This document shows, piece by piece, positions 1 to 64,000 of a DNA stretch of 64,000 bases. Source of the stretch: Aurantiochytrium sp. KH105 (lineage: Eukaryota; Sar; Bigyra; Thraustochytrida; Thraustochytriidae); assembly GCA_003116975.1 (NCBI GenBank), contig BGKB01000013.1:62001-126000 (forward strand), given 5' to 3'. Below the pieces are notes generated by a model that saw only the letters and a program-made list of their open reading frames with translations, ran no database searches and had not been told where the DNA came from. Made by a program: the position numbers and the translations under genes. Position 1 is the first letter of the stretch. Each line of letters begins with the position of its first letter.

Positions 1-2
1 TT

Positions 3-28
3 CGCTCGCTCGCTCGCTCGCTCGCTCG
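3..28. repeat. (CGCT)n tetranucleotide microsatellite at left edge
   Basis: About six and a half uninterrupted CGCT units begin at the window edge, so the true left limit is unknown. The array lies about 100 bases upstream of the sulfatase start. The same motif recurs at 28121-28147 upstream of the GH31 gene. Confidence 0.9.
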
Positions 29-126
29 GACAGATCTCTGCGCCGCTCACGTGAACCTGCGCTCGTTTCACGGCCTCGCCGAATAACGGAGCGGGTGGTG
101 AGTGAGTGAGACGTGCAAGACTGAAG

Positions 127-1782
127 ATGCATCGCGGTCCAGAACCGCGTCCCATGAGCCGGTCCACGGCGACGCTGCTACTGCTTGCGCTTGCGGCGTT
201 AGCAAGCTGCTGCGCTGGTCTTCGCACGGAGATGAACAGGGATACAAATGCTACGAAAAAGCCCAACATCATTTTCATGCTCGTCGACGACCTTGGATAT
301 GCAGACATTGGATACCGCAACGACAATGAGATCGACACACCTCATCTCAACTCAATTGTGGCACGTGGCCTTGACCTCGAACGCTACTATGTGCATTGCG
401 TGTGCTCACCAAGCCGTGGCGCCCTCATGACGGGGCGATTTGCTCACCACCTGGGTCTGCACAATTGGTTGTGGCCCGCCAATAACATTGCTGTCGAACT
501 CGACGAAGTTTTCCTTCCCGAAAAACTCAAAGAGGTTGGCTACAAAACGCACATGATTGGTAAATGGCATCTAGGGCATCACAAATGGGGCTACACGCCC
601 AACTATCGGGGATTCGATACTTACTACGGATACTACACGGGCGGGGGAGACTACTACATGGGTCTTTGCGACACCCAGCGTCTCTGGTTCCAGTACCTTG
701 ATGCCAAAAAGCCCAAATGCAGCGACGAACCATCGTGCGTCCGAATTCCTTGGGAAGCGCAAGGCCGCTACTCGACCGAGGTTTTCGGCGAAAAGGCAGT
801 CGAAATCATCGACAATCACAACACTTCGGAACCTTTGTTCCTCTACCTCGCCTTTCAGGCCGTGCATGCGGGATTCTTTCAGCCCGACCAGGTTCCGCCA
901 CGTTACGTTGAACCGTACGAGAATCGCATTCCGCCAGGCAAGCGTAGGCAATTTGCTGGCATGCTTTCGGCCGTTGACATGGCCGTCGGAAAGGTGCTCG
1001 AGGCGCTCGAGCGCAACGGGTTCACCGATGACAACACCCTCATCATTGTGTCCACAGACAACGGTGGACCTGTCTTTGTTGGCGATGGCGTCGGCAGTCG
1101 CAATACGCCTTTCCGTGGCGGCAAGCACGCTCTGTACGAGGGTGGAGTGCGAGGCGTCGCCTTCATCGCTGGCTATGGCATCCAGCAGCGTGGTGGTACC
1201 TACTCTGGGCTCATGCACATTAGCGACTGGTTTGCGACCCTGGCCGATGTTGCAGGCTATTCGCTTGATACGAAAAAGCCACTCGACGGTGTATCGCATT
1301 GGGAACGCCTTTCCGCCCCACCGGGCAAGACGTTTGATGGACCTGCATTGCGCACAAAGGTCGTTCTGGGCAACGTCTCGGATCACGGCATCGGCTTCGG
1401 TGTTCTTTATGACGACGAGGATGGAAAGACGTGGAAAATTATCACGGGAACACCTGGTTACCCTCCCTTTCTTAGTGATGAGGCCCCAGACCTACTCCAC
1501 GGTGATAAAGGAAAACCGTGTCATAATGGCTTTTGCCTTTTCGAGATTCAATCTGACCCCATTGAGCAATACGATCTTGCGCTCAATGCCTCATACGCCT
1601 CCAAGCTGGACGAGATGCGTAAGCGACTTCTTGAAGAATGGGCCACGGCTCATCATCTCGTTCCTGATTGCGACATTCAACCCATTCCCAAGTTTGAGGA
1701 GCATGTTCATTACGCCTGGTGGCCCTACTGCGACAAAGATGGCTCGCCTCTTGGAAATGATGCGATTTTGCAAGAAAAGTAG
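127..1782 (+). CDS. Arylsulfatase-B-like sulfatase (secreted or lysosomal)
   Basis: 551-aa type I sulfatase that would hydrolyse sulfate esters, probably on glycans, in the secretory/lysosomal system or outside the cell. The N-terminus has a hydrophobic signal segment (about residues 19-32). Metal-binding Asp54-Asp55 lie in LVDDLGY. The C-S-P-S-R motif places Cys93 as the residue converted to formylglycine. GKWHLG gives Lys146 and His148, and Asp311-Asn312 in DNGG complete the metal site. The order and spacing of PHL..., the CSPSR/TGR block, THMIGKWHLG and RGFDTYYGY are those of the ARSB/ARSI group. The frame is open upstream, but the first ATG is at 127 (A at -3); ATG 154 is an alternative that gives a shorter signal peptide. 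All catalytic residues checked are present, so the enzyme should be active. The natural substrate cannot be read from the sequence. Confidence 0.9.
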   Translation: MHRGPEPRPMSRSTATLLLLALAALASCCAGLRTEMNRDTNATKKPNIIFMLVDDLGYADIGYRNDNEIDTPHLNSIVARGLDLERYYVHCVCSPSRGALMTGRFAHHLGLHNWLWPANNIAVELDEVFLPEKLKEVGYKTHMIGKWHLGHHKWGYTPNYRGFDTYYGYYTGGGDYYMGLCDTQRLWFQYLDAKKPKCSDEPSCVRIPWEAQGRYSTEVFGEKAVEIIDNHNTSEPLFLYLAFQAVHAGFFQPDQVPPRYVEPYENRIPPGKRRQFAGMLSAVDMAVGKVLEALERNGFTDDNTLIIVSTDNGGPVFVGDGVGSRNTPFRGGKHALYEGGVRGVAFIAGYGIQQRGGTYSGLMHISDWFATLADVAGYSLDTKKPLDGVSHWERLSAPPGKTFDGPALRTKVVLGNVSDHGIGFGVLYDDEDGKTWKIITGTPGYPPFLSDEAPDLLHGDKGKPCHNGFCLFEIQSDPIEQYDLALNASYASKLDEMRKRLLEEWATAHHLVPDCDIQPIPKFEEHVHYAWWPYCDKDGSPLGNDAILQEK

Positions 1783-1848
1783 CCTGGTACGGGCTCTCAT
1801 TGTAGGCTCTTCAAGACTAAAAAAGAATGAAAAAAAGGGAATTGGCCG

Positions 1849-1871
1849 CTCTCTCTCTCTCTCTCTCTCTT
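1849..1871. repeat. (CT)n dinucleotide microsatellite
   Basis: About eleven CT units in the 3' flank of the sulfatase gene, 80 bases before the start of the next gene. Confidence 0.9.
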
Positions 1872-1950
1872 TTCGCACCAGCTTGGCCCTTTGCTCATCG
1901 TCACACAACTTCAATTCTAAAATCTGGTTGTTGGTGGCGGCGAGCGTGCA

Positions 1951-2970
1951 ATGGCTACAGCGCGCAAGCAACAGGGCGCCATCGCGCTGGAGGCTTGGCG
2001 CGGCCTGTGCGTGCCGACCGCCACCAGCGAGCCCACGCTTGACAACCTCCGAGGTGATGGAGGCAAAAGACGACATGGCTCACAGTGGGTGGACCGTGCG
2101 CGTCCTAAGGCTCCAGGCGCTGTGACTTCTTCTCAAGACTCCGTGGCGGCATCGAGGGAACAAGACGAAAGCGTGCGAGAAGTGGCACTAGGGCCACGTG
2201 CCGCGGCGCTTGCCGTTCTCGGCCATGTAGCCGTGCGAGCAGCGAGCAGGCCATTTGGGTTCTTTTCTCCAACGCTCTTCAACAAAGATGAAAACGATGA
2301 CGCGGCCAAGCAAAGCAAAAGACGACCTCGAGACCGAACCTCCACGAGTGTTGGTGAAAACGAAAATCACGCAAGTGCAGACGAAAAGTTTACTGCCACG
2401 CCAAGAGCATGCCAAGGCTGCTGGACCTTCCTCGTGCCAGGAGAATCGTGCTCTCTGCGCACAGAGCCACAGCGAACGCCCAAACGCTTGTGCTCAGAAA
2501 AGGGCGGTGGGCGTGCTGTTCTTGTCGCATCGTGCCACGTGTGTGGCGCGCACACAGTTCTGGGCAGAGGTCCTACACGAAAGGAAAAGAAATGGCTTCG
2601 CCAAGAGGCCGCCGACCCAACGCAAGCTCGAAAGCGGCGTCGCCGCGGTGCCAAGACCCCCGGCGGGCAGCGGCAAAAGAAGACGCCTGCCAGTTCGCAG
2701 TCTTCATCAGAAGTCCGCGTCGCCGCTGCCAAAGCACTTGGCGTGCTCGCTGCATCGCAAGCCGCCAGAGCTCATGGTGGTGATTCTCTCTTGGATCGCC
2801 TCAGTCGCAACAAACAGCAACGATCCATTACAGCATCTTTGACATCTGCGCGCACGAATACAAGTGCAAGTACAAGCGCAAGCGCAAATGCTTCAAAGTC
2901 CGCCGCGGGCCAAACAAAACCTCCTTCAACACTACAGTCTTTTTTCGCTGCACTCAATCGCGGCAAGTGA
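1951..2970 (+). CDS. Rpr2/Rpp21/SNM1-like zinc-ribbon protein (candidate RNase P/MRP subunit)
   Basis: 339-aa basic protein. The recognisable part is a two-knuckle zinc ribbon: C154-x2-C157 followed by a LVPG stretch and, after a 37-residue gap, C195-x2-C198. The arrangement C-x-G-C-x3-LVPG-x2-C ... C-x-x-C is the pattern of the Rpr2/Rpp21/SNM1 family, zinc proteins of RNase P and RNase MRP that act in tRNA and rRNA processing in the nucleus. The C-terminal third is Lys/Arg-rich with a Ser/Thr/Ala-rich tail, consistent with RNA binding and nuclear location. At 339 aa it is much longer than typical Rpp21 (about 150 aa), and the N-terminal 100 residues have no recognisable similarity. Start at the first in-frame ATG. 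The assignment rests on the cysteine spacing and LVPG alone; another nuclear zinc-ribbon protein (for example C18orf21-like) is possible. Confidence 0.55.
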   Translation: MATARKQQGAIALEAWRGLCVPTATSEPTLDNLRGDGGKRRHGSQWVDRARPKAPGAVTSSQDSVAASREQDESVREVALGPRAAALAVLGHVAVRAASRPFGFFSPTLFNKDENDDAAKQSKRRPRDRTSTSVGENENHASADEKFTATPRACQGCWTFLVPGESCSLRTEPQRTPKRLCSEKGGGRAVLVASCHVCGAHTVLGRGPTRKEKKWLRQEAADPTQARKRRRRGAKTPGGQRQKKTPASSQSSSEVRVAAAKALGVLAASQAARAHGGDSLLDRLSRNKQQRSITASLTSARTNTSASTSASANASKSAAGQTKPPSTLQSFFAALNRGK

Positions 2971-3998
2971 GCAGTTTCGTTTTGGCTTTCGACACTTTGT
3001 TCATACGAAACGTATGCACCTGTAGAGTTGTCTGGCTTCCGACAACTCGCCCTTTCAAACATATCTTGTACAATTGCTCGATCCTGTTCTTTTTTCATGC
3101 CTCTCGACAAGTACGTTTCTTTTCTATTCTTTTCTTTTTTCGTTTTCTGCTTTTGTCACGAATAGAATTAACGTAGCAGCTCATCGTTGCTTTATTCCCA
3201 TCATCTACCTTTGCCTCTGATGCCTTGCTTGCCGCACGCACATGAACCTCAACTATGTAGCCTACACAAACGAGCGCAATGTCGTCACACATTCGTGAAA
3301 TTTACGCTCGCTGCTGGATCTAAGACCCAGGCCATGGCCAAAACGACCATGCAAGGCCCTAGCCTCATGATGAACCCATGCAGCTCACTTGAAACCACCG
3401 TCCCCCTGTATCCTCCCCGCGCCGCACTCACGGCCATCGTCCACCAGCGCGTCACCTTTCTTTCCCTTGCTTCCCCACAGCAAACTTACTCCGTCCACTT
3501 CTTCTTCGTCGCAGACCATCCTCGCTCCCATCGTTCTGGGCCAAGCCTCCCCCCAGACCGCGGGAGCCGCGAGCGGCCGCGGCGTCGGTCCTCCTCGCCC
3601 GCACGCAGGACGAGCGCGCGCTTCCTTGCGTCCTCCCTCGCCGCGCCGGGCCGCTAGATTCTGGGAGCGCGACGCAAGTCCCCGAGCGCGTGCAGGCGCC
3701 GACCGTAGCAAGCAATACCAGTAACTGTAGCCAGTGGTCAGTCGCGGCGGGCCGAGTCGTAGTACGCAAGCAGTGGGTGCGTGACGCCGGCAGAGCAGAG
3801 CAGAGCAGAGCAGAGCAGAGCAGAGCAGAGCAGAGCAGAGCCCTTTCTCCCGAGGCAGCGCGCGCGCGCGGCGGTTCGCGCCTGCCGGAGGCCCCGGCGG
3901 ACGGCCCGTGCGCGTGCGGACGGAGGCGTCGCGGGCGGACTTGCTTGGGCTTGCTTGGGATCGGGCGGAGCGGAGCGATTGGATCTGGCCCCGGGACG
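2971..3998. other. Intergenic region with 3' flank and repeat-bearing promoter
   Basis: About 1 kb between two + strand genes. It contains T-rich and pyrimidine-rich stretches after 3090 (likely 3' UTR of the preceding gene), a GC-rich block from about 3540, and the (CAGAG)10 array at 3791-3840. No ORF here resembles a known protein. Confidence 0.6.
3791..3840. repeat. (CAGAG)10 pentanucleotide array
   Basis: Ten perfect tandem copies of CAGAG ending 158 bases upstream of the ATG at 3999. The same pentamer family appears at 33921-33958, and its complement at about 28505-28540. These are three independent intergenic locations in the window. Confidence 0.95.
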
Positions 3999-4685
3999 AT
4001 GAGCCTTAGACCGCCTCACGCGAGCTCGCAGGTGACCCCGGAACAGCTGGACACGGTGGAGAGGGTGGCGCAGTTCCTGGAGACGGCGCGCGTCGCATGG
4101 GCGAGTCTTGTCGCCGCGTCTATCTTTGGCGCAGGTGCCATTGGCTTCTATTCGTGCATGGCCGTGTACCCGAACACGACGCTCTTCGAGGCCCTGGGTA
4201 ACATCAGCCTGACGGTGCTGCTGCTCTTCACCACCATCTTCTCGTATCGCCAGGAGCGAGCGCAGCTTCGCATGGCGCTCCTCGTGGCTGGACAAAGGCA
4301 CAGCGTCTCGAGATCCTTTGTCCTTGAGACTGTCCTCAAGTGGCGCCAAAACGCCAAACGATTTCCTATTGCGGCAAACCCGTCTTCCTTCCGCCACCTC
4401 TTGACCAACTACTCCGAGCCCGACGACGGCGACGCCGCGGGGCAAGAAATCGATGGCGATGACAATAACGATTCTCAGGAGAATGGATATTCCTGGGAGT
4501 CTGTCTACAACAAGATCATGGCCCTATTGGGATTTGCAGAGGGAGCCAACGACGGAAAGACCTTTGCAGGTCGCGAGATTCACCCTAGCGCAAGGAGCGC
4601 GCCGCACATTCCAGAGGATGCCATGTTCGATCTCGAGGCGCAGCTTGAAACCCAAAGAAGGCCCTCCTCGTCTCGTGGTCCATGA
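3999..4685 (+). CDS. Small membrane protein with two predicted TM helices, unknown function
   Basis: 228 aa from ATG 3999. The frame is open further upstream, but that extension translates the (CAGAG)n array and GC-rich leader, so it is probably UTR. Two hydrophobic segments are visible, about residues 32-58 and 63-85, joined by a very short loop containing YPNTT. A basic stretch follows (about 88-125), then an acidic, Asn/Asp-rich C-terminal half. The topology suggests a hairpin membrane anchor with a cytosolic tail. I do not recognise the family. Confidence 0.65.
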   Translation: MSLRPPHASSQVTPEQLDTVERVAQFLETARVAWASLVAASIFGAGAIGFYSCMAVYPNTTLFEALGNISLTVLLLFTTIFSYRQERAQLRMALLVAGQRHSVSRSFVLETVLKWRQNAKRFPIAANPSSFRHLLTNYSEPDDGDAAGQEIDGDDNNDSQENGYSWESVYNKIMALLGFAEGANDGKTFAGREIHPSARSAPHIPEDAMFDLEAQLETQRRPSSSRGP

Positions 4686-5309
4686 CGTTGGCCGCTTCTT
4701 TTGCTGGCAAATGAATTGCTGGCACCTCTTAGATTTTGAAAAGGAAAAGATGACAAAATCGTGGGCGAGTATGGTGCATAACTCTACGCTTCGCGAACAC
4801 TGTCGACCAACAAAATGCGCATGGCTGCAAAATACGGACGAGGGCGATTTTCCGTTGCTGACACTTTTGCGCTCCTGACCTCTAACGATAAGCCCGATCA
4901 TACTGTTGTTTTGTGCTCCACTTTTACTGTTGTTACATGCTCTACTTATGCTGTCATTTTGTGCTCACGCGGAGTTGGCGTCGTCGCGACTGTTCGGCAT
5001 TGGATTCTATGGCAATTTGTCAAGAAAGGAGAAGCTTTTGGCTTTCTCCATCGCAGGCTTTTTGACTCCTTGGCCAACGCGACAACAATCTTTTTTTAAA
5101 GGTTGAGTTGCAGCGTTGATGTTTGACTTAAAATCGAATTTGTACGCCTAGCCTGCGAAAGTCGCGACGACCGATAGCCGCACGTGGCCGCAACAGATCA
5201 CCACGACAACGACAAAACATGGCAGGCACCTAAAATTCAATTAGGTGTCCCATTGACTGGCCCCGCCGCCACGACGACCCAATAAATCTCTGACCCGAGT
5301 GCGAGGACC
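4686..5309. other. Intergenic region
   Basis: Roughly 620 bases between two co-directional genes, AT-richer than the flanking coding DNA. It holds a 7-bp inverted repeat at 5227-5247. Short ORFs here lack ATG starts or similarity. Confidence 0.6.
5227..5247. promoter_or_regulatory. Inverted repeat CACCTAA-N7-TTAGGTG upstream of the NSUN2-like gene
   Basis: Perfect 7-bp arms separated by 7 bases, 63 bases before the ATG at 5310. It could form a small 5'-leader hairpin or be a dimeric transcription-factor site. Nothing else supports a role. Confidence 0.35.
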
Positions 5310-8159
5310 ATGGACTTCTCGAAGTCATCGCGCCGCGCGCTGCGCAAGTTCGAGCACGAGAAACGGCAAAAGGACGCCGCAGATAGGCAAGAGTCACGCC
5401 GCCGCAAGCAGGAGCGCAAGCAGCGCAAAAATGCAGAAAAGGCGCGTCTCGCGCGAGAGATCCTCGTGGTCCCCGCCACCGCCACCGCCACCGCCAACGA
5501 CGAGGGCGAAGACGGCCAGACGTCGTACGGCAATGGCGTAGGCATTCCCGCGCAGTCGCAGGGCAATGATCAAGAAGGTGTCAAGCAGCTCAAGGACGCT
5601 GGCGGCAAGCTTTCCTCCGATGTGCTCAAGGTTCTACGCTCGGACGACGACGCTGGCGCAAGCGGTGGCGGAGAACCCTCGTCGCGCAAAAGACAGCGTC
5701 AGGACCGTCTCCAACGCAGTGTGGACAGCAAGATGTGGCGTCACTTTGACCGCAAGGACGCCGAGAATGCCAACCCCTTCTTTGCCACATACTACCAGCA
5801 GCAGCTCGATATGAGCCCAGATGGCGAAGATTGGAACCAGCTTGCGGCCACGCTCGCAAGCAACCTCAAGGTTACGTTCCGGCTGAACAGGGGCAGACAT
5901 CCGCTGACAGCTGCCGCCCTGGACGCCCGTCTTCGCAACGAATTCCAATTCCGAGGCAGTTTTGTCCGCGTTGGCGTCGACCAAATCCTTGCATCCGGCG
6001 AAGTTGTCAAGCCCAGTCCTTGGTCACGCGACCTCTGGCAGCTCGGCACTGATCGCATTGGTTTCAGCAAGGCCAAGACTCTCGAGCCGCTCTACGAGAC
6101 GCTGCGGCGTGAAGCCTCACTCGGCCATCTCGCGCGCCAAGGCATCGCCTCCATGCTTCCTGCCATGGTTCTTCGTCCGCGTCAGGGACAGACCATTCTC
6201 GATATGTGTGGCGCGCCGGGAAGCAAGTCAGAACAGGTCCTGCAAATGGTGGGTCCAACCGGAGCGCTCGTGACCAATGACTCGGACCCAAAGCGCCTCG
6301 ATTCTGTCTTTCGTCGCCTCAAGCATGTCGGGCACCCAAACCATGTGGTCATCTGCAGCCGGGGTCAGGACCTCGCGCAGCATGCCGGTGCAAATGTATT
6401 CGACGGCATCATTTGCGATGTGCCCTGCAGTGGCGATGGCACGACACGCAAATACCCGCATCTTTGGCGCCGCTGGCGGCCTCGCCACGGAGTACAGCTC
6501 CATGACCTTCAGCTTGACCTTGCCAAGAGCGCGGCAAGTTTGCTCAAGGTTGGTGGCCGCATGGTGTATTCGACTTGTGCGTTGAACCCCGTGGAAGATG
6601 AGGCCGTAGTGGCCGCCCTGCTAGAGGCTGCAGGTGGGGCTCTCCGCCTCGTCAAGATTGACCTCGGCGCGTTTCGCACACGCGCAGGCATCGAGTCGTG
6701 GACCATCGACGATGAAATGGCAAATGCTGGTCTCGACCGACCCGAGGATGAACATGTCGATGGCTCAAACGCGGACTCTCGTGAGAGTAAACCAGCACGG
6801 AAGCGGGCACGCAAAGGCCGCAAAGGCAAGGGCCAGGCGCCGGAACCGGTCACAGTAACGCCGACCATGTTGCCACCTTCGGATGCGCGTCGCACGCGTA
6901 AACTCAACCTTCCCTACTGCGCACGCGTTCTTCCGCACGACAATGACACCGAAGGTTTCTTTCTCGCTCTCATTGAAAAGGTTGCGGACTGGGATCTTGT
7001 CAATGAATTTGCAAAGCGGGCGCCGGCAGAGCAACGTGCTAGCGACAGCAAGGAACTTCTCAGTAAACTCGGCTTCAATCCGCGGATCGCTGCGGACGCC
7101 AAGCTACCCAAGTTGGCCTTTCTGGATGATCCCCCGAAGAAGATCCTCGATGCTCTCCGTGACCAGGTCGGTATAAGCGCCAAGGCTGATGCGCATCGTG
7201 ACGTCCGCTTTCGCAAGCTCGCTGCGCGCGACGAAAGTGTCGACAAGCGCTACAAGGCTGTCATGATGAGCAACGCAGCTGCGGCTGTCGTTGATGCAAA
7301 GTGGGCCGCTTCGGGATCCGTTCCCGTCCTTCGTGCCGGCGTCGAGGTCGCGCACTTGCGTTCCACGTCCACGGGCATGGCCTTTTGCGCCCTCCCGCAG
7401 GCCGGCCTTGCGCTCGCAGACACTCTTCTCGGTGACATGAACAGCGACGACGAAGAAGATGATGCTGCTCCCAAGTTTGCTGCGGAACTTCCTCCGCACG
7501 ACATGATGGCACTCCTCCAAGTCGTCATGGCAAGTATGAACAATGACAGTGACATTGAAGATGGCAGTGCAAGCGAAAGTGATGATGGCGGAGATGGTCA
7601 GGATGCTGCGAAGAGACGCAGAGGTAAGGCAGCTGCGCGTGGACCGCCCGTCCTTGAGATTGGACAACTTGCCGTTGTGCTTGAGGATGAGGACATCGAG
7701 GACGACGAAGATCTTGAGCTGTGCCAGCACCCTGCCTCGAATCTTCTCGTCGACTCATCAGTGGGTGCCAATCTCGTCCTTGCGCTGCGTCCATTCGAGA
7801 TTACTACGTCAAGTGCAACGGAAGACAGTGAGGCAGCTGCCTCTGCGAATGAAGCTGTTGAGGCCGGATCGAAGCGCCGCATGTCCAAGGCAGAGCGCAA
7901 GAAGCTCAAGAAGCAGAATAAGAGCCAATCGTCCTCGGCAAAGACCGTTTCGAGCTCCAAGGCTACAACGAAACCGAGTCAGACTGGGTCGGAGCCGCCC
8001 TCGTTGGTTGACATGTTTGCATCGACGCCGAAGCCTGCTTTTGAGATGGTCATCCAGCTCCGCAAGATTTCACCGAGCCATGTAGAGGTCGTCACAGACT
8101 ACTCTCGAATCCTCAGCTACGGCCTCACACTGCAGCATCATCTTTCGCAGCGCGCATAA
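5310..8159 (+). CDS. NSUN2/Trm4-type RNA (cytosine-5) methyltransferase
   Basis: 949-aa SAM-dependent methyltransferase of the NOL1/NOP2/Sun family, expected to make 5-methylcytosine in tRNA in the nucleus. The SAM motif I is LDMCGAPGSK (about 297-306). The two catalytic cysteines are in motif IV DVPCSGDGT (Cys373) and motif VI YSTC (Cys423), the latter followed by LNPVEDEAV as in NSUN2. Upstream, residues 155-260 match the NSUN2 N-terminal segment (NPFF..YY, then W..D...IGF). The N-terminus (about 1-55) is a highly charged Lys/Arg helix likely to serve nuclear/nucleolar targeting. Basic and acidic linkers near 500-525 and 735-800, plus a Lys-rich stretch near 870-890, make it longer than human NSUN2 (767 aa). 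The ATG context (gaccATGG) is strong. Confidence 0.92.
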   Translation: MDFSKSSRRALRKFEHEKRQKDAADRQESRRRKQERKQRKNAEKARLAREILVVPATATATANDEGEDGQTSYGNGVGIPAQSQGNDQEGVKQLKDAGGKLSSDVLKVLRSDDDAGASGGGEPSSRKRQRQDRLQRSVDSKMWRHFDRKDAENANPFFATYYQQQLDMSPDGEDWNQLAATLASNLKVTFRLNRGRHPLTAAALDARLRNEFQFRGSFVRVGVDQILASGEVVKPSPWSRDLWQLGTDRIGFSKAKTLEPLYETLRREASLGHLARQGIASMLPAMVLRPRQGQTILDMCGAPGSKSEQVLQMVGPTGALVTNDSDPKRLDSVFRRLKHVGHPNHVVICSRGQDLAQHAGANVFDGIICDVPCSGDGTTRKYPHLWRRWRPRHGVQLHDLQLDLAKSAASLLKVGGRMVYSTCALNPVEDEAVVAALLEAAGGALRLVKIDLGAFRTRAGIESWTIDDEMANAGLDRPEDEHVDGSNADSRESKPARKRARKGRKGKGQAPEPVTVTPTMLPPSDARRTRKLNLPYCARVLPHDNDTEGFFLALIEKVADWDLVNEFAKRAPAEQRASDSKELLSKLGFNPRIAADAKLPKLAFLDDPPKKILDALRDQVGISAKADAHRDVRFRKLAARDESVDKRYKAVMMSNAAAAVVDAKWAASGSVPVLRAGVEVAHLRSTSTGMAFCALPQAGLALADTLLGDMNSDDEEDDAAPKFAAELPPHDMMALLQVVMASMNNDSDIEDGSASESDDGGDGQDAAKRRRGKAAARGPPVLEIGQLAVVLEDEDIEDDEDLELCQHPASNLLVDSSVGANLVLALRPFEITTSSATEDSEAAASANEAVEAGSKRRMSKAERKKLKKQNKSQSSSAKTVSSSKATTKPSQTGSEPPSLVDMFASTPKPAFEMVIQLRKISPSHVEVVTDYSRILSYGLTLQHHLSQRA

Positions 8160-8806
8160 CCCCCCCCCCCCCAAAAAAAATAAAAAATAATAATAATAGG
8201 TTAGAAACCTTTTCCCACTTTCATCCTTGGAACTCTCCATTTTATCTTCGACGCCTTGTGATGCCGCATTTTCATCCTTTCGACTCGCTGCTCGTGTGAT
8301 TTCTCAACGTGTTCTATTCGCCAATGTACTACATGGTCTACTAGGCCTAGGTAGTATGCGCGAGCGCAAAGAGCTCATTCCTTTCTCCATCCCGAGCCCA
8401 CATTGTTATTCCGAGTATTCGGTCATCGGTCGCAGCCGCTCTCATTGGGCCTACTAAAAACCAGATAAGGGCGATCGATCGATTGCTAGTTTGCAGAAAC
8501 AAAACGACTTGAAGGAGGTGCCTCGACGTGCGAACGAGCGTGCGCGCGAACGAGCGTGCGTGCGTGTGGACGCGCGTGCGCAGACGACAAGGCAGACGGC
8601 CGGCCCGCCCACGGTCAATAGGCAGATCTGACTGACGAGGCACACAGACAGGAGAGAGAGGAATTGAGACAGCCCGCGAGGCGAAGGCTTCGTTCATCCA
8701 GCCCGGATACAACGCGCCTTGGGCTGGACAGTCCCAGTGCCACGCCCGCGCGACCGCGGAACCGCGCAGACGCGCAAGATTCCCTTTTGCAAGCGATCAT
8801 AGGAAG
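8160..8806. other. Intergenic region with C/A homopolymer tract
   Basis: Directly after the stop come a run of about 12 C, a run of A and an AAT-rich stretch (8160-8200). Further on, a 10-bp perfect palindrome CTAGGCCTAG lies at 8341-8350 and a GCGTGCGNN-rich stretch at 8525-8585. No coding sequence is supported. Confidence 0.6.
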
Positions 8807-9943
8807 ATGTACGGCATGAGTGGCGGGGGCATGCACCTGGACAGGAATGCGCAAATCGACGAGCTTCTGAACACGCACCCGCAATGCAAATTCACTCCCG
8901 AGAGGGGGGAGCTTGACTTTGCGCTGCAACTGAAGCGCCGCGACCGCTCGGACATTGTCATTATTCGCATTAAGTTGCCCACTGACTTTCCCATCGAAGC
9001 TCCGCGCGCCGTCGTGATCACCGAAAATGTGCGACACCCCTGGATCGACCCGAACGGGCTCATCATCGGCTGCAGCAGCCTGAACTTGTGGACCTCGCGC
9101 AGTCGACTTGCCACGGTGGTCTCCGACATTCTCAATCAATTCATCTCTATGCCACCACAAATCGGAAGCATGTCCTCGTACTCATCGTCAACGTCGTCGC
9201 CATCCCCTTCTTCTTCGTCGTCGTCAACGCCTTATCCGTCCTTATCGCAACGCAGACAGTCAACGCCAACCCCGCCGGGCGCTCGTGCGAGCAGCAGCGG
9301 CTATCAGCCTCGAACTTCGATGCCGTCCCGCCAGTCGTACGGGATGTCAACGTCTTCGTCCTCGTACACGAATCGAAACAAGACTGACACTTCGGACCAA
9401 GACTCGGCCGACATGGATGGCGTCTTCATTCCCCCCGTTCCCGATAGGATTGACGAGCTCGATGGGAAAACTCAGGCCGAGCTGGAGAAACTGCTCAACG
9501 ACGAGGACGAGCTCGAAAAGTTTTTCAAGTCTCTTCCCATGCCAACAATGACTAATGAGTTCAAGTCAACGATTCTCAAGAGTAACGTGGCGCAAGCAGA
9601 GAAAAACCTCTCCTTCAAGGAAAATATTGAACAGCTCCAAGCAGAAGTCCTCAAATTGCAAGAGGAAGCTGTTCCCAAATGGAATGCTTACAAGGAGCTT
9701 GAGACCCGTCAGAACGAGTCAATGCGACGATACGATCCGCTCCGGCTCCTCACGCAACTAGAGTCGAGTTCCAACAAACTGGATGACGAATCTGAGCTTC
9801 TTGCCAGCGAATTTCTCGCCGAGGAGATCTCTCTACCAGATTTTATCAAACGCCAGATCGAGCTTCGCAAACTGTACCACCTTAGAAAAGCCAAGGCAGA
9901 GCGTTTCCGCATCGAGCTCAAGCGCTCGGCTTCGACGCAATAG
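8807..9943 (+). CDS. ESCRT-I subunit, VPS37A-like (UEV plus Mod(r))
   Basis: 378 aa. Residues about 12-110 form a ubiquitin-E2-variant-like domain with a conserved proline-rich segment (LPTDFPIEAP) and HPWIDPNGLIIG, but no catalytic cysteine in the E2 position. A Ser-rich low-complexity linker spans about 123-205. Residues about 210-375 are a coiled-coil Mod(r) domain (IDELDGKTQAELEKLLNDEDELEKFF, then helices to the end), the part of VPS37 that assembles with TSG101 and VPS28. The UEV + linker + Mod(r) order is that of VPS37A. ESCRT-I sorts ubiquitinated cargo into multivesicular endosomes in the cytosol. Start is the first ATG in frame. Confidence 0.85.
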   Translation: MYGMSGGGMHLDRNAQIDELLNTHPQCKFTPERGELDFALQLKRRDRSDIVIIRIKLPTDFPIEAPRAVVITENVRHPWIDPNGLIIGCSSLNLWTSRSRLATVVSDILNQFISMPPQIGSMSSYSSSTSSPSPSSSSSSTPYPSLSQRRQSTPTPPGARASSSGYQPRTSMPSRQSYGMSTSSSSYTNRNKTDTSDQDSADMDGVFIPPVPDRIDELDGKTQAELEKLLNDEDELEKFFKSLPMPTMTNEFKSTILKSNVAQAEKNLSFKENIEQLQAEVLKLQEEAVPKWNAYKELETRQNESMRRYDPLRLLTQLESSSNKLDDESELLASEFLAEEISLPDFIKRQIELRKLYHLRKAKAERFRIELKRSASTQ

Positions 9944-10222
9944 ACTTTCGGACCTCAACGAAAGTAAAGAGGTCTTGACCCGCTGCGCGCTCCTTCTTTC
10001 TCTGTTCTTTTGTAGTTTGCTTTCAAAAAAAAGCTTTGAGATGGTCGGCCTACATATACCGCACTGCAGACCTCATAATTGTCATTCGTCAAATGCTCGC
10101 TGTGCTGAGGGCAAATTGCCTCTTGTTTTAGGTATTCTAGTTTCTTACACTACCTACACACTGTGGAAAAGACATCATCCATCGTCCACGCATGATATAC
10201 TTTGTTATGTTGGTTTTTAGGC

Positions 10223-11608
10223 CTATCGTCGATCGGATCGCACGGGCGCTAAAAGTTTGGACTCGTGCAGCGACCGGACTGGACTTCGCATACCCCGTGG
10301 GAGGTTCGCGAGAAGAGACGCTTGCGGATTCGGCACCACGACCGGCCCTGGTCGTCGTTTCGGCTTCACTTCTTCTACTTCGTTATTCTTCTTCTTGGTA
10401 GTGGTGGTGGTCGCAGTGGTGTTAGTTACCACCCGGCCCGCAGCCTGGACAGGCGAAGGAAGCGCCAGTCGTTTTTTCTGAGCAATGCGCGCCTCCTTTG
10501 CTGCGCGTGATCGATCTTCGAGTTCCTGATGCAAATGCTCCCGTGCTTCATTGCACGACGACTGCACGCGGTGCAGACTTTTGCGTTCGGCATGCAGTGC
10601 GTCAACGATTCTGTCTAATTTCTGCAAAAAAGTTTCCTCGTCCACCTCTCGCTCATGCACAAACGCCACGTGCAAACGTTGCATGTCGGCTTTCAAAGCG
10701 CTCACACGCTGATCAGAAGCCTGCAGACTGGCAAATTCATTAGCAGAGATCTCTGCTTCACTCTTGGGAATGACCAGTTCCCCTCGATCCGCATGCCCAT
10801 CGCTTTCATCTCCAATGCCAACGTGCGGCACGCTGAGCTCGCTTCCTAGAGAAGCCATCTCTGCGACAACTTCGCTTGGTGCGTGCTTGTCCAATCGATT
10901 ATTCGGATGATCACCATCACTTGCACTACCGCTGTCTTCACTCCCGGACGAGCGCCTTCGCCTCCTCCGTGATTTGACCCGTTTCGTAGTTTTGTGCGTT
11001 TTCAGCTCTTTTGCTTTGTTCTTTTCGGGACTGTCATTTGTAAGACGAGAAGTGCGATGCAAGCTACCGTCTGAAGGACGCGCACACCACGAAGCCATCG
11101 AAAGGTAGGCCTTTTCGACCTCTTCAGCTTTTTCGCGTCGACGGGTCTTTTGTTTGGCACTGATTCTTTTCTTGTGTTTCTTCTTGTTTGCCTTCAACAG
11201 CTTCAGTTGTTCTCGCCTTTTAGCCTTCCCTTCGCTCTTTTGATTTGCCTCGTTAACAGTTTCTGAGAGACTTTCCTCACCCGCGATCGCGCTCGATGCA
11301 GCGACTTTGTCGTCCATCGTCAGCAATCCAGGACGATCATTATCTTCACAATCCACGGATGAATGATGGCTCTCCTCGGCACTTCGATCTTCTACAATGC
11401 GACGTGTACCTTCATGTGCATGTGCATGTGTATCTGCATCTTCGTCTTCATCTTCATCGTTCTTTATGTCTGACTTCTTCCCCATCGCATGTTTCTTTTT
11501 CTTTCCGAACTCTGTCTCGACCTCGCCCTTCTCGTCGTCGGTAGAGACCTCCTCGACCACTGAAGCTCCTTCGTCCCCAGAGCCTTGCTCGCGCGGAGAC
11601 CCCGCCAT
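10223..11608 (-). CDS. Highly charged coiled-coil protein, unknown function
   Basis: 461 aa from ATG at 11608. The open frame extends to 12004 but contains no earlier ATG that fits. The N-terminal half is acidic with Lys-rich clusters and His/Asp/Glu repeats (HAHAHEG). There is a Lys/Arg-rich region at about 120-175 and an Arg run near 210. Residues about 285-385 look like a continuous alpha-helical coiled coil (FASLQASDQRVSALKADM onward). The C-terminus is Pro/Arg-rich. No domain is recognised. The gene is divergent from the dynein heavy chain gene, with 556 bases between the two ATGs, so a shared regulatory region and a cilium/basal-body role are possible but unproven. Confidence 0.6.
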   Translation of the reverse strand: MAGSPREQGSGDEGASVVEEVSTDDEKGEVETEFGKKKKHAMGKKSDIKNDEDEDEDADTHAHAHEGTRRIVEDRSAEESHHSSVDCEDNDRPGLLTMDDKVAASSAIAGEESLSETVNEANQKSEGKAKRREQLKLLKANKKKHKKRISAKQKTRRREKAEEVEKAYLSMASWCARPSDGSLHRTSRLTNDSPEKNKAKELKTHKTTKRVKSRRRRRRSSGSEDSGSASDGDHPNNRLDKHAPSEVVAEMASLGSELSVPHVGIGDESDGHADRGELVIPKSEAEISANEFASLQASDQRVSALKADMQRLHVAFVHEREVDEETFLQKLDRIVDALHAERKSLHRVQSSCNEAREHLHQELEDRSRAAKEARIAQKKRLALPSPVQAAGRVVTNTTATTTTTKKKNNEVEEVKPKRRPGPVVVPNPQASLLANLPRGMRSPVRSLHESKLLAPVRSDRR

Positions 11609-12164
11609 GCTTGTCGAAGCTTGCGCGCGACTTTGCGTGCTTGCGTGCTTACGTGCTTGCGCAAAAGTGCATGTGTCCAAGTGACGAATGACAATACCCT
11701 CGCTCTCTTTTTTCTGGCCTGGCCTCACTGCCCGGTTGTTGATGTTCTTGTTATTGTAAAACGGTGTGCACCATAGAGGCTCTGTTGTTGGCACGGCGCA
11801 CGGAGGAATCAACGGATGCAAATTGAGGGCGGGAGGGATAGGGGGTGGGGCGACACGGAGCCGCGGAGGACGCGCTGGGACGCGCTGCGGCGAGGGCCAC
11901 CTCGCAAGCTCGCGCTGCAAGGGAGAGACGCAGAACACGCCTCGACACCGCGTCGGGGTCCATCGTGTCCCGGCAGCGGCCGGGAACCGCGCGTAAAAGG
12001 TCAATTAAAAGGTGTCTTGCGTCAAGAAGAAGAACGTTAGCAGCAGCAGCCTCGTTAGAGCTTCCTTTGTAGCAAAGCCGAGACCTAGCCCCACCGGGGT
12101 GGAGCGGAGCAACCTCGAGGTCTGGAGGTGGTTCTTCGGGCCCGCGCGGGAGAACGTGGCCGCG
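11609..12164. promoter_or_regulatory. Bidirectional intergenic region between unknown protein and dynein heavy chain
   Basis: 556 bases separate the two divergent start codons. Both open frames continue into it without an upstream ATG, so it should contain both 5' leaders and promoters. No TATA box or canonical RFX-type X-box was confidently identified by eye. Confidence 0.5.
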
Positions 12165-15100
12165 ATGGACTCCACGTTCCTTCCCGATGGACGCCGAAGT
12201 AGCAATCAGGAGGACGACGACCCTCGCGTCGAGACCACTCGAGTCGAGCCCGCCAAGTCGCCAAGGGGTCTTCTTCCCTCACCAGCAAGAAAGCTTGCGC
12301 TGGGATTCGTGCCGCCCACGGCTGCATCACCGCGGCACGGGTCGCCGCGACGATGGTCGCCGATGAAGCAGCGTCGAGCCAAAGCACCGCAAACGCCTAA
12401 AACCATCAAAGAACTCAATCTCCTTCAAATGAATGATCAGGACCTTGGTCTTGGGAATTTAGGCTCGCTTCCGCCCTTCAATGCTAGCTTCTCCCCAAGG
12501 CCCCCAACACAGAGCGCACGTACGTCCGGGACACGGGTCTTGTCTGGCCCAAGCGGAGTTACGAGATTCGAGTCGGAACGAGGCGCCTTTTCCGCGAGAG
12601 GACGATTCACCACCGAACCTTCCCAATCTTCGCCAAGGAGCCAGCGCGACGCTCACGAGTCTCCGCGTGCAAGACCGAAAATATCCGTGTCGGAGCTGGG
12701 CAAGGCAGAAGGTATTGCTGAGTATGAGTTCTCTCAAAATGTACAACGCTCGTTTCGCACAGGCGAGGACGCCGTCTCATTTTTCGCGCTACATGGAGCT
12801 AATACACCGCTCAAATTTGTGCATTTGAACCGCGCGCCTCAGGGAAAACGATTCAGACCTTATGATTTGGTTGTGGTGCAACCCGAGGACGTAGACCCAG
12901 AGCACTTTACCATGTCGGCAGCAGGCGTCGTGCGTATTGCTCCGGGCGAGCCATCTGGATTCACACCATTGTCCGAGTGGATGCGTTTGTCCACGACCTT
13001 TAATGTCATCTCTTCAATTCGTTTCTTCAAACACTACCTCGTCTTCAAAACATTCCATCTCTGGCGCTCGAGCATTCGATACAATTTGTACAATTTGCAG
13101 CGCAAAAAGCTGGCTCAGAGGCTCTTCCTTGCGAAAAAGTCATTTTGCGAGCCACTTCTCGAAGTAAACAAGTTCATTGCCGATATGCATGACGTGACTC
13201 TTCTTGATCTGCGGTCGCAAAAGACGTATGAGGCAAACCATTTTGCAGATCACCAGACCCAGAAACGAACGCATGCCGCAAAAGAGCTGGAGCGCATTAT
13301 GGAAAAGCTTCAGCACGTCGTTGAGCGAGTGTGCACGGAGGCCACGCGCAGAGCCAAGATTAGCAACGAAGCGTTCCAGAGCAGCATCGATGGCTCAAGC
13401 AATCCTCGCGAGCTTAAGTCGCGGTCGCTTGTCGCGCTGAAAAAGGAGCGCGCCGATCGCGTGCGAGCACTAAAGACAGCCATGCACGAAGCGTCAATGC
13501 TCGGCGACTTCATCCGTCTGGCCGACTACATGTGCGTCGAGAATCTTGTTAAAATGTGCCTTCGCTCGCATAAAAACATGCTCGACGAGCTCATGCGGAC
13601 TTCGAGAAAGAACGGCATGTTTGAGACCGCGGTGCGCTTCACGCCAGAGCGCGAGCTGCAGTTTGTTCCCGACTGCGAGCGCATCTTGGCTCTTCTAGAA
13701 GACCTCAGTGCTTCCACTGTAAGGGCGGTGGGTTCCGTCCCGCGCATCATTTTTATTCGTCCCTTCAAGGGGATTGTGGCCCCTCTTATTGTCGACAGCC
13801 CTGACGTGCGAAACCTCGTCGTGTCTTCATCATATTTCAACCATCTTCGCAGACGCATGGATGCCAAAGTTGACGCTGACTTTGCCGATGCACAAGAATA
13901 CGCTGCCACCTTTGAGCAGCTTATGCCCATATTCGCCTACAACCAAGACTTTGACTTTGAGGCATACAAAAATCGCCCCGAGCTCGAGCTCAGCACAATC
14001 AAGAATGACATGGCGGTGCTTTCCGCCTGGGGAAAGGATTTGGAAAAGATGCGTGTGGGGAACACCGTCGGAATCCTCTATGTCGAGTCGCGCAAGCTTC
14101 GCGGCTCACTCCACCCCATTATCGAGCGTGGCTTGGATCGCATGAAGTCTCTTCTCGCAGACTTGGCCCGTGAGAAATGCGGCACCCTTCTTGAGCACTA
14201 TAAACTACGCATTCGCGAGCTTGATACACAGCCTGCCATTCTTCGCGAGTTCGCAGCGCACGTCAAGTACGTGCAGCAGCTGAAAGACGACACCCCAGAA
14301 ATGCTGCGGAATTCCGCCACAGTTGAGGAGATGTACCGTCTCTGCAACACATACGGCGCACGGGTCTCGTCCGTCGATATGGTTCAGTTCGATGATCTCA
14401 AACACTTTACAGAGACATTTGCTACCAATCGAAAGGATGCGGAGATCTTTATTGCGTCCAAGCTGCCGGAAATGACGCAGACGCTCGACATGAATATTGC
14501 CAAGCTCGGAGACCAACTCGTTCAACTGCGTCAGCATATTCAGTCTGGGGTCCTTGTCAACCCAGACACCGAGCCTAAGATTGCTCTGGATGACCTCGAA
14601 GCCGTGCGTGCCAAACTGGACCAATTTACTGATCTCAGCAAGACATACTCGCAGTACCAGGAGCTCTTTGGTATCCCCGTGTACGACTACAAGAACTTGC
14701 GCGAGACTGAAGACGCCTACCAAGTTCAGTTCAATCTCTGGACCACCATCAAGACATGGATGGAGAAGACGTCCGCGTGGTATCATTGCGACTTTCTACA
14801 GCTTGACGTCGAGACGCTTGCGCAGGAGACGCAAATTGTGTTCAAGGATGCAAGCCTTGCCAACAAGCGCCTCGCAAATGCTGTGACACAACGCTTCCTC
14901 GACGCGTGCACGGACTTCAAGTCGCGAGTGCCCGTTGTGCTTGAGCTGGGCAATCCTTCTATGCGCCCACGTCACTGGGAGCAGATTTTCACTGCGCTCG
15001 GGCAGCCGTGGTTTCCATCAAGCACCTTCACACTCGACAATCTCACCGATTACGACATTTTTGGCAAGTCGGCCTTTGTTAGCGAAATTTCAGGCATTGC

Positions 15101-18100
15101 CTCGGGTGAGGCTGCGCTCGAGGCCTCGCTTGCAAAGATCAAACAGGCCTGGGACGACTCGCGTTTCGAGCTCCTTCCCTACCGCGACGCCAAGAGCGTC
15201 TATATCCTCGGTGGCCTCGAAGAGATCTTTACGTTGCTCGAGGACCACCAAGTCACTTTGCAGACAATGATGGGCTCTCGCTTTCTGCAGGGCGTCCGAA
15301 CTGAGGTTGAAAGGTGGCAGCGCAAACTCTCGCTGCTTGCCGATACGCTCGACGAGTGGGTCGCTTGTCAGCGCAACTGGATGTATCTCGAGACCATTTT
15401 CTCGGCAGATGACATCCAGCAGCAGCTCCCCGAAGAGGCCGAAAAGTTTCAGATGGTGGATCGACTTTGGAAAGACGCTCTCCTTCGCACCAAAGAGGAA
15501 CCCCTCGTGATCCACTGCATCTCTCGAAGCATGCTGCAGAGCGGTAAGGGGCCTTCAGCGCCCTCTGCCAAGCCTGGCGAGGGAAAAGACGGTGCCGCAT
15601 TAGAGAATCCTGAAGACAGCGATAAGCTTTTGCAGCGTTTCGTTTATTGCAACCAATTGCTCGACGAGACGCAGAAATCGCTCGAAAACTATCTCGAGAC
15701 AAAGCGGTCAGCCTTTCCGCGTTTCTACTTTTTGTCCAATGACGAGCTCTTGGAAATTTTGTCGCAAACGCGAGACCCTCACGCCGTGCAAGCGCATCTG
15801 GCCAAGTGCTTTGACTCGATGAAGTCGCTGCACTTCCAGCCCGAGTCCGAGGCGCCAGCAGCTTCCGTGCCCAATCTCATTCTTGGAATGACCTCTGCCG
15901 AGGGCGAGTACGTCAAATTTGATGCCACGATTGATCCAAACGGGCGGCCTGTCGAGTCTTGGCTTGCGTCAGTCGAACAAGCCATGCGCGCAACCCTCTA
16001 CACACGCACAAAGGATTGTCTCAAGGACTATAGCACGGTGTCACAAATCTCACGCCGCGAATGGATCTTTGCGCACGTTGCGCAGAGCGTTCTTGTGGTC
16101 GATCAAATTCTCTGGACGCAGAATACTGCCGCAGCGCTGCGCGACAATGCTGTGGCGAATCATTACGAGTTTTCTTTACAGCAGATCGACGCTATGATTC
16201 AGATTGTACGCGGGTCTCTCACAAAGCTTGAGCGCACCCTGGTGGGTGCCCTCATCGTCCTCGATGTGCACGCCCGCGATGTCGTCAATCAATTTCAGAA
16301 ACAAGGGATTGCCTCAACTTCGAATTTCGAGTGGACTCGCCAACTACGCTACTACTATGATGTTGACGTCGAGGATGTCATGGTGCGTCAGACAAACACT
16401 TCATTTCGATACGCATACGAGTACCTCGGTAACACGCCTCGCCTCGTGATTACACCGCTCACCGATTTGTGCTACATGACGTTAACCGGCGCGCTCCATT
16501 TGCGCTTCGGCGGAGCTCCTGCGGGCCCAGCTGGAACGGGAAAGACAGAGACCACCAAGGATCTCGCCAAGGCACTTGCTGTGCAATGCGTTGTGTTCAA
16601 TTGCTCCGATGGTCTGGATTACAAGATCATGGGCCGATTCTTCTCCGGCCTGGCGCAGTGCGGCTCCTGGAGCTGCTTCGACGAGTTCAATCGAATTGAT
16701 ATTGAAGTCCTCTCTGTCATCGCGCAGCAGATTCTCACCATTCAACAAGGCATCATTCACGACCAGACAGAGATTGACTTTGAGGGCAAGCGTATCCCTC
16801 TGAATGCCAATTTTGGCGTCTTTATCACGATGAACCCAGGATATGCGGGCCGCACAGAGCTACCCGACAACTTGAAGGCTCTGTTTCGGCCCGTGGCAAT
16901 GATGGTCCCGGATTACCGCCTCATTGCCGAGATCATTCTCTTTTCCGAAGGCTTCAGCAACGCGCTGCCCTTGAGCAATAAAATGACGCAGCTCTACAAG
17001 CTGAGCTCGGAGCAACTCAGCAAGCAGGACCACTATGATTTTGGAATGCGCGCCGTCAAGTCGGTCTTGGTTGCGGCCGGGAATTTGAAGCGCATGGAGC
17101 CTGACACGAGCGAGGACCTGCTTCTGATTCGCGCTATGCGTGACAGCAATGTACCCAAGTTCCTCGAACACGATCTTGATCTCTTCAAGGGGATTCTCGG
17201 GGATCTCTTTCCTGGCCTGCAAGTACCCTTTGTGGACTATGGAGATTTGCAGGAGGCGATCGAGGCTGAAATTGTTCGTGAAGGCCTGTCTCCAGTCCCA
17301 TCCTTTGTGCGAAAGGTCATTCAGGTGCACGAGACTCAGCTCGTGCGACATGGCATGATGCTTGTCGGTGAGACGGGTTCGGGGAAAACTACGAACGCTC
17401 GGATTCTTGCCAAGGCTTTGACTTCGCTCGCAAAGAGACGGGGACCCGATGCTCCGGAGGACGCCTTTATTCAGCAAGTGCAGCGCATAATTTTAAATCC
17501 CAAGTCCATCACAGCAGGAGAGCTGTACGGCATGTTCAACGACCTCACGGGCGAGTGGAAAGACGGTCTGGTCCCGCACATTGTGCGATCCGTTATTCGA
17601 GAAGAATCTGGTCGCAAATGGATCGTCTTCGATGGTCCCGTTGATGCCGTTTGGATTGAGAATATGAATACAGTGCTTGATGACAACAAGACGCTGTGTC
17701 TGGCAAACTCTGAGCGTATTAAAATCCCATCCTCGGTGCACATGCTCTTTGAAGTGCAGGATCTCGCGGTTGCATCCCCAGCGACGGTGTCGCGGTGCGG
17801 TATGGTTTACATGCAGCAGCTCCATATTGGCCAGGCGGCACGCGTCGATGCGTGGGCCCGAAGCATTGGCCTCGAGGACATGATTCCATCCCAAGCTTCA
17901 CGTCTGTGCAAGCTTATCAAAGAACGTCTTCCCGCAGGAATCGCGTTTGTTCGCCGCGAGTGCACCGTGAATATCCCAACGTCAGAAGCACACGTGCTTG
18001 CCAACTTTCTCAAGCTCATGACCTCTCTGCTTGCCTTCCAGGATGTAGTCGAGTCGCATGCGTCGCTCGAGCGGCTCGTCAACATGCTGTTTGTATATTG

Positions 18101-21100
18101 TTTTGCTTGGTCCGTTGGGGCGGACATTGATGGCAAGGACCAAGCGCGATTTTCGGAATACACGATTCGAGAATTGGCCCCACTTCTCGACGGGGCTGGA
18201 AAAATGGAAAATGTGTTCAATTACTTTGTCGAGCCCTCGAGCGCAGCTTTCATACCCTGGTCGCGTGCCGTACCTACGTTTGAGTACCAAATGACCACGC
18301 CGTACTTTGATCTGCTCGTGCCAACGCCGGAAACGACAAAGTACACGTATCTACTTCGTCTCATGGCACTGAATAAGAACAATGCGCTAATCATGGGAGA
18401 AACGGGTGTTGGCAAGTCCGTCATCATCAGTCAATTTCTTCAGCGTATTTGCGCCGAGGAGGCCGTTATTCCCTCTTCGGGCGCCGGACCTCAGGATGGT
18501 GACCTGCAATCAGGTCTGCTGGGAAGCGAAACCATTAGTGATCGCAAGCCATCTCTGCACCGCGGCACGAGCCTTCGCTTCAGTCGTTTGCGCAACAACC
18601 GATCAAGCGAGTTCACGCATGCGATCATTAACTATTCTGCACAAACGCATCCGCACAACGTCTCGGAAATTCTCGAGGCCAACTTGGAAAAGAAGCGCAA
18701 AGCACTGCTTGGCCCGCCCGGTGGGAAGCGAATGCTTCTCTTTGTTGACGATCTCAACATGCCCACGCTCGAGACATATGGCGCACAGCCGCCGAACGAG
18801 CTTCTCCGCCAGATCATCGACCAAGGTGGCTTCTACGACACCGAAAAACTGTTCTTCAAGTCTGTACTGGATGTCAACATCATGGCAGCCTGCGCCCCAC
18901 CCGGTGGCGGACGTAGTCACGTACCAGCACGCTTGCTTCGTCACTTTAACACGCTCTGGATGCCGCAACTTGCGAGCTCGTCGCTCCAGTCGATCTTTGA
19001 AGCCATTCTTGGAGGATTTCTCAATGCAGAGCTTCCGGTATACGCGGAGCTGGCAGCGCCGCTCGTGCGAGCGAGCATCACGGTGTACGAGAGTGTGCTC
19101 AAGGAGATGCTCCCCACTCCAAGCAAGAGTCATTACACCTTTAATCTTCGTGATCTTAGCAAGGTCGTTCAAGGTGTTCTCATGGTGCGCGCTCCGGCAT
19201 GTCAGGATAGAAACACGCTGCTGCGGCTTTGGATGCACGAAGAAGCGCGTGTCTTTCGAGACCGCCTTCTTTGTGTGGAGGACAGGACCTGGTTTGACGA
19301 AACGTGCGCGGACGCCCTTCGAGCCTTTGTGACAGGATTGGAAGCTGCTACACCAGAAGGCTCCGATCAAAGTGCGCTCGTGTTTGGTACCCTAAAGCAG
19401 CAGGATTCACGCGCGTATGAGCTCGTTGCAAGCTCCTGGGAAGAGGTGACGGCGCTTGCCGGGCTTTTGACCGATCATCTCGATGAGTACAACATGACAT
19501 TTCCAACACGGATGGATTTGGTCTTTTTCCGCGACGCCATTCTTCACGTTGCAAGAATATGCCGCGTGCTCTCGCAGCCGCGCGGCAATGCTCTGTTGAT
19601 CGGCGTGGGCGGCTCGGGTCGACAGAGTCTTACTCGTCTGGCCACTTTTATTTGCGGATATGCTTGCGAGTCGATCGAGATGACACGAGGATACGGGCCT
19701 GCAGACTTCCACGAGAGCCTCCGAGGAATCTTGCTGCAGGCAGGCTGCGAAGAAAAGCATGTGACATTTCTTTTTAGCGACACGCAGATCGCGCACGAGA
19801 GCTTTTTGGAAGATATCAATAATCTCCTTAACTCTGGCCAGGTTCCTAATCTCTTTGAGCCAGAGGACAGGGAAAAGATACTCAGCGCGATGCGCCCTAT
19901 TGCAAAGGCCAAAGGGCGCTCTGAGGCCCGCGACGATTTGCTGGCGCTCTTTACAGATCGCGTTCGGGAACAGCTGCATATCGTGCTTGCGTTTTCGCCA
20001 ATCGGATCTGCTTTTCGTGCACGGTGCCGCAAATTTCCGTCTCTGGTAAACTGCTGTACAATCGACTGGTTTGATCCCTGGCCTCAAGACGCGCTCTACT
20101 CGGTGGCACGGTTCTTTCTTATCCAGAACGATCGTGCGTTAGGTATTGAGGCGTATGTGGATCCGCTGTGCCAAATGTGCGTACACATTCACAAGTCTGT
20201 CGAAGAAGCGAGTGTCGCCTTTCAGGAAGAGATGGGCCGCTACAATTACACAACGCCAACGTCATACCTGGAGCTGATCCGCGCATACAAATCGATGCTA
20301 GCGCAGCAGCGCGAGGCCGTGTCACAGCGCCTCGCGCGGTATCAAAACGGACTCTCCAAGCTCAAAGAGACCGAGGAGGTGGTGGCAGGTCTACAGGAGA
20401 CGCTCACAGATCTTGTCCCGAACCTTGAAAAGGCCCAAGCAGACACTTCTGCACTGCTCGAGCGCCTGGCCGCCGACCAAGAGGTTGCTGACGCTGCCAA
20501 GGAAGTGGCTACCAAGGACGAAGCCGTTGCTCAGGAGGTGGCAGCGGAAGTAAACAAGATCAAAGTCGAGTGTCAAACTGATCTCGACGAGGCTATGCCT
20601 GCGTACGAGTCAGCCGTTCAAGCGCTCGATCTTCTCGACAAGAAATCGATTCAGGAGGTCAAGTCCTTTGCGCAACCGCCAGAGCTCGTTGCATTCACAA
20701 TGGAGGCCGTGTGCATATTGCTTGGTGTGAAGCCGGATTGGGCGTCCGCAAAGAAGGTGCTCAACGATCTCAACTTTTTGCAGCGCCTTATCGACTTTGA
20801 CAAGGACAATATTGACCCAAAGAAGATCCGCAAGCTCGCCAAATATGTCAACGAGCCGGACTTCAATGCCGAAAAGATGAAGTCCGTCTCCAGCGCAGCC
20901 TGTTCTCTTTGCATGTGGGTGCATGCAATTGTCAAGTACGATTCTGTCTGCAAGAACATTGCACCGAAAAAAGCTAAACTCGCAGAGGCTGAAGCAAACC
21001 TTGCCACGGTGGAGAAGGAGCTTGCACAGAAGCGCGAGAACCTGAGCGCCATTACGGCCAAGCTCGAGGCCCTGCAATTGCAGTATGACGAGAGTCTGCA

Positions 21101-24100
21101 AAATAAAAAGGACATCGAGGCCAAGGCACAAAACACAGAGGTTCAACTTGAGCGTGCGCAAAAACTAATCTACGGCCTCGCTGACGAAAAGGTACGCTGG
21201 ACAGAGCTGGAGGCAACCTTGCAGGTTGATCTGAAGAACCTTGTGGGTAATATGATTCTCGCAACGGGCAGCATCGCCTATCTTGGACCCTTCACGGCGA
21301 GCTTTCGCGCGCGTCTCGCAAAGGGCTGGGCGCAGCTTTGCCGCAAGAAGAATATTCCAGTGCAAAACACGGAAGTGTCCGTCGAACGGCTGCTTGCAGA
21401 CCCGGTTGCGGTGCGTCAATGGCACATCGACGGTCTTCCTGCAGATCGCTTCTCGACAGAGAATGGCATCATTGCCACGAGCGCGCGACGCTGGCCTCTT
21501 CTCATCGATCCGCAGGGCCAAGCCAACAAGTGGGTTCGCAACACGTATGCGCAGCGAGGTGATGGCGGGCCAGGAAAGGACGCGAACGAACTGCAGGTTA
21601 TCAAGCTCTCCAATAACGACTTTTTGCGTTCGCTCGAGAACGCAGTACGTTTCGGGAGCCCGGTGCTCCTGGAGAACGTTGGTGAGACACTTGACGCGAC
21701 GCTCGAACCCATTCTTCTCAAACAGACCTTTAAACGGGCTGGCCAGCTCCTGCTACGCATTGGAGACAGCGACGTTCCTTACTCGGAGGAATTTAAGCTC
21801 TTTATCACGACCAAGCTGCCTAATCCGCACTACATGCCCGAAGTCATGGTCAAGGTGACGGTCATCAACTTCACTGTGACGCTTTCAGGACTCGAAGACC
21901 AGCTGCTGGTGGACGTTGTGCGTTGCGAACGCCCTGACCTGGAGCAAAAGAACGACGAGCTCGTGGTGTCCATTGCCAATGACAAGCGCGCGCTCAAAGA
22001 TATTGAGGACAAGATTCTCCAAATGCTCGCGAACTCATCAGGAAATATTCTCGATGACGAAGAGCTCATCGAGGAGCTCGGCAAGTCCAAAATCACCTCG
22101 CAAGCAATTTCAGCCCGCATGGACGAAACAGCTCTGACGACGGAGGAGATCAACGCTGCAAGAAATGTATACCGACCCGTGGCGAAGAGAGGGTCCGTAT
22201 TGTACTTTGTGATTGCATCTCTTCCGGCCATCGACCCAATGTACCAGTTCTCACTGCAGTACTTTTCCAAGCTGTTTGTGCTCGTTATCGAGTCCGCGGA
22301 GCAGGAGTCTGACGTTGATCGGCGCATTCTTCAGCTTCTCGACGTCATTACGGCAAAGGTGTATGCCAACATTTGCCGTGGTTTGTTTGAGCGGGACAAG
22401 CTTGTCTTCAGCTTCAAGATGGCCGTGGAAATTTGGCGAAATGACGGGCGCATTCCCGAAGTGGAGTGGCGTCAGTTTCTTGTGGGCTGCCTTGAGCCAG
22501 AAAGCGGATCAGCTGCAGGAACACAAGAAAGCGCCGCGGATCCACCCGAGTATCTTCCAGACAAGCGGGCTTGGGTGGAGCTCTGTGCATGTGATGCGCA
22601 GATGCCTGCCTTCACGGGCCTGCTTGCTTCAATGCAACATGAAAACGATGGCGCGGCCTGGGCCGACTGGTGCGAGGCGGAGAGTCCGCATGAATGCGAG
22701 CTTCCGGGCGACTGGGAGTCGCAGGTGAGCCCATTCCAGCGGTTGCTGCTTGTTCGCGCCTTGCGAAAGGAGAAATTACGGGCTGCGACCTGGCACTTTG
22801 TGGCCAAAGCGCTTGGACCTTCGTACGCTGACTCGCCACCATTCGATCTCCATGGCGCTTACGCCGACTCAACCGCCGTGACACCGATCATTTTCATTCT
22901 CTCGCCTGGAGCAGATATCAACGACTACTTTTTAGAGATCGCTCGAGAGTGCGGGAAGAGTGGCGCGAGAACAAAGATGATCTCGCTGGGTCAAGGGCAA
23001 GGGCCCATCGCAGAGAGACTCATTGTGGAAGGCCGCGAAACAGGTGACTGGGTATGTCTTCAAAACTGCCATTTGGCGGTGTCCTGGCTTTCGCGCCTCG
23101 AGCAATTGCTCGAAGCTGTAGATCCGCAACAAGTGCACCCAGAACATCGTTTGTGGCTCACTTCTGATCCGAGTCCAAAGTTCCCAGTGGCTGTCTTGCA
23201 GAATGGTATCAAGATCACCAATGAGCCCCCCCGCGGTCTTCGGGCGAACATGGCGCGCAGCTTTGCCGACCTCAGCGCCGACGAGTACCTTGCTGGTTCG
23301 CCCACTTGGAAGCGTCTGCTATACGGCCTCGTCTTTTACAACGCGCTCATTCTAGAGCGTCGCAAATTTGGTGCTGTCGGGTGGAACATACCGTATGGAT
23401 GGATGAACTCGGACATGAAAACGGCCATGATGCAGCTCAAGCTGTACCTTGCCGAGAGCGACTCGAATGGGGATGAGATCCCGTTTCAGACTTTGCTCAC
23501 TATGGTGGGCGACGTGACGTATGGAGGTCGCATCACGGACCGAATGGACCAGCGCACGAACCGTTCTATCCTCATGCAATTTTTCAATCCTGAAATTCTT
23601 GCTGATGGCTACTCGCTTGTGGGAGACGCCGAGGGAATAAAATCCGCGCCGTCATCTTCATCAGTGCATCAGCCTGGGGTGTACGAAGTCAAAGCAGGCG
23701 AATCGCTCGAGATTGTCCAGTCGGCAATTGCCAATCTTCCTTCCACGGACCGACCTCCTCTCTTTGGACTGCACAGCAACGCGGATATTACCTTCCAGCA
23801 AAACGAGACGAACGAGATGCTCGCAACGCTGATTGCCTCTCAAGTTGACGATGGCGAGGCAGGCACGAGCGGGCCCGGAGATAATGATGATCTTGAGGAG
23901 GCAGAGACTTCAGATCTTCAACCGACGGGGCAGCAAGACGGAATGGAGGCCGGCGCAGAAAGCGACAATGAGGTCGTGGCGCGTCTGGCAGGGCAGATCC
24001 TTGAGCGTGTGCAGCGCATGCCGCACCTCTCGCGAGATGACCCTAATGCCTCTCCGGAGACCTTTGCGCTTCTCGATGGACGAGTAAACTCCCTGGGTGT

Positions 24101-24905
24101 CTTTCTTCACCAGGAGATGACTCGCTTTGAGCATTTGCGGGCATGTGTGGAGTCTTCTTTGCAGGAACTCGACAAGGCTACACGTGGACTGGTGGTTATG
24201 TCGGCAGAGCTCGAGGACATGTTCCAGCGGCTTTTGTATCAGCGTGTCCCTGCTTCCTGGCATGCAGCGGGTTATCCGTGTCTTAAGCCTTTGGGAAGCT
24301 GGACGAACGACTTTCTCGCGAGGCTTGACTTTTGCCACTGCTGGCTTACGCAGGGACCGCCAACCTCGTACTGGATCTCGTCATTCTTCTTCCCACAGGG
24401 ATTTATTACATCTGTCTTGCAGATGCATGTGCGCAAGACACAGACGCCGATCGACGTTCTGACCATCCGCACGCACCTGACGGCTATTGGGTGCGGGTCT
24501 GATGTTAATGGCAGCCCTAGTCTTGCAGGCGTACGAGCGCCCAAGCACGGTGTTTACATTCATGGTCTCTTTATGCAGGGTGCCCGCTTTGACGCAGAGA
24601 GGTCGATGGCGATTCAGGAGTCGTTCCCGAAGGCTCTCTTTGACGAAATGCCACTCATCAATTTGGCCCCCTCACGAACTGACGTGGCGGAGGATGAAGA
24701 GGAAAAGGAACAAGCTGCGGGTCTTGGGACAAGAAAAGAATACACTTACAGCTGTCCTTTGTACAAGACCTCATTGCGTGCGGGAACGCTCTCCACCACA
24801 GGCCACTCCACCAATTTTGTCATTGCGCTGGACATTCCATCACAAGTGGACCCGAATCACTGGGTGCGCCGGGGCGTTGCGCTCTTGACAATGCTAGATG
24901 ACTAG
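12165..24905 (+). CDS. Axonemal dynein heavy chain (inner-arm type), single exon
   Basis: 4246-aa motor subunit that walks on axonemal microtubules in the flagellum. The four nucleotide-binding AAA modules are all present: AAA1 GPAGTGKT beginning at residue 1454, AAA2 GETGSGKT at 1735, AAA3 GETGVGKS at 2078 and AAA4 GVGGSGRQS at 2480. The AAA1 surroundings (TTKDLAKAL, FNCSDGLDYK, CFDEFNRI) are typical of axonemal heavy chains. The stalk coiled coils lie about 2700-2815 and 2935-3010, flanking the microtubule-binding domain. The tail starts with a Pro/Ser/Arg-rich disordered segment. The C-terminal domain ends with CPLYKTS..GTLSTTGHSTN, a signature shared by the single-headed inner-arm group (DNAH1/3/6/7/12); I do not assign one paralogue. 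A basic/Ser-rich insertion sits at about 2090-2145 in AAA3, and an acidic one at about 3905-3935. The first ATG in frame is 12165. Confidence 0.95.
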   Translation: MDSTFLPDGRRSSNQEDDDPRVETTRVEPAKSPRGLLPSPARKLALGFVPPTAASPRHGSPRRWSPMKQRRAKAPQTPKTIKELNLLQMNDQDLGLGNLGSLPPFNASFSPRPPTQSARTSGTRVLSGPSGVTRFESERGAFSARGRFTTEPSQSSPRSQRDAHESPRARPKISVSELGKAEGIAEYEFSQNVQRSFRTGEDAVSFFALHGANTPLKFVHLNRAPQGKRFRPYDLVVVQPEDVDPEHFTMSAAGVVRIAPGEPSGFTPLSEWMRLSTTFNVISSIRFFKHYLVFKTFHLWRSSIRYNLYNLQRKKLAQRLFLAKKSFCEPLLEVNKFIADMHDVTLLDLRSQKTYEANHFADHQTQKRTHAAKELERIMEKLQHVVERVCTEATRRAKISNEAFQSSIDGSSNPRELKSRSLVALKKERADRVRALKTAMHEASMLGDFIRLADYMCVENLVKMCLRSHKNMLDELMRTSRKNGMFETAVRFTPERELQFVPDCERILALLEDLSASTVRAVGSVPRIIFIRPFKGIVAPLIVDSPDVRNLVVSSSYFNHLRRRMDAKVDADFADAQEYAATFEQLMPIFAYNQDFDFEAYKNRPELELSTIKNDMAVLSAWGKDLEKMRVGNTVGILYVESRKLRGSLHPIIERGLDRMKSLLADLAREKCGTLLEHYKLRIRELDTQPAILREFAAHVKYVQQLKDDTPEMLRNSATVEEMYRLCNTYGARVSSVDMVQFDDLKHFTETFATNRKDAEIFIASKLPEMTQTLDMNIAKLGDQLVQLRQHIQSGVLVNPDTEPKIALDDLEAVRAKLDQFTDLSKTYSQYQELFGIPVYDYKNLRETEDAYQVQFNLWTTIKTWMEKTSAWYHCDFLQLDVETLAQETQIVFKDASLANKRLANAVTQRFLDACTDFKSRVPVVLELGNPSMRPRHWEQIFTALGQPWFPSSTFTLDNLTDYDIFGKSAFVSEISGIASGEAALEASLAKIKQAWDDSRFELLPYRDAKSVYILGGLEEIFTLLEDHQVTLQTMMGSRFLQGVRTEVERWQRKLSLLADTLDEWVACQRNWMYLETIFSADDIQQQLPEEAEKFQMVDRLWKDALLRTKEEPLVIHCISRSMLQSGKGPSAPSAKPGEGKDGAALENPEDSDKLLQRFVYCNQLLDETQKSLENYLETKRSAFPRFYFLSNDELLEILSQTRDPHAVQAHLAKCFDSMKSLHFQPESEAPAASVPNLILGMTSAEGEYVKFDATIDPNGRPVESWLASVEQAMRATLYTRTKDCLKDYSTVSQISRREWIFAHVAQSVLVVDQILWTQNTAAALRDNAVANHYEFSLQQIDAMIQIVRGSLTKLERTLVGALIVLDVHARDVVNQFQKQGIASTSNFEWTRQLRYYYDVDVEDVMVRQTNTSFRYAYEYLGNTPRLVITPLTDLCYMTLTGALHLRFGGAPAGPAGTGKTETTKDLAKALAVQCVVFNCSDGLDYKIMGRFFSGLAQCGSWSCFDEFNRIDIEVLSVIAQQILTIQQGIIHDQTEIDFEGKRIPLNANFGVFITMNPGYAGRTELPDNLKALFRPVAMMVPDYRLIAEIILFSEGFSNALPLSNKMTQLYKLSSEQLSKQDHYDFGMRAVKSVLVAAGNLKRMEPDTSEDLLLIRAMRDSNVPKFLEHDLDLFKGILGDLFPGLQVPFVDYGDLQEAIEAEIVREGLSPVPSFVRKVIQVHETQLVRHGMMLVGETGSGKTTNARILAKALTSLAKRRGPDAPEDAFIQQVQRIILNPKSITAGELYGMFNDLTGEWKDGLVPHIVRSVIREESGRKWIVFDGPVDAVWIENMNTVLDDNKTLCLANSERIKIPSSVHMLFEVQDLAVASPATVSRCGMVYMQQLHIGQAARVDAWARSIGLEDMIPSQASRLCKLIKERLPAGIAFVRRECTVNIPTSEAHVLANFLKLMTSLLAFQDVVESHASLERLVNMLFVYCFAWSVGADIDGKDQARFSEYTIRELAPLLDGAGKMENVFNYFVEPSSAAFIPWSRAVPTFEYQMTTPYFDLLVPTPETTKYTYLLRLMALNKNNALIMGETGVGKSVIISQFLQRICAEEAVIPSSGAGPQDGDLQSGLLGSETISDRKPSLHRGTSLRFSRLRNNRSSEFTHAIINYSAQTHPHNVSEILEANLEKKRKALLGPPGGKRMLLFVDDLNMPTLETYGAQPPNELLRQIIDQGGFYDTEKLFFKSVLDVNIMAACAPPGGGRSHVPARLLRHFNTLWMPQLASSSLQSIFEAILGGFLNAELPVYAELAAPLVRASITVYESVLKEMLPTPSKSHYTFNLRDLSKVVQGVLMVRAPACQDRNTLLRLWMHEEARVFRDRLLCVEDRTWFDETCADALRAFVTGLEAATPEGSDQSALVFGTLKQQDSRAYELVASSWEEVTALAGLLTDHLDEYNMTFPTRMDLVFFRDAILHVARICRVLSQPRGNALLIGVGGSGRQSLTRLATFICGYACESIEMTRGYGPADFHESLRGILLQAGCEEKHVTFLFSDTQIAHESFLEDINNLLNSGQVPNLFEPEDREKILSAMRPIAKAKGRSEARDDLLALFTDRVREQLHIVLAFSPIGSAFRARCRKFPSLVNCCTIDWFDPWPQDALYSVARFFLIQNDRALGIEAYVDPLCQMCVHIHKSVEEASVAFQEEMGRYNYTTPTSYLELIRAYKSMLAQQREAVSQRLARYQNGLSKLKETEEVVAGLQETLTDLVPNLEKAQADTSALLERLAADQEVADAAKEVATKDEAVAQEVAAEVNKIKVECQTDLDEAMPAYESAVQALDLLDKKSIQEVKSFAQPPELVAFTMEAVCILLGVKPDWASAKKVLNDLNFLQRLIDFDKDNIDPKKIRKLAKYVNEPDFNAEKMKSVSSAACSLCMWVHAIVKYDSVCKNIAPKKAKLAEAEANLATVEKELAQKRENLSAITAKLEALQLQYDESLQNKKDIEAKAQNTEVQLERAQKLIYGLADEKVRWTELEATLQVDLKNLVGNMILATGSIAYLGPFTASFRARLAKGWAQLCRKKNIPVQNTEVSVERLLADPVAVRQWHIDGLPADRFSTENGIIATSARRWPLLIDPQGQANKWVRNTYAQRGDGGPGKDANELQVIKLSNNDFLRSLENAVRFGSPVLLENVGETLDATLEPILLKQTFKRAGQLLLRIGDSDVPYSEEFKLFITTKLPNPHYMPEVMVKVTVINFTVTLSGLEDQLLVDVVRCERPDLEQKNDELVVSIANDKRALKDIEDKILQMLANSSGNILDDEELIEELGKSKITSQAISARMDETALTTEEINAARNVYRPVAKRGSVLYFVIASLPAIDPMYQFSLQYFSKLFVLVIESAEQESDVDRRILQLLDVITAKVYANICRGLFERDKLVFSFKMAVEIWRNDGRIPEVEWRQFLVGCLEPESGSAAGTQESAADPPEYLPDKRAWVELCACDAQMPAFTGLLASMQHENDGAAWADWCEAESPHECELPGDWESQVSPFQRLLLVRALRKEKLRAATWHFVAKALGPSYADSPPFDLHGAYADSTAVTPIIFILSPGADINDYFLEIARECGKSGARTKMISLGQGQGPIAERLIVEGRETGDWVCLQNCHLAVSWLSRLEQLLEAVDPQQVHPEHRLWLTSDPSPKFPVAVLQNGIKITNEPPRGLRANMARSFADLSADEYLAGSPTWKRLLYGLVFYNALILERRKFGAVGWNIPYGWMNSDMKTAMMQLKLYLAESDSNGDEIPFQTLLTMVGDVTYGGRITDRMDQRTNRSILMQFFNPEILADGYSLVGDAEGIKSAPSSSSVHQPGVYEVKAGESLEIVQSAIANLPSTDRPPLFGLHSNADITFQQNETNEMLATLIASQVDDGEAGTSGPGDNDDLEEAETSDLQPTGQQDGMEAGAESDNEVVARLAGQILERVQRMPHLSRDDPNASPETFALLDGRVNSLGVFLHQEMTRFEHLRACVESSLQELDKATRGLVVMSAELEDMFQRLLYQRVPASWHAAGYPCLKPLGSWTNDFLARLDFCHCWLTQGPPTSYWISSFFFPQGFITSVLQMHVRKTQTPIDVLTIRTHLTAIGCGSDVNGSPSLAGVRAPKHGVYIHGLFMQGARFDAERSMAIQESFPKALFDEMPLINLAPSRTDVAEDEEEKEQAAGLGTRKEYTYSCPLYKTSLRAGTLSTTGHSTNFVIALDIPSQVDPNHWVRRGVALLTMLDD

Positions 24906-24909
24906 ACCT

Positions 24910-24915
24910 AATAAA
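24910..24915 (+). terminator. AATAAA polyadenylation-signal-like hexamer
   Basis: Located five bases after the dynein stop codon. It is a plausible cleavage/polyadenylation signal giving a very short 3' UTR, in a 256-base convergent spacer. Confidence 0.4.
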
Positions 24916-25161
24916 ATGGCCTTGGGCACAACACACAATAGATGACTTTTTGCAGATTTTTCTCTCTTGCTAAAAGAAAATCCATGAGATCGTTGTTGTT
25001 TCCGATGTTCGTGGCGATGAGGTCCTGCATGTGGGTGTGTCATTTAAAGACATACCGGAAGGTCTGGCCTGAATTTCTTGATTGATTGGCATGGCGTCCA
25101 AGTTCTTTGAAATCAATCATGAAATAGGAGAATACAACAAATACAGAAAAAGAATGATAAT

Positions 25162-27957
25162 CTACGCGAGGACCTCCCGAATAGTCTTGGCCACGTGTGC
25201 GGCCTCAGGGAGATGCAAGACACAGGGTTTGCCAAGCGGGGCCGCGCACTCGAACGTTGAATGAGGTGCGGGATTCTCCCCTGTGAAAACGTGGGTCCAA
25301 TTTCCTTCTGGAATGTAGCATGGACGTGAAAACTTGTTCGCGCTAAATACAGGACACACGAGAAGGTTCGAACCAAGCAGAAACTGGTCGTGCGCCTTGC
25401 GTGCGCGAGGGTCATGAGGAAATTCCAAAAACAGATGTCGCGCCAGGGGGGCACCCGTTCTGTAGGCCAGCTGCATGAGAGGCTTCTTCACCAGCGCAAA
25501 GAGCTCGCGGTGCAGACGGGCAAATCGCGCAAAGTGATCAATGACCTCCGGATCGACAGCCTGCGCAGAAATGTCAGGAAGCACGCCTTCATGCGTTCGG
25601 AAGATTGCATCGGAAAAGACATTCATTTCAGCCCAGCGCATGAAGAGTTCTGGAGAGCGCTTGACGCGAATCACGCCAAAGCGGTCAAACATTGTATACC
25701 CGCCAATGTCGCTGTGCGAGAGACTAAAGCCAGAAAAGCCAGCAGAGAGAACGCCCGTGAGAGCGCTGCGCATGCCGTCGTGGTGATCAAAGGTTGTCAT
25801 CTGGTCCCCCATCCACATGAGCGTGCTGGCGCCTGGCGAACGGCCGCCAGCAGCACGCATGAAGAAGACAGCATTTTCGGCTAAAAACTCGTTGGCCTCA
25901 ATCGCCTTGCGGCAGGTCTTGGCCCAAAGCACGGGGAATTCGTTGTGCATTGAGCTTGCATCGCCCGAGTGCAGCGTCGCATCGAGCGGAAGAGACTCGG
26001 CAAAGTCAGCCATAAATCCCAGAACGCCATGCACGTTATTGAAGCTGTCCGAGGCGCGAAACATGCGCTTGAGAATGACTTGGTCAACATACCAATCCTG
26101 GCAGCGCGGATTTGTGAGATCAATGGTGGCAAAGGTGAAATCTGGTGTGGCGCTGGCCTGGATCTGCACAGAGTGGCCGTCGGCATTCTTGATGAGGCAG
26201 TTCTCTGCCAGAGCCTCCTGATAGAGCGTGACGCTCTCGTTTGAGGCGCCGCCTGTATTGGCAAGGTAGGCGTTGATGTACGAGAGGACGTAGATTTTGT
26301 CGTCTGCGAGTTCGCGGAGGAGAAGATCCCATCCCGGATAGTGGGCGTGAGAGACCTCCCAGTTCCACTGCAAACGACGACCAAAGTCCGTCTCGCGCTT
26401 CCCGGTCCAGTCCTGGAGCCAAAGCGCCGCGAGCGGAACATGAGCGGCTTTGAGCGTTGCGACATGGTTGCGAACTTTTTCCGTCCCTCCTTGGAGCCCG
26501 AGAATTGCGCCATTGCCGACCCAGTCGGGAAGGGGGCGCATGCGACCAGCGTGCTCGCGCGTGTAGGTTTCAATGATTTTAAGTGGCGAGCTCCGCACTA
26601 CAAAGGCGCCTTTGACACTTGAAGCATTGACCTCGACTGTGATGGCGTCGGGACGGGTCAGGTCGAAGAGCGCAAAATCTGTCGTGGAAAGATACATGGA
26701 GCGCATGGCGCTTGTGAGGTAAAAGGGGGCCGGCGCATAGGAAGTCTGCCAGCTCCCTGCAGCGCGCTTGACGAAGAAGTTGACCAAGTACGAAATGGGC
26801 TGAAGACCGCGCCCAATACCTTGTTCCTGCGTGAAGATTGGCACGCACCCTCCCTTCATGTCCATGTACGAATACTGGATTCCAAAACCGTAGACACTTT
26901 CTGCTGCGGATGACTGATGGCGAATATAGGCTCGGCGAAGGGGCGAACCATGCGCGGAACCGTTCACTTCGCTTTCACTGGCAAGGGCTCGCGCGGAAAA
27001 AGAAATGTGATCAGAACCGGATGCCTCGAGACGAAATTCGTACGGGATTTCAGCCGATGCAGCAACGTCCACTCTGCCCTTTGTGCCTTTGTCACCATTA
27101 CTCTGCTGGGAATGTGCAAAGACAAGAACGCCCCGAACGCTCACTGTGAGGTCTGTGGAGCGCTCGATGGCGTCGATGGTTTGACGGACACTAAGGTCAT
27201 GCGCGAGGTCCTGGAAAGCGTAAAGCCCCATTTCTTCATCATTTGGTGCCGCGAAGGATCCTTGTCGGGCGCCCACGAAGAAAGCCTCGGACGGCAGATT
27301 GGCAAATACACTACGGCGTGCAGGCCCGGCGGTCAACTCCAGCGTACCACGTGCAGCGTCGACCTGGAGTTGGAAGGCGCCGAGCTCGAGTGTTGTACTT
27401 TCAACGCGAATTTCGAGGTCGCTCGGCGTTTGGAGCTGAGCAAAGCACTGCGCGTCCGAAGCCGAGGTCTGGAAGACAAAGGCAAGGATTCCGATTGCCA
27501 AAACGACAGCTGCATAGTTGTGCGAGGCATCACGGTTTCCGCCCTGGTCTTCATTCCGGTCAGCACGCTTGGGTTGCGGCGCCGCAGCTGCTGCGAGGAG
27601 CGCACACGAGAGGCCCATACAGGCGGTGGACATGCGGATGGCGTCGAGAGAGAGCGTAAAGTCTGGGTCCACCGCAATGGATGCAAGAAGGCCTGCACAG
27701 AGCCCTGTCGAGGAGATTGTGCCCGCAAGTTTGAAGGCATGGGACGCGATGAGTCCTGCGCTCAGCACGGCGCTGACAAAGAGCATTGTCACTGCGAGCA
27801 CAGAGCTTATTGACACCATTTCGATGGCCTCGTGCGGGTACACAGTCAGGCCTACCATGGTGTGAAGCACGAAAATATGGTCGAGCAGGCCGCCTCCGAA
27901 GCAGAGTGCTGCCGACGCCGCGCACGCAGCAGCGGCCAAGGACCTGAGCGACGCCAT
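25162..27957 (-). CDS. GH31 glycoside hydrolase with sulfoquinovosidase signature and multi-TM N-terminus
   Basis: 931 aa from ATG 27957 (earlier in-frame codons are not ATG). Residues about 10-165 contain four or five hydrophobic segments predicted to span membrane, followed by the GH31 fold. The catalytic nucleophile is Asp651 in GFMADFAES and the acid/base is Asp718 in MWMGDQ. The residues that define sulfoquinovosidases (YihQ type) all appear in place: Gln489 (LGLQGG), Gln515 (LWLQDW), Arg528 and Trp531 (R-x-x-W in GRRLQWNW), and Tyr754 (HSDIGGYT). The predicted reaction is release of sulfoquinovose from sulfoquinovosyl glycerol or SQDG, the plant/algal sulfolipid. A plain alpha-glucosidase lacks the R-x-x-W sulfonate clamp, so this is the favoured reading. 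The membrane anchor is unusual for the family and implies action on the luminal or outer face. Codon usage matches its neighbours. Confidence 0.85.
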   Translation of the reverse strand: MASLRSLAAAACAASAALCFGGGLLDHIFVLHTMVGLTVYPHEAIEMVSISSVLAVTMLFVSAVLSAGLIASHAFKLAGTISSTGLCAGLLASIAVDPDFTLSLDAIRMSTACMGLSCALLAAAAAPQPKRADRNEDQGGNRDASHNYAAVVLAIGILAFVFQTSASDAQCFAQLQTPSDLEIRVESTTLELGAFQLQVDAARGTLELTAGPARRSVFANLPSEAFFVGARQGSFAAPNDEEMGLYAFQDLAHDLSVRQTIDAIERSTDLTVSVRGVLVFAHSQQSNGDKGTKGRVDVAASAEIPYEFRLEASGSDHISFSARALASESEVNGSAHGSPLRRAYIRHQSSAAESVYGFGIQYSYMDMKGGCVPIFTQEQGIGRGLQPISYLVNFFVKRAAGSWQTSYAPAPFYLTSAMRSMYLSTTDFALFDLTRPDAITVEVNASSVKGAFVVRSSPLKIIETYTREHAGRMRPLPDWVGNGAILGLQGGTEKVRNHVATLKAAHVPLAALWLQDWTGKRETDFGRRLQWNWEVSHAHYPGWDLLLRELADDKIYVLSYINAYLANTGGASNESVTLYQEALAENCLIKNADGHSVQIQASATPDFTFATIDLTNPRCQDWYVDQVILKRMFRASDSFNNVHGVLGFMADFAESLPLDATLHSGDASSMHNEFPVLWAKTCRKAIEANEFLAENAVFFMRAAGGRSPGASTLMWMGDQMTTFDHHDGMRSALTGVLSAGFSGFSLSHSDIGGYTMFDRFGVIRVKRSPELFMRWAEMNVFSDAIFRTHEGVLPDISAQAVDPEVIDHFARFARLHRELFALVKKPLMQLAYRTGAPLARHLFLEFPHDPRARKAHDQFLLGSNLLVCPVFSANKFSRPCYIPEGNWTHVFTGENPAPHSTFECAAPLGKPCVLHLPEAAHVAKTIREVLA

Positions 27958-28120
27958 GCTGCCCGAGCTTTGCTCGGCCGCTGCCACGGCGTCTTCTCCT
28001 TCTGCTGCCCCTTCCCCCTCCTTCGCCTCGTCGTCCTTTACCGGAGGGGTTTCCGACTTTGTCGATTTGGTCTTGGGGCTTTCTCTTCTTCTCTTTGCCG
28101 AGTCTCTGCAGGGTCCAGCC

Positions 28121-28147
28121 GCTCGCTCGCTCGCTCGCTCGCTCGCT
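28121..28147. repeat. (GCTC)n tetranucleotide microsatellite
   Basis: Nearly seven uninterrupted units, 165 bases upstream of the GH31 ATG on the template side. Same motif as the window's left edge. Confidence 0.9.
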
Positions 28148-28504
28148 TGCTGGTCCTTGCGAAGCTCGCTCGACCTTTTGGCAGGGTTCGCCGTTTGCTC
28201 GCGCTGCTCTGCCCTGGCGCGCTTGCTTGGTCGCTGGCGCGGCTCGGGACTCCTCGCCCGGGCAGGCAGGCAGGCCCTGGGGCCCAGCTAGTGCGCGCGC
28301 TACAAGTCTCCTCCCACCAGGCCCACTCACACGCTCGCTCACCGAGGGAGGTCATCAAGTTGCGAGCCGCTCAGCTTGCAGCTGCTGCAGGCTGCTGCTT
28401 GCCGCGCTCGATCGATTCCTGGCAGCGGCTGCTGTGCTGCTGGTTGGCACGATCATGCCAAGCCAAGCCCAGCCGCGCCACGCCAAGCCATGCCGTGCTC
28501 TGCT

Positions 28505-28545
28505 CCGCTCTGCTCTGCTCTGCTCTGCTCTGCTATGCTATGTCA
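28505..28545. repeat. (GCTCT)n pentanucleotide array
   Basis: About seven units of GCTCT decaying into GCTAT. This is the complement of the AGAGC family seen at 3791-3840 and 33921-33958. Confidence 0.9.
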
Positions 28546-28563
28546 CAGAACCACCGTGCCAAG

Positions 28564-28610
28564 GCATCGCATCGCAACGCATCGCATCGCATCGCATCGC
28601 ATCGCATCGC
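28564..28610. repeat. (GCATC)n pentanucleotide array
   Basis: About nine units of GCATC with one variant unit (GCAAC). It lies directly next to two other pentamer arrays, forming a composite block. Confidence 0.9.
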
Positions 28611-28612
28611 GC

Positions 28613-28660
28613 CACGCCATGTCATGCCATGCCATGCCATGCCATGCCATGCCATGCCAC
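28613..28660. repeat. (CATGC)n pentanucleotide array
   Basis: About nine units of CATGC, with more degenerate copies continuing to about 28708. It abuts the GCATC array, from which it differs by one added or substituted base per unit. Confidence 0.9.
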
Positions 28661-29350
28661 GCCTCACATCCCGTGGCATGCCTCGCCGTGCCATGCCATG
28701 CCATGCCCAGACAGACAGTGTAGTGTGGCCCGCCGGCCCGCGCCGCACCCATCGCGCCAGCCAAGCACATCCCATCTCGCCTCATCTCGCCGCGCCTCCG
28801 GCGTCGCCCGCGCTCGCGCCGCGCGCCTCCTGCGCCCCGATCTCGGCCGCCAGTTCACGAGCTTGTTCTGACCAGCGCAGTCCAGCGCCTGCCAGCTAGT
28901 CCCTACCGTGGCGACTGCCTGGCACGATGGGTGCGCTCGCGGGAGGAAGAGGGGCACCCGCACGCGCCGGCGGCCCGCGTCGATGGCGCCCTCGACGGTC
29001 TTGTACGCGCCGGCCCCGGCGCGCGCCGTATTGCCGATGCGGGAGTGGATGGGCTACCCCCTCCGCGGGTTCGCCGCGAAGCTCGGGAGCGTGTCCACGA
29101 TGTGCACAAGGGGTGCATTCTGCGATAGTGATTTTTTAAGGTGGTTGTTTCTGGGAAAGGTGAGAAAGATGCGATGGACACTCGGTGAAGAGAATGGTCA
29201 GGAGGTAAGGTGGGTAGTAGATCCAGCATACGATGATCATCCCTCGAGCAGAACAAGAAGCACGCGACGACCTCGTTGCTGCGCAGATCAGGTACGTGTC
29301 CGGCGCTTCGAGGAGAGAGCTCGCTCGTCGGCTGGCCGGCTGGCAGGCTC

Positions 29351-29391
29351 GCCCGCCCGCCCGCCCGCCCGCCCGCCCGCCCGCCCGCCCG
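29351..29391. repeat. (CCCG)n tetranucleotide microsatellite
   Basis: About ten perfect CCCG units in the leader side of the nucleotidyltransferase gene. The G-rich complement could form quadruplex or slipped structures. Confidence 0.9.
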
Positions 29392-29788
29392 CTGGCTCGG
29401 CCGCTGGCTCGGCCGCTCGAAGGCAAGGTCGCGCAGAATACACGTGGAGACAGATTCGCTCCCCCGTGCGCACTCAGGTGCGCAGAGTCTTGCACAACAA
29501 CAACGGCTTCTGCCGCTGACCAGGGCTCGGCGTGGCGCAGCGTGAGCGGGGGCGAGACAGTGCGGCCAGGTGACGGGGAGCGAGGACCCCGCGCCGGGGC
29601 ATCCTCAGCGGGTTTTGGAGGGAGTGCGCATCGAGAGAGATGATGGACAAAGACTGACAGATCCGACGCTCGTCGGCTTTCCCGTTCGTTCCCTTGTTAT
29701 GTCCGCGCTCGCGACAATGATTGGAAACCTGCAGAAACTCACGCGGAGACTATACTTGAGTTGATCTTTGCAAAACAAAAAAAAGACA

Positions 29789-30232
29789 ATGTCGCAGCGC
29801 ATCGTCGTTTGCTCTGGGTACTTTGACCCGATGCACCTGGGCCATGTCGAATACTTGCAAAAGTCGCGCGACCAGGGCGACAAGCTGATCGTCATTGTGA
29901 ACAGCGACAAGCAGGCCAAAATGAAGAAGGGCCAGTCGTTCATGGCCGAGCAGGAGCGTGTGCGCCTCGTGCGTGCTCTGGACTGTGTCGACGCTGCTAT
30001 CATTGCTGTCGACGACGATCGCACGGTGTGCAAAACCCTGAGCCTTTTGCACCCGGACGCCTTTACCAACGGCGGCGACCAGACCAACGAGTCGATCCCT
30101 GAGGCTGCCGTGTGCTCAAAGCTTGGCATTGAGCTCGTCGATGGTCTTGGTGGCAAGGTGCAGTCGAGCTCGTGGCTCCTCGCGCGGAGCCGGGGCGAGT
30201 CCATCAAGGTCAAGGCCGACCCCAACGAGTAA
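29789..30232 (+). CDS. Small HxGH-type nucleotidyltransferase (cytidylyltransferase-like)
   Basis: 147-aa single-domain enzyme of the nucleotidyltransferase superfamily. The catalytic HxGH motif is H16-L-G-H19 inside GYFDPMHLGHVEYL. NSDKQAKMKKG, NGGD (94-97) and the QSSS stretch (125-128) complete the active-site pattern. It resembles the adenylyltransferase module of HldE/RfaE and glycerol-3-phosphate cytidylyltransferase, stand-alone enzymes more often seen in prokaryotes. It should transfer CMP or AMP to a phosphorylated polyol or sugar; the substrate cannot be determined. The open frame extends upstream, but the first ATG is 29789, preceded by an A-rich leader. No targeting sequence is seen, so it is likely cytosolic. 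Confidence 0.8.
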   Translation: MSQRIVVCSGYFDPMHLGHVEYLQKSRDQGDKLIVIVNSDKQAKMKKGQSFMAEQERVRLVRALDCVDAAIIAVDDDRTVCKTLSLLHPDAFTNGGDQTNESIPEAAVCSKLGIELVDGLGGKVQSSSWLLARSRGESIKVKADPNE

Positions 30233-30949
30233 AGCCGCCACTTCGTCATATCTGCGTCCCGCGTCGATCTTTTCTTTTAGAAAGAATTTCAAGCCACTTT
30301 ATCTGCGCTTGAGCACGCGGCATTTTCGAGTGGCCCAAGCCCAAGCGTGTGAGTGTATTGCAAGATCCTGTCGAGAGGCAAGAAGATTAGGAAGGAAGCC
30401 AGTATCCCACACGTTTTCAAGGGCGCGCGGGAGGGGCGCGTGAGACCTGGCAATCCCTGCCAAACGGACCTCACGTGGCCTCTCGTTTCCTCTTCTTCTT
30501 CCTCTCCCTTCTCTTCTCTCTAAATCTCTCACACACCTGCTCTGCTCTGCCCACGTCAGTTCGTGACACCTCGAACATCGAGAGGTCGCGCACCGAAAGA
30601 AAGAGCACCGTTTAGGCTTCTTACTCTACTTCGTACTTAAAGACTTGAAAGGAAGGAAATGAAATTTACAAAGAACAAGGACTACTCAGCTTGAACGATC
30701 GATCATCATGCGCGCGCGAACGGGAAGGCTTGTTTGTATACACGAAAGAACAGCGCGCTGAGTGATGCGACACGAGATGACTGCCCGCCAAATCCCCAGA
30801 GGTGAGAAAAGAAAGAAAGGAAAAGAACGCAAAGCGTCATCGAGATCGAGGGTTATAGTCGCGTGATCTCCACACGCCAGCAAAAGATTCCCGCTGGAAA
30901 AGCAGGGCATAAGGAAGAAGAATGGAATCGAGGAATATGGACCGCCCGC
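30233..30949. other. Convergent intergenic region
   Basis: 717 bases between the 3' ends of the nucleotidyltransferase (+) and SelO-like (-) genes. It contains a pyrimidine-rich tract (about 30480-30530) and AT-richer DNA near 30600-30850. No gene is supported. Confidence 0.6.
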
Positions 30950-32875
30950 CTAAGAAGAGCACGAAAAGAAGGCAACGCCTGGCTTGCGACGATGGCTCTC
31001 GGGAACACGTCGGTAGTAGGCGGCCTCGAGATCCGGATGTTCGTCGTACGGCGTCTCAAACAGCTTTTGCATGGTGCGAAACGGGCCGTAGTCCTTGTTT
31101 TCGGCAGCTTCGTAAGCTTCCTTGAGCATCCATTCGCGCGGCACGTACTTGGGATTGTTGGCACGCATGGTGGCGAGACGCTTTTCTTCAGACATGTCAA
31201 TGTCGGCATGGACCAGGACGAGCCACTGTGTAGCCCAGTTCTCGAGAGCCTTGCGCTGCTCCGCATCGAGAGGCTCGTAGGCAGCACGCTCTTCGAGCAT
31301 GGCGACGAGGTCCGGAGCATTCTGGCGACTGATGACATCGTTTGTGACATTCGAGAGCTCGCGGAAGAAAATCGTGTAGTCCATGTTGATGAGTGCCGGG
31401 TAGAGTGGCTGCCACAAATCCTTTTCAAGGCTCTCCTCGTCGTCGCCAGGGCGAGCACTGGCACTGAGGCCGAGCTTGGCACGAATCATGGCGTTGCGTT
31501 CCTCCGCAAGCATGGCTGGGTACCCGTCGCGCACAATCTCCTTGGCGCGAGCCAGGACATCAGGGTCACCCTCCTCCAAAAGAGGGGTGATGGCCTGAGC
31601 AAAGGTGGCGACATTGACCTGAGCGGCAACGCGTTGGCGCTCAAAGCCGAACTTGCGATCCGGGTCACTCGTGAACGGGGTCCACAGCGGGTGGTACGAC
31701 TCGATGAAACCAAAGGGGCCATAGTCCATCGTGAGTCCGCTAAGAAGACAGTTATCCGAGTTCATGTTTCCTTGCACGTAGCCAACCCGGTTCCAGGCGG
31801 TGGCGAGGTGCGCTTGGCGCCGGGCGAGGACCGCGAGCATATCCACGAGGACTTCGGGCCAGCCAGACTTGATGCGAGGGACCAGGTTGGGAAACTCAAT
31901 GCGGATGCAATGCTTGAGAAACTTTTCGAGGCCTTCCTTAGCACCCTCCTCGCCGCGCGCAAGTCGGCGCATGTAGAGTTCCGCTTGACCGACGCGCAGA
32001 AACGAACTGGCGGCACGGCACGTGATGGCGCATCGTTCCTTGCGCATGGTATCGGGAGGGAAATCGTAGTTGGAGGCCGGGACGGTATCACGGTACCAGG
32101 CACGCGGCACGGTCTCGACTTCCGAGGCAACGAGGGAAACGGCGCGAGTGGTTGGCACCCCCAAATGGTGCATGGCCTCGGAAACGAGGAACTCGCGGAC
32201 GCTGGAGCGCAGGACGGCGCGGCCATCAAAGCTACGAGCAAACGGCGTGGGTCCGCATCCCTTGAGCTGAAGCTCCCAGCGTGCGCCATCGGCGCCCACG
32301 TACTCGCCAATCGAGCATGCGCGGCCATCGCCGTAGCCCTTGCCGTTGAAGGGGTCGGGCGACTCGATGGGTTGACCAAAGACAGAGACGGCGTAAGGCG
32401 TGCACCAGGAGTCGACGCCCTTGGTGTCTGCGGAAAAGAGGTCGAGAAAGTCCTCGCTGTCGATCATTTCCTGCGAAAGTCCGAGGCGCTCGCTCATGTC
32501 CTTGGAGATGGCGATGCGGTACGGCTGGTGGAGCGGGGTCGGTTCGATGCGCACATAGTGGCCCTTTTCCACGGGTCGGGACTCTCTGTTGGGGAAGAGC
32601 TCGCGTTCGCGCGGGTCTGCGTCCAGGTCTCTGAGCAGCGAGTTCTCGCGGCGGCCCAGAAAGGGTCCCAGCACGCCCTTGGTGATGGCGGCGTCGTCTT
32701 CGGCTGCCATCTGGTGGAGCAGCGTGGCCACCCCTCGCTTCGGCACGATCTCCGGCGCGGGCGGCGCCGCGAGCGAGGCCTGCGTCCTCTTCTGCGCCTT
32801 TGCTCCCCGCTCGTGAGGCTGTACGCTGCGCAGCTGCCTTCCGAGTCGAGCAAGGCGGTCTGCCTGTCGCGACAT
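30950..32875 (-). CDS. Selenoprotein O homologue (SelO/YdiU protein AMPylase), Cys form
   Basis: 641 aa from ATG 32875. SelO is a pseudokinase-fold enzyme that transfers AMP to Ser/Thr/Tyr hydroxyls of proteins, usually in mitochondria. Hallmarks seen are FNGKGYGDGRACSIGEY (176-192), ELQLKGCGPTPFAR (Lys205), and the metal/catalytic block GNMNSDNC (Asp374) and MDYGPFGF (Asp384). The Arg-rich N-terminus (MSRQADRLARLGRQLRS) could be a mitochondrial presequence. Sec-containing SelO proteins end in C-S-U-S-S; here the last residues are F-F-S-C-S-S before TAG, so the Sec position is Cys and the partner Cys is Phe. The frame continues upstream to 33895 through Gly/Arg-rich low-complexity sequence, which I treat as leader. 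A 975-codon open frame lies on the opposite strand and is a shadow. Confidence 0.9.
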   Translation of the reverse strand: MSRQADRLARLGRQLRSVQPHERGAKAQKRTQASLAAPPAPEIVPKRGVATLLHQMAAEDDAAITKGVLGPFLGRRENSLLRDLDADPRERELFPNRESRPVEKGHYVRIEPTPLHQPYRIAISKDMSERLGLSQEMIDSEDFLDLFSADTKGVDSWCTPYAVSVFGQPIESPDPFNGKGYGDGRACSIGEYVGADGARWELQLKGCGPTPFARSFDGRAVLRSSVREFLVSEAMHHLGVPTTRAVSLVASEVETVPRAWYRDTVPASNYDFPPDTMRKERCAITCRAASSFLRVGQAELYMRRLARGEEGAKEGLEKFLKHCIRIEFPNLVPRIKSGWPEVLVDMLAVLARRQAHLATAWNRVGYVQGNMNSDNCLLSGLTMDYGPFGFIESYHPLWTPFTSDPDRKFGFERQRVAAQVNVATFAQAITPLLEEGDPDVLARAKEIVRDGYPAMLAEERNAMIRAKLGLSASARPGDDEESLEKDLWQPLYPALINMDYTIFFRELSNVTNDVISRQNAPDLVAMLEERAAYEPLDAEQRKALENWATQWLVLVHADIDMSEEKRLATMRANNPKYVPREWMLKEAYEAAENKDYGPFRTMQKLFETPYDEHPDLEAAYYRRVPESHRRKPGVAFFSCSS

Positions 32876-33873
32876 GCCTCTCTTCTGCGTCCGTCCGATA
32901 CTCCGCTGCTTGCTTGCTTGCTTGCTTGCTTCTTTACTTACTTTCTTGCCGCCTCCGAGACGGCGTCTCTCTCTCGCCCACTCCCTGCTTTTTGTTTGTT
33001 TATGGTCTCGCTTCCGCTCTCGACGAAGGATGAGCGAGCTAGCGATAGCTCGCTCTCGGCGCTCGGCTCTTCGCGGTCGCTCGGTTCTTCGCGGTCTCGG
33101 CGACTTGGACGAGCTCGGGTTTGGTTTTTGGTGGCGAGCAGGTCTTTGCGGGTTTGCTGCGATTTGGTCATGGCCATTTCTGCTCGCTCGCTGCTTCTCC
33201 GCCTCTCCTGCTATTTCATATACCACCTGAAGAGCTCTGCAAATGAACAAGCAGCAAACAACAAGCAAGTAACAGCACGCACCAGCAGCAACAGCAACTG
33301 CAAGCTTTCGCAGCTCGCAACCAACCCGCCAACAGAGCCACCTCGCCGTGACGCGCGGGGGACCTCCTGGACGTCCTCTCCACTGCCAAAAGCCAACGTG
33401 CACCTCACCTCCTCCTCCTCCTCCTCGACCAGCATCAGTGAGCAAACTCTCTCCCTCGAGGGGTGTCACCGTCCTCGGTGTGCGACCGATGCACGCCCGC
33501 GAGCGAGCGAGCGGCCGTCCGCACCGTGTGCACCTCCCTCCTCCCCGCCGCGCTGCGCCGCCGCGACGCGGGTCGCGCCGCGCGCCGCGAGCGGGGCGAC
33601 CAGCATGCTCCTCGCGGGCGGCGCGAGGCGGCCGTGCACGTGCTGGAGCGCCTTGTGCTGGTCCTCTTGCTGGTCGCGGACGCGGGCCCGGTGTGGGCGG
33701 CGGGGGCACCCGGCGCGCACGCAGCAGCGGCCGCGAGCAAGAGAGAGAGACCCCGCCGGTAACATCGCGCGCCGCCGCGTCATGCCTTGAGTCCGCGCGC
33801 GCAGCGCCTGCGAGGGTGGTGTGGCGCGCACCGACATATCGACACCGCGGCGCGCCGCAGCATTGGCCGTGCC

Positions 33874-33897
33874 GCATCCGCATCCGCATCCGCATCC
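33874..33897. repeat. (GCATCC)4 hexanucleotide repeat
   Basis: Four perfect tandem units, a one-base expansion of the GCATC pentamer at 28564-28610. Confidence 0.9.
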
Positions 33898-33920
33898 CCG
33901 GCGCCAGTGGCCGTGGATGC

Positions 33921-33958
33921 AGAGCAGAGCAGAGCTCAGCAGAGCAGAGCAGAGCAGA
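33921..33958. repeat. (AGAGC)n pentanucleotide array
   Basis: About seven units with one variant (AGCTC). Same pentamer family as 3791-3840. Confidence 0.9.
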
Positions 33959-34871
33959 CTGGTCTCACCGCCGCGCCGCGCCGCGCGCGATGTGATGCGA
34001 CCGTCCGTCGGCGACCAGCCAGTGCAGCTGCAGCTGCAGCTTCAGGGTGTTGACGCGGAGGACGGGGACGAGGACGTGGTTTTCATGCACGCTGCCGTTG
34101 CTTTGTTGCTGATGCTCGCGGCAGTGGCAGATGCGTGCACGCGTGAATGTACGTCGGGCTTGTGGCCTGACTGAGGCTCCGAGGGTTGTGCGCGCATCCC
34201 GGGGCTCGCTCGCGGCGAGCGGGAGAATCCGCGCCAAGCCGCCACCGCAGGCCGGGGACGAGCCACTTCGACGCGGCCTGCACTGACTGGAGGCGACGCC
34301 TAGCGGTCGACTTGTACCGCTGATGCTTGCCGCGTATGACTCGAAAGTCAGCTCCGCATTATGGCGCGATGCACTCCCATCGCCGCAGCGGCTGCTTTCG
34401 CTGTCGCTGTCGCTGGCGCTGTCGCGCGAGACCGCCGTCCGCAGCCGACATGCGACTTGCGAGTCGCAGTCGCAGACGCTGGTGTGGCGATCGAGGCACA
34501 TCCGCCAGTGACTGAAAAAGAAAGGAGAAAGGAAAAAAGGACCGCCGAGCCGAACGCAAGCGCAACGCAAAGCGAAAAGCACAACGTGGAAAACACGAAG
34601 GAAGACCGGAAGCAGTTGCTGTTGCTAGCTTCTCTAGAACAAAGACGAAGCGCAGCACGAATGTAAGCAAAATGCAAACGTAAGCAAACACAGCAAAGCC
34701 ATGCACGAAGCGCAGAGCTCAAGCAAAGCACAAGCGAAGCGAAAACCAGACGCCATGGTATGCAAATGTCGCACAGGAAATGAACACGCGGCGCTTCGTA
34801 AAAAGCAAACGCATGGCGAGCTAGCATACAGCAAACGTAACGCAGTTGCATACGTGAAGCAAAGAACGCAG

Positions 34872-34977
34872 AGCGAAGCACGAAGCACGAAACGCGAAGC
34901 ACGAGGCACGAGGCTTGAAGCATAAAGCACGAAGCATGAAGCACAAAGCACAAAGCATTAAACACGAAGCACAGCAA
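34872..34977. repeat. Imperfect (GAAGCAC)n heptanucleotide minisatellite
   Basis: About fifteen adjacent 7-base units (GAAGCAC, GAGGCAC, GAAGCAT, AAAGCAC and similar) in register. More scattered AAGCNAAC-like words extend the bias back to about 34530. The strand is markedly purine-rich. Confidence 0.8.
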
Positions 34978-35353
34978 GGAGCAAACTCAGAGCAAATGTA
35001 CAGGAAACTCCAGGCAATCGTAAGGCCAGCGGAGAAGCCAGCTGCTGGTGCTAGTGCTGGTGCTCAAAAGCACAGTGTCTAGTACTAGTGCTAGTGCCAG
35101 AGACTCGTGCTAGCACAACGTGCCAGTGATCAAAACAAGCGAGCAAGCAAGAAACGAAGCACAAGGCTCCAGTGAGCAAAGTCGAACCGACGAAAATGAA
35201 AAAAAAATAACTTTCGTTATTCGATTGCGACGCCAGTCCAGACGAGGTGAAGCGTAGTATGCGCAGCGGCTCACAGCACACAAGATGCCAAAGTTCGGAT
35301 GCGGCGCTAGGTTAACGTGGGTTTAAGCGCGCCCCCTCTTCCGCACCCAGGGT

Positions 35354-35415
35354 GTCTAACCCCGCCACGCGGCTGCTATGCAAAGCAGCACTATTTTACG
35401 TGACGGGATTGTCAT
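35354..35415 (-). promoter_or_regulatory. SECIS element (type II-like) in the 3' UTR of the glutathione peroxidase gene
   Basis: On the minus strand, ATGAC (35415-35411) is followed by a 13-base arm (35410-35398). Unpaired AAAA starts the apical region, which holds a GCTGC/GCAGC mini-helix. The second arm (35370-35358) pairs with the first at all 13 positions, three of them G-U. AGAC (35357-35354) follows. This supplies the UGA/GA quartet core, the helix of 11-13 bp and the apical adenines that define a eukaryotic SECIS. It lies 160 bases after the stop codon, where a SECIS must act to recode the upstream UGA as selenocysteine. Confidence 0.88.
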
Positions 35416-35574
35416 CAGGTGGCAAACTTGTAAGCGGTGAGACGAGTCCTACTACAACAGAACAAAACTCATGGTCCTGGCGGTCGCGTGCCTTCGACTT
35501 GCGAACAGACACGGAATAGGCACTCCCTGCATAAGGCTTTTGGGGGCGGTTCAGAGTGGACCACCAGCAATTCC

Positions 35575-36397
35575 TTAGCTCAGGAGCTCCTTAATGTCGT
35601 CCTTGATCGGCTGCTCAAACTTCTCCGGGTGAGGATGGTAGCGCTTGATCGGCTTGCCGTCGGGACTGATGAGGAACCACTCAAAGTTCCAGATGACGTC
35701 CTGCGGCACAACCGGGCACCATCCCGCCGTGCGGAAAGTCTTGTTGTTCTGGATGCCGAACGGGTTCTCAAACTCATACTGCGGCGTAGTGTTACGCAGC
35801 GGCATGGCGTTGATGAGCGTCTTCCAGAACGGGTGGATGTTCTCGCCTGCGACTTCGCACTTCTCCATCAGCGTGCAGTTGGAGATGAAGCCCTATCGAT
35901 CGCAATTGCCAAGCAAGCCAGCCAGCCAGCCAAGCAGTACTTCGTCAGTCATAAATTCCTTTTTCGCCCTACTACATGTAGTCAGGCATGGCACTGCATT
36001 GTCTTCGTATTGGACTTACCTCACCAGGGCGCACGTGCTTGAGCGAATTGAGAATCTCCTCCTTGTCGTGGTAGTTCTGGTATCCGTGCTGGTTGCACGG
36101 GAACAGAAGCACCTCGAGCTTGTCGCCGTACTGCTCCTTGAGCTCGTTGGCGAGTTTAAACCCCATGGTCGTCGTGCCTCACGTGGTTGCCACGTTCGAC
36201 ACGAGGACGGCCTTGCCCTTGAGGTCGTCCAGCTTGACGGTCTTGCCCTCAATGAGCGTCTTGGCCTCCATGCCTGCGCCGATGAGCGTGTGCTCGCTCA
36301 TCTCGTACCGCGTCCGCTTGTTGCTCTCCGCCATGGTGCTCAGCCCGCGCCACGAGCTCCCCACCACGCGACTCTGTCGCACCGCCGCGCGAAGCAT
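35575..36397 (-). CDS. Glutathione peroxidase, selenocysteine-containing, two exons
   Basis: Join of exon 1 (36397-36020) and exon 2 (35892-35575), 231 aa. It reduces hydroperoxides with glutathione or thioredoxin. In exon 1 the sequence NVATT is followed by an in-frame TGA (36181-36179) and then GTTTMGF, exactly where the GPx active-site Sec or Cys belongs, so this is Sec73. The tetrad is completed by Gln103 (FPCNQ) and Trp194-Asn195 (WNFEWFL). The intron is phase 0 between PGE and GFISNC. The longer start (36397) adds MLRAAVRQSRVVGSSWRGLST, a typical mitochondrial presequence; ATG 36334 would give a cytosolic form. Read without Sec recoding and splicing, the gene looks like three fragments. 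A SECIS is present downstream. Confidence 0.92.
35893..36019 (-). other. Spliceosomal intron of the glutathione peroxidase gene
   Basis: 127 nt with a consensus GTAAGT donor directly after the GAG codon and a TAG acceptor before GGC, restoring the conserved PGE-GF junction of GPx in phase 0. It contains a short (GGCT)n run. It is the only intron demonstrable in the window. Confidence 0.9.
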
Positions 36398-36750
36398 CTC
36401 TCGTCAGCCTCTCGTTCCGCGTCTGCTGCCTCCCTGCCTCGCAGCCGCCGTCGTCCGCTCCCCTCTCCTCCGGCTGTCTCCGTCTCTCTCTCTCTCTGCG
36501 TCTGTTGGGGCCTGGCGCCCTTCCTCCCCCCGCTCCTAACTACCTGCAAGCAGAGGACCAACCACCGCCTGCGCTTGACGCCGCCTCCTTCCTGCTGCAG
36601 CGGCCCTCGGCGGAACGGATACGGAACGTTCCGCCGCGCTCTGGCCGGGAGAGGAGGAGGGAGGAGAGGCGCGGGTTGATCGACCGCTCGACGGGGTGGA
36701 CGCGGGCAGCAGGGTCGTCCTCCGCGCTGGCGAGGCTGGCCAGCCTTGGC

Positions 36751-36770
36751 GAGGCGAGGCGAGGCGAGGC
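36751..36770. repeat. (GAGGC)4 pentanucleotide repeat
   Basis: Four perfect units in the intergenic region upstream of the GPx gene. Confidence 0.85.
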
Positions 36771-37805
36771 CAGCGGCCCGTACGCGGGTAGATGGATGGA
36801 TGGGAGGGACGCGGACGAGGAGGGGCCCAGCCGTGTGGACGTGCGCGCGCCAGGCCCTCAATCATTCATTCATCCAGCCGCCATCCTATCCCGCCATCCA
36901 ACCTAGCGTGCGACCGCTCCAAGCCGGGCGCGCGGGGAGGAGAAGGAGGCGAGGCGAGGATGGGGGGGGGGGAGGGCGGTCCGCGCGTGCAGCGTGCTCG
37001 CCGCCGCGTCTCTGTCCACGTACCTGGTCTCGTTCTTTCAAGGGCTGCGGCGGTCGGCCGCGATTGGGATCTGCCGCCTCTGCCAGGCAGCTGCAGCGTT
37101 CTTCGCCATGCTAACCATAGCTAGCATCGCCGCCATGACTAAATGACACTGCCTGCCTGCCTGCTGCCCCGGGACGGTTTTGTGGCAACGATCGCTTCTC
37201 TGCGCCGCGTCGCTCCGCATGGCCTCGCCTCGGAGAGTCCGCGTCTGCGTCTGCAGCTGCCAGCTTGACAACGCAACGGCCAGGAGTAGGCAGGCCGGCG
37301 GCGCGTGCGGCGCGCGGCCCTGGGGCGCGTGCAACTTGATATGTCTATCTATCATCAGCTGCAGGTTAGTGGTGGATGGGACCGGTCGTTGAAAGCCATG
37401 TCCACGGCCTGCTGGCTGTGGCTGCTGGCATTGTGAGCGGCAACGGAGAGCGCGCGCGCGCACAAGGTACGCTGCAGCCCCAGCTGCAGGGGCTGGCGGC
37501 TGAGCTGTGCTCGAGGCGAAAACAAGCGCTGCTGCTGTTGGTTGATCGTACGGTCGGCTGCGGGCCGTCGGTCGGTTAAGGTATCTTACGTGTGTTACAG
37601 ACAGAGAGAAGAAGTGGTGGAAGACGGAGAAATTGCAATCCCGCGGTGAATGGTGAGTCGTACCAGCGCCTCGCCGACCGACAGACCGACTGCGACCGAC
37701 AGGCCCAGATGGCTGATGGTGGTGATGAGGCTGTGAGAACCAAGGCGGCGGTGGCTTGGCGTTTCCGGCCTGCCAGCCAGAGTCAACCGAAGGCATACTC
37801 CTCAC

Positions 37806-37840
37806 AGGCAGGCAGGCAGGCAAGCAGGCAGGCAGGCAAG
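37806..37840. repeat. (GGCA)n tetranucleotide microsatellite
   Basis: About eight units with one AGCA-type variant. The same motif recurs at 39662-39704. Confidence 0.9.
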
Positions 37841-38385
37841 CACGAGATTAGTATACTTGGTTGCAGTTCACAGGCAAGCCACGGTTGCGGTTAGTTTTTG
37901 TTCGCGCAGCCCAAACTCGAAGGCAAGACAAGATTAAAAAACAAGAGAAGAGTAGGCAGGGCACTGCAAGGCTATAGCTCTCTCGCTTGCAGAAGTGAGG
38001 GCTGGCTGGAGGACGCAACGAGCAGCAGCAACCGTGGCAAGCTGGCCAACAGTAAAAAGCTTTCGGATCGAGGACGGACCAAAGGAGGGAACGAAGAGTC
38101 CCACCCACGGTGACGACGACGACGACGACAAGGACAAGAAAAGAAAAGAGCAAACAGAGGCTGACCCGCAAGCATGATTAGTATTGTACACAGGGTTGAG
38201 AGAAGGTGGCTCGTGGCTTTCCCAGGCTGCGCGGACCATAGTTGATTTCTGCCCGCGCGGCTGCGCTGCTCCCAATATCTCAGACCTTGACGAAGTCGTC
38301 GCGGATGGGTACAAGATGTAGCTCAAAGCCTAGCCATGGCGAGAAGAGGCTAGGTTCTATCTGCAGTGCTTGCATGCGGGGCCGC

Positions 38386-38907
38386 TCAGGCGTCGGCGGG
38401 GATCTCCTCGGCGGGGGCCTCGGCCTCCTCCGTCTTGGCGGCCTCGCCCTCCTCGGCGGGCGCGGCCTCGCCCTCGGCGGGTGCGGCAGCCTCGCCCTCG
38501 GCGGGTGCGGCAGCCTCGCCCTCAGCAGGAGCGGCGGCCTCGCCCTCAGCAGGAGCGGCGGCCTCGCCCTCAGCAGGCGCGGCGGCCTCGCCCTCAGCAG
38601 GCGCGGCAGCCTCGCCCTCAGCGGGGGCGGCCTCGCCCTCAGCCGGGGCGGGCGCCTTGGCGGCCTTAATGTACTCCTCGAGCTGGGCCTTTTCGTACTC
38701 GTCGTTCACGCCGTCGCCGATCTGGGCGAGGAGGGCGAGCGCCTTCTCCTTATCGAGCTGGTTGCCCTCGTGGGCAGCCACAGCCTCGGCGATCTCGTCC
38801 TTGGTCTTCTTGGAGCCGTCCTCCATCTCGGCAGCCATCGTCTCGACGACGTCGAGAGCGGCCTTGTGGTCCTCCTCGAGGCTGGCGACGGAAACAGCGG
38901 AGCCCAT
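38386..38907 (-). CDS. Putatively N-myristoylated Ala/Glu/Pro repeat protein
   Basis: 173 aa from ATG 38907. The N-terminus MGSAVS fits the N-myristoylation consensus (Gly2, Ser6). Residues about 10-85 are a helical, acidic segment with no domain I recognise. Residues about 88-160 are roughly eight to nine tandem copies of an eight-residue unit (EGEAAAPA), encoded by a 24-bp DNA repeat. The tail is acidic. The protein has no cysteine and is strongly acidic, suggesting an extended membrane-tethered polymer-like protein. Codons are almost all GC-ending, consistent with high expression. The open frame extends to 39411, but the upstream part translates repeats and UTR. Function unknown. Confidence 0.7.
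   Translation of the reverse strand: MGSAVSVASLEEDHKAALDVVETMAAEMEDGSKKTKDEIAEAVAAHEGNQLDKEKALALLAQIGDGVNDEYEKAQLEEYIKAAKAPAPAEGEAAPAEGEAAAPAEGEAAAPAEGEAAAPAEGEAAAPAEGEAAAPAEGEAAAPAEGEAAPAEEGEAAKTEEAEAPAEEIPADA
38445..38655. repeat. Coding 24-bp tandem repeat
   Basis: About eight to nine tandem units, each encoding EGEAAAPA on the minus strand, with small synonymous differences between adjacent copies. This suggests expansion by slippage or unequal exchange. Confidence 0.85.
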
Positions 38908-39290
38908 GGTGTCTTGAGTTGGTTTCGAGCTGGAGCGCGAGCTGGTCGAGCTTGGCTTGGCTTGCTTGTGCTTGTGTGCTTGAGGACTTGTTTGGACTTT
39001 GGAGGCCAGGAGTTGCAGGTCTGCTCTCTGCTCTGGCACCTGCAGGCAGGCGCCCGCTGTCTGAAAGCGAAGCCTCCCTTGCTTGCCTCTTCTTACCTTT
39101 GCAAAGAATTGACAAGGGCCAAGAACGAGACTTTTATCGGTTGTAAATTTCGCTCCGCGCCGCACAACTCCGCGCAGCTCCCCCGCTTTTCCGAATGTGG
39201 ATAAAGGGAAGAATGGTAGAGGGAGGGAGAGAGGGAAGGAAGGAGGGAGGGAGGGAGTGAGGGAGGGAGTGAGGGAGTAGAGGCCGCGCC

Positions 39291-39320
39291 GTGCCGTGCC
39301 GTGCCGTGCCGTGCCGTACC
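39291..39320. repeat. (GTGCC)n pentanucleotide array
   Basis: About six units, 385 bases upstream of the ATG of the Ala/Glu repeat protein, next to a GGGA-rich tract. Confidence 0.9.
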
Positions 39321-39661
39321 TTGCCGCCGTCTTGAACTTTTTGGTAATCCGCAAAATGAATTCCATTGTTCTGGCTTGCAAAACAAAAAAACTTACAAAG
39401 CTAGCCATCAATCACCTCACGAGCCAGCCAGCCAGCTGCACCTTCTCCCTGCCTCCCGCCTCCCGCCTCCCGCCTCCCTCCTCCTCTGTGGTCCAATGCT
39501 TGTGCGGAGGCCAAAGTTGATTGTTGATCCATCTCCGCGCTCTGCAGGCTCCGCGCCATCCTGGTCCCGACGCGTAACGGACCTCTACTCTTTTGGCTAC
39601 TAGTCCCTGCGCAACCATGGTGCTGCTGTGGACATTGCTTTTCTTTAGCTAGCAACAAAGA

Positions 39662-39704
39662 AGGCAGGCAAGAAGGCAGGCAGGCATGCAGGCAGGCAGG
39701 CAGG
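39662..39704. repeat. (GGCA)n tetranucleotide microsatellite
   Basis: Interrupted GGCA/GGCAT units over about 43 bases, same motif as 37806-37840. Confidence 0.85.
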
Positions 39705-40925
39705 TCATGCTCGAGCTCGACGTGACCCCGGCGTGGCGACGCGGCCGCGCGAGCGCGAGCGCGCTCTCAGAAATGGATAAATTGGTCCATCGCCAGGTCC
39801 GCCCGGCTCCGAGTCCGGGGCACCACCGCACTCTTAACGCACGCACGCACGCACGCACGAAAGAACGAAGCGACGGAGGGAGGAAACAAGGCACAGGACA
39901 ATCAACGCCAAGAGGACAAGACGATGGAGACATTCTCTGGCAAAGCCGCCCCGCCCCCGAGACCGACCGGCCGACCGACCAAAAATATGGAAGAAGGACT
40001 CGCCGGCTCCGCGCCGATGTCCTTCCAAATTGGACACGTACGCCGCGCATACGCCCCATGGCGCACGCTTGGCGCAATTTCGTTCCGGGTCAACAATTTC
40101 CCGTCAAAGCAAAGCTTGCTTCAGTTGGCTTGACACACGCACTTCAAGTGCTTCAAGTGAAAGCAAGTCCAAGCTGCTCGGCGTGCTCGCGCTGTCCATT
40201 CACGGCGAACAGGCTTGCGCTCGCGTCCAACTCCTGTGGTACGCGGCCCTTTTTGCCGAGGCCGCGCCATCTTTCTTTTCTCCCTCGAGGCTCTCTCTCT
40301 CGCGCGCGCGGGCGCTCTCGCCACGTGCATTGGCCAAGAGTGAGTGCTCTTTCACAGAAGGTGAGTTTCTCTATCGTATCGCAACACATCATCCATTCAC
40401 GTACAATCCGCGTCGCTTTCCTACATCAGCATCTTGCTGTCAACCACCAGTGGAAAGGCATGCTCGCCATCACTCTCCGCGGCAACTCGGAACCGCGAAG
40501 ATGGGACAGCTCCTGGCGAACAATTTCTCGCGCTTGCGCATGTTTCATGGAAGAACAACAAGATCCGGCCAGCGGTAAAAGGGAAATATGCTTCCAGCCG
40601 CAACGGGCCACAACTGCAGCCTCCTGCTGCATGGTGGGCGGCCATGCCATTGAACTACCGCCTTGCCATCTGAAGAAGCTTGCGGGACAGTTTGTGAGAG
40701 AGAGAATAAAAGTAGGCCCTGGCCATGGCAGCCGCCACTGGCCGCCAAATTCGAACGTAACCGATACCTGTGAAGGGTTGCGCAAAATGCGTTGCGCAAA
40801 ATGCGTTGCGCAGATAACCAACTCAAACCTGTCTCTCAGGCTGCTGCCATCGTCTTTCTCTCTCTCTCTTTCTTCTAGGCATAGGCGAGCATAGACCCAA
40901 AAGAGTACACGAGACTAGACTCGAG

Positions 40926-42578
40926 ATGCGGTACGCGCCGAGCTTTAGGACCATTGCAGTCGCTGTTTTCACTGCGTACGTTGCGTACGTAGCGGCACAG
41001 CTGCGCACCATCCTAAACCCGGCCGCGGCCATCGCAGACGTTGATCTGTCTCGCACGCCGACATGGGACCCGCTCTGGCCGCCCGGACATCGCTTCTCCG
41101 CCCGTGTGTGGCTCACTGGCGCAAGGCCTACCCGCCGCGTAGAACCATCTTCTGACAAGGGTGACCTCTTGCTCTGGTCCTCGCAACGAGACCAGCTGAC
41201 TTTCGACACGGAGGCAAGCTTCGCGCTCGACCTTAATCTCACGAGCAAGAATGTTCCCAACCAGCTCTGGTCCCGCCTTGCCCAAGATGAAAGTCTATAC
41301 GCCGTATTCTGTCTCGGAGCCACAGGCTCGCCAACGCACTGCGTGGATACGTCGCTTGTCAAGCATCTCGATCTTACCGCGCCACGACCAACTCGATACC
41401 TCGTTGCAGAATGGCCACTTCTTGGCAGCCTGGTTCCCAACGAAAGGCCCGAGGAAACTGCCACTCCGGCGACCCGGAAAAACACACGCATCGGGTACTG
41501 GACACCGCGCGCATGCGCAAGTCTTGTTGCAGACTGGACACGCTGGCCAAAAGATCTCACTACACCTTACATCGTCCGGGCCAACCTGCCCATTGACGGG
41601 AATCGTCAAGGCCACTACCTACCCGTCGTCTATGCCGATCAGCTTGGACTTACCAAGGAAAAACTCATTCAGATCAATACCACAAACCATGCTCTACCCT
41701 TGCGCCTCGAAATAGGACCCATGTCCATGGCGCGCTGGCAGTTCAATGCCCACATGGAGGAGTCCCTGCGCCTTATGCGTGATCTCGGATCCTCGACAAA
41801 AGACATTGACGATCTTCGTCACATGCTTACCGAGACAGATCCGACCCTTCTCGCCGTCACCATGCTCGTCTCCATGGTACATCTTTTGCTCGACGTTCTC
41901 GCCTTGCGATCAGACATTTCCTTTTGGGCCAACACAAAATCCACCGCTGGTCTGGCTGTGCGACCCCTCGCCATCGACCTCATCTCGCAAGTCATCATTG
42001 CTGCCTATCTCGCTGAGCAGGACGCTTCGCTTCTTGTTCTCGGTCCTAGCGTTGCAGGTATCCTTGTCCAAGCTTGGAAGGTGCAACGCGCCTTTCGACT
42101 CCGTCGCAACGAAGACGCAGACACTCACACCTCTGCACTCGATAGCTCCGCCACACGCACGCTTGCCCTGGCTCTCGTTCCTCTGGTCCTTGGTTACACG
42201 TTGCACTCGCTTGTACGGGAAAAACATGCCAGCTTCTACGCCTGGGCCGTCGGAAGCCTCGCCTCGTGTGTTTATGCGCTGGGCTTTGTCATGATGACGC
42301 CGCAGATTTTCATCAACTACAAGCTCAAGAGTGTTGCCAAGCTGCCCTGGGAGTATTTCATCTACAAATTCGCAAACACCTTCATCGACGACCTCTTCGC
42401 CTTCATAATTCGCATGCCCACGATGCACCGCGCTGCCGTTTTTCGTGATGACCTCGTCTTCTTCATCTACATGTACCAGCGCTGGATTTACCCTGTCGAC
42501 TCCTCACGTCGCGAAGATGGACTTGGCGACGAGACCGAATCGAATGCAACACAATCTTCTAAGCTCAAGTTACAGTAG
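40926..42578 (+). CDS. CLPTM1/CLPTM1L-family transmembrane protein (candidate ER lipid scramblase)
   Basis: 550 aa, close in length to human CLPTM1L (538). An N-terminal signal anchor (about 8-25) is followed by a large luminal domain (about 30-295). Several TM helices come next, at about 305-328, 345-362, 366-384, 414-432 and 438-465. The C-terminal block MTPQIFINYKLKSVAKLPW, then NTFIDDLFAF, MPTMHR, FRDDLVFFIYMYQRWIYPVD, is the family signature and is nearly identical to animal CLPTM1 proteins. CLPTM1L in mammals scrambles glucosaminyl-phosphatidylinositol across the ER membrane for GPI-anchor synthesis; that role here is inferred. A GPI-type protein is encoded about 10 kb away (52962-54374). 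Start is a clear first ATG. Confidence 0.88.
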   Translation: MRYAPSFRTIAVAVFTAYVAYVAAQLRTILNPAAAIADVDLSRTPTWDPLWPPGHRFSARVWLTGARPTRRVEPSSDKGDLLLWSSQRDQLTFDTEASFALDLNLTSKNVPNQLWSRLAQDESLYAVFCLGATGSPTHCVDTSLVKHLDLTAPRPTRYLVAEWPLLGSLVPNERPEETATPATRKNTRIGYWTPRACASLVADWTRWPKDLTTPYIVRANLPIDGNRQGHYLPVVYADQLGLTKEKLIQINTTNHALPLRLEIGPMSMARWQFNAHMEESLRLMRDLGSSTKDIDDLRHMLTETDPTLLAVTMLVSMVHLLLDVLALRSDISFWANTKSTAGLAVRPLAIDLISQVIIAAYLAEQDASLLVLGPSVAGILVQAWKVQRAFRLRRNEDADTHTSALDSSATRTLALALVPLVLGYTLHSLVREKHASFYAWAVGSLASCVYALGFVMMTPQIFINYKLKSVAKLPWEYFIYKFANTFIDDLFAFIIRMPTMHRAAVFRDDLVFFIYMYQRWIYPVDSSRREDGLGDETESNATQSSKLKLQ

Positions 42579-43125
42579 TACTTCTGACTACGCGTCTACT
42601 TGTATTCCCGGTCATGCCTGCTCCGTCCTCGGACCCCGTCGCCAGCGGCCTCTAATTCCTAAAAGAACAATGTAGGCGCGCACTACTTCAATGTGAATGC
42701 CTTTTTTTTTCAGAAATGTGTGTATAAAATTGCTACTGGCTGCTTAGTAGCGCCGCATCGCAGCCCACTTCACGCTGCACTGCAGCCCACTCGAACGCCG
42801 CCATCGACCTCACTCTCTGAAAAGCAGCGCCATATTTCGCTGCTTCCGATGGCTTCCTTTTTTAGGTGATTATGAAATACTTTGATCATTGTGCGTGCGT
42901 CTTCAAGTTCTTGCTGAAATCCTCCAGGACCAAAGCATTGTTTCACGCCCGAGACTATTCACATGTCAATCTCAACTCGAAAAGGATTCGTTTGACCGAT
43001 AACGTAGTGGTAGTACACACCTTGGAAAACATAAAAACTAAAAGTAACACGAGACGAGCGCTCTCAGGTTTCAGGTCTGGCTGGAGGCAAAAGAAAAGCT
43101 CGACTCAGCGCTGCCACCAAGGCAA
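42579..43125. other. Intergenic region
   Basis: About 550 bases between co-directional genes, AT-richer than the coding DNA, with a T9 tract near 42703. No gene seen. Confidence 0.6.
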
Positions 43126-46100
43126 ATGGCGACGCTGCGCGAGCTGCGCGGGCCACGATGGCGCCAGCCTAAAGGTGGTGTTCCCGGCCGAGGCGACCTC
43201 GATGAGGAGCTCGATCGTCGCGCAGCGCTCGCGGCGCGTAAACTCCGCGCGGAAAGGCGTGCAAGTGTGGCCACCGACGACACTCTTGGCGTAGGCGTCT
43301 CGTCGGTATTCTCGCCACACCTTGAAAAGATACCTCGCTTCTATGTCGCACCCAAACAAAAGAATGTTCCGGCTGGTATTGCCTTTCGCGACAAACCTGG
43401 CGCCGTCGCTCGCCTGCTCATCGAAGCCTACCGTGGCACTGGCAAGGAAGTTCTGCTTGCTGCTCGTCTTGCGCGCCGGACACTAGAAATGCTCGAGTAC
43501 GAGCTACGCAGTCCACGTTCTGACATCTTCATCGACGCCGCAGGCTCCGGGCAAATCGATAAGCTAAGATCCATGCTCGACGCAGGTCAAGAGATTGACG
43601 CACAGCACACAGCTGCAGGGTATTCCGCGCTACATGCTGCTGCAATGTACGGCCATCTAGGAGCCGTCCAAATGCTAGTCCAGCGCGGGGCCGATATACA
43701 CTGCCAAGACCGAGATACGCGCGGTACCCCATTGCACGCAGCTGCAGAAAATGGACAGGCACCCATTGTGCGTTTTCTCGTTCGAGAGGCCGGCATTGAC
43801 AAAATGCGAAGGAACTCATACGGGCTCACAGCATTTGACTTGGCCCACGAAAATTCGCACGATCTCATCGAGGACACCTTGCGTGAACCCCCCGCACAAA
43901 TTAATACCACAACGTTGCGCGGCCTCGCCGAGCCACGATCCTGCACGATTGAATGGGACATTCCCGATGACCACGGCGTGGAGATTCAAGAATACGAAAT
44001 CAGCTGGGTTCCTATCGGAGGCGTTGAGGCGGCATTGTTTCCGGACCGGGCTGAAGTTGTCAACCGTGACGTCATTGATGCGACACAATTTGGGCCCAAT
44101 CCGCATGCCCAGGAGCGAATTGCAGCTTTGGAGGCTTGTTTTGCCAAAAAGGCAGCAAAAGAGGCCAAACTTGAACGAAAGCGTCAACGACAGCTACGTG
44201 CCCAAGCTCGCGCCAGGACCAAGCTCATCGCCTCATCAACTTCGCATCTCGGAATTGATTCCGAAGATTCCGATGATGAAGACGATGATGAGTCAGAATC
44301 CGAGTCAGAATCCGAGTATGAAGTAGAGGCCGAATCCGGGCCTGGGCTTGCGAACATGGCCGAGTCGCAATCCACCCAGTCTCTCGCAGACGCAAAACTC
44401 GATGCGATGCGTCGCAAGGGACCTCGCAAGTCAAAGACAGAAGCTAACAACCAGGATTCCACCACGCATACAAGAGGACGATATGCGTTAACCGGCATCC
44501 TTATGCCCTCGACAGAGTATGCCATTTCCGTACGTGCAAAGAGCATAGCAGGCTGGGGCACGGCAGGAGAGCGACTTCGCGTCACCACCGCACCAGATGT
44601 CCCAGACGCCCCTGGCATGCCACGGCTAGCGCCGACGGGCGCAACATGCGTATCGGTCGATCTCGAGTGGAACGCGCCTCCATGCAACAACGGTTTCGTT
44701 GTCGATACCTACGAGCTTGAAGCGCGTCGCGCCGACGACCCTGCATCGACATTTTTCACCGTTTCTGACTCCATTATTGGCAGCAAAAAGGCGTGTGTAA
44801 ATGGTCGGTCCGGTAACACCTGGGTGCTCGACGAATTTCGTGTTACCTCATACACGGCGGAAAACCTAGAGAGCGACACAGCGTACGTCTTTCGCGTGCG
44901 GGCAAGAAACAAGGTCGGAGATTCCGCATTTGGTCCGCAAAGCGCTCCGCTCACAACGCGCCCCCCCGCTCGCGGGGTTTTTGCATCATCAACGACGCTC
45001 GAAATTGACTGGTCCGAGAGCATCGACGCCAAGATGATTGGTCGAGGCATCGTGCGATGGGAGCTGCAGCGTACCGTGCCCCCGAGCGCTCGCGTCGCTA
45101 CAATGACGACGACGCTTGAGCCTTCCTTACCCGAGGATGAAGACATGGATGATCCAGCTCTCACCAAAAACGAGCCAAACCTCAAACTCGAAGGCCACCA
45201 CGACGCTGAAACACAAGAGGGAAAAGGGGCTGATGACGATGAAGATGACGCTTACGATTGGCGAAGTGCTCCCTGGGAGACAGTGACGACGCAAATCGTC
45301 GGCGAGGAACGCAGCTTTGTGGTGCGGGATCTGCAGCCAGCAACCATGTATTTTGTACGGATTCGCCCCACGTTTCGTGACGAGGACACCGCGAGACTGC
45401 CATGGAAAGAGTGCCCGGTTTCGATTGGCCTGGTGACGAGCATGGCTGTTCCCAACGAGCCCCTTGCTCCAATCGTCAGCAGCCCATCCGAATTTGATGG
45501 CGAGCTTGCAGACGTGTGGCACGACGCAATTCGAATTACGTGGCGCGTACCGCGTGACAATGGAAACCCAATCTCCAAATTCGGTCTTCGCTGCGCCGAT
45601 GTAGGACTCGGCGCGTGGCGGGCAGCGGCTCCTTCGCAAGTGATCTACGATCCGCAGACTTCGGGTGCAGATCCTGGATATGCGTCCCACATTGTGCGAG
45701 GGCTTGACCCCGGTCGAACTTACAAATTTGCAGTTCGGGCTTACAACGACAAAGGTTGGGGGCCCTTTTCGTCGCCCAGTCTGTCGATTGCAACGCGCCC
45801 CTCTGACCCGCCAGGAGCTCCTCACTTGGTGTCGCGAGCAGACTCTGTCATCCGCATCGAATGGGAGTCTGCAGCTGGACTTGGAAGAGCGCTCAAGGAT
45901 GGCGAAAGCGACGTGGTGCGCTACGAGGTGCAAAGCAAGATCGTCGAAGACCCAGATAATCGAACCTTTAACCTCTGCACGGACTCCTTAGAACCGCTCG
46001 CGATATGGACGACACCAGCATCGGGCCGCGACATTGCAAGCACCGCAGCCTCTCTCACAGACCTTCAACCGGTGACAGCTTACTACTTTCGCGTACGCAT

Positions 46101-46170
46101 GAGCATCAACGGCCGTTGGACCAATTATTCCAAGCCTTCATCGGTAATACGTACGATGCGTCGCTTTTAA
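43126..46170 (+). CDS. Ankyrin-repeat plus multiple fibronectin type III protein
   Basis: 1014 aa. Residues about 134-257 are three to four ankyrin repeats (YSALHAAAMYGHLGAVQMLVQRGADI, then GTPLHAAAENGQAPIVRFLV). From about 262 to the C-terminus come four or five fibronectin type III modules, recognised by W-x-x-P and Y-x-(F/V)-R-V-R-A patterns (for example TAYVFRVRARNKVGDSAFGPQSAP and TYKFAVRAYNDKGWGPFSSP). The first module is interrupted by a long acidic insertion (about 330-450, Ser/Asp/Glu-rich), and the third by another. There is no signal peptide or TM segment, so it is probably an intracellular scaffold. Animal FANK1 combines the same two domain types in the opposite order. No enzymatic domain is seen. 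Confidence 0.85.
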   Translation: MATLRELRGPRWRQPKGGVPGRGDLDEELDRRAALAARKLRAERRASVATDDTLGVGVSSVFSPHLEKIPRFYVAPKQKNVPAGIAFRDKPGAVARLLIEAYRGTGKEVLLAARLARRTLEMLEYELRSPRSDIFIDAAGSGQIDKLRSMLDAGQEIDAQHTAAGYSALHAAAMYGHLGAVQMLVQRGADIHCQDRDTRGTPLHAAAENGQAPIVRFLVREAGIDKMRRNSYGLTAFDLAHENSHDLIEDTLREPPAQINTTTLRGLAEPRSCTIEWDIPDDHGVEIQEYEISWVPIGGVEAALFPDRAEVVNRDVIDATQFGPNPHAQERIAALEACFAKKAAKEAKLERKRQRQLRAQARARTKLIASSTSHLGIDSEDSDDEDDDESESESESEYEVEAESGPGLANMAESQSTQSLADAKLDAMRRKGPRKSKTEANNQDSTTHTRGRYALTGILMPSTEYAISVRAKSIAGWGTAGERLRVTTAPDVPDAPGMPRLAPTGATCVSVDLEWNAPPCNNGFVVDTYELEARRADDPASTFFTVSDSIIGSKKACVNGRSGNTWVLDEFRVTSYTAENLESDTAYVFRVRARNKVGDSAFGPQSAPLTTRPPARGVFASSTTLEIDWSESIDAKMIGRGIVRWELQRTVPPSARVATMTTTLEPSLPEDEDMDDPALTKNEPNLKLEGHHDAETQEGKGADDDEDDAYDWRSAPWETVTTQIVGEERSFVVRDLQPATMYFVRIRPTFRDEDTARLPWKECPVSIGLVTSMAVPNEPLAPIVSSPSEFDGELADVWHDAIRITWRVPRDNGNPISKFGLRCADVGLGAWRAAAPSQVIYDPQTSGADPGYASHIVRGLDPGRTYKFAVRAYNDKGWGPFSSPSLSIATRPSDPPGAPHLVSRADSVIRIEWESAAGLGRALKDGESDVVRYEVQSKIVEDPDNRTFNLCTDSLEPLAIWTTPASGRDIASTAASLTDLQPVTAYYFRVRMSINGRWTNYSKPSSVIRTMRRF

Positions 46171-46421
46171 ACGTGGAAGCTTCCTTTTTACCGAGATTGC
46201 TCAACTTGGAATTTGTAGATCTTTCGTTCTTGGTCACTTCTCGCCAGTAAAACTTTGTCGAAAAAATCTTCACGTGTCAAGACGAGGGAAAGGGTATAGG
46301 GGTTTGTTTTAGAAATTCCAACCAAGGGATACACAAGTGGGAGAAAAGAAGAGAGACAAGAGAAAAGAAATATCAAACGCAGGTGAAAATTTGTGTTACC
46401 ACTCTGGGTCATGAACAATTT

Positions 46422-48131
46422 CTACTGCTCGTACTCCTCGTCGTCCTCATCATCGTAGTCCTCGTCATCCTCATCTTCGTCGCTGTCCTGGTCCGCGTAG
46501 GACATGGGCACAGAGTAAATCTGGATGATGGGCTTGTTAGGGTCCTTGAGGAGAACGTACTTGCCAGCGGGATGCTTGTAAATGATGTCGGCGAGCGACT
46601 TGATAATGCCCCACATGTTGGTCTCCTGCATGTTGATCTGCGCAGCGAAGTCTTTAGGCTTGTAGCTCTGGGTGGCAAGAATGTTGTGGTTAAAGGGATC
46701 CTTGACGCTAGCGCGGCTGACAAAGCCAATCTTCATGTAATCGGCGCCAGCAATAAGTGACTGCGCGGTCCACTTGCCCATCTTGCAAGCGTTGTTCTTG
46801 AGCTCAGTGGCAATGACAGCACCACGCGAAGAGTCAATCTTGCTGCGCCAGGGAGCAGCGCCAGAAATCTTGGGGTTCGCCTCGTTAATGGCAAAGAGCG
46901 TGAGGTAGTGGTTGCCCTTCTTACCAGGGAGGTTCTTGCGCATGTAGCCATGGAGCTCGGTACGGGCGACGAGGGAAAGGTCATCCGAAAGCTTCCACTT
47001 GCGGTACTTGTAGGCAAAAGAGGCAGGCTCGGTGCCCTCCTCCTCCTCCTCGGGGTCCCAGAACGGGTTGGGCGCAGGAAAGGTCTTCTTCTTGCCCTCC
47101 TTGTCGACAGCCTGCTGCGAGAAGCTTTGGTTAATAGCCGAGGCCTCAATGGAAAGCTTTTCCGGCTGATCGTAGGCAGCAATTGTAAGCTTCTCGTTCT
47201 CCTGCGGCTGGCGCTGGGCCATGGTCTCGTTGACCGTGAGCATCTCGAGACCCGAGTCCTCACGCTTATCGAGGAACATGAGGCCATTCTCCATGCGCGT
47301 AAAGTACACGTCCCAGGGCTTGACCGAGCGCGGCGCAGCCATGAGGTGCGCGAGGAGCTCGTCCGTGGCAAAGAGGACGCGCTCTCCCGAGCCCTTGCGA
47401 GCGTATTCTTGTGCGTACTCCTGCATGACAGGATCGTCGATAGTGGTGGTGGCGTTGAACTGCACGTTGTTGAATCGCTTGACCTTTTGTGGCAAGCGCG
47501 TGCTCACGCGGTCGAGCTTGTCGTCGAAGCGGTACAAGTGGCCGCAGGTCTTGAGGTCCTCGGCCTTGGGGGGCGCCATCTGCAGCTTGGTCAGGGCCGG
47601 GAGCTCGAACTGCTCGAGCATCTTCCAATCGGGGCCAACCTTGACGGAGGGCTCCACCGTCGGCAGGTTGCGCTGGTTCCAGCGCTGGCGAGGGCGGCCT
47701 CCGCGTCCACGCCACTGCTTGCCGCGACGAGCGTGCTGGACAAGATATTTGGCCTTCTTGCCCTGGAGCAGCTTTTCGGGCTCCTGCTCGTTGCGCTTGG
47801 CGTGCCACCGGCGGTTCGACTGCCAGCGTCCGCGGAAAGAGCGTCCGCGCATCGAGCGGATCGTCTTGGCCTTCTTGTCCGGATCCTCCACCATCTTAAA
47901 GGTCTCCCCGTTGGCCTCGGCCTGGGCGGCGGCCTCGCGCTCGGCGGCCTCGCGCTCGCGGTCGCGGAACCTGCCGCGCCCGAACTTGGACGCCGAGAAG
48001 TCCGCCGCGCGCCCGAGCTTGTCATTCTTGCCGAACGTCGCGAACGGCAGCCGCACGAACTTCTCCGGCAGCGTCGTCGGGCCCCAGCCCTCGATGTTCA
48101 CGTGCACCTCCGGCAGGTAGAAGGACGCCAT
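46422..48131 (-). CDS. EIF3D: Eukaryotic translation initiation factor 3 subunit D (eIF3d)
   Basis: 569 aa. The start at 48131 gives MASFYLPEVHVNIEGWGP, matching the conserved eIF3d N-terminus (GWGP..LPE.F...PF..F.K.DKLG..AD). The frame extends upstream to 48323, but that part is Gln/Ala-rich with no conservation. Arg/Gly-rich RNA-binding segments lie at about 95-170. The conserved core follows (WDVYFTRMENGLMFLDKRED, then LSLVARTELHGYM and NNACKMGKWTAQSLIAGADYMKIGFVSR), ending in QMNMWGIIK-like helices and an acidic tail (DEDEDDEDYDDEDDEEYEQ). eIF3d is the cap-binding subunit of the cytosolic eIF3 complex in translation initiation. It is convergent with the ankyrin/FN3 gene; 251 bases separate the stops. 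Confidence 0.95.
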   Translation of the reverse strand: MASFYLPEVHVNIEGWGPTTLPEKFVRLPFATFGKNDKLGRAADFSASKFGRGRFRDREREAAEREAAAQAEANGETFKMVEDPDKKAKTIRSMRGRSFRGRWQSNRRWHAKRNEQEPEKLLQGKKAKYLVQHARRGKQWRGRGGRPRQRWNQRNLPTVEPSVKVGPDWKMLEQFELPALTKLQMAPPKAEDLKTCGHLYRFDDKLDRVSTRLPQKVKRFNNVQFNATTTIDDPVMQEYAQEYARKGSGERVLFATDELLAHLMAAPRSVKPWDVYFTRMENGLMFLDKREDSGLEMLTVNETMAQRQPQENEKLTIAAYDQPEKLSIEASAINQSFSQQAVDKEGKKKTFPAPNPFWDPEEEEEGTEPASFAYKYRKWKLSDDLSLVARTELHGYMRKNLPGKKGNHYLTLFAINEANPKISGAAPWRSKIDSSRGAVIATELKNNACKMGKWTAQSLIAGADYMKIGFVSRASVKDPFNHNILATQSYKPKDFAAQINMQETNMWGIIKSLADIIYKHPAGKYVLLKDPNKPIIQIYSVPMSYADQDSDEDEDDEDYDDEDDEEYEQ

Positions 48132-48470
48132 CGTCCCGGGATCGACCGATCGACCGGCCGCCTCTGCCTGCGGACCTGCGCGTCTCTGCGCTCCTGCGCT
48201 CCCTCGCGCGCTGCGCCCCGCGCGATCCTGCGTCTGCGCCCGCGACTCCGCCTGCGGCTCCTCCTTCTGCTTCTCCTTCTGCTGCGGCTGCGCGTCCTGC
48301 TGCTGCTGCTCCGCTCCGCTCACGACCGTCCATTGGCGCCAGTTAGGTTTGGTTGGGGTAGGTTAGGGTTGCGTTTGGGGGCCTCCGGGCACCGGATCGA
48401 CCATGTCGTCCCGTCTCGGCTCGACTCGACTCGACGTGGGACTCGCTCGCTCGCTGCACTCGCATCACCG

Positions 48471-48491
48471 TCGGTCGGTCGGTCGGTCGGT
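48471..48491. repeat. (TCGG)n tetranucleotide microsatellite
   Basis: Five perfect units upstream of the eIF3d gene. Confidence 0.85.
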
Positions 48492-48959
48492 CAGCACGGG
48501 TCAGCCGGCCAGACGACGAGAGAGGCGAAAGCGAAGGAGACTGACTGTGACGTTCGTTGCTAAGAACACAAACGAAGCAGACGAGCAGCTGGATGGTCAA
48601 ACTTGTATAGGCCTACATCCAATAGAAAAAGAAAAGAAAAAAGGGAGGACAAGGACATGGCGAGCGAGCAATGCGTGACTTGTGATTGAGGTGGACGCGC
48701 CAACACCGGAAGCTTTCCCCCACCTATCCGCCAGCTTTGAATGCCCTCCCGACGATCGATTGCCTGACGGCGAGCAAGGCGAGCGAGTGCGTGCTGTCTC
48801 CCCGAAAAGAGGCCTATCACCAGGAGCGACGGTTAGGCCCTTCTTCGGCGCGCAGCCGCGCCGAATTCCGTTTCCGTTGAGCGTTGACGCAGCTTGAGAG
48901 CAGGTCCCGGACTTCTGGGACGCGTGCAAGCACGTTGCCATTGCGGCAGGGCCAGAGTC

Positions 48960-49045
48960 GAGGCGAGGCAAGAGGCGAGGCAAGACTAGACAAGGCAAGA
49001 CTAGACTAGACTAGACAAGACAAGACAAGACAAGGCGAGGCGAGG
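48960..49045. repeat. Mixed pentamer repeat (GGCAA, GACTA, GACAA, GGCGA)
   Basis: A run of five-base units in which one pentamer grades into the next: AGACT, then AGACA, then AGGCG types. This gives a mosaic of related pentanucleotide arrays. Confidence 0.8.
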
Positions 49046-49476
49046 TAAGGACAAAGAGAAATTGGGCCGCATCGACGCGCGCGGGAGGACAGTCCACGCG
49101 GGGCGGCGTCGCCCCGACAGCAGCGTCGAGCGCGGTGCGAAGCTGGCGCAGCTCTGCAGCAGAGGCAGCCGAGGACAGCACAAAGACGCGCTACAGCCAG
49201 GCCTTTACGGGCACGAACGGTCGAGGCCCAGACTCTGGGGCTTCTAACCGGAAAAAAGGAGCGCAGTAACTGAGTGGCCGAGCTGCCACGGCTCGGGCCT
49301 ACCAACGCCTTGCCTTGAAACTTGTACGTGCGTGCAAACATACGTACATTCGCACGTTCGTTCGTTCCTTCATTCATTCATTCATTCATTCGTTCGTCCC
49401 CGGAATCCATTACCACCACAACCGCAACGTCACCATCGACCTGGAACAACACGTTGGACAACACATCATAAGACAT

Positions 49477-49505
49477 CACAACACAACACAACACAAAACA
49501 AAACG
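49477..49505. repeat. (ACAAC)n pentanucleotide array in 5' leader
   Basis: About five ACAAC/ACAAA units ending seven bases before the ATG at 49512. It is A/C-only, unstructured leader sequence and could favour initiation. Confidence 0.8.
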
Positions 49506-49511
49506 GATATC

Positions 49512-52500
49512 ATGATTTCCGATTCCTCGACAAACCTCGCCTCACATCCGGCAGGAATGTCGCCTTCTTGTGCAACAAGCCAAGACCACCTTCAAGAGGA
49601 AGACGCAGACCAGAATCGGAGCGTAGAGCAGTTTATGACAGCCATGCGCGCCGCTGTACGTTGCGGAGACGTCGAGGGCGCAGCTCAAATTCTCTTAGAA
49701 GCTACAAGTGCCCTATGCGGACCAGAACACGATGACGGCGCTCTCAGCGGAAAACTTTCCGCGCTCGACAAGGACGGCGTGACCCTCTTGCATGTCGCGG
49801 CCGAGCGTGGCGACCTCGAAATGCTCAAACTTCTCCACGTTAAAGGCCAGGCCCCTGTCAGCGCAAAGGACGCTCGCGGCGGCGAGCCCGTCCTTGAAGC
49901 TGCTGCTGCTGGCCGCCTCGAATGCATCAAGTGGCTCGTTGATACGCAAGGCGTTGACGTCAACACTGCCGACGATCGCGGCGACACTGTACTACATCTT
50001 GCATCAGGCTTTGGCCATATTGAAGTGATGCGCTGGCTCCTTGACCACGGCGCGCAGGTGGACCCACGAACGAAAATTGACGTGACCCCGCTCCTCTATG
50101 CAACCGCCAAGGGCCGCATTGAGGCTGTGCGCCTTCTTTTGCACCACGGCGCCGATGTCAAGGCCCGCGACGCTGAACGTGGGTGGAATGCGGCGCACAC
50201 CGCAGCAGGGTGCAACCAGGCAGCCATGCTAAAGTTTCTCATCAATTCGTATCCCGCGCTGCTTGTCAGCAAGACCGTGGACGGGGTCTCACTCGCGGAA
50301 GTGGCGCGTCGCGAGAAATGTCCCGATACCTTTCTGGCCATTATACACTTTAACAAGGAGTCCGAAAAGGAGGCCCGTCGTCAACAAGCGGAGGCTGCCC
50401 GCAAAAAGCAGGCCCAAGACGAGCGACTCGCCAAGGAGCTGGCGCAACGCGATTTTGAGCGTCTTGCACGCGACCTGCAATTGCTGCAAAAGGCAGATAA
50501 GCGACATCCGGCGACCGGGACTAGCCCAGACGCAACGCAACGAAATGCACGCAGTATCACAGGAGCGTCGGAATCCATGAAGGGTCATGGTTCCTCCAAG
50601 GCGAAAAACAAAAAGAAGAAGAAGAGGACGCCTGCAAAAACCCGAAATGCAAAGAAACAATCTGACGTCACCTCGGACGAAATTGCTACGCAGTCAGCCT
50701 CAGCTGGCAACCAGGAGCTGGAAAAGATTGAAGAGCAAGAAGAAAGGAATCCAGAGACAAAGTCTGCCGAGAGCGACGTGGAGCCAGCAGGGAGCATGGT
50801 CTTCATGGAATCTTTGCAAACGATGGGAGTCATTGGCCGACCCTCCCACACGGAGCTCGACGATGCGCTCGACGCAGACGAGGCCGCCTTCATTGCAGGC
50901 GAGACCTGGCAAGTGAAACTGTCAAAGCGCGACAAAAAGCTCTTGAAGAAACTCCGGGACCACCGCTCAGTGCGCTCTGGGAGCGAAGACTCCCTCAGTC
51001 TTTCAACCTCTGAAAGCGGAAGTGAAGAGAGCAGCCCAAATCCAGTGCAAGACTTGGACGCACAGACACACGACACAGACGTCGTCGTCGTCGCGGCGCA
51101 CGAGCCGCGTAGCGCCCAAAGCCAACGTCACGAGCAGGCCGATCAAGTAAAGAAGGCCTTGGCGCAGGCTTCATCGCGAGAACCGACAACCATGGCGTTG
51201 TCAGAGTTGCAAAACGCGCAGCTTACGCAAACCAGCCAACAGCACCTGCCGCAGCCACGAACTCCACGCAAAGGGCCTGGCGTGCCACTAAGCCCTGTGA
51301 AGCGTAAGAATTCCTGCGAGAGCCGCTGGACCTTGGGCAATCCTCTCAAGATCTCCACCGACGATGGAGAGAGCGCTGGGGCCGCCATTGCCCTTTCGAC
51401 AAATCCCGCCATTACTGCGGGGTCTGAAAATGGCAACTCTGCGTGTGCTCATGGGGGCGGCCCACCCGTTTCTACTAGTGCGACTGGTGTCGCCTCGTCT
51501 CCGACATCTGAAGTTGGCAGCGAAACTTCTGCGCGAGGCAGTCTCGATGGAAAAAATGTAGAATCCCGGCTTCGCCCGCACGCCCCACCTTGGTCTCCAC
51601 GTCGCCGAAAGTGGACCTCGCCCGCGGCCAATGCGGGCCAGGTAAAGGCAAAACTCCTCATGGACGATCCTCCAGAGGTGGTGGAGAACGAATTTCAGCG
51701 CATGCTCAAGCGCTTCGTTCACATGGATACGGGTGCGAGAAGGACAGCAAAGCGCAAGTTTGCCAAAGCGACTGCCGAATACGAAGAAAAGAGGCTTGCT
51801 GATGCGGAGCAAATGGAAACCGCTTGGCGCAATTCGATTCGTAGCAGGCTTGAGAAAGGCATTCCGCTCTTGCAATTCCGGACGCTTAGCCTCGCTCTCG
51901 CCGAAATTGACGCTGCGGAAGAGGCGCGGCGCATGGACAATGAGATTCAACACACAATTCTAAGCGAGGACCAGGAACTTGCTCTTCTTGTCGAGCGTAC
52001 AAAGGCTACGCTTGCAAGGAAGGACGAGATCCCCCTCGCCGCATACGCTCAGGACTGGCGCAGTGGGAAGCTACTTCGAATTCCGCAAGATGCCGTCGTC
52101 GACATCAACGATTTTGCGCTCGGTCTGCGTCACTCTGTCGAGGCCTGGCGCATGCAAGACAAGGTTCTTCGCGTCTGGATTCGATTTGGGGGCGATGAGC
52201 TCGCCCGAGCCGCCAAGGCGCGCGAGATCGGCTTTGACTTTGATCACGCGCGACCCGGGATGCTTCTTATGAGTTGCTGCGTTGCTTCGTCTTCGGCACC
52301 TTCCATTACAAGCGCTTCTGCTGCTCCAAACGAGCCAAAGTCTGCGCCATTGGTGCTTATTTCTGCTCCCATGGAAACTGAGTCCGCCGGTGTGGCTGTG
52401 ACAAAGAGTGATGTTGGCGACGAAGCCATTCGTGTCTTGCTTATACCCTCGGGACCTGGACGTGCAGATGAGGTGACATTTGCGCTTCCATCTCAACGTC

Positions 52501-52793
52501 TTCATACTGGCGAAAATCCGCTGCATGCAGCCGAAGTGTTGGCGCAAGAGCTCTCGGGAATGGCCTTTTCCCTGACAGCGCACACCGTTGCATCAGGCGA
52601 TATCTTTGTCGGTACGATTCACCGCGATGCCGAGTCAGAGCACGCTTTTGCGGATACTGCCTTGGCAGGGGCGAAGTGGTTTGCGCTTAATGAAGCAAAA
52701 CAGACGCTCGACAGTGCCGAGGAGGAAGGCATTCTCATGGAAGCTTTGCACAAGTGCGCATCCAGTGCCTTCAAGTCCGAACAGTCCACTTAA
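49512..52793 (+). CDS. Ankyrin repeat, coiled coil, pre-Nudix and degenerate Nudix fusion protein
   Basis: 1093 aa from ATG 49512; the upstream open frame is His/Ser-rich repeat translation. Residues about 87-255 carry four to five ankyrin repeats (TLLHVAAERGDLEMLKLL, TVLHLASGFGHIEVMRWLLDHGA, TPLLYATAKGRIEAVRLLLHHGA). A coiled coil follows (about 277-320), then a Lys-rich stretch, a long disordered region and a second charged helical region (about 715-850). Residues 864-925 match the pre-Nudix domain of NUDT6 and plant NUDX proteins (F..LR.S...WR.Q....VWI ... GF.F.HA.P..L.M). The following ~150 residues have the Nudix outline (FALP..RL..GEN...AAE...EL.GM), but the catalytic R-E-x-x-E-E is not kept. 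It is probably a non-catalytic ligand-binding or scaffold protein. Cytosolic or nuclear; no signal peptide. Confidence 0.8.
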   Translation: MISDSSTNLASHPAGMSPSCATSQDHLQEEDADQNRSVEQFMTAMRAAVRCGDVEGAAQILLEATSALCGPEHDDGALSGKLSALDKDGVTLLHVAAERGDLEMLKLLHVKGQAPVSAKDARGGEPVLEAAAAGRLECIKWLVDTQGVDVNTADDRGDTVLHLASGFGHIEVMRWLLDHGAQVDPRTKIDVTPLLYATAKGRIEAVRLLLHHGADVKARDAERGWNAAHTAAGCNQAAMLKFLINSYPALLVSKTVDGVSLAEVARREKCPDTFLAIIHFNKESEKEARRQQAEAARKKQAQDERLAKELAQRDFERLARDLQLLQKADKRHPATGTSPDATQRNARSITGASESMKGHGSSKAKNKKKKKRTPAKTRNAKKQSDVTSDEIATQSASAGNQELEKIEEQEERNPETKSAESDVEPAGSMVFMESLQTMGVIGRPSHTELDDALDADEAAFIAGETWQVKLSKRDKKLLKKLRDHRSVRSGSEDSLSLSTSESGSEESSPNPVQDLDAQTHDTDVVVVAAHEPRSAQSQRHEQADQVKKALAQASSREPTTMALSELQNAQLTQTSQQHLPQPRTPRKGPGVPLSPVKRKNSCESRWTLGNPLKISTDDGESAGAAIALSTNPAITAGSENGNSACAHGGGPPVSTSATGVASSPTSEVGSETSARGSLDGKNVESRLRPHAPPWSPRRRKWTSPAANAGQVKAKLLMDDPPEVVENEFQRMLKRFVHMDTGARRTAKRKFAKATAEYEEKRLADAEQMETAWRNSIRSRLEKGIPLLQFRTLSLALAEIDAAEEARRMDNEIQHTILSEDQELALLVERTKATLARKDEIPLAAYAQDWRSGKLLRIPQDAVVDINDFALGLRHSVEAWRMQDKVLRVWIRFGGDELARAAKAREIGFDFDHARPGMLLMSCCVASSSAPSITSASAAPNEPKSAPLVLISAPMETESAGVAVTKSDVGDEAIRVLLIPSGPGRADEVTFALPSQRLHTGENPLHAAEVLAQELSGMAFSLTAHTVASGDIFVGTIHRDAESEHAFADTALAGAKWFALNEAKQTLDSAEEEGILMEALHKCASSAFKSEQST

Positions 52794-52878
52794 CTTCCTC
52801 GCAATTGCAAGGAATACCTATGCATGGAAAGGTCTGAAGCTCTTCGCGCCAACAGCGAATTTATAAAGGAAAAAATAT

Positions 52879-52911
52879 TCTTCTTCTTCTTCTTCTTCTT
52901 CTTCTCCTTCT
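52879..52911. repeat. (TTC)n trinucleotide microsatellite
   Basis: About ten TTC units in the 168-base convergent spacer, likely inside the 3' UTR of one or both flanking genes. Confidence 0.9.
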
Positions 52912-52961
52912 TTTCGTTTTGTTGTAGTCATTCAACAATCGCACTGTTTCGTTTTTGTCCA

Positions 52962-54374
52962 TCAGCGAAGCGACATCAGCGTGGCGAGGACGGCAATGAC
53001 CATCATTTGCGGCAGCGATCGCGTGGCATCACTGGGGCTCATCGTTTCTGCAGACTCGAAGTCGTCATCATCATCAGATGCGGAGGTTTCCCGTGACGCG
53101 GAAGGCTTGGATGACCGCGATGGCCTCATTGTTGGGCGAGATGTACGCGCGGAAGATGAAGACGTACTTGAAGACGAGCTGGAGCTCGTGGTTGAGCTTG
53201 TTTGACAGGACGAAACAAGTCCGTTCGCATGCAGTTTGCCTTTAAAGGTGGGCCCAAGGTTGTACGGGAAGCTGCTTGTCATATGATAAACATATCCCAG
53301 CTCGTCGTCCATTCTGCCATTGTGCTCGTCAAGATATTCGTCTCCTTGCGCAGTGCAGGCCGCATCATAGTAAAAGTCCTCGAGGTAGATGCCAGACTCA
53401 CCAGAGATAGTATTTCCCGACTGAGTCGTGACATTGTCCTGTACATTTGGTCCCACCAGGGAAGTTGGGGCCGTCCCTTGCGAAAGATCGAAAATGTCCA
53501 CCAGAAGACACGAACGTTCGCCTTCCGTTCCACAGCCGCCGAGAGAATCGTTGTAGTAGTTGCGCGCCTTCCAGCAGGGCTGCGCCTTCACGCCATCCGA
53601 AATGTATGGCCCAAGAATGGGAAATCCGTCAGCAGCAAACCCCCAGACCGAGGACTTTGCATCCGAATTGTTCTCACCCTTTAGTGCCGGCATCATGTTG
53701 GTGGTGGCATGAATATGATATTGACCGGACGTTTGCGCGTGTCCGCCATTAATGTCAACATCGTAAATCTCGAACTTGGGGGCAAGGCTGTTCCATGTTC
53801 CCTCGCTGTTGTAGCTTGTGCCGTCAAGAAGGCCGTACACAGCAACGCCATTGGAGAAAAGCCCGATATTGCCAAGCGGCTGGTAGCAGACGCTCTCCGT
53901 AAATGTCGGTTGCATGGGAATGTAGGCAGTCAGGTTCTGGTCCGACGGGCAGCTTGGTCCAGTCGGCCAGTACCCGCTCGAGCCCGCGGCGCATCCTTGC
54001 TTGCCCGTGTACCCGACGTCTCCTCCCCATTCGACAAGATCGCCAACAGAAACGCTGGGAACACCGTCCTCGAAATCGGAGCTTGCCTTGGGTCGCGACT
54101 CTAGAAACTCGAAAATCTCGTTCGAGATGACAGTGGTGAACTTGGGAATACCCGACGCCAAAATGCGCAGGTAATCCCCATCGACTTCGACAGCTTGAAC
54201 GTCGGTGAGAACGTTGTCCAGAAAAGGTGCCGTCGAATATTCGTCGCCCGTGTTCATGATCCATGTCGTGCAGTACACGGAAGTCTCGTTGTCGCAGGCA
54301 GTTGTCGCTGTTGTCGTCCTTTGCGCCGCCGCGAGGACCAGCATGGCAAAGCACGTCGCCTTGACGCTCGACAT
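52962..54374 (-). CDS. Secreted, probably GPI-anchored YHYH-domain protein
   Basis: 470 aa from ATG 54374. A signal peptide covers about residues 1-24 (MSSVKATCFAMLVLAAA). The ectodomain has the YHYH family features: GQYHIHATTNM (about 215-225), GFAADGFPILGPY (about 248-260), LDEHNGRMDDELGYVYHMTSSFPYNLGPTFKG (in two conserved blocks, about 355-385), and several cysteines and N-glycosylation sites. A Ser/Thr-rich stalk (about 395-445) leads to a hydrophobic C-terminal tail (QMMVIAVLATLMSLR), the pattern of a GPI attachment signal. The biochemical role of YHYH domains is unknown; the conserved His/Asp residues suggest metal or ligand binding at the cell surface. Convergent with the preceding gene. 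Confidence 0.82.
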   Translation of the reverse strand: MSSVKATCFAMLVLAAAQRTTTATTACDNETSVYCTTWIMNTGDEYSTAPFLDNVLTDVQAVEVDGDYLRILASGIPKFTTVISNEIFEFLESRPKASSDFEDGVPSVSVGDLVEWGGDVGYTGKQGCAAGSSGYWPTGPSCPSDQNLTAYIPMQPTFTESVCYQPLGNIGLFSNGVAVYGLLDGTSYNSEGTWNSLAPKFEIYDVDINGGHAQTSGQYHIHATTNMMPALKGENNSDAKSSVWGFAADGFPILGPYISDGVKAQPCWKARNYYNDSLGGCGTEGERSCLLVDIFDLSQGTAPTSLVGPNVQDNVTTQSGNTISGESGIYLEDFYYDAACTAQGDEYLDEHNGRMDDELGYVYHMTSSFPYNLGPTFKGKLHANGLVSSCQTSSTTSSSSSSSTSSSSARTSRPTMRPSRSSKPSASRETSASDDDDDFESAETMSPSDATRSLPQMMVIAVLATLMSLR

Positions 54375-55121
54375 CTTTTTCAATTGGTAGGCTGAGGAGA
54401 AAAGAAGGGAATGAAGTGGGAAAACGAAGAAAAGAAGAAGAAGAAGTCAATCAACCGACTTTTCTTTCGTGCTCGGAACTTTGGTTGTCTCTTTTGGGGT
54501 TCTCGCTCTTGTGTTTGCTTTTTTTCTCCTTTTGTTATTGTTTTTCTTGCTTGAGGTTTTTGGCTGTCACGGTTGCGGGTTTGCTTGCTCCGAATGATTT
54601 GTCAATTTGCTTACTTTGTGCTTCATGTATGCTTTTGTAGCTTGCTTCATGTGATCGATGTGCTTGCAAAAAGCACGGCGAGCTCAGCCAATTCCTTCAA
54701 CCTACAAGCAAGCGCAGCGCCCACACGAAGCGCCGCCGAACTCGTGCTTCCCACCTTCGCCGTGCATGGTCCCCGCGGCGCGCATGCACCGCACAATGCC
54801 GACACGAAGACGCGTCGAACTCGCGCCTCCTACCTGCCGCCGCTCCGGACTCCAAGTCCCCAAAGCGCCGAACGCGACCGAGCGCCGAGCCCATCCGTTA
54901 TCCGTTACGAAACGCCACGTTTCGCGCCGTTTCGCCGCGCGGCCGTTGGCGGTTTCGCAACGGCGCGATTTTTCCCTCGGCTCGTCTCTCGTCTCGTCTC
55001 TCTTTGCTTGCTCGGCTTGCTTGTCTCGGCTCGCCTCGGTTTTCAAATTCGTCCTTCGCTCGGGCCGGCGCAGACACGCTCGAGCGAGCTCTCGGCGAGG
55101 CGCGAGGCGCGTGCGCGCAGC
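54375..55121. other. Divergent intergenic region
   Basis: About 750 bases. T-rich DNA at 54460-54560 is followed by GC-rich leader-like DNA. The open frame of the next gene runs back to 54573 and contains an ATG at 54594, but the translated extension is Arg/Ser/Pro-rich without similarity. Confidence 0.5.
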
Positions 55122-58100
55122 ATGAGTTCCGTCGCGCGGCAGCAGGAGGGAACGGCCGCGGGCAGCCGCGCGTGGGGCTCGGAGCGCGTCGATGCGGAGG
55201 ACTTCGTCCTGGCGGTCTCCGCGGGCGGCGACGATGTGGAGGCGCGACACACCAGCTCGCGGAGGGAGACCGGCCCCTTCGAGGGCGCGCACGGGAGCGC
55301 GCAGGGCTGGGCGCGAGAGAACGGGGACCTCGACCTCACGCTTTCGGAGGCCCGCGCCATCCCCTCGCCTGCAGCAGGAATCCTGCACGCCGACGAGCGC
55401 GACGTCCTCGACGAGGTCGTTCGACCCGAGCTCGTGGAGGTTGGGCGTCGGCTCAGCACACATTTTCAGGGTCGTCGTAACGTGAGCAACCAGCACGACC
55501 TCAATGACCATCTCGCCATGTGGGTCATGGAGACTGGCACGTTTCATGCTGTCAGGGATAGGCTGACCGCAATTTCGTCCGGGAATGCCCCGCTTGCCTC
55601 AGCAGAAATCTTTCAATTCATCTATCTTCTTTTCAAGATGGAGGCGCAGGGGGCGCCAGCAAGCGTCTTTCTCTCCGAGGAAGTCCGTTCGAACGCTTTG
55701 GACGCTATCAATCTGGAGACTTTCCATCGTTATCTCGATTCGATCAATGACGATGCGCCCCCTCTCTTCGTCCCCGAAACGCCCTTTCCAACAGAGGAGA
55801 GACTTCACTTTGGACCGGAGACGTCCACACAGTTTCCCATTGGGGGATCCATTGAGGCCTCAAAGTACATGCAAGAACGTATGGCCCTCTTTTCGAACTT
55901 TGCTTGCAAGCTCTGTCTTTCGGGATCCTCGGTCGTTAGTCTGGACTACGAAATCCTCGGACCGGCTGCACGCGCTGGCTTTGACCGCGTTTTGGCGGCC
56001 CGATCGGTCGCGACAGGCATTGTGCTTTCCCACGAGGCCTATGCCTCGAGCATCACGGACCGGAGTCAAGTTTTGCGTGTGCTCCGTCGGATCGCAGCAT
56101 ACGAAGAAGACGAAACAGAAGAAGCGACCTCCTCCTCCAAGCCACAGGTCTTTCTTGACACCTGGAGCAGCCAATTTCACCTTGCTGAGCATGAAGCGAT
56201 GCAAAGTCTTAGGTGTATAAGACGCTGGAAAGTGCCGGAAAGCGGCCCGATGTTCGATCGTTGGAAAGTGCGATGGGGCCAACATGAAGATACCTATGAC
56301 TTGCGATACGCTAGTGGCTGTGGTGAGACACTTGCCATCAGCGTCAACGATACTCGCTTTGCGCCAGACCAATGGACGGCGTTGTCCGAGCGTGACATCA
56401 GCAAGCCCACACATGCGCCTGTAGCAAATTCTATCCCAGCGTGGCCGCTTCCTGACGATCTCTTTGTTGAGATTTGCTCGTCAGGTGTTCACAAAACAAA
56501 CGTCTTTCCTTTGGCATTTGGGCGAACGACCAACGCAAACGTGGCCATGACACTCGGAGCGCTCGCGTTCCGGCTTGATGATGAGGCAAGCCGCCCTCAG
56601 AGCGAAGTTTTACCGAAATGCATTCAAGAAGCTGGCAGCAGCGTTCTTGCAGTTACCGGGGACTTGCAGGCGCTCATCGCAGACATCAAATCTGATAATT
56701 TGTCGGCCGAGACAAGTCTCGAATCGCTGCCTTTGCACGACCTACAGCAACTCGCCAAGGCCCTGGGCCTTCCCTTGAGCCGTGGTCTTAAGGCTGCAGA
56801 GCTCGCGACGGTCATCAAGCCGTTCATCTCGGGGGATCTCTTGCGCGCTGGCCTCATTGCGTCTCTGTTACGGCCCATTGAGGCTGCGCCGAAACAGGAC
56901 GCGATCACGCGGACCAACGCCATTGCTGCGCTCCATCACGAGCTAGTAAAATGCAAACTCGCGACTCGCGTGCTTTCCCCGCGACGAGTCGGATTCGTTC
57001 ATGCCCCAGGTCTCCGAACCCATTGTACGGATCTCGAAGGCTTCGTGGCTTTTGAAGCAACAATTGCGCCATCGATTCTGCCCGGAGTTGATGCAGAGCT
57101 TCCTGCTGACAGCTCTGCAGTCTTGCAACGAGTGTTTGAAGCAGCGACTGCTCACGCAACCCACGTGAACGATCCGTTCGTGTCAACGACTTCCGCGTCG
57201 TCTTCAACTTCACCTTCGCTTTCAATATCGCGGCAAGACGTATCTACATCCATAGACGGCGTTTCGGCCACAGCTTCGACATTGCCGCTTCACTCGGGCG
57301 CAGACGAATCACAGGGCGCAGAGGCTGCACAAGGCGTAGACAGCGCGCAAGAGAATGCTAGCATGCAGTTAGCTGCCGTTGACGTTGCTCTACGCAAGAC
57401 GCCATCTGCGCTCGCAGATGACAAATTCCTCTTTGACCGCTTCGGAACCTTTGCGAATGTGCAGCTGGATCCGAACGCGACATCTTTCAACGAAGACGTA
57501 CGACACTTCCATGATCTTGTGCCTCGGCGGGCCGATCGCTGCAGCATTCTGCAGCGCTCTGCGAGTGGCGTGCATAACATATTTTTCGTCGTGGTGGCGT
57601 CCAGCGCGCAACTCGACGGGAGAGAAGCTGCACCCTCCTCGAATGCATGGACACAAGGTCAAATCTTACGCATCGTCCATGTCAGAATTGCACCACGTCT
57701 CGTTATGGATCTTGCGCTCACTGTTGGCTACGTTGGTGAGCAGTACATGGCATGGGCTCTGGACTCTAGTGCCGAGCTGCCGAGGGACGAGGATCTCAAT
57801 TTCCTCGAAAGCAAATGGGGCTTGGCTGCTGGCGATGTGAAAATGCGACGCTGGCAGGCCATTATGGCGGTTTCGCACCCGAATGTGCGACGAGAGCGGA
57901 ACCGCGCTGTACAGCCAGTCAGTCGTTTGTTAAAGCCAATCCGCTCCATTGTTCCTCGGGCTGTCGAATGGTGCAATCAGTGTGCCTGGCTCCGTGATCG
58001 GATAGGTGAAGACGCTACCCTGTGCAACGGACGTCGTGGCTGGCTTGTGCACCTGCTGGCGGCGTGCGCGCACAATGCTATCAACAGCTACCTGGTCATC

Positions 58101-59006
58101 AGCACCGCCGCTTCGGTATCGAGCTGGAGGAGCCCGGAAGGTTGGCTTGAAGACCGTATGGCGCGTGGGTCGTTTTCGTACCTCGTAAATGCCAAGCTGA
58201 CTTGGCCAGGCTTTCGCGATGCAATGCAAAGGTATGCCGACTTTGCGGACCCTCGTCCGGGGCAGAACGTCCAGCAAGATGCGCTTGCTCTTCATCGCGC
58301 ATCGTTGGGAAGAAATGGAAGCGCTGACGCGGAACACGCAGAATCAGCCTTGGCTCAGGTGGGCCCTCAGGGCTGTCTTCGATTTCAGGGCGAAGTTTGG
58401 GAACCAGAAATGAATCAAGTCCAATTGGCGTCGCTGCGCGACTCGACAGACGCTCTCATCGCCAAAAATCATGCGGTTCGCATGCGAATGCTCATGGAAG
58501 ATCCTCTGCTGGTCTTTCTTCGGCAAAGCCACAGTCGCGGCATTCGTCACACCGCGTCGACGATTGACATGGCCAGGTATGGCGACGAGGTGGAGAAAAC
58601 GGTGCGACGCGATGGCGTGCCCTGCTACTTGTGCTGTGCCGAATGTGAGAAGAAAACTAAGCCGGGGCACACGGCACGCCGAGCTTATCATACCAAAACG
58701 TGGTGTGTGGACTGCGGGCTCATTCCCCTCTGTACGACGGGCCGTGCAATGTGGAACAACAGAACCTGCTTTGAAGTTTGGCATGATCCAGCGGTGGACA
58801 GTAAGAGACATGGAAATCTCGATCTGTGCCCGTGCCAGAATCCTGAGAATCAGTTTGGCGATCCCTTTCTGGATGAAGCGGAGACCACAGACTCGGAGGC
58901 AGCTCGGCTATTTCCACGGCATGTTATCACAGACACGCGTACCTTTTTACAGCGAAGTTCGCGCAAGCGGCGGCGCATTTCGAGTGCAGCGGCAACGCAT
59001 GAATAA
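55122..59006 (+). CDS. Large protein with SAP-like motif and decayed piggyBac-transposase-like C-terminus
   Basis: 1294 aa from ATG 55122 (longer starts are possible). Most of the first 900 residues are unfamiliar. A SAP-like helix pair (LPLHDLQQLAKALGLPLSRGLKA) sits at about 534-565. The last third resembles piggyBac (PGBD) transposases. At about 935-990, VEWCNQC..LRDRIGED ... LLAACAHNAINSYLV parallels their YN..MGGVDR.D ... NAY block. At 1168-1221 there is a Cys/His cluster, C-x2-C-C-x2-C ... C-x2-C-x5-C-x11-C-x4-H, like the piggyBac cysteine-rich domain (PLC...CF..YH). The first two catalytic Asp motifs of the DDE triad are not recognisable, so the protein is probably inactive or domesticated. 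I see no flanking terminal inverted repeats. A basic Arg-Lys-Arg tail suggests nuclear location. Confidence 0.55.
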   Translation: MSSVARQQEGTAAGSRAWGSERVDAEDFVLAVSAGGDDVEARHTSSRRETGPFEGAHGSAQGWARENGDLDLTLSEARAIPSPAAGILHADERDVLDEVVRPELVEVGRRLSTHFQGRRNVSNQHDLNDHLAMWVMETGTFHAVRDRLTAISSGNAPLASAEIFQFIYLLFKMEAQGAPASVFLSEEVRSNALDAINLETFHRYLDSINDDAPPLFVPETPFPTEERLHFGPETSTQFPIGGSIEASKYMQERMALFSNFACKLCLSGSSVVSLDYEILGPAARAGFDRVLAARSVATGIVLSHEAYASSITDRSQVLRVLRRIAAYEEDETEEATSSSKPQVFLDTWSSQFHLAEHEAMQSLRCIRRWKVPESGPMFDRWKVRWGQHEDTYDLRYASGCGETLAISVNDTRFAPDQWTALSERDISKPTHAPVANSIPAWPLPDDLFVEICSSGVHKTNVFPLAFGRTTNANVAMTLGALAFRLDDEASRPQSEVLPKCIQEAGSSVLAVTGDLQALIADIKSDNLSAETSLESLPLHDLQQLAKALGLPLSRGLKAAELATVIKPFISGDLLRAGLIASLLRPIEAAPKQDAITRTNAIAALHHELVKCKLATRVLSPRRVGFVHAPGLRTHCTDLEGFVAFEATIAPSILPGVDAELPADSSAVLQRVFEAATAHATHVNDPFVSTTSASSSTSPSLSISRQDVSTSIDGVSATASTLPLHSGADESQGAEAAQGVDSAQENASMQLAAVDVALRKTPSALADDKFLFDRFGTFANVQLDPNATSFNEDVRHFHDLVPRRADRCSILQRSASGVHNIFFVVVASSAQLDGREAAPSSNAWTQGQILRIVHVRIAPRLVMDLALTVGYVGEQYMAWALDSSAELPRDEDLNFLESKWGLAAGDVKMRRWQAIMAVSHPNVRRERNRAVQPVSRLLKPIRSIVPRAVEWCNQCAWLRDRIGEDATLCNGRRGWLVHLLAACAHNAINSYLVISTAASVSSWRSPEGWLEDRMARGSFSYLVNAKLTWPGFRDAMQRYADFADPRPGQNVQQDALALHRASLGRNGSADAEHAESALAQVGPQGCLRFQGEVWEPEMNQVQLASLRDSTDALIAKNHAVRMRMLMEDPLLVFLRQSHSRGIRHTASTIDMARYGDEVEKTVRRDGVPCYLCCAECEKKTKPGHTARRAYHTKTWCVDCGLIPLCTTGRAMWNNRTCFEVWHDPAVDSKRHGNLDLCPCQNPENQFGDPFLDEAETTDSEAARLFPRHVITDTRTFLQRSSRKRRRISSAAATHE

Positions 59007-59007
59007 A
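59002..59007 (+). terminator. AATAAA hexamer overlapping the stop codon
   Basis: The TAA stop of the piggyBac-like gene lies within AATAAA, and a second AATAAA is at about 59091. Either could direct polyadenylation in the 235-base convergent spacer. Confidence 0.35.
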
Positions 59008-59241
59008 ACTTGGGGTAAAAGTAGACAATTTTTGCTAAATTTCGGTCGAGGTCGGTATTTCCTTCGAGAAACAAGCTCGGGTGATTTCAAATAAATGCAA
59101 GGAAGAACCAAAGTATAAATGTATGTATGTAGGTATGTATGTAAGTATATATGCATGCATGCTACGTAAGCCCGAGCGAGCATGACATTTACATTGCGCA
59201 TGAGCGGGCGTCAGATTTTGTTGGTATTCACAGGCCATATC

Positions 59242-62200
59242 CTATTTGCGGCTCTTCTCCGGAGCATCAGCTTGCGGGGGCGCCGGCGAGGCGTCATCAA
59301 GTCCCTCGGCCAAAACGGCGAGCCTACGCTCAATTTCAAGGCGATCTTTAAGCATGCCGAGAGCAGGCCAAGTCATGCGGCTGCCAGTCCGCAGGTAAAC
59401 TCCCATGGTTCGCGGGGTGTCAGGGTCAGCAATCAGGTGCACGTAAGACCACATGCGCAATGGTGGAACGAGCGTGAGAGTACCACGTGTGTTACCGAGA
59501 AATACCGAGCTCGCGTCGACGGACATGACGCGTGGCATGAGAGAAAAGTCGCGAACGAGCTCGAGCCATTTTTTCAGGTCGAGCTTAAGCAGGCGCTCGA
59601 TGTACGAAAGCAGAAAACCGCCCCGCCAACCTCTTCCACGGCCATGCGACACGGGTTTACCTGCGCTGCCGCGGTGCGAGTAAAAGAAGGGACTGATGTG
59701 GGGTTCCACCTGCGAGACCACCGTAAAGGTGACATTGAAGAGCTGGCGCAAAGCGTCGAAGGGAAGCTCGTTCTGAAAGCTGCCGTCGCGCCAGAAGCGG
59801 CCAAAGGAGTGATAGGGCGTAATTTGCCCGCGCGAGTCCTTGCGAAGAAGTTCAATGGGCGGCAGCAGACGCGGGAGAGCGGAGCTGGCGAGCACCGCGC
59901 TGTAAATGACCACATCCGGAGTCGTGCGGTAGCAGAGAACCCGGGTGTGCTGCTTCCCCTTGGCATCGATATTGTAAACAGGAATAATGAGGGCTTTGTG
60001 GGATCGCTCGTACGCCTCACGAAACGTGAGATCACCGCAAACCTGTTTGACTAGCTTGGGAACCCAGTCTTCGGTGTCAAAAATGTTGCCCCGGCTCATG
60101 AGGTTTTTGAACATACCCCAGTAGCCTGCAGAACAAGGGTTGAAGACCTTGCAAAGCACCTCGGGTCGCATTTGTTCGCGAAGCTCCTCGTCGGTTCGGG
60201 TGCACACGTAACTTCCGACGAGTGCACCTCCCGATGCGCCAGTAATGTATTCGGGCAGCATGTCGCGGTCGACAAGCGTCTTCACGACACCAAGATGGTA
60301 AAATGCATTGCCGGCGCCCCCACTAAGACAGAGCGCCGTTTCTCCATAGGTGTGCGCGAGCTCAGAAAAGAAGCGACGCTTGCTCTCCCAAAAGGCAGAA
60401 CGCAAGTGACCTGCTTCCGTCTCGGGATAGCCGGTGTGTTCGGGAGACGCCTCGCTATAGGTTTCGCTGTTTCCCGTGGTGCCTCGCGACGGGGATTTAT
60501 GCTTGGATGCAGCATCCGATACACTTGCACCTTTGGGGGAAACTGCCGAGATGCGAGCGGACCCTGATCCTCTACGGGAGCGACCGCGAGGGGTACGCCC
60601 ATTTTCTACCTGGCTGGCCTTCTCGTCGCCCTGCAGGGCACCTGCAGGGAGACGAGCCTCCTCGGGCGCTTCCGAGTTGGACTGAAGACGCGACAAGAAC
60701 GAGCGACTTTCGGCTGTCGGGCTTTGAGCGTCGCGCATTCGCGTCAAGGTTGCACGCATTGGGTTGGTCCATTGACTGGCGCGCGCCTGGAGACCGCCCA
60801 GTGCGCGTTCAGCCATTTCTGCCATACTTTCGCGTCGCAGCCGACCATTGGTGGAAGCAAATTTTCGCTTGATCACGGCCCAGTGCTTGAAGTGAAGGAC
60901 CTCCGGGTTGGAGCACGCATCAACCTCGTCGAGGGCATCTAAAAAGGTCGAGACAAGCTGACGCATTTCTAGGTTTGTCCCGGTATGATTCATGGCATAC
61001 GGGTGCTCGTTTGCAAGCTCATTCAAGGAGGTTGCGCTGGCACGGAGTACACCGAGAAGCTCGTGCTCATTCTCGTTCTCAGGGTCATCGATGAGGTTCG
61101 TCGCGCTCGCGGCAGAAGACACGGAGCCAGTCTCTTCGTCGTCCGCAACGGGCGGCACGATGTCGGTTCGGCCTTGCTCCGCGACGCCAGACTCGAGAGC
61201 GAGGTGGCGGGTTGCGCGTCGCAGCGTGCGCAAATGGTGCTTGAGCGTAGGAACGTTGGAAAGCGAGCCACTCGACTTGCCCTCTTTGACGTCGAGTTGA
61301 CGCGCGTGGCGTCTCCAGGTGGCATAGCTCGACGCCTTGGCAAGCTGGTAATACTCGTTTCGGTTCGAGCGAAAAAGACCCTCGAAGATGCTCACGAGCT
61401 GACGCACCATAATATAGGCCGCCAGCTCGATGAAGATGACCATGACGGTGAAGAGAAGGAGCGGAATGCGGGCGATTGTGTAAAAGGGTCCAGTGCCATG
61501 ATGGCCGACAAATTCCTGAGGTGCTTCGTCCAGAGCGGCGTCATCGGGATCGTCGACGGAGTCAGCGTGAGCCCGCTTATGGCGGTGCCAGGCGAGCCGG
61601 CGCGACTCATACGCGGCGGCCTTGAGATATTCTTTGGCGGCCTTGAAGCCGTCCATTTCGACGGGATCGATGTTGTACAGCTGGGGGAGCTGGGAAATGA
61701 CGCTAGGGTCAACGATGAGCAGGAATTTGGTTTTCACGCGCTCTTCGTTTGCTTTCCAGAGGCAGGCGCGCAGCGCCGAATCGAAAGTTTCGCCGTGAAT
61801 GACTTCGGGGCCCACTTCGTCCATGATGAGAACGTCGACGTCGGCTTCAAAGGCGCACATGATCTCCTCCCGGGCCCATTCGTAGATTTCCTCTACGTCG
61901 TACTGCAAGGCATCTTCTGCCGGGAGCCAGCGCACCTCGCCGGACGTCAAGCTACGGAGACACTTTCGTCTCGTGGGTTTGCCTGCGTTGACTTCGCTGG
62001 GTCTGAAGCGAGGCGTCCACGCGGGGGAGTCCTCTCCGGAGCTTTTGGACGCGAGGCCCGCGGGCGTGACCTCGAGCGTGACGATGCCGCCCACCTTGGC
62101 CTTTTCGTGCTGTTGACCGTTCATCTTGCGCGCGAAGCGCAGGATCTCGCGGCGGTCATCCTCGACTTTGTCGCTCGCGAGCGTCAGCGCCACGCTGCGT

Positions 62201-62256
62201 CTCTGCTGCGACGCCTCCGCGCCTTCGTGCGCCGCGCGCAGCCTGCTCGCGCTCAT
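59242..62256 (-). CDS. Patatin-type triacylglycerol lipase (SDP1/Tgl4-like)
   Basis: 1004 aa from ATG 62256; the frame continues to 62931 through Arg/Ala-rich low-complexity sequence. The patatin core starts at about 637 with an oxyanion loop (CLSGGAGNAFYHLG). The nucleophile is Ser675 in GASGG and its partner is Asp824 in RDGSF, the Ser-Asp dyad of patatin lipases. Upstream, a TM segment (about 259-289, IARIPLLLFTVMVIFIELAAY) is followed by YYQLAKASSYATWRRHARQLD, the DUF3336 signature of yeast Tgl3/4/5 and plant SDP1. These enzymes hydrolyse storage triacylglycerol at lipid droplets. A charged, Ser-rich insertion (about 350-600) separates the two regions. The N-terminal 200 residues hold a Rossmann-like stretch (DVLIMDEVGPEVIHG) I cannot assign. 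A lipid-droplet lipase suits an oil-storing protist. Confidence 0.88.
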   Translation of the reverse strand: MSASRLRAAHEGAEASQQRRSVALTLASDKVEDDRREILRFARKMNGQQHEKAKVGGIVTLEVTPAGLASKSSGEDSPAWTPRFRPSEVNAGKPTRRKCLRSLTSGEVRWLPAEDALQYDVEEIYEWAREEIMCAFEADVDVLIMDEVGPEVIHGETFDSALRACLWKANEERVKTKFLLIVDPSVISQLPQLYNIDPVEMDGFKAAKEYLKAAAYESRRLAWHRHKRAHADSVDDPDDAALDEAPQEFVGHHGTGPFYTIARIPLLLFTVMVIFIELAAYIMVRQLVSIFEGLFRSNRNEYYQLAKASSYATWRRHARQLDVKEGKSSGSLSNVPTLKHHLRTLRRATRHLALESGVAEQGRTDIVPPVADDEETGSVSSAASATNLIDDPENENEHELLGVLRASATSLNELANEHPYAMNHTGTNLEMRQLVSTFLDALDEVDACSNPEVLHFKHWAVIKRKFASTNGRLRRESMAEMAERALGGLQARASQWTNPMRATLTRMRDAQSPTAESRSFLSRLQSNSEAPEEARLPAGALQGDEKASQVENGRTPRGRSRRGSGSARISAVSPKGASVSDAASKHKSPSRGTTGNSETYSEASPEHTGYPETEAGHLRSAFWESKRRFFSELAHTYGETALCLSGGAGNAFYHLGVVKTLVDRDMLPEYITGASGGALVGSYVCTRTDEELREQMRPEVLCKVFNPCSAGYWGMFKNLMSRGNIFDTEDWVPKLVKQVCGDLTFREAYERSHKALIIPVYNIDAKGKQHTRVLCYRTTPDVVIYSAVLASSALPRLLPPIELLRKDSRGQITPYHSFGRFWRDGSFQNELPFDALRQLFNVTFTVVSQVEPHISPFFYSHRGSAGKPVSHGRGRGWRGGFLLSYIERLLKLDLKKWLELVRDFSLMPRVMSVDASSVFLGNTRGTLTLVPPLRMWSYVHLIADPDTPRTMGVYLRTGSRMTWPALGMLKDRLEIERRLAVLAEGLDDASPAPPQADAPEKSRK

Positions 62257-63166
62257 CGCGCGCCGCGCCTCCCCTCCCGCCGCTGCTCCTGCTGCTCGCC
62301 GCGGCCGCGCTGGGCCTCGCCCGCCTCGCCTGCCTGATGATCGCGACCGATGGCGACTGACGCCGCCACGCGCGCCACGAAAGAAAAGAGGGAAAGACCT
62401 GGGTCCCGCCGCCGCGGCCCGGCCCCGCGCGCGCGCCTCCCGCCCGCCTCGCCGCGCTCGCCGAGCCCGCGCCGCGCCTCGTTGCCGCTCTGCCCGCCAG
62501 GCTTCCCGGCGTTCGTGCCGCGGCGTGCCGTGCCGAGTTCTTTCTTTCCTTCTTTCTTTCCTTCTTTCTTTCCTTCTTGCTGGCCGCACGCGATGACGGT
62601 GCGGGTGTGCTGTCGTATGTTGCAGGGGGACGACGAGGCCTACTACTGCAGGGCTCTTACGCTGTCGGGTTGGGGCAGCGCCACCCTCGCCTCCGCTCGC
62701 CACGTTCGCGATGACCGACGGACAGTCAGTCTGCGATGGTGCGAGGTCAGAAAGCCCCGAAGACGCGCAAGGGAGAGTAGAGTCGGCGAGCGGCTGCAGC
62801 CTTCCCTGCGCGTCGCGTCGCTTCGCTTGCTGCTCGCGGCGGGAGAGAGACCGTCGTCCCCTTTGCACTCGGCGAGGACTCTGCGCGGGCTGCTGCTGCG
62901 CTTGGCGGGAAAGGGGAGGGGGACGCCGCAACGCCGCGCGGATTAAAATTGTTCATGGTTGCGGAGCGGTTTCGTGCCAACTCTTCGCTCGCCATGGTCG
63001 CGGTCGGCGCGGGTTCGGCAGGAGAGCCTCACTTGCACTTGCCATGTTTGGTGCAAGTTTGGCAGACTTGCAGCAGCAGCTGCAGCTGCTTTTGGGCGTC
63101 ATTTGCTTATTATTATTATTATTCTTTTTTACCACGGATGGAGGCTAACAGTAACCCCACGCTCGC
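62257..63166. other. Intergenic region between two minus-strand genes
   Basis: About 910 bases: the GC-rich leader of the lipase gene, a (TTCT)n-type pyrimidine tract at 62538-62577, and an ATT-trinucleotide run at about 63107-63122 near the RPA1 3' end. No gene supported. Confidence 0.6.
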
Positions 63167-64000
63167 TCAGTTGGAGGCTTCGAGAGCGTCGAGGAGAAAC
63201 TTGCTCTCCTGGACGTAGTCGACGGGGAACAGACTCATGACAGAGACCTTCTGGCGAGTGTTCTCGTTGTAGGTCTCCTCCTTGACGCGGAGGCGCAAGT
63301 AGTACTGGCGAAAGTTGCAGTCGCTGACGAACTTTTCGAGCGCGGCCTCGCTCTGGTTCTTGATCTCTTCGACCTCGTCGGCAGACTTGCCCTGCATCAC
63401 CGCCTGGCCCGAATCATTAAAGCAGGTCGCGTACACGGAGCCCGTGTGGTCCGCGAGGACGGTGCGCAGGATGTAGCGGTTCTCCTTGGAGGGGTAGGTC
63501 TGCGCAGTCGATTCGCAGAACCACGTGCCATCGGCCTGTTGCGTGACCTTTTTGTTGTTTCCCTCTTCCGGGCAGGCCTCGTACCACATGCGCTCGTGCG
63601 GGATGTGCTGAATCGTGGCCTTGAGGTCGACGTAGTCCGGCTGTTCGCCCTTGCCCAGCTGGTTGTCCTTGATGCCCTGCAGTGTGTAACGCTCCTTGAA
63701 AGGCTTGGGCCCGCGGTTGCCACCGCCGCCGCCGCCACCAGAGCTCGAGAGCGACGTGGCGTTGGCGCTGCCTCCATTGGCGAACCACTGGCGAATCTCT
63801 GGCGTCTGGGGCAGGTCGGGGTCGATGATCAGCTGCGAAGAGCCACCTGTGCTGAGCGTTCGGCCGCCCCACTCGCTGACCTTGCAGTTTTTGATGCCCA
63901 CAACGGGCTTGTCGACGGCGGCAAGCTTGACGGCAAAGTCCCGAGCCCGATCGCCCCAGAGAGTGACGCGGATCGTGGCTTCGCTCATGTCAACCACGTT
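63167..64000 (-). CDS. RPA1: Replication protein A large subunit (RPA1), C-terminal part, runs off the right edge
   Basis: Partial: 277 visible residues, open to the window end. RPA1 binds single-stranded DNA in replication, repair and recombination in the nucleus. The visible part starts at the end of OB-fold B (MVDMSEATIRVTLWGDRA, then PVVGIKNCKVSEWGGRTLST) and includes a Gly-rich linker (GGGGGGGNRG). It then covers OB-fold C, beginning YVDLKATIQHI and ending in the C-terminal helix. The zinc ribbon inside OB-fold C is degenerate: the usual C-x4-C ... C-x2-C of RPA70 appears as YEAC-PEEGNN-KKV ... WFCESTAQTY, keeping only the first and third Cys. Length to the C-terminus is normal, with no frameshift. 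Confidence 0.9.
   Translation of the reverse strand, partial: NVVDMSEATIRVTLWGDRARDFAVKLAAVDKPVVGIKNCKVSEWGGRTLSTGGSSQLIIDPDLPQTPEIRQWFANGGSANATSLSSSGGGGGGGNRGPKPFKERYTLQGIKDNQLGKGEQPDYVDLKATIQHIPHERMWYEACPEEGNNKKVTQQADGTWFCESTAQTYPSKENRYILRTVLADHTGSVYATCFNDSGQAVMQGKSADEVEEIKNQSEAALEKFVSDCNFRQYYLRLRVKEETYNENTRQKVSVMSLFPVDYVQESKFLLDALEASN

Follow-up and report, generated by a model that had tools for sequence, protein, structure and literature searches.

In the accessible part of a survey of 36 algal genomes, GPX, SELENOU, SELENOT, and TXNRD are given as the most widespread selenocysteine (Sec) families, with GPX and SELENOT each occurring in more than half of these genomes (PMC7539508). The glutathione peroxidase (GPx) gene of Aurantiochytrium sp. 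KH105 described here belongs to the same widespread family, although the survey, in that part, deals with algae, whereas KH105 is a thraustochytrid. It is an ordinary gene of a well-known class and, judging from its sequence, is almost certainly a functional two-exon eukaryotic selenoprotein gene in which UGA codon 73 is decoded as Sec.

The stramenopiles include Hyphochytrium catenoides. A tRNA for selenocysteine is reported from this species (PMC5795050). No account of selenoproteins of thraustochytrids, Schizochytrium, Labyrinthulomycetes, or Aurantiochytrium was found in the literature covered by title and start of abstract, a scope outside which most subscription papers fall, and the available main text of PMC5330540 and PMC2746813 does not mention thraustochytrids. 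With the present locus, a lineage whose selenoproteins are not described in the literature covered gains a well-supported selenoprotein gene, along with a set of Sec-decoding genes that is almost complete.

Gene structure and protein family

The coordinates of the gene and its neighbor are collected in Table 1. Read on the minus strand and spliced, the gene starts with an ATG at 36397 and encodes a product of 231 residues. Its in-frame TGA (T36181, G36180, A36179) is codon 73 of 231 and is flanked by NVATT and GTTTMGF; direct reading of the minus strand confirmed it as originally described at 36181-36179. The GT-AG intron predicted between two exons is exactly 127 nt long (36019-35893), and the unspliced frame runs into stops. 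Exon 2 by itself gave no Pfam match. Met22, in the context ACCATGG, is a possible second start, which would give a product of approximately 24.1 kDa in place of the 26.4 kDa calculated for the full-length protein. The window (the whole 64-kb stretch of DNA analysed) also holds a 4298-residue open frame at 12009-24905 on the plus strand.

Table 1. Features of the Sec-GPx locus (positions in the window).
Feature	Position	Strand	Remarks
Sec-GPx gene and SECIS	35354-36397	minus	Whole gene and element fall inside this interval
Exon 1, Sec-GPx, codons 1-126	36020..36397	minus	Pfam GSHPx 63.5 bits with TGA read through
TGA codon 73, read as selenocysteine	36179..36181	minus	Catalytic Sec column of solved GPx; retained in C24 copy
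GT-AG intron, 127 nt	35893..36019	minus	Starts GTAAGT, ends ATAG; stops in frame if unspliced
Exon 2, Sec-GPx	35575..35892	minus	TAA stop at 35577-35575
SECIS	35354..35414	minus	Quartet, 13-bp helix, and apical AAAA (own scanner; both copies)
SelO gene, next downstream of GPx	30950..33964	minus	Pfam SelO 249.6 bits; context only

The spliced protein matched PF00255 with 86.1 bits (curated cut-off 27), while it matched two NCBIfam bacterial GPx models below their cut-offs. The best of 42 matched PDB sequences were GPX2 (2he3, 4.1e-40), GPX1 (2f8a), and the glutathione peroxidase 1gp1, structures of human and bovine enzymes, 1gp1 being bovine GPx1. In this search, the alignment to GPX2 and GPX1 extends through residue 230 with homology on both sides of the TGA, 1gp1 shows X where codon 73 aligns, and the alignment of GPX4-type chains ends near residue 152. 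The alignment to GPx families that the original prediction had proposed as a check gave a GPX1/2 match with the Sec column at codon 73. We read the enzyme as GPX1/2-type rather than GPX4-type because it shares with GPX1 and GPX2 a C-terminal segment that the GPX4-type matches do not reach. It also has in common with 2he3, 2f8a, and 1gp1 the Sec position, the CNQ and WNFE motifs, and the VRPG segment. Residues U73, Q103, W194, and N195 fall, by sequence position, on the catalytic positions of the family, the GPx catalytic tetrad.

Several differences from the solved enzymes were also found. Compared with 2he3, the KH105 protein has approximately nine extra residues (7 + 2) between approximately 158 and 182, and GTTTMG in place of GTTTRD. 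Its N-terminus is longer than those of GPX1 and GPX2, with a Met1-Met22 stretch resembling a mitochondrial targeting peptide; judged by eye, the residues ahead of Met22, MLRAAVRQSRVVGSSWRGLST, look like a mitochondrial presequence. Dual targeting, mitochondrial from Met1 and cytosolic from Met22, is plausible because of this presequence-like N-terminus together with the ACCATGG at Met22.

Among the eight GPx matches in the genome, the other six (three genes with two copies each) have no internal TGA, and the three further genes, as read in L013-L015, carry Cys at the Sec position. L013 (C30) is a tandem pair of Cys-GPx genes; L014 (C33) and L015 (C47) are two copies of one Cys-GPx with a signal-like N-terminus and the ending TKEL.

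SECIS element

Eukaryotic SECIS elements with an apical mini-hairpin, the class called form 2, have in common with the KH105 element the TGAN/NGA quartet, the 13-pair helix, an unpaired apical run of A, and the extra hairpin. In KH105, the quartet consists of TGAC (35414-35411) and AGA (35357-35355), and the helix of 35410-35398 with 35370-35358 is unbroken, all 13 pairs being standard when G-T is counted. The apical stretch of 27 nt (35397-35371) begins with AAAA (35397-35394) and folds to a mini-hairpin of six pairs. The element begins 160 nt beyond the TAA stop that ends at 35575; the fully paired 13-bp helix with AGA core and apical adenines that had been predicted at this distance is indeed present.

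A pattern scan was applied that looked for TGAN, a helix of at least nine pairs with one mismatch tolerated, apical AA or CC, and NGA. On both strands of the window, it returned four sites, of which the GPx SECIS was the sole perfect one with at least 12 pairs. When the 503-nt 3' region was shuffled 2000 times with its dinucleotides preserved, no perfect 12-pair site arose. Similarly, in 31 loci of the genome, scanned on both strands and totalling 115,222 bases including overlaps, perfect sites of at least 12 pairs were found only in the GPx and SelT genes. The folding energy gave moderate thermodynamic support, with z of -1.42 over 116 nt, where 16 of 200 shuffles were as stable, and -2.53 over 81 nt, where 1 of 200 was.

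The SelT genes came from six Rdx-family matches in three pairs, one pair of which carries a TGA in FCTS-TGA-NYRKNF (CTSU) and is, we presume, SelT-like. This SelT-like selenoprotein is encoded in two copies, L028 (C70) and L029 (C181). In both, the 3' UTR holds a SECIS that starts with TGAC and has 13 perfect pairs in the same geometry as that of GPx; it ends in TTGAT, the GPx element in TAGAC, and its helix has G-T in one copy and G-C in the other.

Unlike known eukaryotic SECIS elements, the KH105 GPx element is unrecognised by the SECIS models of Rfam. The original prediction had named a covariance-model hit as a check and its absence as evidence against the gene, and no such hit was obtained: Rfam SECIS_1 (RF00031) gave no match genome-wide, with 133 of 925 candidates scored, and the SECIS families of Rfam gave none at E up to 10 in a 401-nt stretch; two chance matches were all that the Rfam searches yielded. 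The 14 control genomes searched with RF00031, all prokaryotes, were likewise without a match. We judge the Rfam model too insensitive for the KH105 element because the same genome-wide search was silent at the SelT SECIS too.

When a covariance model was derived from the GPx SECIS alone, using both copies, it placed all 13 pairs of the SelT SECIS in register but scored them weakly, at 10.0 and 10.2 bits. With the filters switched off, these matches had E of 0.5-0.6 in 25 kb and held ranks 4 and 3 among 15; with default filters, the SelT SECIS was lost. Under this model, the GPx SECIS read in antisense scores a little above the SelT SECIS because the element is nearly palindromic. MAFFT alignments of the GPx and SelT SECIS, whether complete or after removal of 13 nt from the apical part of SelT, were discarded because the helices fell out of register.

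Sec machinery in the genome

The genome searched has 367 contigs and a total of 76.0 Mb. Pairs of matches on different contigs, consistent with two haplotypes, were obtained for GPx, SepSecS, eEFSec, SPS, Rdx, L7Ae, PSTK, MsrA, and tRNA-Sec. EFsec, SBP2, and tRNA-Sec, as inferred in the original prediction, were all present as genes. Two of three tRNA-Sec matches, at 73.5 and 70.2 bits (C170 and C78), lie above the Rfam cut-off and were called tRNA-SeC(tca) by ARAGORN, while the third, sub-threshold match was called tRNA-Ser. SepSecS has two matches (best 407.7 bits), as has eEFSec, the frame of which matches the eEFSec of PDB (5izk) at 1.3e-132. There are 12 L7Ae-domain matches in six pairs. 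The pair with the lowest scores (33.6 and 33.5 bits) lies in frames of 1061 and 1075 amino acids, and its sole PDB match is SBP2 (3.4e-24, with 167 residues of L044 as the query). A pair of PSTK matches reached 65 bits against a family cut-off of 382 and is also matched by KTI12 and AAA models; as its score is far under the cut-off, it is a weak candidate for PSTK.

SPS (selD) has two matches, at 276 and 272 bits against a cut-off of 125. The frame is fused at its N-terminus to a pyridine-nucleotide oxidoreductase and has Cys instead of TGA; it is the only SPS found, in two copies (L030, C78:196000-200500), a Cys form whose fusion partner is NADH-dehydrogenase-like. NADH-SPS fusions are known from scattered protists and are ascribed, in the part of the source considered, to transfer from bacteria (PMC4561486). 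The KH105 fusion also matches the NCBI family 'fusion_not_SelD' (442 bits, cut-off 700) and nonetheless occurs in a Sec-decoding genome. In both copies, tRNA-Sec and SPS are located on one contig (C78 and C170), approximately 66 and 63 kb apart.

The second copy and alternative explanations

A second copy of the Sec-GPx gene lies on contig C24. Of 2093 aligned columns, 1850 are identical (88%), and indels are numerous in the flanks and the intron. The coding sequence of this copy differs by eight substitutions, all synonymous, five of them downstream of the TGA, and both the TGA and the protein are retained. With random changes and a synonymous fraction of 0.21, the chance of eight in eight is approximately 5e-6, and that of five in five after the TGA is approximately 3e-4. 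The C24 intron has 153 nt instead of 127 nt, a difference that is not a multiple of three, with conserved borders, and the SECIS differs at two places, a C-G pair of the helix that became T-G and a change in the loop of the apical hairpin. If the TGA were a Cys codon misread in sequencing or assembly, the gene would be an ordinary Cys-GPx, in agreement with the Cys found at that position in the three other GPx genes. However, the same TGA stands on two different contigs that share 88% identity over 2.1 kb, amid distinct synonymous differences, and a SECIS lies downstream of GPx in both copies. The error for TGC or TGT that the original prediction had considered is made very improbable by the second contig, and the TGA is taken as genuine.

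The copy on C24 bears equally on the idea that the gene is a pseudogene in decay, ended by the TGA as a true stop and followed by a SECIS-like hairpin that arose by chance. The modest folding-energy rank of the 116-nt stretch and the missing Rfam SECIS match would suit such a gene, but none of the eight changes is non-synonymous, those after the TGA included, the intron borders are conserved between the copies, and the geometry of the GPx SECIS recurs in the unrelated SelT-like gene, leaving this explanation with hardly any probability. Reassignment of TGA throughout the nuclear genome, for example, to Cys or Trp, would account for the two genes that are open only with TGA read through. This is also extremely unlikely, since TGA ends, in at least one copy, seven of the 16 genes checked, which were matched by other models (13 of 32 loci, taking in each the in-frame stop met first beyond the match). 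These 32 loci are what remains of 36 rows after leaving out L006-L009, in which the first stop may be intronic (TGA in three of four). Between the two copies of eEFSec (L018 on C184 and L019 on C85), the stop is TGA in one and TAA in the other, and the presence of tRNA-Sec and SBP2 argues against reassignment as well.

Decoding of the TGA as Sec remains the preferred reading, and the gene structure, its conservation, the SECIS anatomy, and the machinery genes, PSTK as a weak candidate, were observed directly. In this gene, SBP2 would bind the SECIS in the 3' UTR, and tRNA-Sec, delivered by eEFSec, would decode UGA codon 73 as selenocysteine. The selenolate of U73, presumably partnered by Q103, W194, and N195, would use glutathione to reduce peroxides, in a mitochondrial form starting at Met1 and a cytosolic form starting at Met22. 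Actual Sec insertion, enzyme activity, and the existence of the two forms are what we infer from these features.

A wider picture is tentative, and we give it somewhat less than an even chance. A non-photosynthetic, DHA-making, thraustochytrid-like stramenopile might keep a small Sec system (at least GPx and SelT), supplied by a single bacterial-type fusion of an NADH-dehydrogenase-like domain with SPS, in which a GPX1-type enzyme, mitochondrial and cytosolic from two starts, possibly protects highly unsaturated lipids. Long uninterrupted frames, the size of the genome, and a PfaA-type match below its family cut-off are suggestive of such a thraustochytrid-like host. Gene predictions in thraustochytrids may cut GPx and SelT short at the TGA, and selenium may deserve attention as a nutrient, should the host be an oil-producing thraustochytrid.

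Other selenoprotein-related genes

The count of selenoprotein families, at least two (GPx and SelT), is a lower bound. AhpC-TSA_2 of the SelU type has no match in the genome, and MsrA has four matches (two genes in two copies each), with Cys in both loci read. The open frame of the KH105 SelO, the next gene downstream of GPx, ends in ...FFSCSS without a TGA and apparently has Cys at the site of Sec in the SelO of animals. The genome also has a match to PfaA-type polyunsaturated-fatty-acid synthase (930 bits, cut-off 1010, positions 6-1035), in two copies cut by contig ends.
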